Assembly (NCBI GenBank): GCA_033816765.1
Contig: CM066299.1
Location: 682,001 to 746,000, forward strand
Length of the DNA: 64,000 bases
Origin: Nothopassalora personata
Taxonomy: Eukaryota > Ascomycota > Dothideomycetes > Mycosphaerellales > Mycosphaerellaceae
Reading direction: 5' to 3'
Positions within the stretch are counted from its first letter, which is position 1. Each line of letters starts with the position of its first letter. Shown in pieces: positions 1 to 64,000 of the stretch. Position numbers and translations under genes: made by a program. The notes below the pieces were generated by a model that was given only the letters and a program-made list of their open reading frames with translations, was not told the DNA's origin and did not search any database.

Positions 1-401
1 GTTTTGATACTCGCTAAGCGTTATACTTTGCCATTTTATATTCTCATGGTGCTTGCCGGGGACTTCCGGCCATTACTTGAGTCGACCTTTTGCGCGTACA
101 TTGCTTCGATTCACGCTTCTGTTCCTGATACCGATCTGGATACAGATGTTACGTGACGTTGTCGTACTTCTCGTGCTGTGTCGCGTCCAACATTCAGATC
201 TTCTACAATCTCTCTGGCGGATTCGCCTGGGCTATCATGCTTCTTCCCTGCCGAATAATTGACAGCTTCATCGATCTTCATCGACACATGCTTCTTCAGT
301 GTTGGCAGTCTGATCACCAGGTCGACAAGGTCGACGAGATCGATCTTGACTTTCGATTTCATCTTACCAAGCTTTTCTTCTTGCTTCGAAAGGTCGGTCA
401 G

Positions 402-1201
402 CTATATGCGGCGGTACTGTTTGCCGCCATTGCTGTACACGCGAGCGGATCGGAAGCGGAAATGGAGGTCGCAAACTTGCGCTTTGGGAACGATGGTCGG
501 CAGTTGATCGATCAATTTGCTTAGGTTGCCGACGAAGCTGTCGTGTCTATCGATATCAAGAGTAGGAGGATCTGGAGGGTGGAACGATGCATGATCCCAC
601 ATCCCAAGGTAGATGATGATCAAAGGTGCAGGGGCTTGGAATGGCATGTACGTTGGCATTGTGTTCGATAATGCCTTCACCACGTCCCTCCGTGGTGCGC
701 AGTACTCTACCTCATCGATGCAGAACTCAACATACTCGCCTCTTCCCGGATCAGGCATGCCGGGCCAGTTGGCGGTGTTGAGGTCGAGCCGCGGCGGGCG
801 TAGCTTAATAAATTCCTTCAAGCCGACGTCGAAGAGCTTCGCGCATGCTTTGACAGGCTTGCGGCCACAGCGCTCGATATGCTTCAGCTGGTTTTGCGTT
901 GCGTTGATGTATGTCTTGCCGGCTACACTGTTCCCTAGCCACGTGTCTCCCGCCGCTTTACGCACGACCTTCTGCAGCAGCTCGGGCGGCAAGTCGACAA
1001 GGCTCTGCCGTGGTGCTACGGACTCGAGAAGCTCTCTTGGCCTTGCTACACCTCCTTCCTGTAGTAGAAATCGGCACTGGTGTATTCTGGCTTGGAGATT
1101 CCAGATGATGTCTCGTGAGTCGACCCTAGCACTGTCATTGCCTGCTCGGAGGGTTGGATCGAGCTCTGATCCACGAGGCGGAGAAGATTGTTTACGCGTT
1201 C
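402..1201 (-). CDS. hypothetical protein with F-box-like start, 3' exon
   Basis: The minus-strand frame is open from a splice-acceptor-like CAG at 1204-1202 to the stop at 402, about 266 residues. No ATG lies in this frame upstream of residue 100, so the true start must be in an upstream exon that I could not place; GTAAGT-type donor sequence exists near 1395. Residues around 970-1010 nt read S-L-V-D-L-P-P-E-L-L-Q-K, which resembles the first helix of F-box or related fungal LPxEL domains; the rest (for example the WLGNS and PDPGRGEYVEF stretches) matches nothing I know. A 218-codon plus-strand frame over the same bases is Ser/Arg-rich and looks like a shadow. An F-box role would mean SCF ubiquitin-ligase substrate binding, but this rests only on the short motif. 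Confidence 0.5.
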
Positions 1202-1204
1202 CTG

Positions 1205-1917
1205 AATCTCAGGCTATCGTCTTCGAGAAAGGTCCTCGCAGGATGATCCTAGTTGCAGGACGAGTGTAACACCTATGATCAATGTCAGCTTCGTCCCCAG
1301 GCAAGCAGTAGTACTACAACACCATGCACCGAGCTCGAGGTATACGCAAGAGAGTACTATGTGCGTAGACTGTCTATCAGCCGACTTACGAGATTGCTTC
1401 GGCAGTCGACCTCGCAGCGCTTAGCAGCCTCTGGGCCCGCCACTGTCCTTCGCTCTTGACAGGAGCAGAACTTCGGCCGCTTCTGTGCTGCAATGACACA
1501 GTTATTCTGCGCGTTTATCGTGGCAAGCACGAGATCTGTTGATGGCGATTGTAGACGGTGTCCGAACGAAAAGCAGATATAAGCGCGTGTTCATGTGCGG
1601 ATCCGAGACATGTATGCATCGCCATTCACCAGGTTGTGACGCGACGCGACATTGGACCCTGGAGCACTTTCTCGATACTCGCACAATAGATGTTGTTCAT
1701 TCACGCGCACCGTCAGACACGGGATACATAAAGTCGTCTTTCTTGAACCCGTCTTCTCCCAATACACACCCTCGGCCAACCGCTTCAGACTACCGCAGAC
1801 TCGACATCCACCACCGCAAATAGCAGAAGGACATCAGACAGCCCTCCGGTAAGCACGTGAAGCCATGAAGTATGGATATATCGAAGCTGACAGACAACAG
1901 CCATTGCATTCGACACC
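1205..1917. other. intergenic, 5' exon(s) of the left gene probably here
   Basis: No convincing complete reading frame. The region upstream of the minus-strand gene probably carries its missing first exon; a GTAAGT donor-like site lies near 1395 on the minus strand. The last ~100 bases are the 5' leader of the MYND gene, ending in the good start context CACCATGTC. Confidence 0.4.
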
Positions 1918-2640
1918 ATGTCTTCCTCACAGACCATCCCCATCCTCGCCATCGGCAAGGATGGCAAGTCCTTCCACCGCGGCACCATCCCGCTCGCCGA
2001 CTTCAACGACACCGCGAAGTGGGCCTTGTCACCCGTCTCCAAGAAGCTCGGCCTCCCTCTCAAAGCCCACGTCACCACCAGCGACCTCTCCGCCGCCTCC
2101 GAGTCGGACGAGCACACCTACATCAACTCTTTCTACCTGGACTACGACTCCTACAGCAGCGACTTCGGAAAGCTCATGCGCGCGCCCTTCGTCGGCAATG
2201 AAGTCGTCCTTGCCCGCTGCGATGGCCTTCCACTCGATGAGATGGTCGTAAACGCCATGCAGGGCCACATCACCGGTCTTACCTGCGAGGGAAAGAAGTG
2301 CGGTAGCGCCAATGCCTGCACCTGTCCCAAAGACAACGAGGGGGTCAAGCAGGCCATCGCTGACACTTGCAGCAAGAAGGTCTTCTCGGAGTTTCTCACG
2401 CGCGCTCAGGGCATGTTGGCCATGATGCCAGGCGCTGCTACTGTCAAGAACCCTTTCGACGGTTCAGAGGACAAGACTGGAGCTGTGCCGTTCTGTGCTG
2501 GATGCGGAATGGCGAAGAAGGAGGATGGGACTGAGCTGATGATTTGCTCCAAGTGCAAGAAGGCATACTACTGCGGCGAGAAGTGCCAGCAGGGGGAGTG
2601 GCCGGAGCATAAGAAGGAGTGTAAGAAGGCGAAGGCTTAG
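1918..2640 (+). CDS. MYND-type zinc finger protein
   Basis: Single-exon gene of 240 aa. The C-terminus (residues 193-235) is a full MYND zinc finger: C193-x2-C196, C210-x2-C213, C219-x3-C223, H231-x3-C235, which is the family spacing for binding two zinc ions. MYND domains are protein-interaction modules; here there is no SET or other catalytic domain, so the role is open. The N-terminal 190 residues, including a small Cys-rich stretch at 125-140 (C-E-G-K-K-C then C-T-C), are not a family I recognise. The ATG at 1918 has a strong fungal context (CACCATGTC), and an upstream ATG at 1865 is in another frame. Codon use is strongly C/G-ending, as in an expressed fungal gene. Confidence 0.85.
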   Translation: MSSSQTIPILAIGKDGKSFHRGTIPLADFNDTAKWALSPVSKKLGLPLKAHVTTSDLSAASESDEHTYINSFYLDYDSYSSDFGKLMRAPFVGNEVVLARCDGLPLDEMVVNAMQGHITGLTCEGKKCGSANACTCPKDNEGVKQAIADTCSKKVFSEFLTRAQGMLAMMPGAATVKNPFDGSEDKTGAVPFCAGCGMAKKEDGTELMICSKCKKAYYCGEKCQQGEWPEHKKECKKAKA

Positions 2641-3122
2641 GAAGGGGGTTTGTTGAGGATAGCGCGCTGAGCAGCTCGATCGTGACATGGAGTAGAGACA
2701 GGAGCTTGGAGAAAAGGTAGCTTGGACAATATGGCTCTAACGCGCGTTCTGTTACACACCTTCACGCCCGAGAACATGAGCTGAGCTGTAGAGCATTATG
2801 GATCGACCAATTGCCTAGTCTTAGATGATCCGATAGCGAGTGTGCGCTCGTATTGTACGCGCATATTGGCATCTAGCGACACGATCCTCTAACAACAGAC
2901 TCGAGTATGCATTGATCAGCAGCCTAAACTAGGTACATTGTCTCCCAACACGCACGTTTAACACACGCCGAGGGCATCTGCGCTGGCAGCGATACATACT
3001 CTCGTACTTTCAGGCAGATCTGTCCATGAAATGCCACATTGAAGCGCATACGTCAAGATGTTGCTTATCCATGGTCGAAGTACGCGAGGCGAACGAAAGA
3101 CACGAGGTACCCCGAATCCATA
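2641..3122. other. intergenic, no gene seen
   Basis: 3' flank of the MYND gene. No reading frame with coding character, no RNA gene recognised. Confidence 0.5.
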
Positions 3123-3510
3123 TCACAAGCATTTCCCCATGAGCGACCATCGTTTGGGCGTGCTTATTGGCGTGCGTTGCCTTGTGCGTTGGGTTACAGA
3201 TGCCCTCCTTTCTGTCTCTCTTTCCGTTACAAGCGCTAGCTCAACTGCATGTTTTTCTACTATGATGCCGCTCGCTGGGTTCGGAATTGGCCGACTCGGC
3301 AAAGGGGTCGATGCCGCCGTCTCGTGATGGGAGTATTCGTGTTCTTGCCATGGTCTGTAGTACCTCTTTTCTTGCCTGAAGGGGGGCTCTGGGCTCTTCT
3401 CAGGCGTATCAATCGGTTCGAGCATTGCACAGATGCTTTCGTAGCTGGGAAGATTTTCCGGAAATGCTTTCGGATCTGGACGCGCAATGCTGCTCAATCT
3501 GCCGAGATAC
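3123..3510 (-). CDS. possible hypothetical gene, 3' exon
   Basis: A minus-strand frame of about 125 codons rich in Pro, Glu and Arg (for example P-D-P-K-A-F-P-E-N-L-P-S-Y-E) has a more protein-like composition than its shadows. It has no good ATG; a TCGGCAG acceptor-like site precedes it near 3502, and a separate frame with ATG at 3704 reads down to a stop at 3510. A two-exon gene 3704-3123 is possible, but I could not find a convincing donor. No family recognised. Confidence 0.25.
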
Positions 3511-3944
3511 TATGTAGGACGTGACGCTCTGGGCTTCTGCTGGTGTGTGAGGCAATGCAGACCGTGTGAGCTATATGTATGGACCGTTAGCACTCGATAT
3601 TCCTGCGAGGGCGGGATCTTCTCCACGTATATGGAGTAGCAAGCTGAACACATGAATTCAACTCGAATGGCTGTCGTTTGCTCCATTGTAACCACTGAGG
3701 CCATGGACCGAGTCGCTGGCGAGTGCGGTCTCTACGCTTGGGGGACTATTTCATGCATTGCCAAGGCCCTCTGGCGACATAGAGAATGTCGTCGCGTTTG
3801 GAGCTAGGCTCGCTAGGACGAACAAGGGTGGAACAATTCCCTGGTTCCTGCTTTTACACTGGCCGCCAGCTTTTCTTCCTTTCAACAACCCGCACTCACG
3901 TTCGACCACATCATACCCATCGCATCAGACAAGGATCCACAACG

Positions 3945-6802
3945 ATGATCGCGCTCTTGGCGCTGTGGTTGGGCATTGCCGCCGCCCAGCTGTACACCAA
4001 CAGCACTGTCACGCCTTCATATGTCAACTCCACCATTTTGAGCGTCCCGATTACCATCACCGAGGACTCAACCACCATCACGAGCGAGTCTCTCATCACC
4101 AGCAGTGCTTTAGCCACCACTACCGGTATGAATCGTTGCGGCACGTCAGCAGAGCCTTGGTGTTCTCAAGCTAACACATCCTTCACATAGGCCTCACCTC
4201 CACGTCTTTCTCCACCAGCTACACCACGAACAGCTCCGGTACCTTTCCAACGCTCATTCCGATACCAATATGCATCTCACCACCATGCCTGCCCATTGGA
4301 GGCCTCCCACCAGGGGGCGATCCCACCCCAGGAGAGCCGAATGAGCCAGACGATACTTCAATCGAGCCTTCCAGCCAAGAATACACTTCGTCTTCGACCA
4401 GCACGTCAACCTCTGAAACGTCTTCGGAGTCAAGCACCAGCTCGGAGTCGAGCACAAGTACAAGCTCATCGTCATCCTCCAGCAGCAGCAGCTCTTCTTC
4501 TTCGACCTCTTCGACATCGTCGGAGTCCTCAACCTTTACACCCCGTCCCCCGGAGCCATGTGGAGTTGAGGATTGTGGTGATGTCTGCAAGCCCCTGTCA
4601 AAGATCAAGAGAGATAGTGGCCTCGAACCGATGAACGTGTCGGTGGCGGACAGCGTTCACGTTCGACCATTCAGCGAGCCATCACGACCGATGGACTGGG
4701 ACGCGTTCGTGGCTTTCATCATGCGCGAGCACGCAAATGCCAATGTTCGCGTGGAGCACAATCTTAACGTCAACATAGCGCATGGTATATCGGCCAACTG
4801 GCGCGAGTTCCAGGACAGAAACGTTGACATTGCGCTGGCGGGCTTGTACGGCTGCTTAAGCGTGATTATCACGTCCAGCAAAGGCGCCTGGATGTCGCAC
4901 ATCTGGCAAACTGATCTGACGGATCTCCGCGGCCCGTTCAAGAATTATGAATACCTCCAAGGCAGGACGAAGCAGATCTACCCAAAGACCGGTCTGGACG
5001 ATCCAAAGTGGGCAGATCTCAAGGACCAAGTAAGAACCATGCCCTGATTAGATTCTCGCCGCACACTGACAGCTGGCACAGCTTTTCAATGCAAGATTCG
5101 GTGACGGTAATCTTTCACTGAAGGAGCTCAAGGGGAAGGGGATGATATTCGAGGGGCAGCCAGCGGATGATCTCCAGGTCCTCCTGGTGACCAGCTATTG
5201 GAGCTATTTTGGCGATGCAATTGGCGGCGGTGGTACAGAGGAAATGATCGCTGACTTACTGTCCGACTTGAAGAGTAAGCCGAGCCCGTCTCGATCGTGG
5301 ACTGAGCTAATACAGTCAGATTTCTTCGGGCCCACCCCAAAGGTGATCAAGTACTACACCGTGTACGAACGAACGGGCTTCCCACCAGAACCAGATAGAT
5401 ACCAGCTCGATTCTGATGGCAAGCTGATCCTCGGCCCACATGGCGGCTACGTCCTCAATGAGAATGCTGAGGGTATTAAGGCTAGTATGTTGGGGCATAT
5501 CTATGGCAGGGTCCTATTGCAGGTACGCGTCGCTCGGCCGCACTATCCCTCGACCAACCACAGATCATGCTAACGTTGTGTCCTCCAGTACGTTCCCGAT
5601 AAGATCAAGTGCAGTGACGGAAGAATGATGGCCGGTGCGCGCCTCTATGTCGACGACCTCAATTGGAACTCGGTCGAGCCATGGGCATGGGAAATGTCGT
5701 GGCTCGCGCGCGACGAACAAGCGCTCAAGGTGCCGCCATCAATTCATCTCATGGGCCGACAAGACAGTGCCTCGGCTGCTGCTTGTTCCGCTGGGGTGAG
5801 ACCCACTGGGTGCGAATGCAACGGCGGCGAGATAACATCGTCAACCATCTCCACGACTTCGGTAAGTTCAATGCGCACGGATGTATGTCCTGTAGAATCT
5901 TGCTCCAACTGACCTTGTGACAGAGCACAACATCGAGTGTCTCGACGACCATCTCCGTCGAAACCACAGCATCCTCTGCCACCGAGTCACTTTCCTCCTC
6001 AACCACGACATCCTCTGCCACTGAGTCGCCTACACTGATCGAGCAGCATCTTTGCCGCATCCACATCACCGAGTTTACGGATTATCTCCACCTGCCGAGG
6101 CCAAAGAAGTCCAGAGACGATTGGGGCAAACTCGACGTCGTGATCCGTTCTTGGGATGCTAAGGAAGAGTACAACCTTCCTCGTGATCCAGAGAAAGCAA
6201 TCGATCAGCCAATCACTGAAGCCTTCGACGTGTTCTACAAGGGACGCGCAACATGGCCGGGCTCCGTCAATCTCGACTTCAACGTCGATCAGCACTCTCG
6301 CCCGGTTGGTGATGGTGGAACGACTTACGAGAACAAAGAGTGGATGGACTGGCTCGTCAAGATATGGGAAGCCAAGAGCAACACCGAGTTTTACTCCAAT
6401 CGCGGCGACCTGCCACAGTTTTGCCGGGACTATGCTGGCACCGGCTCTGGCTTGAATCACACGAATGTCGGCCTCGGTTTCAACAGCACCAACATCACCA
6501 TGAAGAACATGCCGACGAATCTCACCGGTATTGATCTCAGTGGTCTCGACAGGAACGTCCTCTCGCCCATGGATGCAGCCTCGAAGATGATGAACGAGGG
6601 TTGGGCGATCGTGGGAGGCAAGTGGACTTGCGGCGAGTACCCAAAGTGCAACGTGGGCGCGTGGACTACGGGTAATTATAAAGACCACCCGATTCGTGAT
6701 ATGGATTGTTACTGGTGGTGTCACGCTGAGTGTGAGGACTCTACTGTCGAGATTGAGGACAGGGAAGAGAAGTGCAAGCGACCGCTCAGTGATTTTGATT
6801 GA
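3945..6802 (+). CDS. large secreted Ser/Thr-rich protein, five exons
   Basis: Exons 3945-4125, 4191-5029, 5082-5522, 5589-5861, 5924-6802 join in frame to 871 codons (870 aa plus stop). Introns of 65, 52, 66 and 62 nt all have GT..AG ends and branch-like CTAAC, CTGAC or ACTGAC. The protein starts with a signal peptide (MIALLALWLGIAAA, cut before Q), followed by Thr- and Ser-rich stretches, including a near-pure Ser run around 4440-4530, typical of O-glycosylated linkers. Two folded regions follow: one with the motif G-C-L-S-V-I-I-T-S and W-M-S-H-I-W, which I recall from uncharacterised secreted ascomycete proteins, and a C-terminal Cys- and N-glycosylation-rich part (several NxT sites near 6450-6530). 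A further 45-nt segment (5275-5319) has a GTAAGC donor and CAG acceptor and keeps the frame whether spliced or not. Function unknown; secretion is well supported. Confidence 0.8.
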
Positions 6803-8008
6803 TTGTCGAGCAAATTACAAGCGAAGGAATGAGCAGCGCAGCAAGGCCGCCTGATGCAGGTGGTGCCGGCTAGATAGCTGTTTCGAATGAGATGGTACTC
6901 TCCGTGTCAAACTTGTCCGGGTGCTCATTTTATGTGACCCCGCGGATGGTACATCTTTTCACGCTTTGATCACGTTGCTTGGTGTTGAGAGTCTGAGTAT
7001 GAGGTAGTGACAAGAACCGCTAGTCAAAGGGTTTCATTTGACTGCTCACGCCAGATGACTCATGATGCTCATCCTCCTCACATCAATGGCAACAAGCAAT
7101 GCCATAAGTGTTGCGGCAGGTGAGCTCCGCGAGAGCCGGTTGGGTTACACTGATGATGGATCTACCAACCCACGATGATCCACAGGCTCTGCAGGAGCAT
7201 CGACAAGGAATTTCCTCAACGATATCGCCGTTCACGTATGCCTCTCTTCGCTGGCACACACAGAAATCGTTCAGTGCCGCAGGACTATGCTCGCTTGCTT
7301 TGACAGACCTCATCACATTGTGTTTCGGTGGCATCTCATCACATGGTGTGGAAGTCCAGCGGGCGCTGTGGGTAAATCATCGTTAGAAGAGGAGACAGTA
7401 TGGTCTCGTCTCATCATTTCAGTATTGCTCTGTTATATTCTGCTTGCGTTACACCCGTGTGAGCAGCATGGCCGGATAGCGAGATAATGAGGCGGACTGA
7501 CGAATGTGGCATTGATTTGTCCCAGCGCCAGGTGGGTCCTAACAACGAGAGAATTTCAGCTCAGTAGATGAGGCCCAGTATGAGACATCTCTTGAAATCA
7601 CATGGTCCAGCTTAACTTAACCGGCTTCCAAGACTTTAAAGGTCTGGCTGGATTACAAAATGGCTGCAGCCAGGATGGGCATGAGTACGTGTGAGGCATG
7701 ATAGGTGGAATGCGAGAAGATCCATATGTGCCGGTTACTGTCGTGCCGTTGATATCTCATCTATGTGTTGCTGCTCTTTCAGAGAGTTGAATCCTTCCGG
7801 GCGGGCTAAGCTGTGGAATTTGCTTGCTCCCGGATGAATGAATTCTGCCAAGACTTGCAGGTGAATGCATATGTGCTGTGCATTGTCAAAGCTTGGGCCG
7901 CTCGCTCTTATCACTGCCTTTGCCAGTCCTACTTTGATTCCGTATTGTTCATTCTCGCTGTTGTATATAATCATCTGCTCTTAGCATCAAGCCAACAACA
8001 ATCTTCCG
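6803..8008. other. intergenic, no gene seen
   Basis: About 1.2 kb with only short shadow frames. A TATA-like TATATAA lies at about 7964-7970, 40 bases before the ATG at 8009, and may be the promoter remnant of the decayed gene that follows. Confidence 0.5.
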
Positions 8009-9280
8009 ATGGCATTCCACCTCGACGACAACGGGACACCCTAGTAGACCATCCTTGAAATGACGACAATCGAGCACATCACCAAGCAGATCTCAAACCG
8101 CCTGATCGATATCAAAGCCAAGTATCGTCGACTCGAGAGCCTCTACTATCCTATATACTTACATGCGAGCATCAATCTCGAGGCATCCATTCGAGCGCTT
8201 CTGCGTGAAAGGCATCCTCGGATGGCATCTTCCCACAGAAACCACATCGTCGCAAAGATATCAGAGGAGGCGAAGAAGACTGGATTCGGCGTAGACCAAG
8301 ATGAGCATATTCCGATGGCCACTGGCTAGTTGCGCGATGTCGTTCTTCTGTCACAGCGGCTCAAAGCCAAGGTTCACAAGCCTGTCCATTATTCTCTCCG
8401 CGATACGTTGAGAAGGATCCGGTGAGAATGATGGACAGGCTTGTGCACCAGATTGCGCCAAAGTTCACGCAAGCCGAGAAGATGCTCAACCTTATCAAGA
8501 GCAGCGACAAGGCCAATCGCAACAATTCGTCGCAGGTTAAGCTCATGTTGTGGAACGAGGACTACTTGGCGGTCAAGGACGGCGCACCAATCATCAAGGC
8601 AATCAAACATCAGGTTGCTCGCTTCCGGCAGCTGAAGAGCCTGCAATCTCAGGGCTCCACGTCGACCGGCCACGGACATTGCTTCAAATGGCCGTGAAGT
8701 TCGACGAGTCAATCCTGCCGGCCTCGCCAATGGAGCCGTACAATCTCAAGAGTCTTGGGACAGCCGACGAGGTCAAAGAGGCCAAACCGGTGGAGCAAGT
8801 CCTGACGACCTTCTCCAAGATGGGACCAAGTCCAGCTTCCGCCAAAGCCTTCGCCAAATACAGTGGAAACTAGAAATATCTGCAGCCGCAGAACGCAGGG
8901 TCGCTGTACCCGGTCTGAAGGCATGACAGCCCAAGCACTCCACGACTTCAGCCGCATTAAGCGTCCTGGACTGCCTCTCACCAGCACAGATGATGTCGCT
9001 TACAGTGGAAGCGTTCCTCCTCGCCGGCAACGGCGTCGCAGTCACTTTGTCAGTGAAGAAAGTCGATGTGATCCAGCTTCTTCTTGGGGAAGAGACGACG
9101 GAAGCCCAGAACAAGAGGTTACAGAAGTACCTCAAGCACAAGCAAGTGGATCGGTGGCATTCAGACCGAGTCAATAAGTGCACCGGCATCGCTGGACCAG
9201 GACCGCATGAGAGGATTGGGTACAGCGAGGAGCTCAAGTTGGTGAGGACTGCGTTCGATGAGTTGATGAAAGATGTGTGA
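8009..9280 (+). pseudogene. decayed hypothetical gene
   Basis: One frame starts at ATG 8009, meets two consecutive TAG codons (8042-8047), continues for 93 codons with coding-like composition (Lys/Arg/Leu-rich helices), meets a third TAG at 8327 and stays coding-like to about 8420. Coding character then jumps to a second frame (8422-8697, containing M-D-R-L-V-H-Q and K-L-M-L-W-N-E-D), a third (to 8873), and back to the first (8987-9280, reaching a stop). All three early stops can be explained by CAG to TAG changes. Either a multi-exon gene using ATG 8060 or, more likely, a pseudogene. No family recognised. Confidence 0.45.
8375..8445. repeat. 22-bp inverted repeat
   Basis: Arms 8375-8396 and 8424-8445 are reverse complements with one mismatch and a 27-nt spacer, so the sequence could form a strong hairpin. 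It lies exactly where the reading frame of the decayed gene changes. Confidence 0.7.
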
Positions 9281-9958
9281 AGAGTGGAGGAAGTCTATGT
9301 CGAAGAAGGGGTGGGGGGACAATGGTTGGGCAGATTGAAGTAAACTGCGCCTGAGGAGTGGGCTCACGACTGACATGAGAGGACCCGAGGAAACCTCTTG
9401 AAACAGAACATACTCCTAACCCCGGAGCGCTGTAGGAGAAATATCAGCATCATGCCCGGCGCAAGTATCAGTAGAATTGAATTCCTGGTACTCTCCGACA
9501 ACAGTTTTCCCAATGCCACAAGAAATCGTACACAATATCAACGAGAGTCGTTTCATCCATGATTTCATCACATCCCTTCGTTTGCCTCTGACGGCTTAGA
9601 TTTCGCACTAACGGTTGTCATGGTAATTAACATATCCATCTCCAGACAGTATCCTGTTCGGCCGGTATCTGTCGGCCCAGTCGCGGGACTTGTATGTCGT
9701 GTAGCGGTATTCCGGGTAGCGGTACCTCAGGTAGCGGTATCGACGGTCTGGGATGTAGTTTAGGCGGTGGGGAGAACAGCGACGGTAGTGGGGAAGGTCG
9801 TTCTCAGATCGAACGATGCCGTTGTCGACGTATGCCTCCTCGGCCCGTGCTGCGAGGGAGTTGGTCGTCTGGTTTGGTCAGTAAAAGATAATATTCAAGC
9901 GACTGGGAGAATAGCTTGAGTCGATTTCGGGTCTAGGAGCGGCAGCCGGGGATGGCAG

Positions 9959-10188
9959 TGTTGTATAAAGGAATGAAGTGAACGAACAACTTGATTGCTT
10001 GTTGTTGATGCTATCTACTGGTGAATGAGGTTGTCCTTATATATCCTTCTGCGCTAAGATGTACGCGTAAGCATCGAGTCACATGGTACGTAAGTGAATG
10101 CTATAGAACGCACTAGCAAAACCTATTACGTAGATAAATCCTATATACCGACGCCGATATATCAGGGTGGAGACGGCCAAATCTAACA
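9959..10188 (-). repeat. complete LTR of the 9.9-kb Copia derivative
   Basis: 230 bp, ends TGTTG..TAACA. On the minus strand it contains GGATATATAAGG, a plausible TATA box for the element's promoter. Its last 48 bp recur at 12201-12248. Confidence 0.75.
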
Positions 10189-11199
10189 CTCCCCCTACTT
10201 CGGACTAGCCCCTAAAGGTAGTACGAAGTACTATATCGTCGTCGCCGTCCCTATATCGCTGTCGCTAGTAAGTACTAGCTATTTTGCCCTCCTAGGCGAT
10301 ACTAGAAGCTTAGTAGCATTAGCGATATGCTTTTACTTACTAAGGGGCTTTGTTAGGAAGTCGGCAAGCTGCTCGATAGTCGGGATATAGGTAATCTCGA
10401 CTTGTTTAGCTTCGTATTGCTCTCGGACAAAATGTGCTGTAATATCGATATACTTCGTCCTAGCGTGGAATTCCGGGTTCTTTACTAAGGCTATACTTGC
10501 TTTATTATCTCCGTAGATTGTCGTAGGGGTCCTAAGATCCTCGGGAGATATATAGCCTATTTGTTCTAGAAAAGAACGAATCCAAATTGCCTCTTTTATA
10601 GCGTAGGCTAGAGCTAGGTATTCCGCTTCCGTAGTAGACGTAGATACCGATCTTTGTAGCTTAGAGGACTAAGATATAGGTGCTCCTACTAGTATAGACG
10701 TATATCCTATTATAGACGTATATCCTATTATAGACCGTCTAGAAATGTCCGCTCCGTAGTCCGAATCCGAATATAGGTACGGTAGGTTATTACCGTTCGG
10801 CTTAAAGACGGTAGCACTATCCCGCGTATTAGATAAGTACTTAAGGCAATATATAGCTCCCTCAAAGTGTCGATTTGCCGGGTTATGCGCGTATTAGCTT
10901 AGTCTTTATGTCGTAAAAGATACGTCTATTCTATACGCTCTTACTAGCTAATTTAATTTCCCGACGAGGGATTAGTATTTAGAGGCTTCGGATAAGCCTT
11001 CGTTAGGCTCTTTAGGCGTAAGACTCGAGTACCCGTTTACCGGTATAGGTATACTAAAGGTAGTATCTATATCGAGGCTAAAATCCCTAAGTGTGTTTTC
11101 GATATAATGCTTTTAATCGAGGCGAATAGACCCATCCTTACTATAGGATATTCGGCAACCTAGAAGTAGCGTTACTAGGCCTCCGTCCTTTATCTCGAA

Positions 11200-12200
11200 G
11201 CGCTCGGTAAGTGCCTTCTTAAGCGGTAGTAGTATTTTTTCGTCCTTGACTAGAATAAGTAAATCGTCTACGTATAGGGCAACTATAATAGTATACCCTT
11301 TATTAACGAAGACAGAATGGTCGGCGGGATAGCGTAGAGTCGGTAGTCGGCGAAGAAATCCGTAATAGTCTTATTCTAAACTCGGCCGCTTTATTTTAGG
11401 CCCGGGATACCTTTATTTAATTTTAGGCATCTCCCCCTCTTTATCGGCTCTCCGGAACTCTCGTACCCTTCGGGGATAGATAGATAGACGTCCTCGGTAA
11501 GCTCTCCTAGTAGATAGGCGCTAACAACGTCTATTTAGTGCGCTATATAGCCTCGTAAGGCCGTAATAGCTAGAAGAAGTCGTAGGCTTTCTAAACGGAC
11601 TACGGGGCTAAAGGTCTCGAAGTAATCGATTCCGTATTGTTGCGTAAACCCTCTTACTACTAGACGTGCTTTAAATTTGTCTAGTTGTCCGTTAGGTAAG
11701 GTCTTTACCTTAAAACCTATTTTAGAATAACGAGGTTTATATCGCTAGGTATATCTTGTTCGGTCTAAGTTCCGGTCGAATCTAAGGACTTAAAGTGTTC
11801 CTTAATAGCGTCTTGCTATTCCCTAGCGTAGTCGCCTTTTATAGCTTCGTCATAGGTCCTAGGGGTAGGTATTTCGTAGGCCTTATTATGATTTACTAGC
11901 CGTAACTCTTCTATTAGACGTTCCGGGCGTCGTACGACTCGTATAGACCTTCGGGGATAGTCTTGTCGTTCGTCGGTAGTAGTATCGTCGACTATATTAT
12001 CTTGTAGAGGGGCGTATTCTTGACTTTCGCCTTGTAGGGGGGCCTGTCCTCGCCCCTCTTCGCCTATTACTTCGCGGTCTTGCTCGCTATCCCTATAGGA
12101 CTCTATAGGGATATTTAATAGGACGAAATCTAAGGCCTCCTTGTCCTTATAGTCCCGTAAAGTATATGTCTCCTTATAGACATCGTCTAGTTGTAGATCG
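11200..12200 (-). pseudogene. Copia reverse transcriptase remnant
   Basis: The frame 12259-11816 runs from the LTR into the acidic linker before the RT (R-T-Y-D-E-A-I-K-G motif). Downstream, with stops, come fragments typical of Copia RT such as Y-P-R-R-Y-E-S-S-G-E-P-I-K-R-G. Stop codons fit G-to-A and C-to-T changes. Not functional. Confidence 0.65.
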
Positions 12201-12248
12201 TTATATAACGACGCCGATATATCGGGGTGGCGACGGCCAAATCTAACA
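12201..12248 (-). repeat. truncated LTR (48 bp) of the same Copia derivative
   Basis: Matches 10141-10188 with a few substitutions (shared core GACGCCGATATATC and GACGGCCAAATCTAACA), followed directly by the GGCAG target duplication. Confidence 0.7.
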
Positions 12249-12310
12249 GGCAGAGCCATGACGCCGACTGCAAAAGTAGCGAAAGCGGCGGTTAGGTATG
12301 TGCGCTGCGT

Positions 12311-15189
12311 GACGGTTGTGTGTCGATTCTGTCGTTGAACATGGATCGAGCCTTGAGCCGCCTTGCCGCTGTGCTGTGGCGAATCCTTGGTTGCTGTCTA
12401 GCAAACTGCTGATGATCGTGTCCTCTTGTGCTTGCGAAGATTATCTTGGACAGTGTTGGCATAACAGATCATCTTATGTATGCTCCGCTTCGGAACACAT
12501 GTTCACGGTCGCCAAGGGTGCGTGAAAATTCAGTGAATGTGATGAATGGTATCGCACATGGCAGCCGGCACCAAGTAAGCATAGTGCCCTGGCGAACCCC
12601 AAGTCCTCGCTGCGACGAGAACAACAACTTGCTGCCCACCGTCAGCGGTCTTCTGCGGAATGCCATGAACCTCAGCCGTGTGCTTCGCGATAGCTCTTGC
12701 TTGATCATGACGAGGCTATCGGAAGCTGTTGACTGACTGGGAACTTGGAAGTCCTTGCGAGCTATTTGTGTGATCTCGCCTACCAGTTGTACGTATGAGT
12801 AAGCACCCAATCAAAGGCGCAACCGCTTCACAAGCAGGGGTCTCTGAACGGCCAGCCATGACCAGAGAGCTGTTCCGATGTGGGAATGATCATCACTCAT
12901 CAATGACTTTTGGTGGGCGGGAGGCCAAAATAGTAGCATCAAGGTTTGTTGGTAACAACGACGTGCAGTAACTGCAGGCGGATCAAAGTGCTCCGTGGTC
13001 GGTATTGTTGGTCGATTCTTTCTCTGGAGAGACCCGTAGGCTGCGTCCGTGGCTGTCATGACGAACGTGAAGTCATCGTCTTTTATCAGACAGCCAACTT
13101 GCTTTTGCGGAGCGGCAAGGATCATTGAGTTACGAAGAGTTGATCCATGTCAGGAAGGATGCGCTACCAAAGATAGCTAACCATGTCCGGCATCGCTGAA
13201 AAATGACTGTCTCAACGTCAGTGCATGGCGTTTCGACACTGCGTTCTCACCTCGTCATCAGTATGTATAGTCGTAAGACCCAGTACACCGCTCACATGCA
13301 GGTGAATCCGAACCACTGGCCGCGGACCAAGGCGCTGACAGCCAACGACAGAGGCCTCAGCCCTGGGGAGCCATCATGAGAGTCTGGCCAACATGTCCGG
13401 AATATCTTTCCACGTAACCAATCACCATTGAGAATGACCGGAGCGATGGTTTGCAGGTCAGGATTCGGCCGGTTCGCCATCATCCTAGCAAATGCAGCAT
13501 GGGGACAGGTCGACCACTGACCGGCTGCCTACAGCTGTTGGTTCTGGCGCGTTTGAGAGTTTGTACTGGAACCCTACCGTTGAGCATCACCTGTAAGTAA
13601 GAGCCGCGGTGGTTCGCGCCGCGCACATCTATAGTGATGCACATGAGCTAGCTCACGGTTGAGTTGCCTCATTTTCCACGGTCTAGGCAAAATGTCCCGA
13701 AGCAAACTTTTGGTTTCCATGGGCAACAAATGCGGAGCTAAGTGCACATAATGGCGCTTTGCATGCCATTTCAGTTGCCGCATCTCGAGTTCCATGCCGC
13801 TCTCGTGATATTCGGATCTTGCTGAGGCACGAGACAGCAGCTGGGACTGTCGCCATTCCAGCTGTGAAGCACAAGCCAGCGCTCGCCACGCCATTGTGTC
13901 GTCGTGTGCGATGCGGACATTATGACGGTCATACTGTCAAGTATATTGAAGCACACAAAGCATGCACTATGAGGTTCGCGGAGAAGATCGAGTGACTGTG
14001 ACTCCTTACAATGGTAGCTTAGTCTAAGGCTGCTGATAATGTCTTAATTCGCTGATTCCGGGTAGAACCATCGATATGTTGTCGACGAATTTCGAGTGAT
14101 GCAGGTGAGCCGCCACTTGGATGCTTGGTACCTGCTGCATGATTGATGCGTTGTCGATCGCTTGCCGATGCTGCTACAAACCCCATTGCGAACAATGCAC
14201 ATGATGAATACAGTAGTCAATGGCATCACTATCATATTGTAGAGGTCCCAAGATGAGCTGAGATCAAGCGGTCTAGAATACCTCATTATGACTTCGTGCT
14301 ACATAGAAAAGGGTCCATCAAAGACCCGACCATGACCGTTGCCAATCCCCGCCCAACGCCTTTTACTTCTACCCTTTGGGTACATTCCTTCGACATTGAT
14401 GGCATGTGACATTGCAAGATTCTGAGCAAGTGGTTCCAGCTTGTAACACTTCCGTAGGACCCGTCCGGCTCCCACTCCACGTGGATGACCACGCGAGAGA
14501 GTGTCGCCTGTGCCAATCATGAGTTTGCCGATCGGCACTGCAGACGACTCCTGCAGGCCTGTCCCAGCGATGATCCAAACCTCTGGGAAAAGAAACTTTT
14601 ATGCCAGCTAAGCTTCCAACATAGTCTGTTGTTACCAGCATTGCCACCAGAATTTGGAACGCTTGGTTGTCCGAGACGAACCCAAGTGAGCTTTGAATGC
14701 TCACGTCATACTCGCATCCAACAGCATCGCTATGGGAGCTCTCTTGGCGGGCCTGATGGGTGCAAGTGCATCCCTGACATGGCAGGTTTTGTGCCTGGCT
14801 TTGCGTCTACTGTTGGCGTGTAGTTCATGCTTCTGGCGGAACAGACCAGTAGAACTACTGCTGCCAAACCTTCGGCCGTAAATTTCAGAGCACCCTTGAC
14901 CGCCTTAAGCTGACCGGACAAGAGGATGACCAAGACGTTCTTGCCTGCACATTGTTGTTAGTCATACCAAAGATAGCAGTACGTTCCTGGGTATAGATCC
15001 GACTTCGCCGTTCAGGAACAAGGCATGGAGCTGACGACGATCTATAAGATGGCGCATTGCAGACACCCGATCGAGAAGCATCATCACCACAGCAGTCCAA
15101 CAGACTAGCACCAAAGCCACTCAGCAGCAGTTCCGAGTCCCGTCTTTGCAGCAACACCAGCTTCAAGAAGGGCTACCCTATCAGCAATA
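12311..15189. other. 2.9 kb without a supportable gene
   Basis: Many short overlapping frames on both strands, none with clear coding bias or a recognised domain. A minus-strand stretch at 14730-14940 preceded by CTAAC and CAG-like splice signals could be a gene remnant, but I cannot complete it. No RNA gene or repeat noticed. Confidence 0.4.
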
Positions 15190-15706
15190 ATGCAATTCAA
15201 GCAGATCGCCGCCATCATCACCTCTTGCGTCGCCCTCTGTAACGCAGCAGCTCTTCCAGAAGCTGTAGCCGATCAGGTACAATCATGAACTGATCATGAA
15301 AGCACAAATCGACACTGACATACCACAGCGTCCCGCCCGTGAGGTTGCAGCACCAAACGACAACCTCATGGCTCGAAACCTTGACCGAGACGTAAAGCAC
15401 GTCCGCAAGCTTATGGCTCGTGCCGAACAAGCAGAACGACTGGCCGACAAGCTCCAGACCCGAGAGGCCGAAGAAGCTGCCCTCCTGGCCCGCGAAGCGC
15501 ATATCTCAAAGGCGAAGCTCGTTGCTCGTAACTTGATCGGCTACAGCCGCGAAGATGACGAACGCTTTGACGGCCTGGACGCGAATGTCCTAGGCCTTGT
15601 TCGCGTTCGCGTGGGCGAAGAAGAGGAGGATTCTCGCGAGAGTTATTACCAATATTACCCCCCTTACACATACCGTCAGTGGTGCAAGTACTACAGACGC
15701 TGCTAG
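15190..15706 (+). CDS. small secreted protein, two exons
   Basis: Exon 1 15190-15276, intron 15277-15328 (52 nt, GTACAA..CACTGAC..CAG), exon 2 15329-15706; 154 aa. Exon 1 encodes a clear signal peptide (M-Q-F-K-Q-I-A-A-I-I-T-S-C-V-A-L-C-N-A-A). The mature part is charged and probably helical (repeated A-E-Q-A-E-R, T-R-E-A-E-E-A-A), then ends in a Tyr-rich tail (Y-Y-Q-Y-Y-P-P-Y-T-Y-R-Q-W-C-K-Y-Y-R-R-C) with two cysteines eight residues apart. No known domain. It resembles its broken neighbours at 9.6-12.3 kb and 16.8-17.1 kb in layout: a short signal-peptide exon region and a Tyr/Arg-rich C-terminus. A candidate secreted effector or cell-wall-associated protein; that role is inference. Confidence 0.7.
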
Positions 15707-15983
15707 AGGAGTCCCGAAAGGTGATATGGCGTTGGGATTGGTAATGACAGAGAAGGCCGGTACAATGAATGAATGACGTAGACGGGCTCAGGTAGACGGT
15801 GTAACGATCTTTGCATTGCGTGAGTACGTCGCCTTTTCGTCACACTATTGCTCCCTTTCGTGCTTCATACTGGCCTTGCATGATCACCTCCCCTTTCACA
15901 AACTTGCAAATCCGACAATGTGTCATTATAGCTCAGCTTGGTATCGATCTTCTTGAGAACGCCGCATTTCATCAAAGAAAACC
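15707..15983. other. intergenic
   Basis: 3' flank of the small secreted gene; nothing recognised. Confidence 0.5.
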
Positions 15984-16425
15984 GGTGAATTACACCCATA
16001 GGGACAATTATGTCGTTTATTACTCCCATAAGGACTTATAGGGATGCCATATTACTGCCATAGGGACACATTATGGCAGACTTTAGCTTTGCAGCAGTAC
16101 CTATATCAGAATGTAACTTTTTGCACCTACAGCGTCGTTAGCCGTTGTTGCTACAGATAATTGAACTTAGAGACGGATGTAATAAGATGGGGTCCATTAG
16201 TGTAGGGCAAGTCTGTATTAGTCGTCAATATAGTGCATAATGCTAGCTATATCGTCCTTCTTTAGGAGATAGATATATTAAGATTGCTTAACTTACTTAG
16301 TTAGATATATTGGCATACCTATGCATAATAGTAGTGCCATTATAACCCTAGGAAGGAGGCTGCCATAATGTGTCCCTATAGCAGTAATTTAGCATCCCTA
16401 TAAGTCCCTATGGGAGTAATTCACC
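15984..16425. mobile_element. MITE-like element, copy A
   Basis: Begins GGTGAATTAC and ends GTAATTCACC; the inverted ends extend as GGTGAATTAC(A/T)CCCATAGGGAC. A subterminal copy at about 16013-16085 pairs with the last 70 bases, so the left end carries the terminal unit twice. No coding capacity. About 300 bp of the interior and right end recur near 22540-22853, which shows it is a repeated family. No clear target duplication. Confidence 0.7.
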
Positions 16426-16816
16426 CAAAAGCTTATTCTAGCATCGATGCCATATTCTCCAGCCATGGCTGATTGTATAAGGGCATAAGCTTGACAAGTC
16501 TCGTATCTTGAGACCAGAGCGTTCCATTTCGTATCTACTATTGTTGGACAGCATGGGACTAGAATGTATGGTCAAGTGGCCACGTGCCAGTCACCGAAGC
16601 ACTATAAGATGCTTGTTTCTCTACACAGGTCGAAGTGATCATTCTGCACAACATCCAATAGATTATTCCTGCAACAGCGACGGAGATCATCAGCAGCCAA
16701 GCATAAGCAAGCTCAGTCGATCAGGACCTGCACAACATATACCATACTTGCCCGACCACCTTGAAAGCGACTACTCGAGCAACCTACAGAGCACTCCCAA
16801 TTCCCTCAGCGCGGAC
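16426..16816. other. 5' flank of the next secreted-protein gene
   Basis: No gene seen; a plus-strand frame 16508-16846 has no coding character. Confidence 0.4.
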
Positions 16817-17119
16817 ATGCAACTCACACTCTTCGTGGCGGCTTGAGCCTCAATGGCTTCAGCTCTACCAGTTGCAAACCCCAATGTAAGCACATGCCGA
16901 TACATCTCCTGCTGCCATGCAGCTGACACTCCCATCTAGACCAACGGGCTAGTAGCACTCGATCCCTCTCTAAGGCTTAGATACAACGAGTTCGATCCCC
17001 TCAATCGATATACATATAAAAACATCGGAAACTATGACCGCTATGGCCTGCAGCGGGGCGGGCTCTACAGAGAGAGAGGTAGAGGCGACGGGCATGATAT
17101 TCGGTTTATCGACCCATAA
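16817..17119 (+). pseudogene. small secreted protein with stop in signal peptide, two exons
   Basis: Exon 1 16817-16885 (M-Q-L-T-L-F-V-A-A, then TGA at 16844-16846, then A-S-M-A-S-A-L-P-V-A), intron 16886-16939 (54 nt, GTAAGC..GCTGAC..TAG), exon 2 16940-17119 ending TAA. Exon 2 reads as a Tyr/Arg/Gly-rich protein (R-L-R-Y-N-E-F-D, N-Y-D-R-Y-G-L-Q-R-G-G). Splice sites, signal peptide and C-terminal frame are otherwise intact, so the TGA is the only visible lesion. A restart at the internal ATG would lose most of the signal peptide. Same general design as the gene at 15190. Confidence 0.55.
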
Positions 17120-18136
17120 ATCAAGTATGGTGATGTTGTGCAGCAGACCAATACTCTGGATGGTCGCCCTGTAACGATTGAAGGAGGCGTTAGTTGCGCA
17201 GAGTTCGATGAACATAGTTTGTGTACGAAAACTATTGCGAAATAGGCTTCTCCAGTGGATTGTATCGGACAAGACAGTAGCGAAAGCTTGAGGCGGCGTC
17301 GTGTATTCATGGTCGATATCAAGAATGTGGTGTTCTCATTTCATGCTCTTAGATGTTCTGCTTACTTTCGCCACGTACCTTCTTGCAAAGACGTTCACCG
17401 GCAGCACCGCACCCCGAGGGCAGGATTACTGCTGTGTCCGAAGTTTTCCAGCCTTCCGGCTTGTTAATTGAAGAGCTGAAAGTAGGAAAGGCTGTCGTCG
17501 ACCAGGTCTTAATGAGTTCGCTTCGTGGCAAGATCCCTAGCCGATTGTCCCTAACCACCTTCTGTCCAGGAGCTCTCGCTCTGTCTCTTCACTCAGGTAT
17601 ACGTCAAGACCTCCTGACGGCTACATTATATCTTTCCTCGGGGCATTGCCTTTTGCTCGACGCCATGTCCGTGCGCAAACTCAGACGCTACCACTATGAT
17701 GCCAACATCGATTGATCTGGATGGCACCTTGTCTCAACTTGGAGTCTCTCGCGACAGAGAATCTTACGGCGAATTGCTCCTACAGGGTGCATTATGTCAA
17801 GAATCACCCTTACAGGACTATTATGTAGAAACTTACTTTTATAGGGTGTTTTCAGGTGACATTATTACTCCTATAGCTCGATATCACGAATCAGAAGACA
17901 GTGGGCTGTACTTCTCGACTTAAGGTACTTTATAGCAAAGCGCCTTGGCGAAGAGGCGTCGTGAACAAACCGCAGCGGCTAACGGCTCAGTCCCGTGTAT
18001 ATCGTACGTTGACTGGAATTTGGAAGTGATTGCGTCAACAACGGCTCAACCAGCTGAGACACGCTGTATGATGTCTTTTCAAGCCACTGTCATCATGGTC
18101 TTGGCTGCTATCTATGGTTCTTGGCAGTGACTCTTG
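17120..18136. other. no supportable gene
   Basis: Several overlapping frames (for example 17353-17715 plus and 17349-17558 minus) with no consistent coding signal. Around 17780-17870 short phrases like those in the MITE (GGGTGCATTATGT, TTATAGGG) may be a very old copy. Confidence 0.3.
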
Positions 18137-18565
18137 ATGCTTACGAACATTGTCACCAGGAGCAATAACAATAACAACGCCCGGTCAAAGGATTTGCGTG
18201 TAAGTGAAATGGTAACCGACTGCATAGACATTCGTCTCCTGAGCAAGCTGGAAAATACTCTTCCATCCACCAGGATTCAAGACGAAGTAAGCAATCTATC
18301 GAGAGATAAAGCAAGCGAGTCCCTACGACCTAGGGAGAAGACGGAAGCGGCCGCAAGATCAAACGCCATATCTGCACTAGTGGCAGGTTCGATGATATCG
18401 GGAGGCGCAACGAGTCCTCGAGTTGACAAGAAGAAGCGTCAGAAAAAGAAGAAACCGAAGGAGCGTAAAGATAAGATCAACGCTTTGTTTGAGCTCCTTG
18501 TCCCGCACTACTTAGATGTTGAGGACGATTACAACGATTTCCAAGAGGCAGATAATGTTGAATAA
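18137..18565 (+). CDS. hypothetical lysine-rich protein
   Basis: 142 codons from ATG 18137. Asn-rich start (S-N-N-N-N-N-A-R), a Lys/Arg-rich stretch (K-K-K-R-Q-K-K-K-K-P-K-E-R-K) that could be a nuclear localisation signal, and an acidic end (D-V-E-D-D-Y-N-D-F). No domain recognised and no sign of introns; it may be a real small gene or a fragment. Confidence 0.3.
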   Translation: MLTNIVTRSNNNNNARSKDLRVSEMVTDCIDIRLLSKLENTLPSTRIQDEVSNLSRDKASESLRPREKTEAAARSNAISALVAGSMISGGATSPRVDKKKRQKKKKPKERKDKINALFELLVPHYLDVEDDYNDFQEADNVE

Positions 18566-19063
18566 GGCCCAGGAAGAGCCAGTCTCGCGGGGTGACAGAA
18601 TCCATTAACAGAGCTAGTCAGAGAATCTTCAGAAGGATCTTCGGGAGGAATAAATCCGCGCCCAGATGGCAGGACTGTATCGCAGCAATGTATGAGGTTG
18701 GCTATCGTGTGAAAAGGTAAGTCTCAGGCGCACGTGTCCTCTAAGCCTGCTCATACCCCTCTTGATCGCAGCTCACAGAGCATTGTTTGTAGTGTTGGCG
18801 GATCACACCACAAGTTCATCAAAGCGGAAGACAAGGGCAAGGGAAGTCTCCTGGTGCCCAGGCCGCACAATCACGCTGCTCCGACGGAAGGCTGGCAGAT
18901 TTCAACATTCCGAAAGAGACTGATCCTGGATGTATAGCTGAGGTACCAGTATTCCCAGCTGAGAACCAAGACGGGATCAAAGTGACGTTTTTGGTCATTT
19001 GCTAGTCTGTTTCTACAGTATATACTACAGGATCATGGAACACAACCTGCGAGAAATCAAGCC
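18566..19063. other. intergenic, possible last exon of the next minus-strand gene
   Basis: The gene at 19064-20335 reads into a good donor (GTAAGTAAG) at its end, so a terminal exon may lie here on the minus strand; I could not fix it. Confidence 0.3.
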
Positions 19064-20335
19064 TTACTTACCACTTTGAGCAGCCTGAACGAAGTTCTCA
19101 TGCATACGGCCATATGCACCAGCCCTCATTTTTGCAAGAACTTTCTCACAAACAAGTGTTTCCCTAGCAGCGCCAAGCGCAGAATTTGCCTTGTATAGCG
19201 CAAGTGGACAAAGAACGTTCATCACACTGTTCAACGCCTGAGCGAGTTGAGCAACGGCTTCAGGCGCAGTCTTTGTGTGCCTGTCTTCAAAGAATCTGAC
19301 GGTACTGTTCTTTACGCTGAGCTCTCTCAACATTCCTCGCACGCCGAACGATGGAGCGCGGTACTCACCCTCGGGAGAGAATTGCCAAGCGAAGTAAGTG
19401 CCTTCAGCACCGTTAGCTCGAAGCACGATCTTCTTGCAGACATCTTGCCAGGCAAAGATCTGTTTTGGGTCAAGCGTACTGGCTTGCTGACTGAAGCGGA
19501 AGCTGTCGCAGGAGGATATCTTGCCCATGTTGAGGATGTGTTTGAGATCATGTGGACTGGCTTGACTGTGTCGGAAGGTTTCGCCTGCGGAGTCATTATG
19601 GATGTCAAGGACGCCAGCATTCTTCATGCCGCGGAGTAAAGCTGTGATGGAGCTGAAGCCAGGCGCTCTCTTGATCTTCATGAGCCAGTCGTCCAGGTGA
19701 ACGCCGAGATGTTCGTTGAAGAGCGTCTTGCTGGCGATACACTGTGGCTCACTCATGCTGTCGAAGTGACGAAGCCACGCAGTCTTGATAAAGATGATTT
19801 TCTTCGCGGTGGAGAGAGGGAAACTGCTGCCGTCAGTTTTCGAGACTGTCGTGATGACACGACAGTCTTCTGATGAGAAGATCCAGTGTCCTGAGTCGGG
19901 ATTGAGAGAGCCTAGTCGTCTTTGGAGGTGGGTCAGTACTGCTTGGATTTCGACTTTCGTGTTGATTGCATGACGGTGCCCAGAACCGGCAGCACCTGTT
20001 GTTGGCTGCCTGGAGTCAGTGAACGCAGGAGGTGTGATGGACATGCCATGGAAGTGGATGTACTTGGCATTACTTCCTAGCGAGGCGATCTCTTTGTCGC
20101 TGGGACTGGCAGCGTGGTCGACTTCAACTTTCCACGCACAAGGGTTAATCTTGAAGCTGTAGAGCTTCCCACATGTACTGCATCGCACATCGATGGGCTC
20201 AACGATCGTCCGGAGAACAAGATGAGTGCCGTAAGTGTCGCTGAAGTTGAAGCCAGTGGCCTGGTGCGGATGGGTAGATTGGGCGAGGATGATCGGGAAT
20301 GTGCTAGAGATACGAAGGGACGAAGGGCCTGCCAT
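19064..20335 (-). CDS. hypothetical protein, 423 aa or longer
   Basis: Long open frame from ATG at 20335 (the frame is open 32 codons further up, but this is the first ATG). It has one CxxC (C-S-T-C-G, about residue 51) and otherwise mixed alpha/beta composition; no domain recognised. The last codons before the TAA overlap a strong 5' splice site (AGTG then GTAAGTAAG, near 19070), so the true protein may continue into a downstream exon. The plus-strand frames across this region are shadows. Confidence 0.6.
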   Translation of the reverse strand: MAGPSSLRISSTFPIILAQSTHPHQATGFNFSDTYGTHLVLRTIVEPIDVRCSTCGKLYSFKINPCAWKVEVDHAASPSDKEIASLGSNAKYIHFHGMSITPPAFTDSRQPTTGAAGSGHRHAINTKVEIQAVLTHLQRRLGSLNPDSGHWIFSSEDCRVITTVSKTDGSSFPLSTAKKIIFIKTAWLRHFDSMSEPQCIASKTLFNEHLGVHLDDWLMKIKRAPGFSSITALLRGMKNAGVLDIHNDSAGETFRHSQASPHDLKHILNMGKISSCDSFRFSQQASTLDPKQIFAWQDVCKKIVLRANGAEGTYFAWQFSPEGEYRAPSFGVRGMLRELSVKNSTVRFFEDRHTKTAPEAVAQLAQALNSVMNVLCPLALYKANSALGAARETLVCEKVLAKMRAGAYGRMHENFVQAAQSGK

Positions 20336-20646
20336 TTCAATTCGTGATGCTCTCCAAATCGATCGTGATGTGAGATTGATGATACTTGTATTTAAGTAAT
20401 ACGGTTGTTGAGGAGGATTAATTGTGATCAAGGTGCAAGTATGCAGGAACGCCGCAGGGTACCCACAGGAGCATCGACTATTATCTGAACCAGTACCTTT
20501 GTCACTCGATGCTCTCCAAGCATAGCAGACAAAGAGCCTTCTTGACAGTAAATGTCAAAGGAAGCACAATGGAGCAGCCTCTGTAGTTAGCATGAAAGAC
20601 GCAGCAATGAGCTGATCATCGTGGACAATGAAGCACGGGGTACATC
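20336..20646. other. divergent promoter region
   Basis: About 310 bp between the divergently transcribed genes at 20335 (minus) and 20647 (plus); probably holds both promoters. No specific site recognised. Confidence 0.4.
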
Positions 20647-21868
20647 ATGCTGCTAGAGGGACGGTCAAGGAAAAGAACGTACGAAAGTGTCCTTTCAGGT
20701 GACGAAATCATCACATATTCGCCGTTGAAACGCTCTCTTATTCGGGCACAGGAGCCGGCATTCGCGCAATCACATGTAATGCCGTCACCTCTTGCTGTAC
20801 ATTGCTTGGCGTTTGCTGGACCCTTACCGTCGAAAAGCGGACGACTTTCCACAAGCTTGTTTTCTCACAACAACATTGTCGCAAAGACCTCAGCTACCCA
20901 CCATGCACAACATGTCCTGATGGCTGACATCTCAGCAGGACTGCATGACCTCAGCATCGGCGATCGCGTTGCCACTGCGGTCACGGACTTCGAGAACAAA
21001 CCGCGGCAGGCGGGAAGATAATAGCTCGAGGCAAAAGCTATTGGCATTGATAGTGCGACTGATGGCGATGAGCTCCCGCTGGGTAGCAAGAGAAATGAAT
21101 TGGCACGGTGCCTGGGTCACGCGACTTGGAGCGACCTCGTCGAGAAGCACGATGTCAACAGCGCCACCGACATCCCCGAGACAGATAATATTCGTTTCAG
21201 CATTGGCACAACGCCTCCAGTAGATCGTGCGAAGCTCGACGTCTTTCCCTCACATCTGACTGCTGGAGTCAAGGCAGTCTTCGATCAAGAAGAGCCAGAC
21301 TTCAACGCCATGCCGCTGCCAGAAGACTACGTAAGCCTGCTGCCAATTACCGATGGCATGCGTAAATTAGACTTGCACAACTCAGGCGTCGCCGAGATTG
21401 GAAGAGCGAGGGCCTCGAACCCAACGAAAATGACCGGCATTTAAGACGGCGAGAATCCAGTCGCTAGCAGAGGATACCTTAAGCTGCTGTTGGGCAGGTA
21501 CTGGTGCAATGGCTGTGATCTTGACGCAGGCTATCGAATAGAAATGGGCGATCCCTTCAATCGTGACTTCGTTGTCTAGTACTATTGTGCCCGTAGCGAA
21601 GAAGCAGCCGCGAAACTGCGGAAGGCACCGGACGACATTGAGAAAACGAGTGAGATTGGATATGGCGATTTGTGGACCCGGGAGACAGTCGAGATGGCAA
21701 AAGAACTCCAGCGGCACGCAGAGAAGGTCCGCTTGGCTCAGAATCTGCCCAGTGGCGGATGGTGTGCATGTGGCTTTTATGCTCGTCGTGGTTCACACAC
21801 TTTCGCCAGCGCTTTCAAGGAGAATCTCTGGCACTGGTCAATATACCGCACACATCTCCAGCTGACCA
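20647..21868 (+). CDS. hypothetical multi-exon gene
   Basis: One reading frame is coding-like from ATG 20647 to about 21760 but is crossed by stops that fall in intron-like segments: 21362-21445 (GTAAAT..ATGAC..AAG, 84 nt) and 21498-21596 (GTACTG..GTGAC..TAG, 99 nt). Both remove the stop and keep the frame. A third break (TAATAG at 21019-21024, before an acceptor-like ATAATAG) lacks a convincing donor, so the gene may be damaged there. The protein starts M-L-L-E-G-R-S-R-K-R-T-Y and later has a long helical stretch (E-E-A-A-A-K-L-R-K and K-E-L-Q-R-H-A-E-K). No family recognised. The 3' end is uncertain where it meets the GH55 fragment. Confidence 0.4.
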
Positions 21869-22298
21869 CTCAAAAGTCGCCGGCAAGCCTTGGTGTCCAC
21901 TTTGTGAGCACGGCCAGTCTCCATTCTCAGCCGATCTCAAGGACTATAACGTCTTACGCGACGTCACCGGCTAACGGCGCTGAAGCTTATGGTGTCAGTG
22001 ACGACAATCAAGCTATCAACGACGCAACAGTCGACGGCGGCCGCTGCGGACATGCATGCGGTCAGAATTTCACACTCCGCGCTGTGATATACTTCATTCC
22101 AGGTACCGACCGAGTCTCATCGCCCATCATCCAGTACTACTACACTCAATTCATTGGAGATGCGAACGTCGGGCCAATCATCAAGGGCTTGACAACGTTG
22201 CTGGCGTGGCTCTGGTTGACATCGACCCATACCTACGCGGTGGCGATGGTGCACAGTGGTACATCAAACAGAATCAGTTCTATCGAACGATATAGAAT
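21869..22298 (+). pseudogene. GH55 exo-beta-1,3-glucanase fragment, frameshifted
   Basis: Three consecutive segments in alternating frames match the N-terminal half of the fungal GH55 / pectate-lyase-3 fold: K-P-W-C-P-L-C-E-H-G-Q-S-P-F with D-Y-N-V-L-R-D-V (to the stop at 21974), then G-V-S-D-D-N-Q-A-I-N through D-G-G-R-C-G-H-A-C-G and S-S-P-I-I-Q-Y-Y-Y-T-Q-F-I-G-D, then V-A-L-V-D-I-D-P-Y and G-A-Q-W-Y-I-K-Q-N-Q-F. Intact relatives are about 750-950 aa with two such repeats; only about 140 aa remain. At least two frameshifts and loss of the rest make it a pseudogene. Family enzymes release glucose from beta-1,3-glucan in the wall or medium. Confidence 0.65.
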
Positions 22299-22509
22299 TT
22301 CCTTTTTGTAATCACTAGTATGCCGGACAACAACACTGCCGGCGGGCAGGTTGCCCAGTGCGCGCCCCGATGGTGACAAGAGTTATCCTTGCTGCTTTGC
22401 TGAGTGCACGCTCCCTACCACGGCGAAAAGATCACGCTGGTATACAGCTTGATGGAGTCCCCCAAGTGGGGCTGCGAGGATAACGTGGGTAGGTTTCCGT
22501 TCGCGATGA
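22299..22509. other. flank between GH55 fragment and MITE copy B
   Basis: No gene seen. The short tandem GAGATAGGGTCTAAT, repeated imperfectly near 22515-22560, marks the ragged left edge of the MITE. Confidence 0.35.
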
Positions 22510-22853
22510 GCCGGGGTCTCATGAGATAGGGTCTAATGAGATAGGGTCTAATAAGATGGGGTCCGTTATTGTAAGGTAAGTATGTATCAGTTGTCTACAT
22601 AGTGCAGATGGCTAGCTATATCGCCCTTTCCCTAGGAGGTAGATATATTAAGATTGCTTAACTTGCTTAGTGGATATATTATTATACACTATGCACGATA
22701 GTAGTGCGATTATAACCCTAGGAAGGAGGCTGCCATAATGTGTCCCTATGGCAGTAATTTGGCATCCCTATAAGTCCCTATAGGGGTATTTTTGAGATAG
22801 AGTCCATATGGGAGTAATAAACGACATAGCTGTCCCTAGGGGAGTGGTTCACC
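22510..22853. mobile_element. MITE-like element, copy B (left end ragged)
   Basis: Shares about 300 bp with copy A, for example AAGATGGGGTCC, GATATATTAAGATTGCTTAA and CCCTAGGAAGGAGGCTGCCA. The right end, ending GGTTCACC, is an extended version with extra TCCCTA/GGGAGTAAT units. The left terminal repeat is not seen, so the copy is truncated or rearranged. Confidence 0.6.
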
Positions 22854-23073
22854 GTTTCAGATAGCCATATGGCTTTAGTTGAGCGATATTCCTGATTGAT
22901 TATTCAGGGGCACCGCACAAGGGACAGCGTCCTGTCAGATAAACGAGAGCTGCAAGAAAATGACTCGATAACACTTTTAGTACTACTGCTTCACGAGAAC
23001 AAGAGGACGCTCTCCAATATTATCGACTTGACAGTCTAGCTGGGCATTGTGACGAGTTTGTGTGCTGGCATTA

Positions 23074-23427
23074 TGCCAGTGATCATCTGGAAGCACCTTA
23101 GAACAACGCGCACTCTCGGACATCTTCGCTGTTCTCGCTGCCCCAACCACCGACGGCCTCGTCGCGGTCCCAAAAACTTTTTCTTCCACCAAGTCCTCCG
23201 AGACTGGTGAGACACTCAACTCCTCCACCCTTGGCTGGGACGAACTCGACTACTTCGAGACTGACTTCAAGAAGCAGAAGAAGATCACCGGAGAGCCCGA
23301 GCAGGTCGAGGCTCCCAAGCCCGAGCATGTCGCCACCATTGTTTGCGCCACCAAGAAACGTGGTGGCAACCGCTGTGGTCGCAAGCCAAAAGCACCCCGG
23401 TCCTCTCCCAAGGTTCAATTTTCATAA
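23074..23427 (+). CDS. possible small secreted protein, 3' exon or fragment
   Basis: Open from after the TGA at about 23072 to the TAA at 23425-23427. It reads a hydrophobic stretch (D-I-F-A-V-L-A-A-P-T) that looks like the end of a signal peptide, then a Ser/Thr/Lys-rich mature part with L-G-W-D-E-L-D-Y and two cysteines (I-V-C-A-T-K-K-R-G-G-N-R-C-G). No in-frame ATG; the start may be in an upstream exon or lost. The minus-strand frame over the same bases is Gly/Leu-rich and looks like a shadow. Confidence 0.35.
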
Positions 23428-26400
23428 GAAACACACAGCACGGATAGGTAAGTGATGCGGGTATCACTTTTTCTATCGACGTCTGGGTCTGGGTCTGCTT
23501 TCTAGCGTATGAGTAAGTAATGCAATGATCAATGTTGTCCATCTGTCCATCTTTCCTTGACAACCTTTCTCCCAATTTTGCCACCTTCCCCAAGCCATTC
23601 ACGTGATATCCTGCTATATGGGATGCGTAACCGATCTCATTCACTGACTTCCCGGCACGATTCACTTATCCAGGTCCGTGCTCCGATAAAATAGACTCCT
23701 GAGATTCCCCTGATTATATCTTGATCCTGTTCTCGAGCTCTCTCGTGCCGACTATTGTAACGAACGATAGCGAAAACGACAAGTTGGCAAACGAACGAAA
23801 GCACCAGAACCCCGCACAGCAGTCTGAAGGGTACAGAAGGACAAAAAAGCAGCGTGCAGGCAGCACGAGCGTCATTGTCAGTGCTGTGAACGCCAAGAGG
23901 CGCAAGCAACGTGCCAAGGGTGCTTTTGCCAACGTCGAATGCACCGCCCTCCGAGGAATCTTCGCTTCGCCGAGGTCTTATGCAGTATGTGCGAAAATCT
24001 ACGAAAGATGTCGTAAGTGGTCTAGTAGCCTGGTCTGACCTCGATTTCGGGAAGGCTCGTGGATGCCAAGGCCTCTGTGCGCATCCACTTCCACAATTGA
24101 CATTCATGTAATGCAATTTCCGCTCGACATATCTTGCGCCCACTTCGAATCGAAGATCTCATACCCTTAATCTGCGGTCTTTCAGGACTTCCAAGTACCA
24201 CAGTAAGGTCAGCTCGACTCACTCGATGGACCATGCTGTTCAAGACCAGGTGAAGCTCGAGGGCGCATATCAGAAAGCCTGGAATTGCAAATCGATTGAG
24301 TCAGAAGTAAGAGATAAATCGGGAAAGAGGTGAGGCAGCGTCCAGTGTGGACTCATTGCCGAGGTTGGTACTGTTTACATGCGCATGTTTCCATCCTGCC
24401 CCGGCCTGGGATACAAGATTCCCGCCAAGACGATGTCATACCTGCGTGCCATTTTGTCCTCTTTATAGTAGAGGTCCAGTAAGAACTCTGGTTCGTCAAT
24501 AACACCCGAAGATACCTCCGCCTAGCCGCTGTAGGACAAAGGTACAACCTCATCACTCCGGTCTAATCTCGACCTCCTACTTAGCGACGTACTTTCAACT
24601 CTGAGAGTCGCTATCGATGCTTGGGAAGAGGTTATCTATATAGCGTTGCGGACCAAACGTGCTATAGGACTTACTCCTAGTCCTTCGGCTACTCTGCGAA
24701 GGTGCGTGTGTAGCTAATTAGCCCTACACGAGTGACATCGCTTACGAATCGCCACATTGCATAGGTGTAGACCGTGTAGACCGTAGTGGAATGCGCTGCA
24801 CGCGGGACGGTCGTGGCGCGAGAGAGCAAATGGGTCTTGAGAAGTCCAGGATCGTGCACATTGTAGTAAGCACTCAATGTTGCGGCGACCATCAATATTG
24901 TTAGTGACACCATTGGGTGCGTACTGCTTCTGACTCCCGCTGTGGTGTCGTCCTCACCGTCTGCCATCCGATCAAGCGCCTCCATGACCGCTTTTGCACT
25001 GAAGACCTCTTCCGGGTTGTTGAAGTATAGCATTTGACATATCGGATAGATTCGTCGAGAGTGCATCATGTTGAAGAAGCATCCAAAGCAAAGCTACAGA
25101 CATGCCTGCACTAAGTGTTCCTCATGCTCCAGGCATCAAATCGTGAGCCATCCACCGTCTAATGGCCTACACTTTTCTTGGGTCCTAGACAGTCGAGGCA
25201 AAGAGGGCAATCTTCGACATTGCCGGTGCTGTCGTGCACTGGCTTGTCGGTGATAGTCGCACATAGCTTGATGAACTCCCCAATCGTGGTGAATAGAGGG
25301 CTCCTAAGGAGGACAGCGATGGTTTCCAGAAAGTATTCCCGACCTAGGGGGAGTCGAGTGAGAAGGCCATCTTGTAGCTGTCTCAGTCGACTTGATTCTG
25401 TCTGATGTGATTTTTCCGTGATCACCGCCGCAGAGCTCGATCGTTCCACACCGTGGTACTGATCAACGCTCAATTTCCTTTTGTCGTGTTGGACATCAAG
25501 AAACAGGAAAGAAAAAGCATCTGTGAAGAGCCAGGCTTTAGTACTGCTTGTCTGACAGTCGCACCGACCGGAATGATGTCAAGCCATCCTTCGATGGATG
25601 GGATATGCCATGGGACTGTTTATGTCCGACAAGCGGTACACCGTTCACCAGTGAGCTTAGGTTGGGCCAGCAAGCGGTTGGTGGTTTCCAGGCTGGTCGA
25701 TTTGCGCCCTGGTTCATAGAGCCTACTTGCATGGATGAAGTATATACACTGAAGCTTGGGTTGACAAGCAAAACTCCGTCAGTTGCATATGGTATGGAGT
25801 GATCCGCTATCGAACAGGCCATAGCCAAGAACTCAAGAGGCGGAGAGGGCAATGAGCCTGAGATGCTCAGGACATCCTCAGTGATGTCATAGGACACAGA
25901 CGACAGTGTGCTTGCCATTCTGGGTGCATTCGCCCTATAGAGTGTGCCTTTGCCGTGATGGGATCTTTGTCTCCCGAGTCTGTGATCAAGGTCGTTAGAG
26001 GTCACGTTCGGACGTGCGAGCGCGATTCGGATTTCCTGGGTGTTGTCCAGTGAGTCTCAACTGTACTGAATGATATTCGACTCTGTTAAACGCTCAGTGG
26101 GTAGCCTGACTATGTTGAATGTCGAACAGGTCATTTCAGCCGCAAGCATGATGTAAGATGTCCAAACGCCATTTATGGGATCCGCGCCGCTATCAGAGCC
26201 CATGAACGGAAATTCAATTGAGGTTTCCCCTCTGCTGATCCTGCCGACTATCATTAGTACAGGCTAAACGAAGCGGAAACGATACAGCAGGTGGCGATAT
26301 TCAAGTTCTCTGAGTGCCAAGACTGTGATGAGTTTGTGCGTGGTGAACGCTAAAAGACATGAGCGCGTCGGTGAATACAAACAAATTCCTCATTGTTTTC

Positions 26401-26613
26401 ACGCTTCCTAACTAAGGCGACCTTCATCCTTAAGACACCGACCTAGTGCTGCCCCTTCGAGATCCAACACAACACCGACACACAACCGGATTCTATACTC
26501 TAAGCCTTTTCAAGCAGCCAACTTGTCTGAGGCTCGGTCGCACTGTCAAACACCGCACGTAAGCCTCAGAACCACCAGACATTCAACGGACCAACAACGC
26601 AAAGCCCATCGCC
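23428..26613. other. 3.2 kb with only unresolved gene remnants
   Basis: Minus-strand frames at 26254-26057, 26005-25538, 25473-25159 and 25069-24689 have some coding character (for example L-G-R-E-Y-F-L-E-T-I-A-V-L-L-R-S) and could be exons of one decayed gene, but I found no consistent splice sites and no domain. The stretch 23700-24150 has long frames on both strands and no clear winner. No RNA genes seen. Confidence 0.3.
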
Positions 26614-27297
26614 ATGTCTTACAACGACCTCGAGCTCGAGACTCAGTCCAAGCGCCTCGCCGCCGCTATGGCACGCTACAGCACCCTCGAGTCCAAGTGG
26701 CTCGACAAAGACATCGTGACCCGCCGCGACATGCGCCAGCCTGGATCTGCCGACGCCTTGCTCCTCACGGGTGCCCTCGAGCATCGTCCGAGCGAGAAGA
26801 GCTTTAACAGCAGCAGTCTCGCAAGCACAGTTCTTACCACCATCGTCGGCTACAAGCAGCAAATTGAGCTTATTCCGGTCATCCCGTCCACCTACAGAAT
26901 GATCCGCAAAGCAGGGAATGCTCTAGAGGCATGCCGATCCGGGAAGCGTAGCTCGACTCTCGAGCAGGCCGTTGAGCTGGTCGACCAGGCTCATGCTTTA
27001 CTGGACGACCTCGAGGACCGCATGAGGCAGCGCGAGGCCAACATAAGCAAGAAGCCACTTCCCAAGCTCTCTGTAGTCCAGCTTCTCGGGGCCTGGAATC
27101 AGGTGTGTGAGTCGTACCAACGTCGCTTCAAGATCGATGAGTGCATCGCGAAAGCCAAACATGAGCTGAATGCTGAGACTGAAGGAAGTCGCATCGATGA
27201 ATATCAGTCGGTTGCAGTCACACAAATGTGGTTCAAGTACGACTCGGCCAATTATGAGCCACGCACCTGGAAGCAGGACTTGAAGAAACAGCGTTGA
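26614..27297 (+). CDS. hypothetical protein, 227 aa
   Basis: Single-exon frame from ATG 26614 in good context (GCCATGTCT) with C-ending codon preference through the first half. It is mostly helical and charged (E-T-Q-S-K-R-L-A-A-A-M-A-R-Y; V-E-L-V-D-Q-A-H-A-L-L-D-D-L-E-D-R-M) and ends W-K-Q-D-L-K-K-Q-R. No signal peptide, membrane segment or known domain. The sequence upstream (26520-26610) is a CA-rich leader of the kind common before fungal genes. Confidence 0.65.
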   Translation: MSYNDLELETQSKRLAAAMARYSTLESKWLDKDIVTRRDMRQPGSADALLLTGALEHRPSEKSFNSSSLASTVLTTIVGYKQQIELIPVIPSTYRMIRKAGNALEACRSGKRSSTLEQAVELVDQAHALLDDLEDRMRQREANISKKPLPKLSVVQLLGAWNQVCESYQRRFKIDECIAKAKHELNAETEGSRIDEYQSVAVTQMWFKYDSANYEPRTWKQDLKKQR

Positions 27298-28430
27298 AGA
27301 ACAGTGAGTCTCTTTCCAGGGCTATGATAGAGTACAGGTTCGACCGGAAGCTAATACGCAATGGAGTCATATGTAAATTCGGGGTAGGACGCTGAGATGA
27401 TGGGTGGATGCAGTGCAGAGCATCTTACCACCTATTTCGCCATCACGGGCGAGCTGCAGAAGAGCAAGATGGTACCAATCGATGGCTATCAGGGCTCCGC
27501 TAGAGTTATATAGAGTACACAAAATGAAGAATGAGCAGTCCATAGTGAGACATAGGACGTTCGCAGACATTCAGGAAAGGCGTTGCAATAGCTTCAGCAT
27601 GAACAAGACGGGTACCTGCTCGAGGGCACGGAGTACACCTATACTGGCGCTACTTTCCAGTGAAGCTTACTAGTCGTAAGCCTTGAAGCCTGCCGACTTT
27701 TTCTGAGATCTGATCACATTTACCGCGATGCAGAGCAGTATCTGAACATAATGCTGCAGCAGGATTTGGCCACAGCCTAGGCCTAACACTCCACCTCTCC
27801 AACACCTGTGGCTTAGCAGTTCGAAGCCTTGATTTACGACTTTTGATGAAATTCAATCTTCTCCTTGAATAATCCTCGCTACCCTATGTACTACTTTTCA
27901 CGTCCTTAGACACTGTTAGCACAGGAGCCTTACTATAGGCCCGAAGGAGCTTAACATACACAGCACTTCGTAGTCTTTTTATTAACGTCGGTTTGGTTAC
28001 AAGAGATGCTACACATTAAGCTGCCTACTGCGTGGGCCGGATCTAGGCCGGCGTCCAAATCGTGCGGTCCAGTAGACTGGCAAATTTCGCAAAGTCTCAC
28101 TATATTGGTGGTGCATGCTCGTGCAGATAGGATATTGATAAGGAGGATAAAAGTGATCGATTGCATCTTTGGCGTTTGACGTCTTTTTGTAGGAATGCTG
28201 CAGAAAGAATATAGTTTGCAACTCACCGAGGACAGGTGAGGCATTATAGACACCACAGATCAGCGCTATAGCCAACCAAGTTTACTGCAGTGCCTATATT
28301 AAGTGAGCCTTTAGGCCTATCCATAGATTTACCTATGGTGCCACCAGTATAGCGTCGCGGATACGAATAAGCCTCGTAGCCTGGTTGACATGGTTTCTCT
28401 CGAATCCGGGGTTTTGCCTTTTTGCCTATT

Positions 28431-28470
28431 TGCCTGTATGCCTGTATGCCTGTATGCCTGTATGCCTGTA
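28431..28470. repeat. microsatellite, five units of TGCCTGTA
   Basis: Five perfect tandem copies of the octamer, preceded by degenerate TTGCC units. Confidence 0.9.
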
Positions 28471-28680
28471 CATACTATTTCCAGCTGACTGATACAGTAC
28501 TGGGTGCTTTCGGCAACGATACCCACTTCACGTCAAGTGTAGATCGCCGCTATTCGATGATTTCTACCCGGTGATTAGCAGTACGGATGTGCACAGCTCT
28601 AGCATCGCTCCTAGAAGGCGAAAACCACGCTATCGGAACGCAAGTAAAAATACAACCTAGGCAGGCATGCATAGGAACGG

Positions 28681-28687
28681 TATAAAT
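28681..28687 (+). promoter_or_regulatory. TATA box of the secreted-protein gene
   Basis: TATAAAT 99 bases before the ATG at 28786, a normal spacing for a fungal TATA promoter with a CA/CT-rich leader, which is present (28720-28780). Confidence 0.5.
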
Positions 28688-28785
28688 TAGGTAGAGATCC
28701 TCGAGATGATAAGTTACTATTCTTCAACTTTATTAACGATAGAACCCTATTCACAAACTCTACCCAACACTATACTCTCGTCAAC

Positions 28786-29348
28786 ATGCAGCTTACTCAA
28801 GTTCTCGCCACGACAGCTGCCCTTATCGCACCAAGCCTCGCCGCTAAAGCGGCATCCGGCCTACCAGTAGGCTACCACTGGTCCGTCGAGGATTGGGTCG
28901 GAAACTGGACACAATCCGGCAGCACCTACGACTTTAACATAACCGGGGAATTCTCCAACCCATACCCAGGCTTCAAGGCACACTGCAACGGCACCGACAC
29001 CGGCTACTTCTCTAGGTGCAAGCTCCTCGAAGCCGTCTCGACCTCTGGCAGACCTTTGGTTTTTGCTAGTATAGAGCCAAGGCCAGAGTTCTCCGGTTGG
29101 CACAGCGACTCTACTATCCTGAACGTTAGCTTGCAGTTCGGTGTGAACGCTTCGTGAGTGATATATCCCTTTCGTAAGGCTCGGAGGACTGTAACTGACA
29201 AGATGATTGCAGCATTATCTACAACGTTACTGCCTCGGTGCCTGTTAATTACAACGCCGATCAGCCGACAAAAGAGCATTTCAACATTACTGATTCATTC
29301 AATGTTACTAAAGTGGCGGAACAAGACACTGTTGCAGTATCACGATAA
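28786..29348 (+). CDS. small secreted, sequon-rich protein, two exons
   Basis: Exon 1 28786-29153, intron 29154-29212 (59 nt, GTGAGT..AACTGAC..CAG), exon 2 29213-29348; 167 aa. Signal peptide M-Q-L-T-Q-V-L-A-T-T-A-A-L-I-A-P-S-L-A-A. The mature chain has eight N-x-S/T sequons (N-W-T, N-I-T twice, N-G-T, N-V-S, N-A-S, N-V-T twice) in under 150 residues and only two cysteines (H-C-N-G-T and S-R-C-K). Beta-rich, no known domain. It lies less than 1 kb from the RIP-mutated transposon block, a common setting for fast-evolving effectors, though that role is inferred. The reading frame itself shows no RIP-type stops. Confidence 0.75.
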
Positions 29349-29670
29349 AATCTCAAAAGAGATAGTGTATACAGACTCCCGCGCCAAACAATTACATAGA
29401 GACCGCTATCAAGTTGCATAGTACAAAGGCCACGACATTGCTTCCGCACCATAGGGCCTAGAGAGTTAGCAATGCTTGAAGCGGGAGCGCGCGTCACGTA
29501 CCTAATACTCCTAAAGAGAATGTCTCTACCTAAAACGCCCAGCGCCAAAGTTAGACTCTTAGTCCAATTACATCACTCGTCTCATCCACGCGCTTAAACT
29601 CATCCCATTTAATCACTCAACCTCACTGCTTATGCCGCTGCTCATGTCCGCCGCGCCGCCTTACCTAGAT
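29349..29670. other. boundary between gene and transposon block
   Basis: No gene or repeat recognised. Confidence 0.4.
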
Positions 29671-30150
29671 TTAAGAAGAAAACACATTATCCGACTTACC
29701 CTTAGCATAACGCTTAGCACGACGCTTAGCGCGATGCTTCCGAATTGTCTGCCGTACCTTCTTAGCAGCCACCTTATCCTTCGCAACGATCGCCGCCTGA
29801 CGCACTTGGCCTTGAATAAAACGCTCTCGGGTGAAACCTCCTATCGTAAAGCCGTCGTCCAGCTCCTCTACGGTGGTAATCATGTTTAGGTGGTTGCGCT
29901 CGAAGTAATGGTAGACGTGGCTTATGTTCGGCTCCTACGAAGCAGAAATCTGTTAGTTGGCTTCATAGATTACGTTATAGTAGAGCTGGTAGCGATGCTG
30001 TCCCTAGATACATACTATGGTGTGGATGATATTGAACGGCTTATCCAAATCCTAAGTATCCTTGAAATAGATTTTGATGATGTGCTTGTCCTCGGGCCAG
30101 ATCTCTAGGCCCTTGGGTAGACACTTGTAGCCCTTGGTGCACATGCCTAC
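29671..30150 (-). pseudogene. RIP-mutated remnant ORF, unidentified
   Basis: Minus-strand frame with intact last 70 codons (ATG at 29883; very basic end, R-K-H-R-A-K-R-R-A-K-R-Y-A-K). Upstream of that the same frame stays protein-like as far as about 30150 (for example L-P-K-G-L-E-I-W-P-E-D-K-H) but carries several TAG/TAA codons of the CAG/CAA-to-stop kind. It looks like the C-terminal part of a transposon or repeat protein, but I do not recognise the family. Confidence 0.4.
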
Positions 30151-30179
30151 CCAGTAGACGCTGCTACCGACCGGTGGTA

Positions 30180-30831
30180 AGTTAAGGATAAGTTAATAAG
30201 GGACGGAAGGGAGATTAAGGACTTAGGCGACTTAGTTAAAGTTACAATTAATCTTAACGATAAACTCTACGAGAGAGCTCTAGAGCGACGATACGACTCT
30301 AAGGTATCTAGAAAAGCCGGATATATACTAGGTTACGACAAGCGAAATAATAGAGGCTTTAGCAACGTTTACGACAATAATAAGCCTAAGAACTATACGC
30401 TATACTATAGACTCTAACTAATAGAGCTCGACGTTACCTAAAAGGGTCGTAAGATTAAGAATATAGGCAAATTTAGGCCTAAGAGTTTAAAAGGAAGCAT
30501 TACCTACTATACCTATAGTAAAGAAGGCTATATAGCGAGGGACTACTATAGTAAAAAAAATAGTACGCCGTAAGTAGTTTAACATAATACAACTAGGAAC
30601 TAGTAAACTCGAGAGTAGTATTAGATTACCGGATAATACCGACTATACTCGAGGAGTAGCGGAGAGAATTAGTAACGGAAGCAATATACCTCTCCTAGAC
30701 CCCTTATAAGGACGAGGACAATACTATAGTTATAAGAACTACCTACAATAGTTTAATAACATCTAACGGACCGGACTACTAAAACGAGCCTACGATAAGG
30801 AAAAAGAAATATAAGCGTAGCGCAATAAAAT
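30180..30831 (+). mobile_element. Gypsy-2, 5' piece (gag), RIP-mutated
   Basis: Reads a Ty3/Gypsy gag C-terminal half with stops. The CCHC zinc knuckle (30505-30546) is preserved in spacing, but all three Cys codons are now TAC/TAT and the His codon is TAT, which is what G-to-A and C-to-T changes produce. Interrupted at 30831 by Gypsy-1; continues at 37626. Confidence 0.75.
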
Positions 30832-31028
30832 TGTAAGGGGCAGCCCAGTGGCTAACCCCTACATGTGGCCTTGCATGTGACATGCGGTCGCGACCGGCTG
30901 CCAAGCCGCACGTGACACGCATGAGTACACCTTGCGACGCGCGATGCGTCTTGAACAAAAGGCAAGAATTAGTTCATCTACGACTGGCAGGTCGTGGGCG
31001 TGCTATACATTGCGACATCCCCTTAACA
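30832..31028 (+). repeat. Gypsy-1 5' LTR
   Basis: 197 bp, TGTAAGGGG..CCCCTTAACA. Contains AAGAATTAG at 30964-30972, complementary to the primer site just outside the LTR. Confidence 0.95.
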
Positions 31029-31040
31029 GTTCTAATTCTT
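31029..31040 (+). promoter_or_regulatory. Gypsy-1 primer-binding site, self-priming type
   Basis: The LTR is followed by GTTCTAATTCTT, not by the TGG of a tRNA primer site. CTAATTCTT (31032-31040) is a perfect 9-nt complement of AAGAATTAG at 30964-30972 in the LTR, the arrangement of Tf1-type elements in which the 5' end of the mRNA folds back as primer. Confidence 0.55.
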
Positions 31041-31065
31041 CTCTTCGTTGCAATCCATACACGCC

Positions 31066-32232
31066 ATGGAGTCCGAACGCGACGACAGCAGCGCTACGCC
31101 TGCGGCTCCCCTGAGCCCTAGGGCCCAGCAACAAGCGAGGCGTGCAGCCTTAGTCGCAAGGAGGGATGCCCTTCGGGCAGAGGTTGAGGAGAAGGAGATA
31201 CAGAGGGAGATTGAACAGTTGGAGATCTTGCGGGACGCAAGCGTGCCGCCGGCGGACCCTCAGGGCGAATCCGGCGGAGAACTATCCCCTACTCCCCCTC
31301 CCCCTCCTCCATCTGTAGTAACTGACGATGATATCGCAGCTCGAGGCGCGGTCGCATCGCATGCGACACGTTTGCGTCTCAAAGAACCTACGCCTTTTAG
31401 AGGGGACTCGATCAAGAAAGCACGGGTATTCCTAAGGGAGCTCTCTCTTGTCTTTGCCCTCTCAGGCGGCACGTATGCGACGAACGAGTCAAAGGTCCTG
31501 TATGGGGTTATGTACCTAAGCGGAGAGGCAAGTGAGCGATGGCACGCCAACCATAGCGTCCTTGACCTTAAAGGGTATACATACCAGGACTTTGAGGAGT
31601 TCTGTCGAGACGCATGCGGTGATCCTGTGAACCGCGTGCTCAACGTGATGTTGGAGTATGAGGCGGTGAAACAGAAGGACAACCAGACAGTGCGTCAGTT
31701 TGCGACTGAGCTGGATGTCATGGAGGATCAGTTGGGGGACTATACGGAGGCGCAACGCGTGCGACATATGCTCGCTAAGCTTGCGCCTGGCCTGCGGTCC
31801 GCAATCGTCAAGTTTCATGACATCCCAACAACCAGAGAGGAACTGGTGATCCTGGCTTCGCGCATTGAAAGCACGGAGCGTGGCAGCGGAGGGCACGACC
31901 GCGGGCAGCATGGTCGCCGCAGGCGAGAGACTGAGGGCGACCAAGGGCGAAGCGATCGTGGCTCGAAGCAGCAGAAGCATAGTCAGGCGTCGCGCGACCC
32001 GGGTGCGAGTTACCAGCGGGACGCCGGCGGATCATCTGTGACCTTTGATAGGACCAAAGCGGAGTGCTATGGATGCCATAAGAAGGGTCACATTAAGACG
32101 GATTGCCCGAATAGGCACCTGTGGAAGGACCGTGGCGCGCAAGCGGTTCGCAGGGTAGACGCTGCGAAGGCTCTGACTGAGAAGGGCAGCGACCAGGGAA
32201 AAGGCAGAGGACCAGAAGTGGGTCGCTCCTGA
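31066..32232 (+). CDS. gag: Gypsy-1 Gag
   Basis: 388 aa from ATG 31066 in context CGCCATGGAG. A coiled-coil N-terminus (E-V-E-E-K-E-I-Q-R-E-I-E-Q-L-E), the retrotransposon gag core around residues 110-260 (F-R-G-D-S-I-K-K-A-R-V-F-L-R-E-L) and one zinc knuckle C334-x2-C337-x4-H342-x4-C347. Gag forms the virus-like particle and packages element RNA. It ends inside the first of three 99-bp repeats, whose sequence holds the heptamer GGGAAAA in the right phase (32196-32202) for a -1 shift into the pol frame. No RIP damage, unlike the counterpart in the copy at 39.7 kb. Confidence 0.9.
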   Translation: MESERDDSSATPAAPLSPRAQQQARRAALVARRDALRAEVEEKEIQREIEQLEILRDASVPPADPQGESGGELSPTPPPPPPSVVTDDDIAARGAVASHATRLRLKEPTPFRGDSIKKARVFLRELSLVFALSGGTYATNESKVLYGVMYLSGEASERWHANHSVLDLKGYTYQDFEEFCRDACGDPVNRVLNVMLEYEAVKQKDNQTVRQFATELDVMEDQLGDYTEAQRVRHMLAKLAPGLRSAIVKFHDIPTTREELVILASRIESTERGSGGHDRGQHGRRRRETEGDQGRSDRGSKQQKHSQASRDPGASYQRDAGGSSVTFDRTKAECYGCHKKGHIKTDCPNRHLWKDRGAQAVRRVDAAKALTEKGSDQGKGRGPEVGRS

Positions 32233-32484
32233 GTCCGAGTTTTCCTGAAGTCGACCCCTTGAGGCGAGTGGATGTGTGTCCATCGCAGCGACCAGGGAAA
32301 AGGCAGAGGACCAGAAGTGGGTCGCTCCTGAGTCCGAGTTTTCCTGAAGTCGACCCCTTGAGGCGAGTGGATGTGTGTCCATCGCAGTGACCAGGGAAAA
32401 GGCAGAGGACCATAAGTGGGTCGCTCCTGAGTCCGAGTTTTCCTGAAGTCGACCCCTTGAGGCGAGTGGATGCGTGTCCAGCGC
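32188..32484 (+). repeat. three 99-bp tandem repeats across the gag/pol junction
   Basis: Unit starts AGCGACCAGGGAAAAGG at 32188, 32287 and (as AGTGACC) 32386. Being 99 bp it keeps both frames. The first copy holds the gag stop; the third carries a C-to-T change making TGA (32388-32390) in the pol frame. The RIP-mutated Gypsy-1 copy has only two units. Confidence 0.9.
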
Positions 32485-35400
32485 GTCACTTGCGAGGCGC
32501 AGTCGAGACTCGTGAGGGCTTTCGCGAGGCCACGTTTCTCCTGGATGACTGTGCGGATCTCAGCCTAGTGTCGTATGAGTATGTACTCCGACATCAAATG
32601 CAACCCATTGATGGGGCAAGGCTGCCGAAGTTAGAGTCGTATGCGCATGACCCAGGGTATTGCTACGGCGCCTTTGCGGTTCGGCTGCGACTCGCTGATG
32701 ACGCGGGAGTAGAGCGCGTGAGTGACGCCATCTGCTACGCGGTGCCTATGGGTAGGCCATCAGTGATTTTGGGTAGACCCTGGCGGCATCGTAATCGGAT
32801 AGTGAAGGCCGATAAGGATGACCAGTGGTACTACGGTGCAGAGACGCCTGCGGTTCAGCAGCGTGACGCACGCGAGTTCCTTGAGGATCTCGAGAGCTCA
32901 AAGCAGGTTTATGCGATGAGTGTTCGGGCTATTGCTGCAGCAGTACCTGAAGGAGAGGGCCCCTCGTGGCCTGAAGAATTTGCAGACTTCCGAGATGTAT
33001 ACGCACCTAATAAGCAGGCGAAGCGCAAGATGCCCGACGGGGTTGAGCATGCGATTAATCTCGTTGAAGGAAAGAAACCCCCTTTCAAGCCTCTGTACCA
33101 CCAGTCCTTGACTGAGTTGGAGGCCTTGAAGGAGTACCTTGCGCAAGCAATGGAGAAGGGGTGGATTAGGCGGTCCGCAAGCGAGGCGGGTGCGCCTATC
33201 CTGTTCGTGCCAAAGAAGAATGGCACTCTTAGGCTCTGTGTTGATTACAGAGGCCTGAATGAGATTACAGTGAAGAACCGATACCCCCTGCCCCTAATCA
33301 GCGAGACGCTAGATAGGCTATCAGGTTCCAGGTTCTTCACTACAATCGATTTGAAGGACGCCTACCATCGTATCCCTATTAAGCGAGGCGATGAGTGGAA
33401 GACTGCGTTTCGCACGCGATACGGACACTACGAGTACCTGGTGATGCCGTTCGGGTTAACCAACGCACCGGCAACCTTTCAAGGGTATATCAACAAGGCG
33501 CTGACCGGCTTAGTTGATGACATTTGCGTGGTCTACCTAGATGATATCCTCATCTACAGCGAGACGCGTGAGGCACACGTGCGAGCCGTACGCGCGGTGC
33601 TGGAGAGGCTACGAAAGTTTGCCCTGTTCGCAAACCCTAAGAAGTGTCACTTCTTCCAGGAGAGTGCAGAGTTCCTTGGGTTTGTCGTGAGCGCCGCAGG
33701 CGTGTCGATGGACAGGAGCAGGGTAGCCGCTATCGAGGAAAGGCCTACACCTACGACCTTTCATGAGGTCCAGTCCTTCCTTGGGTTTTGCAACTTCTAC
33801 CGGCGTTTTATAGAAGGATACTCAAGGGTCTGCAAGCCCCTAACGGACCTGCTAAAGGGATCCAAGGACGGCAAGAAGCACGGCCCTCTCACGTGGACCT
33901 TAAGCGAAGAGCAGGCGTTTCGACAGCTTAAGGCCGGATTCTTAGGTGCACCAATACTTAGGCACTTCGATCCTGCGCTGCGCACGCGAGTCGAGACGGA
34001 TGCCTCAGGTTTCGCGATCGCAGGTATCATATCCCAATTGTTTGGTGCTGAGTGGCATCCCATCGCGTTCTATTCACGCAAGATGATACCAGCTGAGTGC
34101 AACTACGAGACGCACGATCAGGAGCTACTTGCAGTGGTTGAGGCTTTCAAGCATTGGAGGCCATACTTGGAGGGCGCTACGCATGCGGTGCGAGTGCTAG
34201 TCGACCACGCTAACCTACAGGGCTTCATGACAGTAAAGCAGCTGAATGGGCGGCAAGCTCGATGGGCTACGTTCCTGCAGTCTTTTGATTTTGTAGTGGA
34301 GCATCGGCCGGGTAAGACTGACCCAGCCGACGCGCCTTCGAGACGCAGTGACTACGCAGCCATAACGCAACAAACTTCGAACTTGCTGCCTACCTTGCAA
34401 AGTAAGCTGTCTTTCTGGAAGGAGTCTCTGGAAGGGACAAGCGAGCCGACGGTGAAGCGCGTGCTTGCCACCTGCGAGGCGATGCAGGGCGACATAGGCG
34501 CGGCGATGGCAATGCGGAGAGGTGACCTTCCCCATCAAGACAAGCCGTCTTTACCAGCAGCAGTGTGCGCTGCAGTGATACAGGGTCAAGCTTACAGCTC
34601 GACGGGTGAGTTGATCCCACTCTTGATGAAGATCGCGCAGCAGCAAGACGACCAGTGTGTCGCATGCTTGGCGCAGGCGCCAAGCGCGAGGGACGCCAAG
34701 GGATGGCATGTGAAGGATGACCTTGTGTACTGCGGAGACGCGATCGTGGTACCCAGGGATCACGCAATCAGGTCGCATCTGATTCGCATGCACCACGACG
34801 ACGTCCTCGCGGGTCACTTTGGAAGGACCAAGACTGAAGAGCTGTTGCGACGTAATTATTGGTGGGACTCACTTAGCACGGACGTGAAACAATACGTCCA
34901 AGCCTGCAGAACCTGCCAGGGTTCGAAGGCGAGGCGCCATCGACCCTACGGCGAGCTGCAACCGCTTCCTAGACCGGAGCGACCGTGGCAGGAAATCACC
35001 ATGGATTTCATTACGGACCTACCTCCAAGCACGCGAGCCGGTTGCGTGTATGATGCGATCCTAGTGATAGTCGATCGCTACTCAAAAATGAGCTTGTACA
35101 TCCCGACGACGAAGACTCGCACAGCCGTGGAGCTTGCGAGGCTCCTGCGAGACGAAGTCGTGCGATACTATGGTGTCCCGTCAGGCATAGTGAGCGACCG
35201 AGGTCCGGTCTTCACTAGTCAGTTTTGGAGTGACTTCTGCTTCGAGGCGCGTGTGAAGCGCAAGCTATCCACGGCCTTTCACCCTCAGACTGACGGCCAA
35301 ACTGAGAGGGCAAACCAAACCCTCGAACAATACCTTCGTTGTTACTGCAGTGACAATCAAACTGAGTGGGCTGAGTGGCTTGCAGTTGCTGAATTCGCAG

Positions 35401-36053
35401 CTAATAACAGCATCCACCCAACACTGCGGATGAGTCCGTTCGAAATAGCGCACGATTGGCGACCTGAGATTGCCCCTGCACCAACTGGATCTCGAGACGA
35501 GACCCAGGGGGGGGAAGTACCAGCAGCGGTAACAGCTGCGAGTCGCATGCGAAAACTACGCGCTACACTCGAGGAGCGATGGAAGGCTGCAGCAGAAAGC
35601 CAGGCTCGCTACTACAACAAGACCCACCAAGCCAAGACCTACCGCGTAGGTGACTTAGTCCTGTTGTCAACGAAGAACCTCAAGTTGGCAGTGCCAAAGA
35701 AGAAGATGGGTCCGAAGTTCATCGGCCCATACCGCATTACGGACGCTGTCGGTTCGCAGGCGTACCGCCTAGCGCTACCAGCCGACTCAAGGCTCCACAA
35801 CGTCTTCCATGTCTCTCTCCTCGAGCCGTATATCGGTAGCGATGAGGATGGACCCGTACCCCCTCTAGCTAATGAGGACGGAGAGTATGAGGTAGAGGCA
35901 GTGCTGGATAGGCGTAAGCGCAAGGGCAAGCTGCAGTATCTAGTCCAGTGGAAGGACTGGCCAGAGGAGTACAACAGCTGGGAACCGGCGGAGGGCCTCG
36001 CGAATGCGGATCGCATGGTAGCCGGCTATGAGGCGTCAAGGAGAAGCAAATGA
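32457..36053 (+). CDS. pol: Gypsy-1 Pol (PR-RT-RNase H-IN-chromodomain)
   Basis: 1198 codons, numbered from the TTG at 32457 (frame open from 32391; no initiating ATG, expected to be made by -1 frameshift from gag). Protease: the active-site position reads L-L-D-D-C-A-D-L-S, not the usual D-S/T-G, but the later I-L-G-R-P-W is normal. RT: V-D-Y-R-G-L-N and Y360-L-D-D. RNase H: E-T-D515-A-S-G. Integrase: zinc-binding H780/H787 and C817/C820, catalytic D850, D914 and E950 (35 residues apart). C-terminal chromodomain from about residue 1144 (L-Q-Y-L-V-Q-W-K-D-W-P-E-E-Y-N-S-W-E-P), which targets integration to modified histones. All domains uninterrupted. Confidence 0.9.
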   Translation: MRRVDACPARHLRGAVETREGFREATFLLDDCADLSLVSYEYVLRHQMQPIDGARLPKLESYAHDPGYCYGAFAVRLRLADDAGVERVSDAICYAVPMGRPSVILGRPWRHRNRIVKADKDDQWYYGAETPAVQQRDAREFLEDLESSKQVYAMSVRAIAAAVPEGEGPSWPEEFADFRDVYAPNKQAKRKMPDGVEHAINLVEGKKPPFKPLYHQSLTELEALKEYLAQAMEKGWIRRSASEAGAPILFVPKKNGTLRLCVDYRGLNEITVKNRYPLPLISETLDRLSGSRFFTTIDLKDAYHRIPIKRGDEWKTAFRTRYGHYEYLVMPFGLTNAPATFQGYINKALTGLVDDICVVYLDDILIYSETREAHVRAVRAVLERLRKFALFANPKKCHFFQESAEFLGFVVSAAGVSMDRSRVAAIEERPTPTTFHEVQSFLGFCNFYRRFIEGYSRVCKPLTDLLKGSKDGKKHGPLTWTLSEEQAFRQLKAGFLGAPILRHFDPALRTRVETDASGFAIAGIISQLFGAEWHPIAFYSRKMIPAECNYETHDQELLAVVEAFKHWRPYLEGATHAVRVLVDHANLQGFMTVKQLNGRQARWATFLQSFDFVVEHRPGKTDPADAPSRRSDYAAITQQTSNLLPTLQSKLSFWKESLEGTSEPTVKRVLATCEAMQGDIGAAMAMRRGDLPHQDKPSLPAAVCAAVIQGQAYSSTGELIPLLMKIAQQQDDQCVACLAQAPSARDAKGWHVKDDLVYCGDAIVVPRDHAIRSHLIRMHHDDVLAGHFGRTKTEELLRRNYWWDSLSTDVKQYVQACRTCQGSKARRHRPYGELQPLPRPERPWQEITMDFITDLPPSTRAGCVYDAILVIVDRYSKMSLYIPTTKTRTAVELARLLRDEVVRYYGVPSGIVSDRGPVFTSQFWSDFCFEARVKRKLSTAFHPQTDGQTERANQTLEQYLRCYCSDNQTEWAEWLAVAEFAANNSIHPTLRMSPFEIAHDWRPEIAPAPTGSRDETQGGEVPAAVTAASRMRKLRATLEERWKAAAESQARYYNKTHQAKTYRVGDLVLLSTKNLKLAVPKKKMGPKFIGPYRITDAVGSQAYRLALPADSRLHNVFHVSLLEPYIGSDEDGPVPPLANEDGEYEVEAVLDRRKRKGKLQYLVQWKDWPEEYNSWEPAEGLANADRMVAGYEASRRSK

Positions 36054-36187
36054 GACTGGCACTGGAGCACAAACAAAACTTTTCTCAACTATAAACAAAA
36101 CAAAAGCTGAAGAGTGGCGCGCCCACCAGGGGCCACGCAGAGTGGTAGCAGGCGAGGAGCCCGCGAGCAGCGTGTGAGGCGAGCGCC

Positions 36188-37125
36188 TCAGTTGTCGTCA
36201 CGCAGTGACTCAGGCAAGAATGCCTGGTCGGCGGCGGTGGTGTCGATGTTCTGCGCCTGCAGGAACTGGGACCACGGTTAGCAGGGTACACGCAGGCGAG
36301 GAACATGCGACTCACGGCGCGGCCGAGTTCGAACAGCCCATTGAGGGCGCGGTTCTGCTCCTGCTGGAGCGCGAGGGCTTCGGCGGCGGGGGCGTCGGCA
36401 GTGGTGGCGGCGGCGGCGGAGGCACGCATGCGGGTCTCCCCGGCACGCTTGTGCTTGTAGGCATTGAACTGCCTGATGGCCTATAGGAAGGGTCAGCCGA
36501 AGCACAGGGGACGCACTAGAGCCCTCCCCCGCGAGTAGCAGTCGACTCGCACGAGCGAAGCAGCGACTTACCTCCTTGATGTCGTTGCCCAGCTGGGCAC
36601 ACAGGCGGATCTGCTCCACCAGCTCCTGCTGCTGGAGGTCTGTGGGCGCCTGGCCCATCATGGCCGTGAGGAAGTCGCGCTGGGACCGCGCGGCGCGCAG
36701 GCGGCTCACCAGCGAGGCGATGGCGTGGCTGGTGTTGGGCACGCAGCTGTGTTTGCTGCGCCTGCAGCGGCCACACTTCTTCAGGAGCTCGCCGGTGGTG
36801 ACACTATCACAGTCATCGGCCTCGTCTAGCAAGTGGTTAGCATGCGAATCGCAGGCGACGCGCGTGGAGACTTACCCCTGACGAAGTACGGGAGGCACCG
36901 CATGCACATGTTGATTCTCTGCGAGAGCTTGGTGGCTGGCGAGGGCGTTGGTGGCTGCGAGGGTGATGCTGGTCGCTTGCGACCACCAGGCGTTCTGGGT
37001 GCGTCGCGCACCAGAGCCGCCTGGCGGCGCTCGTCTTCTGCGGCGCTGGTGGTGCTGTCGCTGCTGGTGCTGCTGGAGGAGGCGGAGCGGCCAGAGAATG
37101 GCGGCGAGGAGGGCACGGCCGACAT
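36188..37125 (-). CDS. antisense four-exon gene carried by Gypsy-1, Cys-cluster protein
   Basis: Exons on the minus strand: 37125-36876, 36825-36572, 36480-36316, 36256-36188. Introns of 50, 91 and 59 nt have GTAAGT, GTAAGT and GTGAGT donors, CTAAC, CTGAC and CTAAC branch sites, and TAG, TAG and CAG acceptors; the spliced frame is 246 codons (245 aa). The N-terminus is Ser/Pro-rich and disordered. Residues 74-111 form C74-x2-C77-x11-C89-x11-C101-x2-C104-x6-C111, a likely zinc-binding cluster broadly like fungal C6 modules. A helical part follows (L-V-S-R-L-R-A-A-R-S-Q-R-D-F-L) and an Ala-rich tail. It lies between pol and the 3' LTR, opposite to gag-pol. The same gene, RIP-damaged, is in the other copy (45403-46337). 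Function unknown; possibly DNA or chromatin binding. Confidence 0.8.
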
Positions 37126-37243
37126 GATGATGATGATGCTGGCGAGGCGCTTGCGATGATGGTGCGGTGCGGGTGCGTGGTGGTGGTGTGGCGAAGGTGA
37201 TGAGCTGGGGAGCGTGCTGAGAAAGGGCTGGGTTGGGCTGGAG

Positions 37244-37250
37244 TTTTATG
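37244..37250 (-). promoter_or_regulatory. TATA-like box of the antisense gene
   Basis: CATAAAA on the minus strand, 119 bases upstream of the ATG at 37125 and inside the element, before the LTR. The antisense gene may therefore have its own promoter. Confidence 0.35.
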
Positions 37251-37423
37251 CCCCTAACCAGCTGCGTCGGCATGGCAACCAAGCCTCACTCACCTACACC
37301 TACATGACGACACGCACGCAACCCGCATGTGGGCCGCATAGCAACTATGGTTCTGGAAGTACATAGGAGCCTCTACGTAGCAACTAGCGAGCTGAGGACA
37401 GCTCGCACGGGAGGGGAGGCAAT

Positions 37424-37620
37424 TGTAAGGGGCAGCCCAGTGGCTAACCCCTACATGTGGCCTTGCATGTGACATGCGGTCGCGACCGGCTGCCAAGCCG
37501 CACGTGACACGCATGAGTACACCTTGCGACGCGCGATGCGTCTTGAACAAAAGGCAAGAATTAGTTCATCTACGACTGGCAGGTCGTGGGCGTGCTATAC
37601 ATTGCGACATCCCCTTAACA
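37424..37620 (+). repeat. Gypsy-1 3' LTR
   Basis: 197 bp, identical by eye to the 5' LTR; preceded by the purine tract GGGAGGGGAGG and followed by the AAAAT target duplication. Confidence 0.95.
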
Positions 37621-37625
37621 AAAAT

Positions 37626-39523
37626 TCTCGAAGAACTAGAATACAATATATTACGTACCTAGGACGATAGCGTCCTAGGGAGACTTCGACAAATTAAAGA
37701 CTATATTAAGAATGCCCTTAATAAGCTCGACGAGCTTAAAGCGATCTACGAGGAAAGTAGCGAAAGAAGCCTAGGAAATACGCGCGACTAGTTAAGTACT
37801 TAATAGTAGAATATTACTAGCTAAATCGACACTTACGAGAAACAGAACCGGACGTTTAGAATAATAGTACGTAGAGTCGACTATAAGATTGAATCTAAAT
37901 CTCAAAATAGTTATAGAAGCCTTTATTAGCGATTCTATTACTAAGACTCGTATTAGGTTTACTACTCCGCTAAATTAGGAGTAGGGTATTAGCCTTAGTA
38001 ACCGCGAGGAACCCTAGGAGCAATATATCGACAAAACGCTACGCTCTAGGAAGTAGATATAGATAAATCCTATTTCGATAACGATAGAAGTAATAAGGAA
38101 AACTAGGACCTAGGATAGAACGGATTATAGTTACCGGGACTATAGGAATAAGGTTAAGAAACTACCGGGCTAGATACTATTAAAGAGGATTAGGATCCGG
38201 ACGAATTAAGCGAAGAAGATTCCTCCGAAGGAGAAGAGAGCGATACTAACGACAATAACGAATAACTAACCTTTACGATCGATACACCTAAGAAGCTATA
38301 CGATATAATTGTTTATCTATAGAGAAGGTATAAAGAATTCCTACTAAAAATATCGGGACGACGTGTCACCGTACCGGCGCCCATCATTCACTTGGACCCG
38401 CGCGCACGTGCGTGGATCCCGCGCGCGCCGCTGACTAAGCCGGCCCGAGGGCTTGGCGCGTGTATATCTACCTCGCGCCCTCCGCGCCTCTCTTAGATAG
38501 ACCGTCTATTCGACTTGTACCTTATCCGACCACGTGCTTGCACCTGCTTGTGACACGACGAGTACTATATCTAAACGAGTTCGATAAAACTCTTAATATA
38601 TTACGAGTAATAGCTTAGATATACCTAATTATAAGTATTATAGAGAATCTCGCGATAGTAGTTACCGAACGACTACCTTTAGGAAGTAGAATAATAGGTA
38701 CTAGCTACCTTGTACCGTTAGGAATATTTATATTAAACGAATTACGTAATATAGTATAACACGTACGCGCACTCTACTTAGAAACGTAAAAGATCTAGGA
38801 ACGTAATCGAGAAAATGCATGAAGACTAAGCGCTTCGCTATAGGTTTAAGCCGAAGCCTTACGGTACGAAATGTAATATTCTACCTAATAGTTGAAAAAA
38901 GGATTGACTCCTTAGGAATAAGCGACTAAAAGGAGTTATATAACATAAGAAAGGCTTAAGTATTACTAATAGTAGAAGCAGTCTTCCGAATATAGGCAAT
39001 CATTAATAGTTATAGGACTAAGGTTATAATTAATTCCGGAGCGAGCGGGAATTTTACCTCCGAAACATTTATAAGGACTAAAGGGATCGTAACCCGAAAG
39101 AAAGACGAAGGGTATAAATTAATCGTAGTAGACGGATTATCCTTACCTAGTATAGAGCGAGAGACGATACCGCTACTACTAGCAATCTAATAGTACTATA
39201 AGGAGATTATCTTAGATATTACTAATATAGCTAGTTATAACATCGTATTAGGTATACCTTAGTTAAGAAAGCATAATCTAATAGTCGACTAGAAGAGAGG
39301 AGTACTTATATTTAGGGAATACGATTGCGTTATCGATATTTAGCCTACGTAGTAGTAGCGTTTATTAGTAGATAAGGTAAAGAAACAGCTAAACGAGATA
39401 TAGCTTACGCTAACTAGAAGGATAGAAGAACTACCTTCGACCGGGATAGACACTAGCGTAGGAGCGCCGGGTTACGAAGTTACTAGTAGTAATAGAAGTA
39501 ACGTACTATCGAAGGATACTAAC
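37626..39523 (+). mobile_element. Gypsy-2, second piece (gag end, protease), RIP-mutated
   Basis: Continues the old element after Gypsy-1. Around 39030 it reads the protease active-site region as N-S-G-A-S-G-N-F (the catalytic Asp codon GAT is now AAT), later V-L-G-I-P. Full of TAG/TAA stops. Broken by a solo LTR at 38364-38555 and by the second Gypsy-1 copy at 39524. Confidence 0.7.
38364..38555 (+). repeat. solo LTR, 192 bp, family S
   Basis: TGTCACCGTACC..GCTTGTGACA with target duplication CGACG on both sides (38359-38363, 38556-38560). GC-rich and without RIP-type depletion, so younger than the Gypsy-2 sequence around it. A second copy lies inverted at 44364-44555. Confidence 0.85.
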
Positions 39524-39719
39524 TGTAAGGGGCAGCCTAGTGGCTAACCCTTACATGTGGCCTTACATGTAACATGCGGTCGCGACCGGCTGCTAAGCCG
39601 CACGTAACACGCATGCGTACACCTTGCGACGCGCGATACGTCTTGAACAAAAGGCAAGAATTAGTTCATCTATAACTAGCAGGTCGTAGGCGTGCTATAC
39701 ATTGCGACATCCCTTAACA
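39524..39719 (+). repeat. 5' LTR of the RIP-mutated Gypsy-1 copy
   Basis: 196 bp; keeps AAGAATTAG and the adjacent GTTCTAATTCTT primer site unchanged. Confidence 0.9.
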
Positions 39720-42700
39720 GTTCTAATTCTTCTCTTCGTTACAATCTATACACGCTATAGAGTCCGAACGCGACGATAGTAGCGCTACGTCTACGGCTCC
39801 CCTAAGCCCTAGGGCCTAGCAATAAGCGAGGCGTGCAGCCTTAGTCGCAAGGAGGGATGCCCTTTGGGTAGAGGTTAAGGAGAAGGAGATATAGAGGGAG
39901 ATTAAACAGTTGGAGATCTTACGGGACGTAAGCGTGCCGCCGGCGGACCCTTAGGGCGAATCCGGCGGAGAACTATCCCCTACTCCCCCTCCCCCTCCTC
40001 TATCTATAGTAACTAACGATAATATCGTAGCTCGAGGCGCGGTCGCATCGTATGCGACACGTTTGCGTCTTAAAGAACCTACGCCTTTTAGAGGGGACTC
40101 GATTAAGAAAGCACGGGTATTCCTAAGGGAGCTCTCTCTTATCTTTACCCTCTTAGGCGGCACGTATACGACGAACGAGTTAAAGGTCCTATATAGGGTT
40201 ATGTACCTAAGCGGAGAGGTAAGTAAGCGATGATACGCTAACTATAGCGTCCTTAACCTTAAAGGGTATACATACTAGGACTTTAAGGAGTTCTATCGAG
40301 ACGTATGCGGTAACCCTATAAACCGCGTGCTTAACGTGATGTTAGAGTATAAGGCGGTAAAATAGAAGGATAACTAGACAGTGCGTCAGTTTGCGACTAA
40401 GCTAGATGTTATAGAGGATTAGTTAGGGGACTATACGGAGGCGTAATGCGTGCGACACATACTCGCTAAGCTTACGCCTAGCCTACGGTCCGTAATCGTT
40501 AAGTTTCATAACATCCTAACAACTAGAGAGGAACTAGTAATCCTAGCTTCGCGCATTAAAAGCACGGAGCGTAGTAGCGGAGGGTACGACCGCGGGCAGC
40601 ATAGTCGCCGTAGGCGAGAGACTAAGGGCGACTAAGGGCGAAGCGATCGTAGCTCGAAGTAGTAGAAGTATAGTTAGGCGTCGCGCGACCCGGGTACGAG
40701 TTACTAGCGGGACGCCGGCGGATTGTCTATAACCTTCGATAGGACTAAAGCGGAGTGCTATAGATGCTTAAGAAGGGTTACATTAAGACGGATTGCCCGA
40801 ATAGGCACCTATAGAAGGACCGTGACGCGTAAGCGGTTCGTAGGGTAGACGCTACGAAGGCTCTAACTAAGAAGGGTAGCGACTAGGGAAAAGGTAGAGG
40901 ACTAGAAGTAGGTCGCTCCTAAGTCCGAGTTTTCCTAAAGTCGACCCTTTAAGGCGAGTAGATGTGTGTCTAGCGTAGCAACTAGGGAAAAGGTAGAGGA
41001 CTATAAGTAGGTCGCTCCTAAGTCCGAGTTTTCCTAAAGTCGACCCTTTAAGGCGAGTAGATACGTGTCCAGCGCGTCACTTGCGAGGCGTAGTCGAGAC
41101 TCGTAAGGGCTTTCGCGAGGCTACGTTTCTCCTAGATAACTGTACGGATCTTAGCCTAGTGTCGTATAAGTATATACTCCGACATTAAATGTAACCTATT
41201 AATAGGGCAAGGCTACCGAAGTTAGAGTCGTATACGTATAACCTAGGGTATTACTACGGCGCCTTTACGGTTCGGCTACGACTCGCTAATGACGCGGGAG
41301 TAGAGCGCGTAAGTGACGCTATCTACTACGCGGTGCCTATAGGTAGGCTATTAGTGATTTTAGGTAGACCCTAGAGGCACCGCAATCGGATCGTGAAGAG
41401 CGATTGTAAGGACTAGTAGTACTACGGTATAGAGACGCCTACGATTTAGTAGCGTAACGCACGCGAGTTCCTTAAGGATCTCGAGAGCTTAAAGTAGGTT
41501 TATACGATAAGTGTTCGGGCTATTACTATAGTAGTACCCGAAGGAGAGGGCCCCTCGTGGCCTAAAGAATTTATAGACTTCCGAGATATATACGCACCTA
41601 ATGAGTAGGCGAAGCGCAAGATGCCCGACGGGGTTAAGCATGCGATTAATCTCGTTAAAGGAAAGAAACCCCCTTTTAAGCCGCTATACTACTAGTCCTT
41701 AACTAAGCTAGAGGCCTTAAAGGAGTACCTTACGTAAGCAATAGAGAAGGGGTGGATTAGGCGATCCGTAAGCGAGGCGGGTGCGCCTATCCTATTCGTG
41801 CTAAAGAAGAATGGCACTCTTAGGCTCTATGTAGATTATAGAGGCCTAAATAAGATTACAGTAAAGAACCGGTACCTACTGCCCCTAATTAGTAAGACCT
41901 TAGATAGGCTATAGGGCGCTAGGCTCTTTACTATAATCGACCTATAGGATGCCTACTACCGTATTCCTATTAAGCGAGAAGACGAGTGGAAGACTACGTT
42001 TCGCACGCGATATAGTTACTACGAGTACTTAGTTATGCCTTTTAGGTTAACTAACGCACTAGCTACCTTTTAGGGGTACATTAACAAGGCCCTTACTAGG
42101 TTAGTAGATAACATCTACGTAGTCTACCTAGATAACATCCTCATCTACAGCGTGACGCGTGAGGAGCACGTACGAGCCATACGCGCGGTACTAGAGAGGC
42201 TGCGAAAGTTCGCCCTATTTACGAACCTAAAGAAGTGTAGCTTCTTCTAGGAGAATGCCGAGTTCCCAGGATTTATCGTAAGCGTCGTAGGCGTATCGAT
42301 AGATAGGAGCAGGGTAGCCGCAATCGAGGAATAGCCTACGCCTACGAGTTTTCATAAGGTTCAATCCTTCCTAGGATTCTATAACTTCTATAGGCGCTTT
42401 GTCGAAGGGTACTCGAGGATTACGAAGCTATTAATAGACCTACTAAAGGGATGTAAGAATAGTAAGAAGCAAGGGCCTCTTATATAGTCCGCTTACGAGG
42501 AGTAAGCGTTCTAACGGCTAAAAGCTAGATTCCTCGGAGCCCCTATCCTAAGGCACTTCGATCCTTCGTTACGTACGAGGGTTAAGACGGATGCCTTAGG
42601 TTTTGCGATTGTAGGCATTATCTCTTAGCTGTTTAGGACTAAGTGGCATCTAATTGCCTTCTATTCTCGTAAGATAATACCTACCGAGTACAATTGTGAG

Positions 42701-43593
42701 ACCTATAACTAAGAGCTACTAGTAGTAGTAGAGGCATTTAAACATTAGCGACCGTACCTCGAAGGCGCATCGCATGCGGTTTAGGTACTAGTCGACTATA
42801 CGAACCTATAGGGTTTTATAATAGTAAAGCAGCTAAATAGGAGGTAAGCTCGATAGGCGACGTTTTTATAATCTTTCGACTTCGTAGTAGAGTATAGGTC
42901 GGGGAAGAGTAACCTAGCCGATGCGCTATCGCGACGTAGCGACTACGCACGCGTAGCGTAGTAGACGTCGAACTTGCTTCCTACGCTATAAAGCAAGCTG
43001 TCTTTCTAGAAGGAATCCCTATTAAGAGAGGACGAGCCTATAGTAAGGCGCGTAACCGCTACCTACGAGAAGATGTAGGATAAGGCGACGATAATAGCAG
43101 TAGTAGCCTACGAGCCGCAGGGGACCCGATCGCTACTAGTAAGAGTGTACGCTATAATAATGTAGGGCGGCCTAGGTGAACTACTTACACTACTAATGAG
43201 AATTGGTGTAGGGGAGAGACGATAGGTGCGTCGTATACTTATCGTAGGCGCCTAGCGAAGGGGACGCTAAGGACTAGCATGTGAAAGACGGGTTAGTCTA
43301 TTGCGGGAACGCGATTATAGTACCCGAAGACTATGCAGTAAGAGTATAGCTACTCTACATGCATTATAACGACCCACTAGTAGGGTACTTTAGTAAGGCA
43401 AAGACTAAAGAGCTACTACGACGTTATTACTAGTAGGAATCACTAAGTAAGGATGTAAGGGAGTATGTTAGAAACTGTAGGGCTTGTTAGACCTCGAAGG
43501 CGAGGCGCCATCGACCCTACGGCGAGCTGTAGCTACTGCCTAGGCTAGACGGTCCGTAGTAGGAAATTACCATAGATTTCATTACGGACCTAC

Positions 43594-44027
43594 TGTTACG
43601 GTTCGGATGAAGGACGGTGCAGGACGTGGCATGAGGAGGAAGAATCAGAAGACACGAACCAATCGCTAGGAAGAGAAAGGGACCCCACGTCCGGGTCACG
43701 TGCACGACCGCGCGCTTAGTGCATGGTCGAACACGACCGCAGAAGTAGCGTATGGACGTACACGACCACACGACCAGACGACCGGTCGAGTGGACAGACG
43801 GACATCTAACACCGGATGGCATACGAACCTCCTTTGTATTTAGGAACGCTAGAAACCCTTATGGTTCTGATGCGTTCAACTCATGTTACTATCTCACTGA
43901 TTGGAATACAACTCTTATTCCTATCATTCATCTTCGCTCAGCTTGCTTCAGCCTCTCCAAAGAATAATACCGCCACGTGAGTTGACTTATCTCTCTTTGA
44001 GACTAGCCCTGGAACGAGACAATAACA
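43594..44027 (+). repeat. solo LTR, 434 bp, Gypsy-3 type
   Basis: TGTTACGGTTCGG..GAGACAATAACA with target duplication CCTAC (43589-43593, 44028-44032). The last ~200 bp match the LTR at 61889-62242, which here is less RIP-mutated. Confidence 0.85.
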
Positions 44028-44363
44028 CCTACCTCTAAGTACGCGAGCCGGTTGCGTGTATAATGCGATCCTAGTAATAGTCGATCGCTACTTAAAAATG
44101 AGCTTATATATCCCGACGACGAAGACTTGCATAGCCGTAGAGCTTACGAGGCTCCTACGAGACGAAGTCGTGCGACACTATAGTGTCCCGTTAGGCATAG
44201 TAAGCGACCGAGGTCCGGTCTTTACTAGTTAGTTTTAGAGTGACTTCTGCTTCGAGGCGCGTATAAAGCGTAAGCTATCTACGGCCTTTTACCCTTAGAC
44301 TAACGGCTAAACTAAGAGGGTAAACTAAACCCTCGAACAATACCTTTGTTATTACTATAGTAA

Positions 44364-44555
44364 TGTCACAAGCAGGTGCAAGCACGTGGTCGGATAAGGT
44401 ACAAGTCGAATAGACGGTCTATCTAAGAGAGGCGCGGAGGGCGCGAGGTAGATATACACGCGCCAAGCCCTCGGGCCGGCTTAGTCAGCGGCGCGCGCGG
44501 GATCCACGCACGTGCGCGCGGGTCCAAGTGAATGATGGGCGCCGGTACGGTAACA
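44364..44555 (-). repeat. solo LTR, 192 bp, family S, inverted copy
   Basis: Reverse complement of the LTR at 38364-38555 with few differences; target duplication AGTAA (44359-44363, 44556-44560). Confidence 0.85.
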
Positions 44556-45402
44556 AGTAACAATTAAACTAAGTAGGCTAAGTAGCTTACAGTTACTAAA
44601 TTCATAGCTAACAATAGTATCCACCTAACACTACGGATAAGTCCGTTCGAGATAGCGTACGGTTAGCGACCTAAGATTGCCCCTACACTAACTGGATCTC
44701 GAGACGAGACCTAGGGGGGGGAAGTACTAGTAGCGGTAATAGCTACGAGTCGCATGCGAAAACTACGCGCTACACTCGAGGAGCGATGGAAGGCTGTAGT
44801 AGAAAGCTAGGCTCGCTACTATAACAAGACCTACTAAGCTAAGACCTACCGCGTAGGTAACTTAGTCCTATTATTAACGAAGAACCTTAAGTTAGTAGTG
44901 CTAAAGAAGAAGATAGGTCCGAAGTTTATCGGCCTATACCGTATTACGGACGCTATCGGTTCGTAGGCGTACCGCCTAGCGCTACTAGCCGACTTAAGGC
45001 TCTATAACGTCTTCTATGTCTCTCTCCTCGAGCCGTATATCGGTAGCAATAAGGATGGACCCGTACCCCCTCTAGCTAATGAGGACGGAGAGTATAAGGT
45101 AGAGGTAGTACTAGATAGGCGTAAGCGCAAGGGTAAGCTACAGTATCTAGTCTAGTAGAAGGACTAGCTAGAGGAGTATAATAGCTAGGAACCGGCGGAG
45201 AGCCTCGCGAATGCGGATCGTATAGTAGCCGACTATAAGGCGTTAAGGAGAAGTAAATGAGACTAGCATAGGAGCACTAGAGCATAAACAAAACTTTTCT
45301 TAACTATAAATAGAACAAAAGCTAAAGAGTAGCGCGCCTACTAGGGGCTACGTAGAGTAGTAGTAGGCGAGGAGCCCGCGAGTAGCGTGTAAGGCGAGCG
45401 CC

Positions 45403-46337
45403 TCAGTTGTCGTCGCGTAGTAACTTAGGTAGGAATGCCTAGTCGGCGGCGGTAGTGTCGATGTTCTACGCCTATAGGAACTAGGACTACGGTTAGTAGG
45501 GTACACGCATACGAGGAACATGCGACTTACGGCGCGGCCGAGTTCGAATAGCCCATTAAGGGCGCGGTTCTGCTCCTACTAGAGCGCGAGGGCTACGGCG
45601 GCGGGGGCGGCGGTAGTAGTAGCGGCGGCGGAGGTACGTATACGGGTTTCCCCGGCACGCTTATGCTTATAGGCGTTAAACTGCCTAATAGCCTATAGAA
45701 ATGGTTAGCCGAAGTATAGGAGACGTACTAGAGCCTCCCCCCGCGAGTAGTAGTCGACTCGTAGGAGCGAAGTAGCGACTTACCTCCGTAATGTCGTTAC
45801 CTAGCTAGGCACATAGGCGGATCTACTCTACTAGCTCCTACTACTAGAGGTCTATAGGCGCCTAGCCTATTATTACCGTAAGGAAGTCGCGCTAGGAGCG
45901 CGCGGCGCGTAGGCGGCTTACTAGCGAGGCGATAGCGTAGCTAGTGTTAGGTACGCACTTATGTCTATTGCGCCTATAGCGGCCGCACTTCCTTAGGAGC
46001 TCGCCGGTAGTAACACTATTACAGTCATCGGCTTCGTCTAGTAAGTGGTTAGTATACGAATCGTAGGCGGCGCGCGTAGAGACTTACCCTTAACGAAGTA
46101 TAGGAGGTACCGTATATACATATTAATCCTCTACGAGAGCTTAGTAGCGGGCGAGGGCGTTAGTAGCTACGAGGGAGATGCTAGTCGCTTACGACCACTA
46201 GGCGTTCTAGGTGCGTCGCGCACTAGAGCCGCCTAGCGGCGCTCGTCTTCTAAGGCGCTAGTAGTGCTGTCGCTACTAATACTGCTAGAGGAGGCGGAGC
46301 GGCTAGAGAACGGAGGCGAGGAGGGGACGTTAGACAT
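45403..46337 (-). pseudogene. RIP-mutated copy of the antisense gene
   Basis: Collinear with 36188-37125: the ATG (46337), the stop (45403) and the GTAAGT donors (seen as ACTTAC on the plus strand near 45780 and 46084) are still recognisable, while many codons are changed. Shows that the antisense gene was already part of the element before the two copies separated. Confidence 0.75.
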
Positions 46338-46638
46338 GATAATAATGATGCTAGCGAGGCGCTTACGGTACGGGTGCGGTACGGGTACGTAGTAGTAGTG
46401 TAACGAAGGTAGTACGCTAGGGAACGTGCTAGGAGAATAGGGCTAGGTTAGGCTAGAGTTTTATGCCCCTAACTAGCTACGTCGGTATAGTAACTAAGCC
46501 TTACTTACCTACACCTACATAACGACACGTACGTAACCCGCATGTAGGCCGCATAGCAACTATAGTTCTAGAAGTACGTAAGAACCTCTACGTAGTAACT
46601 AGCGAGCTAAGGACAGCTCGTACGGGAGGGGAGGCAAT

Positions 46639-46834
46639 TGTAAGGGGCAGCCTAGTAGCTAACCCTTACATGTAGCCTTGTATATAACATACGGTCGCGA
46701 CCGGCTGCTAAGCCGCACGTAATACGTATACGTACACCTTACGACGCGCGATGCGTCTTGAACAAAAGGTAAGAATTAGTTTATCTACGACTAGTAGGTC
46801 GTGGGCGTGCTATACATTGCGACATCCCTTAACA
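46639..46834 (+). repeat. 3' LTR of the RIP-mutated Gypsy-1 copy
   Basis: 196 bp, ends TTAACA, followed by the CTAAC duplication. Confidence 0.9.
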
Positions 46835-46839
46835 CTAAC

Positions 46840-47462
46840 ATCTTAGAGTTAAATATTCCTAAGGAGTATCGTAAGTAGTCGCGACTCTTTAAAGAGGAAA
46901 GAGGCAAAACCGCCTTACCTAAGTACCGCCTATAGGATTATAAGATTAACATTTAGCTAGGGAAAGAGCCTCTATAGGGACCCCTATATTAAATGTCTAA
47001 GAAAGAGCTATAGACCCTACGAGAATAGCTAAAGGAGAAACTAGCTAAGGGATAGATAAGAAGATCCACCTTAAGTGTAGGAACTCTATACATGTTCGTT
47101 CTAAAAGCAAACGGGAAGTTACGACTCGTATAAGACTATAGGAAGTTAAACGAGATTACGATTAAGAACCGATACCCGCGACCTAACATCGAAGAAGCAT
47201 AAGATAGATTAACCGGATCGGACTAGTATACGAAGATTAACCTACGAGATGCCTTCTATGCTATACGAATGGTAGAAGGAGAAGAATGGAAAACCGCTTT
47301 TAGAACAAGATATAGACTCTACGAATTCTTAGTTATACTAATGGAATTAACTAACGCACCCGCATCCTGCTAGGACCTTGTTAACGAAATACTTAGAGAC
47401 CTACTCGACGTATGCGTTATCGCCTACATAGACGACATACTAGTCTACACGAAAGGATCCCT
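46840..47462 (+). mobile_element. Gypsy-2, third piece (RT), RIP-mutated
   Basis: Reads RT with stops: L-N-E-I-T-I-K-N-R-Y-P-R-P-N-I, the aromatic F-R-T-R-Y region and Y-I-D-D at 47424-47435. Cut at 47462 by the Copia element; resumes at 55432 with the sequence after the YIDD box. Confidence 0.8.
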
Positions 47463-47668
47463 TATCACGTTATAAGTGGTTAGAAGTTATGAAATGGGCT
47501 TATAAAGGTGTCTCAAAAGTAGATAGTAGATTGCATGTGTCTAAGCTAGAATTGAAGGGGCTGCTTATGAAAAGGCTATAGGTAACTAATTAATGTCACC
47601 TGATTCTTAGCGGCTGCTACCTTAGGTTTGATTAGGCTGCAGCGCCGGTGCACGCTTAGATCGTAATA
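47463..47668 (-). repeat. Copia 3' LTR (element orientation)
   Basis: 206 bp; followed on the inside by CACCCCCTTAG, i.e. a polypurine tract CTAAGGGGGTG on the element strand. Confidence 0.85.
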
Positions 47669-47899
47669 CACCCCCTTAGCTCGTGCGGCTTATAGGTGAA
47701 TAAGCTAATCGCATGTAATCGCGTGCACCCTATCTATCACCTATCACCCCACCCACCTACCTATAACGTAAGGCGTCGTTACTATACGCTTATTAGAGCT
47801 CTATTGTAAGCTGCATAGTAGGGCGCTGAGTTAGCGTTTTAGGTGAGGCTATTGTCCTAACCTCACATCCCTATTTACAATCTCACTAAGTCCCTCATA

Positions 47900-48060
47900 C
47901 TGCAGTTAACCTATATAATAGGTTCTGAGCGATGTGATTCTTGTCCGGTAGGGTGGCTAAGCTGTTCTTATAGCACTAAACGGTAAGGCGTGCTATCTCC
48001 CTGCATTTCAACGGACATATAAGGTTGTGGGTTCGAGTCCTAGGGGTTATTATATCTACT
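47900..48060 (+). other. tRNA-like / Pol III promoter-like sequence
   Basis: GGTTCGAGTCC (48038-48048) is a perfect B box; GTGGCTAAGCTG upstream near 47955 resembles an A box. The whole does not fold as a normal tRNA (acceptor arms do not pair). Could be a SINE head or chance. Confidence 0.25.
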
Positions 48061-48999
48061 GAATTTATTGCTTGGCCTATCGTCCGCTTCAATGTCCGCT
48101 CCATTCTTGATTAAAATCCTAGGTGTTATAGTATGCTGTTGCTTCGGCAATTAGGGTGCCTTACTGCTATCTAATAACTACGCATATGTAACTTCGGTTA
48201 CGGTCTTAGAGAACTCCGCTTCCTACCTTAGGTAGAGATTACCATTTAGCTACGTCCTAGTAGGAACTCTTTTGCCTAATAAAAGGTCTTTATAGCTTAT
48301 GAAGGCCTTATCTTTCTGCTTAGGGCAAGGATCATCCCATCGACGGTGGTGCTGCAGGTGCTACGGGTGGAGATGTTGTCTCTAAGTAAGGTGAGGACGA
48401 TGATGGAGGCATCGATGATGTCATGACGATCGTTATAATATAGTAACGGAGGTGGTGATAGTAATGCTGCCAGCAGCGAGGTTGATGGTGTTTCGGCGCC
48501 TATGATTAGCTACGCCGTTGCTAGTGCGCATGCGCTGCACCGCTGCTGGTGACAGGGGTGTTTCCGGTCCTTTTGCTATGGGCTAATAGGAGTCCGAGAA
48601 ACACCTACTAGTAATGGTGGTGCTAGGGCAGCGCCGGTGAATGGTGGACGCTTGCTCTAGCGGTGGCGGCGCCAGCGGCGCTAGGCGGTAGTGCGGAGCC
48701 GGCAGAGGAGACAGTAGTGCCGAACATACTATACAGCCTCTACCGGTCTATGTTAGTTGAAGAAAGAGGAAGGGTTTGAAACTGAAGAGGTGTTTTTATG
48801 CAGTCCTGCTGCTAGTTCCTTCCTATTTTAGCATAAAAAGGATAAAAGGGAAGTCGCATCTATCCGAATGCGGAAGGAGAGGCATAATAGAAGCAGCGCT
48901 TAGTAGTAGCTAATCACTATGTCGTGTATGCTATGATGCGCCGAGAAGAGGAGTCCTATAGTCAAAGCCTAGTGCTAGTAACTGTCGAGAAGAGCCACT

Positions 49000-51900
49000 A
49001 GTGTAGCAGGCCTACGCATCTTAAGCGTTATTATCACCCCCTAAGGTAATACGGCTAGTGTTAGCATCTGCAGTAGGCGCTAAGGAGCGTAGATCTACGC
49101 CTTCCTTAGCTATATTAAGCAGCTTCACGAAGTGCTTATGCTTTTGTGGTAGTAGCAGCTTAGTAAGCCTATCTATAGGCATGTCGTTAGTGTTAAGATA
49201 CCGAATCTCGATATCTCCTCGTTGGTCTCTCTAGCGGAGCTAATAGTAATAGATGTTAACATAGCGCAGCTTAGTGTTAAGCTTTTGCCCTTACTAGTTA
49301 ACAAGTCGAATGGTCTAGGTGTTATTATAGTACAGGTGTGTGCACTAGTTGAACTCGAGATAGATCTCGGCGAAGATGCGTTCCTACTAGATTAGCTCTA
49401 ATGCCGCTTATGACAGGCTAAGGAGTTCGGCTTCGGTTAAGGACTTAGTGATAGTAATCTGCTTAGAGGCTTTATAATCGACTAGTCCGCCGAACAGCAT
49501 AAAGATCCATCCGCTAGAGCTAGTCCTATCGACGTTTATGCCGTAGGAGGCATCTAATGCGCCGAAGAACTTATAGTTCTTACCGAGATGTTCAGGTTAA
49601 CTATGTAGGCTAGTGATATGCTTACTAGCGCTATATATAAGGCAGAGGTTCTTAGTCTCTAGGAGGTAGCGTAGGCACTGATCCGTAAGCTTTAGATGCG
49701 TATCCGTTAGCTTAGTTAGGTACTGCGAGAGCATTAATAAGGAGAAGGCGATGTCTAGGCGTATGTGTGTTGCTGCGAAGTTTAGAGACCTAATGCGCTA
49801 TTAGTACGTAAGGATCTTTATAGCATCTACAACATAGCCCTTAGGCACTATCTAGTCGAGGTGTTAATCCACTAGCACTATTGTCTTACGTGCGCTAGTG
49901 GATATGCTAAACTTAGCGGCGAGCTTCTTAATGTAGTCCTCTTATAAGAGCCATAGCAGTCTCTTTTGCCGGTCTCGTATTACCTTGATCCCTAAGAACT
50001 AGGTTAGGTCTCCGAGCTCGTGCATCTCGTATACGTTAAGAAGCCGGTGCTTAATGTGTGCAGCATGGGCCTTATTCTTACGATAGTAGAGCATAACCAG
50101 GTCGTCCACGTAGAAGAAGAACATAACCTTGTCGTTATAGTAGATGCATTTAGAGTCTAATGGGGGAACCAGGCCTAGGGAGGCAAGCGTTGTAGTGAGA
50201 CAGTTGTACTAAAGGAGAGGGGATTCCTTGAGTCCGTAGAGGGCCTTAACTAGTTTAAGAGCATGTCCATCGGCAGGGCGATCGATTCTAGGAGGCGGCT
50301 GTAGATACATAGTGTATAGTAGGTCTAAGTTCAAGAAGGCGTTGACAACATTAAACTGTTTAGCTTCTAGGTCGAAGCTCGCGGCCATAGCACAGTAGAG
50401 GCGAAACATGCTTACTAGTAATGTAGCGGCGTATGTATCTAAGTGTGTGCCCTGTAGATCGCCTCTTGCGCATAGCCGGGCCTTGAAGCTCTTTAGCATG
50501 CTATGCTTATCCAACTTGTACTTGTACACCCACTTTAGCGGTAATGGTAGCTGAAGTCCGTCCTCTTGCTAAGCATCATGATCCTTCTCTTACTATGTAG
50601 TCCATTTGAACGTGCCGGTTGAGACTGCTTTAGCAAACTCTTTAGCCATGGCTTCACGCCATTGTTAGGCGAAGCGGTGCTTCATAGCGGCTCGGTAGCT
50701 CAGAGGTTCGGGCGGAAGGTTATCGCGGTGCATCGACGTAATGGTGTTAATAGTGCGTGTAGGGGAGGATCGGCGTGTTCGTACGACATCGTAGTGCTTA
50801 CGTCCTGGGTAACGAGGTCTCGGGCGGATGCCCGCCATCTGGCTGATAACAACGTTAGCGACTATGATATTGTACAGAGCATAGTGGAAGTAGGCAGTTC
50901 GGAGCCTCTTCCTAGTGTCGGTGAGGGTGTAGTTGGAATTAGGGGAAAACTCATCCATTTAACTAAGTTCTTCGAAGGGGATTGCTAAAGGAGGAGCGGC
51001 AGCGACGTCTAGAGTCGTCGAAGCATCTATGTTCGAAGCATCTGTGTCTGCTATAATCTCCTCACGGTCTTCCTCTATGAGTGCATCCATCAATTGCTGC
51101 TCAAAGTCGTTAATGTACTGTTGAGATGCGTTACTATTGACCGCGTTGTTTTGATAGCTGTTGTTGTGGTCGGAGTTCTCTATGCTCTCATTAGTCGATA
51201 GTTCGACCCCGGATTTGACCTGGTCTCGTGAAAGTGCAGGGGTTGCAGCGTTATTTGATGACGGCTAATCAAGTGGCTAGAAACTGCTGTCACCTTCAGG
51301 TTGGTTGAATGTTGCTAAGGAGCGGTGCTCTGGCTAGTGTAGTTCTTGCCTAAGGAGGAGTTGATGGGCGTTTTGATAGTATTGACGAGGGTTTTAATAG
51401 AGCGGCTGCTGTTAGGCCTGTTCTTCTACCCCCTCGGCCTGTGCTGTGTCGTGCTTATGGTGAGCCACATACAGGTCGTAGTACTGTTTAGGCTCTTTAG
51501 CCGGTTCTGCCGTCGCGATGTTCTTAACAGGGGTTAAGTAACTAGCAGTGAGAATTGATGGGTCGTAGAACGTGGTCTTATTAAAGAGGACGTCCTTTAC
51601 CCGTATGACCCTATCTTTCGATAGGTCCCACACCCGGTAGATGTTAGTGGAGTCATAGCCTACAAGGTATCCGATAAGTGCTCGTTCTTTAAGCTTCTCA
51701 GTCTTACCTAGTTAAGTAGTGCTATGAATGTACACGTAGGCTAGGCAGCCGTACACCACCATGTGGCCTACATTTGGTACCCTGCCTGTTACCAATTCGA
51801 AGGGAGTCTTCTAGCCTTTTGATTAGATTAGTGACCGCTAGAGAATGTAGACGGTAGCTACTGTGCATTCATTCTAGAGCTTCTTAGGTAGGCGAGCATA

Positions 51901-52470
51901 AATGCGGATTATGCGAGACATCGTGATAATGACGCCGCCCGCTCGTTCTACTAGGTCCTAGTTAGACGCGTAGTTAGCAGTGTTGTGCTACTTAATTTGA
52001 TTGTTGTTAATGGTTGAGCGGAAGGCTATACTAATGGCTGCTTCATTATCGCTATAGAAGCAAACAAACCTGCGCCTAATGAAATTGATAAAGCTAAGTA
52101 GGCTGTTAAAGCAAGCCAATACTAATAGTTGGTCCCTATTCTTAATAGTGAATTGAAAGTGCCCGTAGGTATCTAAATCGTAGAAATGAACTAGGTAACG
52201 ATTACTATTGTATGCTGGTATGAACTTAGCTAAATCTATAGCCACGTGCCTATAGGGAGTTATTACCCTAATTCGCTTAGTCCTGTTAAACACTTTATGT
52301 GCCTTAGCTAGGCTACATGCTCTACAATGTGCAGTGAGGGGTGCTTTAGGTGCATTAGGGTTGATAACTACCCCCTTAACTCTAAACGGAAGCTAGTTGA
52401 TGCGTTCAGCGCTAATATGGCCGAAGATTTAGTGCTACTAGCGGCCTAAGAGCTTACGGTGTTTAATGGG
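49000..52470 (-). pseudogene. Copia integrase, RT and RNase H, RIP-mutated
   Basis: Minus-strand reading with TAG/TAA stops. Open islands at 52293-51988 (integrase core), 51633-51412 (the S-K-D-R-V-I-R-V-K-D-V-L-F-N motif after the integrase), 50958-50665 (linker) and 50529-50209 (RT). The lower part to 49000 is the RNase H region. No functional product. Confidence 0.75.
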
Positions 52471-52492
52471 GGTCCTGCTGGACGTTACTACA

Positions 52493-53253
52493 TGATTGAT
52501 TATTCCATTAACGTGCTATTTGAGTCAAAGACTATGCAACACGGGTCTCGAGAACGAGACCAAAATTTGAGAGAAGGAGAAAAGCCCCGTCGTACCCCGG
52601 ACGTAAAAACTCCTTAAAAGATGCGAGCAACGCTCGCTATTCGAACCGTAAATCGAATATATTGCGGCGTAGTACGCGCGTACCCGGTAGTCGTGTCTTG
52701 TCGAGAATTGCGGTTTGTCGCCTTGCCCCGGGCGAGACAAGTTTTGCGCCCGTGTCTCGTTCTTGTTTTAAAAAGCCAAGCCGGCCGTACCCGTACGCAC
52801 CGAGCAAAATCCCAAGAAACACCCGTTGCCTCTGTTTCAATCCAGTCGCGTTCTCCGGTCTCGAGTGTAGCTCCTCGGTCGCAGTGGCCTCGCTGTCGTC
52901 CCCCCCTCGGCCTCTCTTGGTTCCAGCCGTGCAGTATACGTGGTTTGCGCCCCTAAACGCCTCTCTTGGTTCCAGCCGGCAGTTTACGTGGTTTGCCGGG
53001 ACGACAGGTAGACAGCGCCTTCGTTGTTCGAGCGACGTGTACGCTATGTACGTCGCTTTCCCTTCTCGCAGTTCCGGAGTTCTTGTTTGTAGATTTTGAG
53101 CGTATCTCGTTCGTTCGGTTCGTCCGACCTGTCTTTTCTTGTTTCGAGTCGAGTAGGCTTGTATTTTTCGAGAGAGAGAGTCTTAGTTTCTCTTCGTCGT
53201 AACGAAGATACTTACGTCGTCCGCCGCGTGAAGGCGCTCTCTATAGGACGACT
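52493..53253. mobile_element. 761-bp unidentified insertion inside Copia
   Basis: Bounded by the 12-bp direct repeat GACGTTACTACA (52481-52492 and 53254-53265). Leaving out the insertion and one repeat gives a continuous Copia frame across the join. Composition differs sharply from the Copia sequence around it: CG-rich with normal CA/TG content. Contains an imperfect tandem duplication of about 45 bp (CGCCTCTCTTGGTTCCAGCC.., near 52910-53000) and the palindrome GTCTCGAGAACGAGAC. No recognised protein. The minus-strand end (..AATCAATCA) may be a short tail, so a non-LTR element is possible. Confidence 0.7.
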
Positions 53254-53299
53254 GACGTTACTACACCTTTGGTGCCCCCTATGCTGTTTATTACTGCTA

Positions 53300-55200
53300 T
53301 AACGGTACGGTCGCCGTTAGAGTCCTAAATAGGCGGTGTTTGGATAGTATTACACTTGCCAATTATGCTAATGAAGTGCGCTGTGCGCTGCTTCTTAGTA
53401 ATCTTTAGTAGGATGCTCCTATCATTGCTCGATGGCCATTTATAGACCATCTCTAACTAAGGCGGTGTAACCACCTTAAAGAATAGGATTGTGCTAGTAG
53501 GGCGGTGCAGGTCCATCAATTTCTTGTCATTGTGATAGACTAAATTGGTGCGTCCGTGCTACCAAAGTCTAGCCGTCTCTATACGTAAGTAGGAGATAAC
53601 GTTCACATAAAAGCCTAGGCAATAGGCTACATCTAATAGGGTGAATAGTATCCCCTCTATCTTTATGCGAACCTTGCCTAATGCGGCAATAGGGAATGTC
53701 GTGGTTCCGGCTTAGATTAATAAGGTGGTTAGGCGCTCTACAATGAATTCTACGCCCTGCTAGTTATAGTGATTAATGACATAGGTGTCCGAGCAGTTGT
53801 CGTATACCTAGCAATCCCTAAAGTTGAAGCTTAATTGGCTTATCGAGCTCGAAAGGACAGTAAGACTAGTGAAGCCGTGCGGTGCGGCCTTGCCCTTAGC
53901 AATTGCCTTATCTCGTTCCTTATCCGTACGCCTATTGCGGTTTAATACGCCTAGTAAGCGTTTACTATTATCGCCTAAGTAGTAATTAATAAAGTGCTTC
54001 TAGCACTTCTTCTACTGCTTAGAGCGCTAATCCTTTAATAGACGCTTCTTAGGGTTGACTATATCGCATAAATAGAGGTTCTTGTAACAACTCTCCTTAG
54101 GCTCGCCGGTAATGTTCTAGTAGCCGCTTAGCCTATCGTTGTTGTTACTGTTCTTTCCTTTGTTTACACCGTTGCTACGGTCACGACTCTTATCGCCGCG
54201 GCTGCGACGACGGTCGTTGTTGTTGTTCCTACCGACTGTACCTACTATAGACGCTAGTGGTGGAGGCTCGTCCTCTACTAAGGGTTCGCCTATAAAGGTT
54301 GCGAAGACTAATCGACCGTTCGTAGTAACTAGGGTGGTGTCGCGTATCTATTCGAGGTATCGCTCGGTAAGCTTACTAAGCGAGAGCTTATTGCGCTTCT
54401 ACTCGTTGTATAGTAATGCTCTATAGGTAGGAGTTTTCTACTATATCGCAAGTAGGAAGTGTCGTAGTAGGTCTCCGTACTCGGCATAGTTGCAATCTAG
54501 CATCTTAGTCTATAGCACTAGCTAGTCTAAACACTAGTCGTCGACCCTTCGGGCCTAGCTCTTCTAAAGCCTATTTAGCTCTAGTGTGAGCTGTTGCTTA
54601 CGTAACATGTCGTTTAGTCCGTACTAATCCTTTAGAGCCTAGACCTTGCCTCTAAGGGTGCGTTTACTATGCATTAGCTCCTAGCCTAGCTCTATAGTAG
54701 TCCTAATTAGGTAAGTGACTAATTTAGACCTTGCGGACGTAAAGATGTTATACATCCGCTGCCTACGGTCGGCGTCTAACTGGCGGAGCTTAATAAGCTC
54801 CTTGTCTTTAGCCGTAGCGTCTTTAGTAGTATATGCTAATTAGATTTGCTCGAACGTTAAGTATACCGGCTCTATTAGCTCGGTAGTAGTGTCGTTCGGA
54901 TCCACATACTTCTAGATGTTTAGAGACTTAGCGTAGAGCTCTAACTGACGGTTAAACTTGTCCCATTAGTTATAACTCTTAAGAACGATAGTAGCGTGCG
55001 GCAAAGCACCGGTACTACCGGGTGTCTCGGTAGTCGCTATAACGGTATTAATAGGCCTAATGAAAGTTCCTATAGGTCTACTAGGGTCACTGCACTGCTG
55101 TGCAATGGTTGTTAATAGGATAATGATGGATCCCACTGGTTTTTAATAACGATGCAAAATCTGCTCTAGGGCTTCGTTTTTGTGTAGCGAACGTTAGTAA
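53300..55200 (-). pseudogene. Copia gag and protease region, RIP-mutated
   Basis: Minus-strand reading with stops; the protease/GAG-pre-integrase part is clearest (L-G-K-V-R-I-K-I-E-G; L-L-D-V-A-Y-C-L-G-F-Y-V-N-V-I-S), gag is too degraded to delimit. Confidence 0.6.
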
Positions 55201-55220
55201 GCGCCTGTCGGGCTCATAAC
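55201..55220 (-). promoter_or_regulatory. Copia primer-binding site, half initiator tRNA-Met
   Basis: Directly inside the element's 5' LTR, the plus strand reads GCGCCTGTCGGGCTCATAAC. This resembles the anticodon-arm part of an initiator tRNA-Met ending at the anticodon loop (..GGGCUCAUAAC), so the element strand is complementary to a tRNA-Met half-molecule, as described for Drosophila copia. Confidence 0.6.
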
Positions 55221-55426
55221 TATTACGTTACAAGTGGTTAGAAGTCATGAAATAGGCTCATAAAGGTGTCTCAAAAGTAGATGGTAGATTGCATGTGTCT
55301 AAGCTAGAATTGAAGGGGCTGCTTATGAAAAGGCTGCAGGTGACTAATCAATGTCACCTGATTCTTAGCGGCTGCTGCCTTAGGGTTGATTGGGCTGCAG
55401 CGCCGGTGTACGCTTGGATCGTGATA
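55221..55426 (-). repeat. Copia 5' LTR (element orientation)
   Basis: 206 bp, TATTACG..CGTGATA, followed by the TCCCT duplication. Differs from the other LTR mainly by C/T and G/A. Confidence 0.85.
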
Positions 55427-55431
55427 TCCCT

Positions 55432-57660
55432 ATAGGAGCACATAAGACAAGTCTAGGACGTCTTCGAACGACTCACGCAATTAGGATTTAAGACGGCACC
55501 CGAGAAATGCGAATTCCATAAGAAAGAAGTTAAATTCTTAGGCTTTATTATTAGCACTATAGGGATAACGATCGACCCTACGAAGACACAGTCAATTAGA
55601 GAATAGCTAGAACTAAAGACAGTTAAGGATGTACAATTATTCCTTAGACTAGCGAACTACAACCGGAAATTCATTAAGGATTACGTAAAATAGCAGCACT
55701 AATAACGATGCTTACGAGGAAAGACGTTACTTAGAAATAGGGAAAGGAACAGATTAAAGCATTTAAGGAACTTAAGGAACAATGCGCTTCAGCCCCTACG
55801 CTTCGACTATTCGATAGTAGTAAGGAAGTCCACATCGAGACCGATGCGTCTAATATAGCAATAGGCGCGTGTCTAACATAGATACACGATGGGTAGAGAC
55901 ACCTAGTAGTCTATTACTCCCGGAAAATGACTATAGCGGAACAGAACTATGACATCTATAATAAAGAGCTTCTAGCCATTGTTACTACTATGCAATATTA
56001 GAGAGTATATGTCGAGGGCCTACCGAAGTTAACGATTCTTTCTAACTATAAGAATCTTACGTACTTCACGACGACGAAAGAACTTACCCGAAGGTAAGCC
56101 CGCTAGTCGGAGCTACTAGGACAGTATAAGTTCGAAATTAAATATACTCTAGGACGAGAGAATGGCCGCGCCGACGCGCTAAGCTGAAGAAGCGACTACA
56201 TAGAAGGAAAAGAACCAGTGTAACACAAAATATTAAAGACGAACCCCGACGGAAGTCTTGGTACAAACACAAGAGAATTTAATAACATCGTACGGATACT
56301 AGGCGATAAGGACGAACAATTCCCTATATCGTAAGGGAAATACTAAGTACCTAAGGATCGAGAAGAAGAATGCATACGATAACATCACGACGGACTAACA
56401 TATAGATACCCTAGAACTTCAAAAACAATAGATCTAATATAGCGTAGCTTCTCATTCCTATAGATAAGGTAAAAGGTGCTACGCTACATTAAGCGATGCG
56501 TGCACTATTAACAAAACAAGGCTGCGAGACATGCAAAATACGGTTACCTACAGTTTAGGACACTACTAATAAAACCCTAGGACGAAGTTACAATGGACTT
56601 TATTACGAAACTCCTACCGTTAAGAGACTAAGTTACGAAACAACTATACGACATGATATTAGTTATGGTTAATAGACTTACAAAATACGCACACTTCATT
56701 CCTACATCTAAAACATACAATGTAGAGCAGCTCGGATACCTCGTACTAGATAGACTTATCCGATACCACGGATTCCCTTAAGCGTTCATAACGGATAGAG
56801 ACAAGTTATTTACATTGAATTACTAGAAAACGCTTATGGGAACGATCGGAATTAAACATAAGCTGTTAACGGCATATCATCTAGAAATAGACGGACAAAC
56901 CAAGAGGATGAATTAGACGCTAGAACAATACCTACGACACTACATTAACTACGTATAAGACAACTGGGTTTCATTACTACCAATAGCGTAGATTGCACTA
57001 AATAACTATAAATCGGAGATAACTTTAACGACACTATTCTATGTGAACTTTAGTAAAGATCCTAACCTATTTAGAACACCTAGATCTCACCTATAAGCCG
57101 AAAGAGCGATCGTAACGACGGACACTCTTAAGGAAGTGTATAAAGAAACACGTAAGGCGATCGAAGATGCACAACATAAACTGTCTTAACAACGGTAGGA
57201 CATAAGAAAAATGGCACCTCTACTAAAAGAGGGGGATAAGGTCTATCTCCTTACAAAAAACTTGAGAATAAGAAGATAGACTAAGAAACTGGATCATATT
57301 AAGGTCGGACCATTTTTTATCGATAAAGTTATAGGACTAGTTAACTACCGTCTACGGCTACCACCTAACGCAAAAATCCATCTAGTATTCCACATCTCTA
57401 AGTTAGAACCCGTAAACGCCGAAACACCCTACTAGGAGAGCTTCTATTTCGAACTAGAAGCAGAAAACGAATTTAAAGTCAAAAAAATCCTAGATAAGGA
57501 AGGTTAGCGATACCTTGTTAAGTAGAAAGGACACGACGAATTAGAAAATACCTAGAAACTAAAACAAAACCTATAAAACTGTTAGCAAAAGATCCGACAA
57601 TACTAAAAACGGGTCCGCCGAGATAACTAACGACAATCGATCTCACGGCCGACGAGCGAC
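55432..57660 (+). mobile_element. Gypsy-2, last piece (RT end, RNase H, integrase, chromodomain), RIP-mutated
   Basis: Reads, with stops, the end of RT, RNase H (E-T-D-A-S near 55840), integrase (M-D-F-I near 56593) and a chromodomain-like end (R-Y-L-V-K then K-G-H-D-E, near 57510-57560). The frame ends with TAG at 57661-57663, which is already inside the tRNA-like sequence. No LTR of this element was identified. Confidence 0.75.
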
Positions 57661-57712
57661 TAGAGTGGAAATTGAACCTACGACCTTAAGAGTGTAGATA
57701 GCTTACGCTCTA

Positions 57713-57898
57713 TGTCACGGGGTGGCCTTGACCTTGGACCCTTCGCCGGCTTAACCGCGGACCTTCCGGATCGGGTTAGCGCGGCTTGGCACGAGATCGA
57801 CCTTGCTTCTCTCTTCTCTCTCGTTCTTAGACTCTTCGTAGATTGTATTATTCACGACTTGACTCCTACACTCTCCGGATCTCATATCGCCCGTGTCA
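57713..57898 (+). repeat. 5' LTR of the gag-only element
   Basis: 186 bp, TGTCACGGGG..CCCGTGTCA. Contains GTAGATTGTA at 57838-57847. Confidence 0.95.
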
Positions 57899-57909
57899 TT
57901 ACAATCTAC
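57899..57909 (+). promoter_or_regulatory. primer-binding site of the gag-only element, self-priming type
   Basis: One base after the LTR, TACAATCTAC (57900-57909) is the perfect 10-nt complement of GTAGATTGTA at 57838-57847 in the LTR. Same geometry as Gypsy-1 (61 versus 65 nt from the complementary site to the LTR end). Confidence 0.6.
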
Positions 57910-58035
57910 CGCTCATAAGCTGCACGCGTCCGCAAGGATCCGTACAGCGCGCTCAAACTAACAGCGCATTGTCAGCTCGAGCAACGCGCTCTAGCACCAG
58001 ACCCGAGTGGTAGCGATTGTCAACATCCCACCATC

Positions 58036-60081
58036 ATGGAAGGCGAACAAGCAGTTCCAAACCCTCCTCCTCCGCAGCGAGGCCGACGACAGTCTCGAGG
58101 CGAGGACGAGGAGCGACCCGACTTACCAAGAGACCGATCACCACGAGAGCGATCCTCTATGCCACCCACCACGCGACTTCGGCGCCAACTCGACAGTGCT
58201 GACGACGCAGTTACACCGAAAGTAACAGGCAACTTCAATCTCGACGAGCCGACGCCAGGGCGCCCGCTCAAGCAGAAGGGAACTGTCGTCGCCGACACGC
58301 AAGAGACGATTGGCCGACAGTCAGAATCAGCATCGGCAGCACCGGCTCCGAAGCCAGCGAAGAAGTACCCTCTGACAGAGGAGCAGCGCGAAGAGTATGC
58401 GCAGAGGAACTCCACGGACCGCCTCACGTACAACAAGGACGAGGGAACCGTGGCTAGACAGACAGAGCACTGCGACCTCGGCTGGGCAGTGCCACGCGAC
58501 ATTACCACCTACAAGAATGCCGAAGGTCACAGACTGCTACAGGCCCGGTACAAGGTCAACAACTTCAAGTTCGGCAACGCGAAGGACCTCAAGCTGGTCG
58601 TCAACCAGGGCAATGAGGAACACCCGGATGCCGGTGCCAAACGCTTCCTAGACGTACTCGACAACGTCAACCTGATTATCGCCAGAAGCGAGGAGGCCGT
58701 TGAGGAACACGATGCGCTCATCGAGCAGCACGAAGATACTATCGCCCAACAGGACAAGACTATCACCCAGCAAGAGAAGGTGATCACGCGCTTGGAAAAG
58801 AAGGAAAAGACTTCAACAAAGATGATAGAAGAAGCCATCGACAAGTTCGCCGCGTACAAGACTGAGCTGGCGGCCCTTCGACAGGACAAGCAAGACCTAG
58901 AGCAGCGTCTCAAGGCCATGGAGGCAAAGGAAACAGAAGCTGACGACAGTGAGAAGGAGGATGCAACACTTGCACGACTAGGCAAGTACCTCCAGGATAC
59001 CGACGGCGACGATTCCGACGTCGAGTCGGAAGCCAATCTCAGACGTCGGTACACCACCCACACCACGAAGGTCCCGCTGCGCAAGGCGGCCGGATCAGCT
59101 GGTGGTACACCAATGCCGAAGCCGCGGCCACGAGGCGTCTCCCTAGCAGGTTCCGGTATCAGCGCTATACTCGGTCGGAAGCGCAGCTCACATGCTCAAG
59201 AACTCATCGACGACGATGATGATGCTCGGCCGACCTGTTCAGGCTCCGAAGCACGCGCCAGCGGCATCAAGGCGCCGGATGCATTCTCCGGCGAGGCAGG
59301 CAAGGAACAGAAGCCTTACCTCGAGTGGAAGCAGAAGATGAAGTACTACCTACGTATGGGTTGCAAGGGCTTCAGCGACGAAGACTTGAAAGCTACTGTC
59401 ATCAACTGCACCACTGGATTCGCCTACAGTGTCCTCGAACCTATCGAGTCCACACTGGCTACGGCGGATCACGTCTTCGAGGTGCTCGACGAGGCCTGCG
59501 GCGATAAGCATACGCGCACCACGAAGCGTGCAGAGTATCAGTACCTCAAGCAGGGTGACGGCGAGGTTTTCAGCAAGTTCTGGGCCAAGTTCGTGTCATA
59601 TCTGCCATACATCTCACACGACAAGGATGACCCAGATGATTTGCCCGAGCAGATGCGGGCAAAGCTCAGCAAGGCTTACCGCGACTGCATCCGTGGCGAG
59701 CGTTTCAAGGATATCATGACTATGAAGGACAAGCTCCACATGATCGAGGCTGACTTCCTTCACGATAAGGCAGGCGGCAGTAGCGGCGGAGGTCGTCGCC
59801 ATGGCGGAACTGGTGGCGACGGCAACGACAAGTCACCTCTCCAGAAAGCCAATGATGCACTCAAGAACGGCTATGATTGGGACAAGGCCAAGGATGGCGG
59901 TCTCTCATCGTTCCGGCCCATTACCCAGAAGGAGTTCGACGACCGCACTAAGTGCTTTGCTTGCAAGAAGGAGGGATGCCGCAAGACCCTTCCAACATGC
60001 CCGTATGCACCATACAAGAAGGCCTCGCGTCGTCCGAACAACAGCACTCTCGACGTGCCTGGTGTTGAGGAAAAAGTCTAA
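58036..60081 (+). CDS. Gag-like protein of the gag-only element
   Basis: 681 aa from ATG 58036. Residues 1-150 are Pro/Arg/Glu-rich and disordered; about 215-300 form a long coiled coil (D-T-I-A-Q-Q-D-K-T-I-T-Q-Q-E-K; L-R-Q-D-K-Q-D-L-E-Q-R-L); 425-590 is helical with a retrotransposon-gag look (P-Y-L-E-W-K-Q-K-M-K-Y-Y). Near the end is a Cys motif C640-x2-C643-x4-C648-x6-C655, which differs from the CCHC knuckle by having Cys for His. Unusually long for a gag. The frame is fully open with C/G-ending codons, suggesting recent selection or very recent arrival. Likely assembles a particle using RT and integrase supplied in trans. Confidence 0.75.
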   Translation: MEGEQAVPNPPPPQRGRRQSRGEDEERPDLPRDRSPRERSSMPPTTRLRRQLDSADDAVTPKVTGNFNLDEPTPGRPLKQKGTVVADTQETIGRQSESASAAPAPKPAKKYPLTEEQREEYAQRNSTDRLTYNKDEGTVARQTEHCDLGWAVPRDITTYKNAEGHRLLQARYKVNNFKFGNAKDLKLVVNQGNEEHPDAGAKRFLDVLDNVNLIIARSEEAVEEHDALIEQHEDTIAQQDKTITQQEKVITRLEKKEKTSTKMIEEAIDKFAAYKTELAALRQDKQDLEQRLKAMEAKETEADDSEKEDATLARLGKYLQDTDGDDSDVESEANLRRRYTTHTTKVPLRKAAGSAGGTPMPKPRPRGVSLAGSGISAILGRKRSSHAQELIDDDDDARPTCSGSEARASGIKAPDAFSGEAGKEQKPYLEWKQKMKYYLRMGCKGFSDEDLKATVINCTTGFAYSVLEPIESTLATADHVFEVLDEACGDKHTRTTKRAEYQYLKQGDGEVFSKFWAKFVSYLPYISHDKDDPDDLPEQMRAKLSKAYRDCIRGERFKDIMTMKDKLHMIEADFLHDKAGGSSGGGRRHGGTGGDGNDKSPLQKANDALKNGYDWDKAKDGGLSSFRPITQKEFDDRTKCFACKKEGCRKTLPTCPYAPYKKASRRPNNSTLDVPGVEEKV

Positions 60082-60778
60082 CCTCTGAGCGTACGCACAA
60101 CACTCAGAGGGCTGACATTCCCCAACGTGCAACGTCCGGTAAGGACCCTCCCGTAGATTCCAACCTCTACGAGCATCTCGCCTATCCTCGCCTGCAGGCA
60201 ACAGCATCAGTGTTTGTACCGTCGGCTCGTCCAGCTGCCGCTTCAACAGTGCAGCTGGGCGGACGACGGCAACCTATCGCCCTAACTGCTGACCTGCCAA
60301 CGGTTTGTTCTCTCTCGGTTTCACCGCACATGAGCCTCCCACCCATATCGAAGCATGTCGTGCTTTGCGGCATGGTCGGAGGGCAGCTCATACGCTGTAT
60401 GCTCGACACAGGTTGTACCTCTCTCTTTGTCCATGAGAGGTTTGCGAAACTAAATCTACAGCGCACAAGGAGGTTCGCTACACATACCGATGGGTCGGCG
60501 GCGCCCACACCTCAGAGGTCTACAAAGTCAACATCGGCGGACCCGATGACTTGATCGCAGACTTTCACCACAACAACCCTGATGCTGATGGCCCGCCGCC
60601 CGGATGGAAGCCGCCAGCGCTATGGATACCGAACGAGAAAGTTGGGTCAACCGCATTACCCGCGCACATGGCAGATGCTGGACAACCACCTGTCTCCGCA
60701 CCGACACCGACCACAGAAACGCCGGTCCTCCGCCGTTTAGCGCGCACGCGAGGAGATACAGCTGTCTCGCCGAAGTGA
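60082..60778 (+). pseudogene. retropepsin-like protease, two frames
   Basis: In the -1 frame relative to gag, open from 60072, comes V-V-L-C-G-M-V-G-G-Q-L-I and the active-site motif L-D-T-G-C-T-S (60402-60422). The frame ends at 60554, but the protein-like sequence continues from about 60470 in another frame (W-V-G-G-A-H-T-S-E-V-Y-K-V-N-I-G-G) to a stop at 60778. Protease was probably once one domain and is now frameshifted. Confidence 0.6.
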
Positions 60779-61027
60779 TGAACTGCTCGGACACGGCCTT
60801 CAATGCGTGTGTAAGCACCGACTGTAGCCTCTCGCTGTTACAGCACGGCCTTACTGAAGCACGCACACTGAAGCACCGGTCCGCGGTATCTACACGCACC
60901 GCTCGAGCCGACCATGCTACACATCCCTTACACGCCAGACGAGGCCGCTGTCGCATTGGTTACATACTGTTTGATTTTCTTTTTACGCACGTCGCAGGCG
61001 CTCGTGGCCATTTTGGAGGGGGGGTAC
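60779..61027. other. 3' non-coding part of the gag-only element
   Basis: No reading frame of note; ends in the purine tract before the LTR. Confidence 0.5.
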
Positions 61028-61213
61028 TGTCACGGGGTGGCCTTGACCTTGGACCCTTCGCCGGCTTAACCGCGGACCTTCCGGATCGGGTTAGCGCGGC
61101 TTGGCACGAGATCGACCTTGCTTCTCTCTTCTCTCTCGTTCTTAGACTCTTCGTAGATTGTATTATTCACGACTTGACTCCTACACTCTCCGGATCTCAT
61201 ATCGCCCGTGTCA
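61028..61213 (+). repeat. 3' LTR of the gag-only element
   Basis: 186 bp, identical by eye to the 5' LTR. Confidence 0.95.
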
Positions 61214-61332
61214 CTCTACCACTAAGCTACCTAGCCGATTAATAAGAATAGGGACACAACTTATAAATAAGTACCCTAATGAGTCTCTACCCCTAGGGAC
61301 TTGCCCTAAGGCTCCGCTCTAGAAAGCGCCGC

Positions 61333-61749
61333 CTAGTTATTTACGGGCATCTCTAGGATATCCGAGAAAGAAACTAGCGAAGGCGACACCTCTACCCCCG
61401 ACGCCCGCTTAAGAGACGCTAGCTCCTCGCGCGCCTCTTCCTCCTTGAGCTCCTCTAACTCCTTAGCGACGGCATCGTCGGTGCGACGCTTAGCTAATCG
61501 TAGCTGTTTCCGAAGACGGATCTTACGCATCTTTAGCCGCACCTCCGCCTCTTCAATCCTCTTAAGCTCTAGCTTAAGATTATCGCGCGAATCGCGAAGA
61601 CGTTCCTACTCCGGACGAGAAAGACGCACATCGCAATCCTTACAGCCTTTTCGAATATAGGCCGAACACTTTCTAGACCGAGAACCTACGATACACTTTA
61701 CTACTACGCCCGAGGATCGAGACTTCTAACAATTTGTGCATAGAGCCAT
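61333..61749 (-). pseudogene. cysteine-cluster / coiled-coil protein, two RIP-type stops
   Basis: From ATG 61749 to the TAA at 61333, 139 codons with two in-frame TAG codons (codon 8 and codon 57), both explained by CAG to TAG. N-terminus C4-x2-C7-x11-C19, then K-C-S-A-Y with Tyr probably replacing Cys, then G-C-K-D-C; the rest is a strongly charged coiled coil (L-E-E-L-K-E-E-E-A-R-E-E-L). The Cys layout resembles that of the antisense gene in Gypsy-1. I recall similar proteins as repeated families near transposons in ascomycetes; function unknown. Confidence 0.6.
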
Positions 61750-61888
61750 TTCGATACTAGAAACTTTAGTATCCTAAGCAAGTCGTTAACGGCGTTTGTA
61801 GGAGGAAGAAGACATAGTTAACCATTACTACAAGAAATGATAACGGCTTAAGAAGCTTCGGGACGAAGCTAGGCTAAGAAGGGGATAG

Positions 61889-62242
61889 TGTTACGGAATG
61901 ATTCCTAGGGATCCTAGAATTATAACGATAAGACGAACACGTAACTCATCCTACCTAAGCGCTTAGACTTAGAGCGATTAGACTGCTTAGACTGATTAGA
62001 CTACTTATGCTTAGAATGATTAGACTAATTACCGAGATCTACGAATCTCCTTTGTATTTAGGAACGCTAGAAACCCTTATAGTTCTAATGCGTTTAACTT
62101 ATGTTACTATCTCACTGATTAGAATACAACTCTTACTCCAATCATTCATCTTCGCTTAGCTTGCTTTAGCCTCTCTAAAGAATACCGCTACGTGACTTAA
62201 CTTATCTCTCCTTTAAGACTAGCCCTAGAACGAGACATAATA
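61889..62242 (-). repeat. LTR of a truncated Gypsy-3, RIP-mutated
   Basis: Right-hand 200 bp match the solo LTR at 43594-44027. Ends TGTTACGG..CATAATA. The bases on each side (GATAG and GTAAC) do not form a duplication. It abuts RT sequence directly, so RNase H and integrase have been deleted. Confidence 0.65.
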
Positions 62243-64000
62243 GTAACTACCGCACTAGCTCTTTCTAACTTAGTAAGAACTAGATCTAGGGAAACAATGT
62301 ACTTAACGACCTATTTCCTTAACCTAGGCTCTATCTCTATATTCCTATAGTCCTTAGTTAGTCCCTTAATACCGATGTTATTGAGAAACGGCTTCGCTCG
62401 ATGCGAGATATAATTAAGTAGAATCTTTGTTACCGTACGTACGAACTAAGCAACTGAATTAGTAGCTCCTTAAGGTAGAGTCGTGTTGCGTACTAGGCTA
62501 AGAGGGGTTATGAAGGCTATTAAGTCCCGGTAGGACTTATCTAAAGTGATCTAATTATAACCTAAAAACAGGTTAATAAGTAAAGCAACACGGCACCCGG
62601 TAAAATCCTCTAAGAAGCTATCCGTGTCTGGTGGAATGTTAGTATCGCGTATAGTAACCTTATTTAGGAGCATAGCTAAATTAATTAACCGATATAGCAC
62701 ATCGCTTCTAGAGGCATTAACTTTCTTTACGACTAGGAACTAGCTATTAGAATATACCCCCTATAAGTATTCTAAAATGTTGTTCTTAATCCGGGCCCTA
62801 ATTATGCGTTTAATAATCGCCCTAAGACTTAGGTGCAACCGGATAGGGCGTGCCTACTATAGCCTATAAGGGATTGTGTTAATCTTCTAAGGTAGTATAA
62901 CGTCGTGCCTAATTTGCCTTATGTAACTGAAATCCTAAGCGAGGACTGCCTCCTGGTTATAGAGCATCTTATCGAATAAGGCCCTTTCTATTAGTAATAG
63001 CTTAATACTAACCTTAATTAAGGTAAGCCGTTCTAGAGTAATCCGGATACCTCGCTTAATACTTAAGAATTTCTTAGTTAAGTACTTCCCGTTAAACGGA
63101 CCTTATCCTTTAGGTATCTTAGACTCTAGGTATAGTGCCCTACGCTTCTATTCTATATCTCCCTTAACTCGTGATTCTAGGCGCTCGTAAACGCTCGCGT
63201 CTACTAGCTTCTTCTTATCCGTCTTACGCTTATATATCGTAAAGACCTACGGCATCATAATGTCACCTATATATTAGTCTACTTGTTACTTCCGTACCTA
63301 AGCATTTAATGTAGATTGCCTTAGGATCTCGGAGGGCTAATCCCCTTAAACTAAATAAACGTTAGTAGTAGAATCTCCCTTAAACGCGCCAATTCTAATT
63401 TCTGCAACTCGTTCCTTTATTCTAGTACTCCTAAGCAATCCTAATAAGTGAGCTAAATAGTTACTAGGCGTTAGAGCCTTACCGGGCTCTTATAGATGCG
63501 TCGTGTCGTCCTATAGATGCGTCGTATCGTAGTCGTATCTGTTTTCCTTACTATAGCTATTTGCCGGTCCCGGGACCGGTAAATTAAAGTCCGAGGTTTC
63601 TCCGAGATAGTACGAGAACCTTACTAATTTTATTAAATCCGGCTTTAGCAAGTCAGTGGGTTGAGCGCCGTAACTCAACCTACCCTTCTATTTCCCGACG
63701 CTTTTAATAGTTCTTAAAGGGTCTTATACCTGTCCGAACTAATTAGGGTAGTAAACATAATACTTTCACCTTTACGGCTCGTAATAGTCCCCTCCTACGA
63801 ACTATTATCGCAGTCACGGGCAGTAAGCCGTACCTTACGGGCCTACGGTCGTCCTAGGATTGTTAGTGAGTTTAGATCCGAGGAGATAAACATGTCTACC
63901 TAGTAGTAAACCCTAAATACCTAAATATCTAAATTGCCTATAATATCTTTAAACTAGGCCCGCCCTCTAGCACCTCGAAAGGTAAGCTAAGCACTCGACA
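62243..64000 (-). mobile_element. Gypsy-3, RT and upstream part, RIP-mutated, runs off the window
   Basis: Minus strand near 62560-62350 reads RT: I-T-L-D-K-S-Y-R-D-L, T-L-P-x-G-A-T-N-S-V-A, then N-N-I-G where family members have D-D-I-G (two Asp codons changed GA to AA). Stops throughout. The region to 64000 should hold the earlier part of pol or gag but is too degraded for me to assign. Confidence 0.6.

Follow-up and report, generated by a model that had tools for sequence, protein, structure and literature searches.

A gene on the minus strand of a chromovirus in the fungus Nothopassalora personata lies between pol and the 3' long terminal repeat (LTR), consists of four exons and belongs to the chromovirus family. 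We lean, by a modest degree, towards the reading that this is a real spliced protein-coding gene of the element, and that its product is an accessory regulator that binds DNA or chromatin in the nucleus. The evidence comes from the anatomy of the gene, its copies across the genome, a diverged sister subfamily, the pattern of substitutions, and genes of similar make-up in other chromoviruses of the same genome.

The antisense gene and its host element

The window, by which we mean the whole stretch of 64,000 nt that was analysed, contains an intact element bounded by the target-site duplication AAAAT (30824-30828 on the 5' side and 37621-37625 on the 3' side). Its two LTRs of 200 bp, both in plus orientation (5' LTR, 30829-31028; 3' LTR, 37421-37620), are 100% identical. 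Between them the plus strand carries a gag-like ORF (31048-32232), in which a CCHC zinc knuckle scores below the cut-off, and a pol ORF (32457-36053) with Pfam matches over the cut-off for reverse transcriptase, RNase H, integrase, SH3_Tf2-1 and a chromodomain. The succession of reverse transcriptase, RNase H, integrase and chromodomain between the LTRs is that of a chromovirus.

On the minus strand, positions 36188-37125 read as a four-exon gene with its ATG at 37125-37123 and a TGA at 36190-36188. Exon 1 (36876-37125) holds the first C-x2-C pair of the product, and exon 2 (36572-36825) holds the remaining four cysteines of the cluster and the beginning of a part presumed to be helical; exon 3 (36316-36480) and exon 4 with the stop codon (36188-36256) complete the gene model. 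The introns measure 50 nt (intron 1, 36826-36875, codon phase 1), 91 nt (intron 2, 36481-36571, phase 0) and 59 nt (intron 3, 36257-36315, phase 0). Their donors are GTAAGT, GTAAGT and GTGAGT, their branch-like motifs CTAAC, CTGAC and CTAAC, and their acceptors TAG, TAG and CAG, respectively. The product has 245 aa, or 248 aa if exon 4 begins 9 nt earlier, at 36265. A leader with the putative promoter would occupy 37126-37420 on the same strand, up to the 3' LTR, and a TATA-like CATAAAA can be read about 120 nt before the ATG. A scan of the leader for bacterial-type promoters, a model that is uninformative for a fungus, gave no match. Directly before the ATG stands a CAT repeat, which is 1-3 units longer in 24 other young copies (among L002-L027) than in the window copy.

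A strict intron pattern (GTRAGT donor, CTRAY branch, YAG acceptor) was used to assess these signals. Between 36000 and 37450 it matched three times on the gene strand and not at all on the opposite strand, compared with 14 matches on both strands of the whole 64-kb window. Three or more strict introns were found in 0 of 1000 dinucleotide shuffles of 36000-37450. GC-rich sequence does favour long frames, and the gene could in principle consist of chance open frames and chance splice signals opposite such a region. We consider this very improbable given the shuffling result, the retention of three introns in a diverged sister subfamily, and the occurrence of six-cysteine genes in the corresponding position of other families (both described below). 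The anatomy given in the preliminary description, a complete minus-strand gene with ATG, three introns, in-frame joins, stop and a 245-aa product with a cysteine cluster, is established at 36188-37125.

The same description had reported a second copy of the gene damaged by repeat-induced point mutation (RIP), and this copy is present at 45274-46635 on the minus strand with 84.9% identity. Its substitutions are mostly C>T or G>A (170 of 205), and 149 of 169 with a known next base lie in CpA context. The splice ends, six in all, are intact, and many stops interrupt the frame.

Copies of the gene across the genome

The genome of the same organism (54.5 Mb in 40 contigs) was searched with the DNA of the gene, which was found in at least 40 places among the best 40 of 315 candidates. 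A search with the SH3 domain at the end of pol gave at least 27 places of the window family without a stop in the match, down to E = 8.8e-18, among the best 150 of 1542 candidates. By coordinate matching, the antisense gene accompanied 26 of these 27 listed pol ends; the 27th (L071) is cut off 61 nt past pol. The gene runs from ATG to stop in 25 of the 27 copies, and in L055 it has an internal deletion of 91 nt. Seven of the 27 listed pol ends sit in frames of only 195-201 aa, so that pol must be interrupted upstream in these copies. Since 26 of the 27 copies with a stop-free pol end and the sister subfamily alike carry the gene, it belongs to the chromovirus family and is no chance neighbour, as had been proposed.

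For the comparisons below, 25 copies free of RIP damage were used; they include the window copy (L001) and leave out L055 as well as L057 and L058, which form a truncated inverted pair. Loci L031-L060 are mostly the same copies again, retrieved by exon. A deletion of 167 nt (36233-36399), made up of 108 coding nt and intron 3, is shared by 23 of the 25 copies and leaves the frame intact, yielding a gene of three exons and 209 aa. This short form is open in 22 of its 23 copies and has an early stop in L026, while the two long copies are the window copy, which is open, and L002, which is frameshifted. The frame is therefore open in 23 of 25 copies, and the four-exon long frame only in the window copy. 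These open frames weigh little as evidence, because the young copies are about 99% identical. All 15 RIP-damaged copies examined in the subfamily of the window (L003, L025, L028-L030, the second window copy and L075-L083) have the long form, which argues that the long form is ancestral and that the short form spread recently. The four-exon structure thus stands for the window copy; the dominant recent form, which lacks intron 3, had been missed.

The junction of the deletion holds a 6-nt repeat, GTCGGC, and its exact ends are ambiguous. Because of this repeat, the deletion fits a slip during reverse transcription. Splicing of the sense RNA was considered as another source and rejected, as the junction has the repeat and no GT-AG register in the sequences inspected.

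Many pol ends of several chromovirus families in this genome lie in long stop-free frames, and older copies of the window family are heavily damaged by RIP. The combination suggests that RIP currently acts weakly or rarely in this strain.

A sister subfamily with the same introns

A sister subfamily, 72-75% identical to the window family at the pol end, was examined at five pol ends, all damaged by RIP. The antisense gene was in place in L084, L085 and L087, with 66-69% identity in the matching stretches; L084 equals L087 over 1566 nt and the two were counted once, leaving two independent sister copies. A gene fragment further along locus L063 also belongs to this subfamily (88.9% identical to L085). 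No match to the gene was found within 2 kb in L086. In another RIP-damaged copy of the sister subfamily, L073 (388-497), only about 110 nt without the antisense gene separate pol from the LTR, and this copy may be either a form without the gene or the result of a later loss.

In L084, L085 and the L063 fragment, the donors and acceptors of the three introns all coincide in position with those of the window copy; at the third donor, both L085 and the L063 fragment read ATAAGT, a change of RIP type. Between 36900 and 36200 the sole difference in exon length between the subfamilies is 6 nt, and intron 2 has three gaps of 1 nt. Joined-exon patterns with up to 3 mismatches, which heavily RIP-damaged copies could escape, revealed nowhere in the genome a copy from which intron 1 or intron 2 is missing, and exact exon-junction strings occurred in 0 of 83 loci. 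The 91-nt deletion in L055 was inspected as a candidate intron loss and discarded, since it spans exon 1 into exon 2.

That the introns are preserved through retrotransposition, as had been argued from the window alone, agrees with these results. Their persistence fits shielding by the antisense position, and we judge the underlying argument sound: in the genomic RNA, the template of reverse transcription, the introns are present as their reverse complement, which cannot be spliced, and they would therefore be retained.

Evidence for selection on the reading frame

Non-RIP changes alone were counted, because the old copies are dominated by changes of RIP type. C>T and G>A were left out, and the null expectation was restricted likewise to 0.184-0.193 silent; an unrestricted null, which counts all mutation types, lies at 0.245-0.292. 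Under the restricted null the shared changes gain in weight, and the singletons are less suitable as a neutral control. Changes were called shared when present in at least 60% of nine old copies relative to the window copy, a threshold that was not tuned. Upstream of 36965, a cut placed by eye, six of the nine old copies were used, as L075, L078 and L080 do not align there.

Eleven of 19 shared non-RIP changes were silent (P = 0.0001-0.0002), corresponding to a rate ratio near 0.17. Singletons in the dead copies, some of which may be alignment errors, leaned towards silent changes too (10 of 31, P = 0.046-0.062), and the contrast between shared changes and singletons gave a Fisher P of 0.07. 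Presumably the shared changes arose while the lineage was active and the singletons after the copies had died. The comparison with the sister subfamily covers exon 2 and a portion of exon 3; silent changes made up 20 of the 79 non-RIP changes there, against an expected 0.152-0.171 (P = 0.013-0.041). Transversions in this comparison, with codon positions 1 and 2 set against position 3 and intron 2, gave P = 0.20 for L085 and L084 and P = 0.047 for the L063 fragment. Among the 25 young copies, seven variants were not confined to the two broken copies, and four of them were silent and three replacing (P = 0.09, unrestricted null); the three variants found in at least two copies were all silent. 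One silent change, at 37120, is included among the shared changes and again among the young variants.

Retention of GT and AG in the RIP-damaged copies of the window subfamily was dismissed as proof of selection. It is expected anyway, because RIP acts on CpA, which is absent from GTRAGT and TAG.

The dN/dS check foreseen in the preliminary description gave moderate support: the shared changes show the excess of silent substitutions, whereas the singletons lean the same way and the sister comparison is weak. Taken together, the substitution patterns are a moderate indication that selection acts on the antisense protein.

These data bear on two other explanations. In the first, the antisense RNA itself is the functional product; it would pair with the genomic RNA or seed small RNAs, and so damp the element, with the reading frame secondary. 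In passages of a review, regulation by antisense RNA is named as one possible function of such regions, and any antisense transcript would be complementary to the genomic RNA. A pure RNA function has no need, however, for a deletion in the recent form that keeps the frame, for an exon length change by a multiple of three alongside conserved introns in the sister subfamily, or for an excess of silent substitutions among the shared changes, and we regard this explanation as unlikely.

In the second, a host gene was captured by transduction and is a slowly decaying passenger. Antisense capture of genomic DNA is the simplest origin of introns in an element gene, and the same passages of the review describe gene capture for other retrotransposons. 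The replacement-to-silent ratio against the sister subfamily, a naive value of 0.53-0.61 that is uncorrected for multiple hits, does not indicate strong constraint, and relatives without the gene exist (L073). Against a passenger of this kind, no host paralogue was present among the matches listed (best 150 of 1255 candidates). Any capture must also be old, because both subfamilies have the gene with the same introns. We give the passenger explanation a low probability, and prefer a coding gene that serves the element.

The protein and six-cysteine genes of other chromoviruses

The 245-aa protein begins with a region rich in Ser and Pro that includes a basic stretch, GGRKRP; six cysteines follow, and after them come segments with some amphipathic periodicity. 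Among 5000 shuffles, periodicity as strong as in the protein was seen 120 times for residues 116-142, 603 times for 144-180 and 1077 times for 195-226, and 4954 times for the whole of 114-180; the heptad signal is weak. The cysteines are arranged as C-x2-C-x11-C-x11-C-x2-C-x6-C, which departs from the spacing of the Zn2Cys6 domain (PF00172), C-x2-C-x6-C-x5-12-C-x2-C-x6-8-C. In Pfam nothing came near the cut-off, and no PF00172 row appeared at E<=1. The database search by which the preliminary description would have placed the 245-aa product returned no relative at E<=0.01 among 6653 candidates. A search of viral contigs with the window pol gave no relatives.

Genes of similar make-up, which had been overlooked, are present in other chromoviruses of the same genome. 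At 7 of 12 pol loci of other families (L063-L066, L069, L070 and L072; the loci were picked by eye from the pol-end matches, and L073, a RIP-damaged relative of the window family, was not counted among the 12), an intronless antisense six-cysteine gene occupies the same place. As far as sampled, it occurs throughout one pol group of the genome, whose pol ends are 37-42% identical to that of the window. In the DNA examined of L061/L074, L062, L067 and L068, neither a six-cysteine antisense motif nor antisense introns of the strict pattern were found; other signals or genes farther away could escape this search.

The L066 protein has 175 database relatives, a few of them named 'Zn(2)-C6 fungal-type', and a search with an 11-sequence profile retrieved 161 proteins. 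No relatives were found in viral contigs with the L066 protein. Across 40 aligned proteins of the family the six cysteines are invariant, with the spacing x2, x6, x8, x2, x6 in L066 and most aligned members, and the family has a predicted helix of 81 residues and a C-terminal LSPxTW-like motif. Its best Foldseek rows are Zn2Cys6 domains, although these matches are weak. In a sequence search of the PDB, the family profile met the LAC9 zinc cluster at E = 0.15, ranked below mitofusin 1 (0.023) and Gfh1 (0.099).

The intronless genes resemble the window gene in place, orientation and approximate size, and in having six cysteines followed by a helical part. They differ from it in lacking introns, of which the window gene has three, and in their cysteine spacing, and the sequences have no demonstrable homology: a comparison of the window protein with the family aligned only 16 columns at a probability of 2.5%, and BLASTP gave E = 0.24.

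A six-cysteine cluster with helices would also suit RNA binding. The protein could then act in the cytoplasmic particle or the preintegration complex, for example as a nucleic-acid chaperone or an aid to nuclear import, instead of regulating transcription, and nuclear import of the preintegration complex is among the candidate roles named in passages of the review. The structural matches of the analogous intronless family are to DNA-binding domains, which points away from such a role, if weakly, as homology of that family to the window protein is not demonstrable. We think a particle protein rather improbable and retain a nuclear regulator as the preferred reading.

A wider proposal, which we advance tentatively and rate at a little under an even chance, is that fungal chromoviruses possess, besides gag and pol, a third gene that is conserved, lies on the antisense strand between pol and the 3' LTR and codes for a zinc-cluster-like nuclear regulator of the element. 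It would exist in at least two lineages, one intronless with many relatives, and one, a counterpart of HBZ in human T-cell leukaemia virus type 1 (HTLV-1), with introns that survive only by lying antisense. Since the genes of the two lineages are too diverged to be related by sequence, such a gene would either have been gained twice or be very old.

Several further features of the other families were recorded. L063 and L072, with 98% identity at the pol end, represent one chromovirus family, and in both the six-cysteine frame (L063, 550-1188; L072, 499-1137; minus strand) is broken by a TAG at the same codon and is otherwise continuous. The common TAG may be an inherited stop, a case of recoding or part of a short intron. 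Shortly before the antisense start in L064, L066, L069, L070 and L072, and partly in L065, there is a stretch like CCGTAACACCATCCCC...TTAGCCTAGCT, which probably comprises the polypurine tract together with the border of the 3' LTR; the antisense promoter may accordingly be located within the LTR. In L061, an intact long pol is followed downstream by a frame of 591 aa (1082-2854, plus strand) that resembles a DNA-transposon transposase, as judged by eye.

Known antisense genes and a possible function

HBZ is a small bZIP regulator coded near the 3' LTR of an animal retrovirus. We use it as a functional model and claim no relationship: like the window gene it is antisense, spliced and codes for a small regulator, and unlike it, it is a bZIP protein of an animal retrovirus. 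In the literature excerpts consulted, HTLV-1 HBZ is a spliced antisense gene and a precedent for this layout, which is therefore viable.

For fungi, an antisense gene of a chromodomain element has been in print since 2011. According to excerpts from citing papers, brtn is an additional antisense gene of Boty-like retrotransposons in Botrytis cinerea (Zhao et al. 2011, Virology 417:248; via PMC8365987, PMC7264820, PMC4227169 and PMC5987419). The excerpted review places brtn between pol and the 3' LTR and calls the function of such ORFs unknown, a Boty-like element with a CHROMO domain is described (PMC4227169), and a 63% match to brtn is reported from Monilinia. As far as these excerpts go, brtn resembles the window gene in its antisense orientation, its position between pol and the 3' LTR and its chromodomain element. 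No Botrytis name occurred among the named rows listed for the 175 relatives of L066 and the best 120 of the 161 profile-search proteins. Novelty in a fungal chromovirus, as claimed in the preliminary description for an intron-bearing antisense gene, holds at most for the introns, because brtn lies at the same place in Boty. A literature search that was thin on subscription journals found no report of an intron-bearing antisense gene in fungal elements, nor of a Zn2Cys6-like antisense family in fungal chromoviruses.

Besides fungal Boty, the review passages name antisense ORFs in Grande, RIRE2, Retand and PvRetro13. Excerpts of a 2025 paper report antisense ORFs in all of its recently active Retand representatives, most with a predicted DNA-binding domain, and other excerpts report that the Grande antisense protein is nuclear and that gene23 has its own promoter. 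From these partial sources, the plant ORFs (Grande gene23, RIRE2 and Retand TRP28) share with the window gene the antisense position between pol and the 3' LTR, but code for different proteins, and introns are not described in the passages available.

We hypothesize that host polymerase II transcribes the antisense gene from its own promoter between the 3' LTR and the ATG. The transcript would be spliced and translated into a small protein that is rich in Ser and Pro at its N-terminus and has a compact, zinc-binding-like set of six cysteines and helical segments. This protein would enter the nucleus, bind DNA or chromatin as a dimer, and act on the element in the way of HBZ and similar accessory regulators, controlling either transcription from the LTR or the element's resistance to silencing by the host. 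We infer transcription, splicing, zinc binding, nuclear location and DNA binding, and with them every functional step.

If the hypothesis is true, many fungal LTR retrotransposons carry an antisense-coded regulator beyond gag and pol. Databases may then list such regulators as scattered 'hypothetical' or 'Zn(2)-C6' proteins, and counts of host transcription factors would be inflated. Through such genes one could study how elements respond to silencing and RIP, and they would serve as a natural test of how introns can last in an element with an RNA stage. This neglected question becomes testable where one genome offers both a gene whose three introns are conserved between subfamilies and a parallel intronless gene.

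Other repeats in the window

Two further pairs of repeats were observed. A repeat of 195 bp occurs at 38361-38555 and 44364-44558 in opposite orientations with 99% identity, the second copy lying inside the RIP-damaged Gypsy copy; it could be a short non-autonomous element or a solo LTR. Direct repeats of 186 bp (57713-57898 and 61028-61213), which are 100% identical, bracket 3.1 kb with a frame of 681 aa (58036-60081) that has no Pfam match, and 57713-61213 is possibly a young non-autonomous LTR element.
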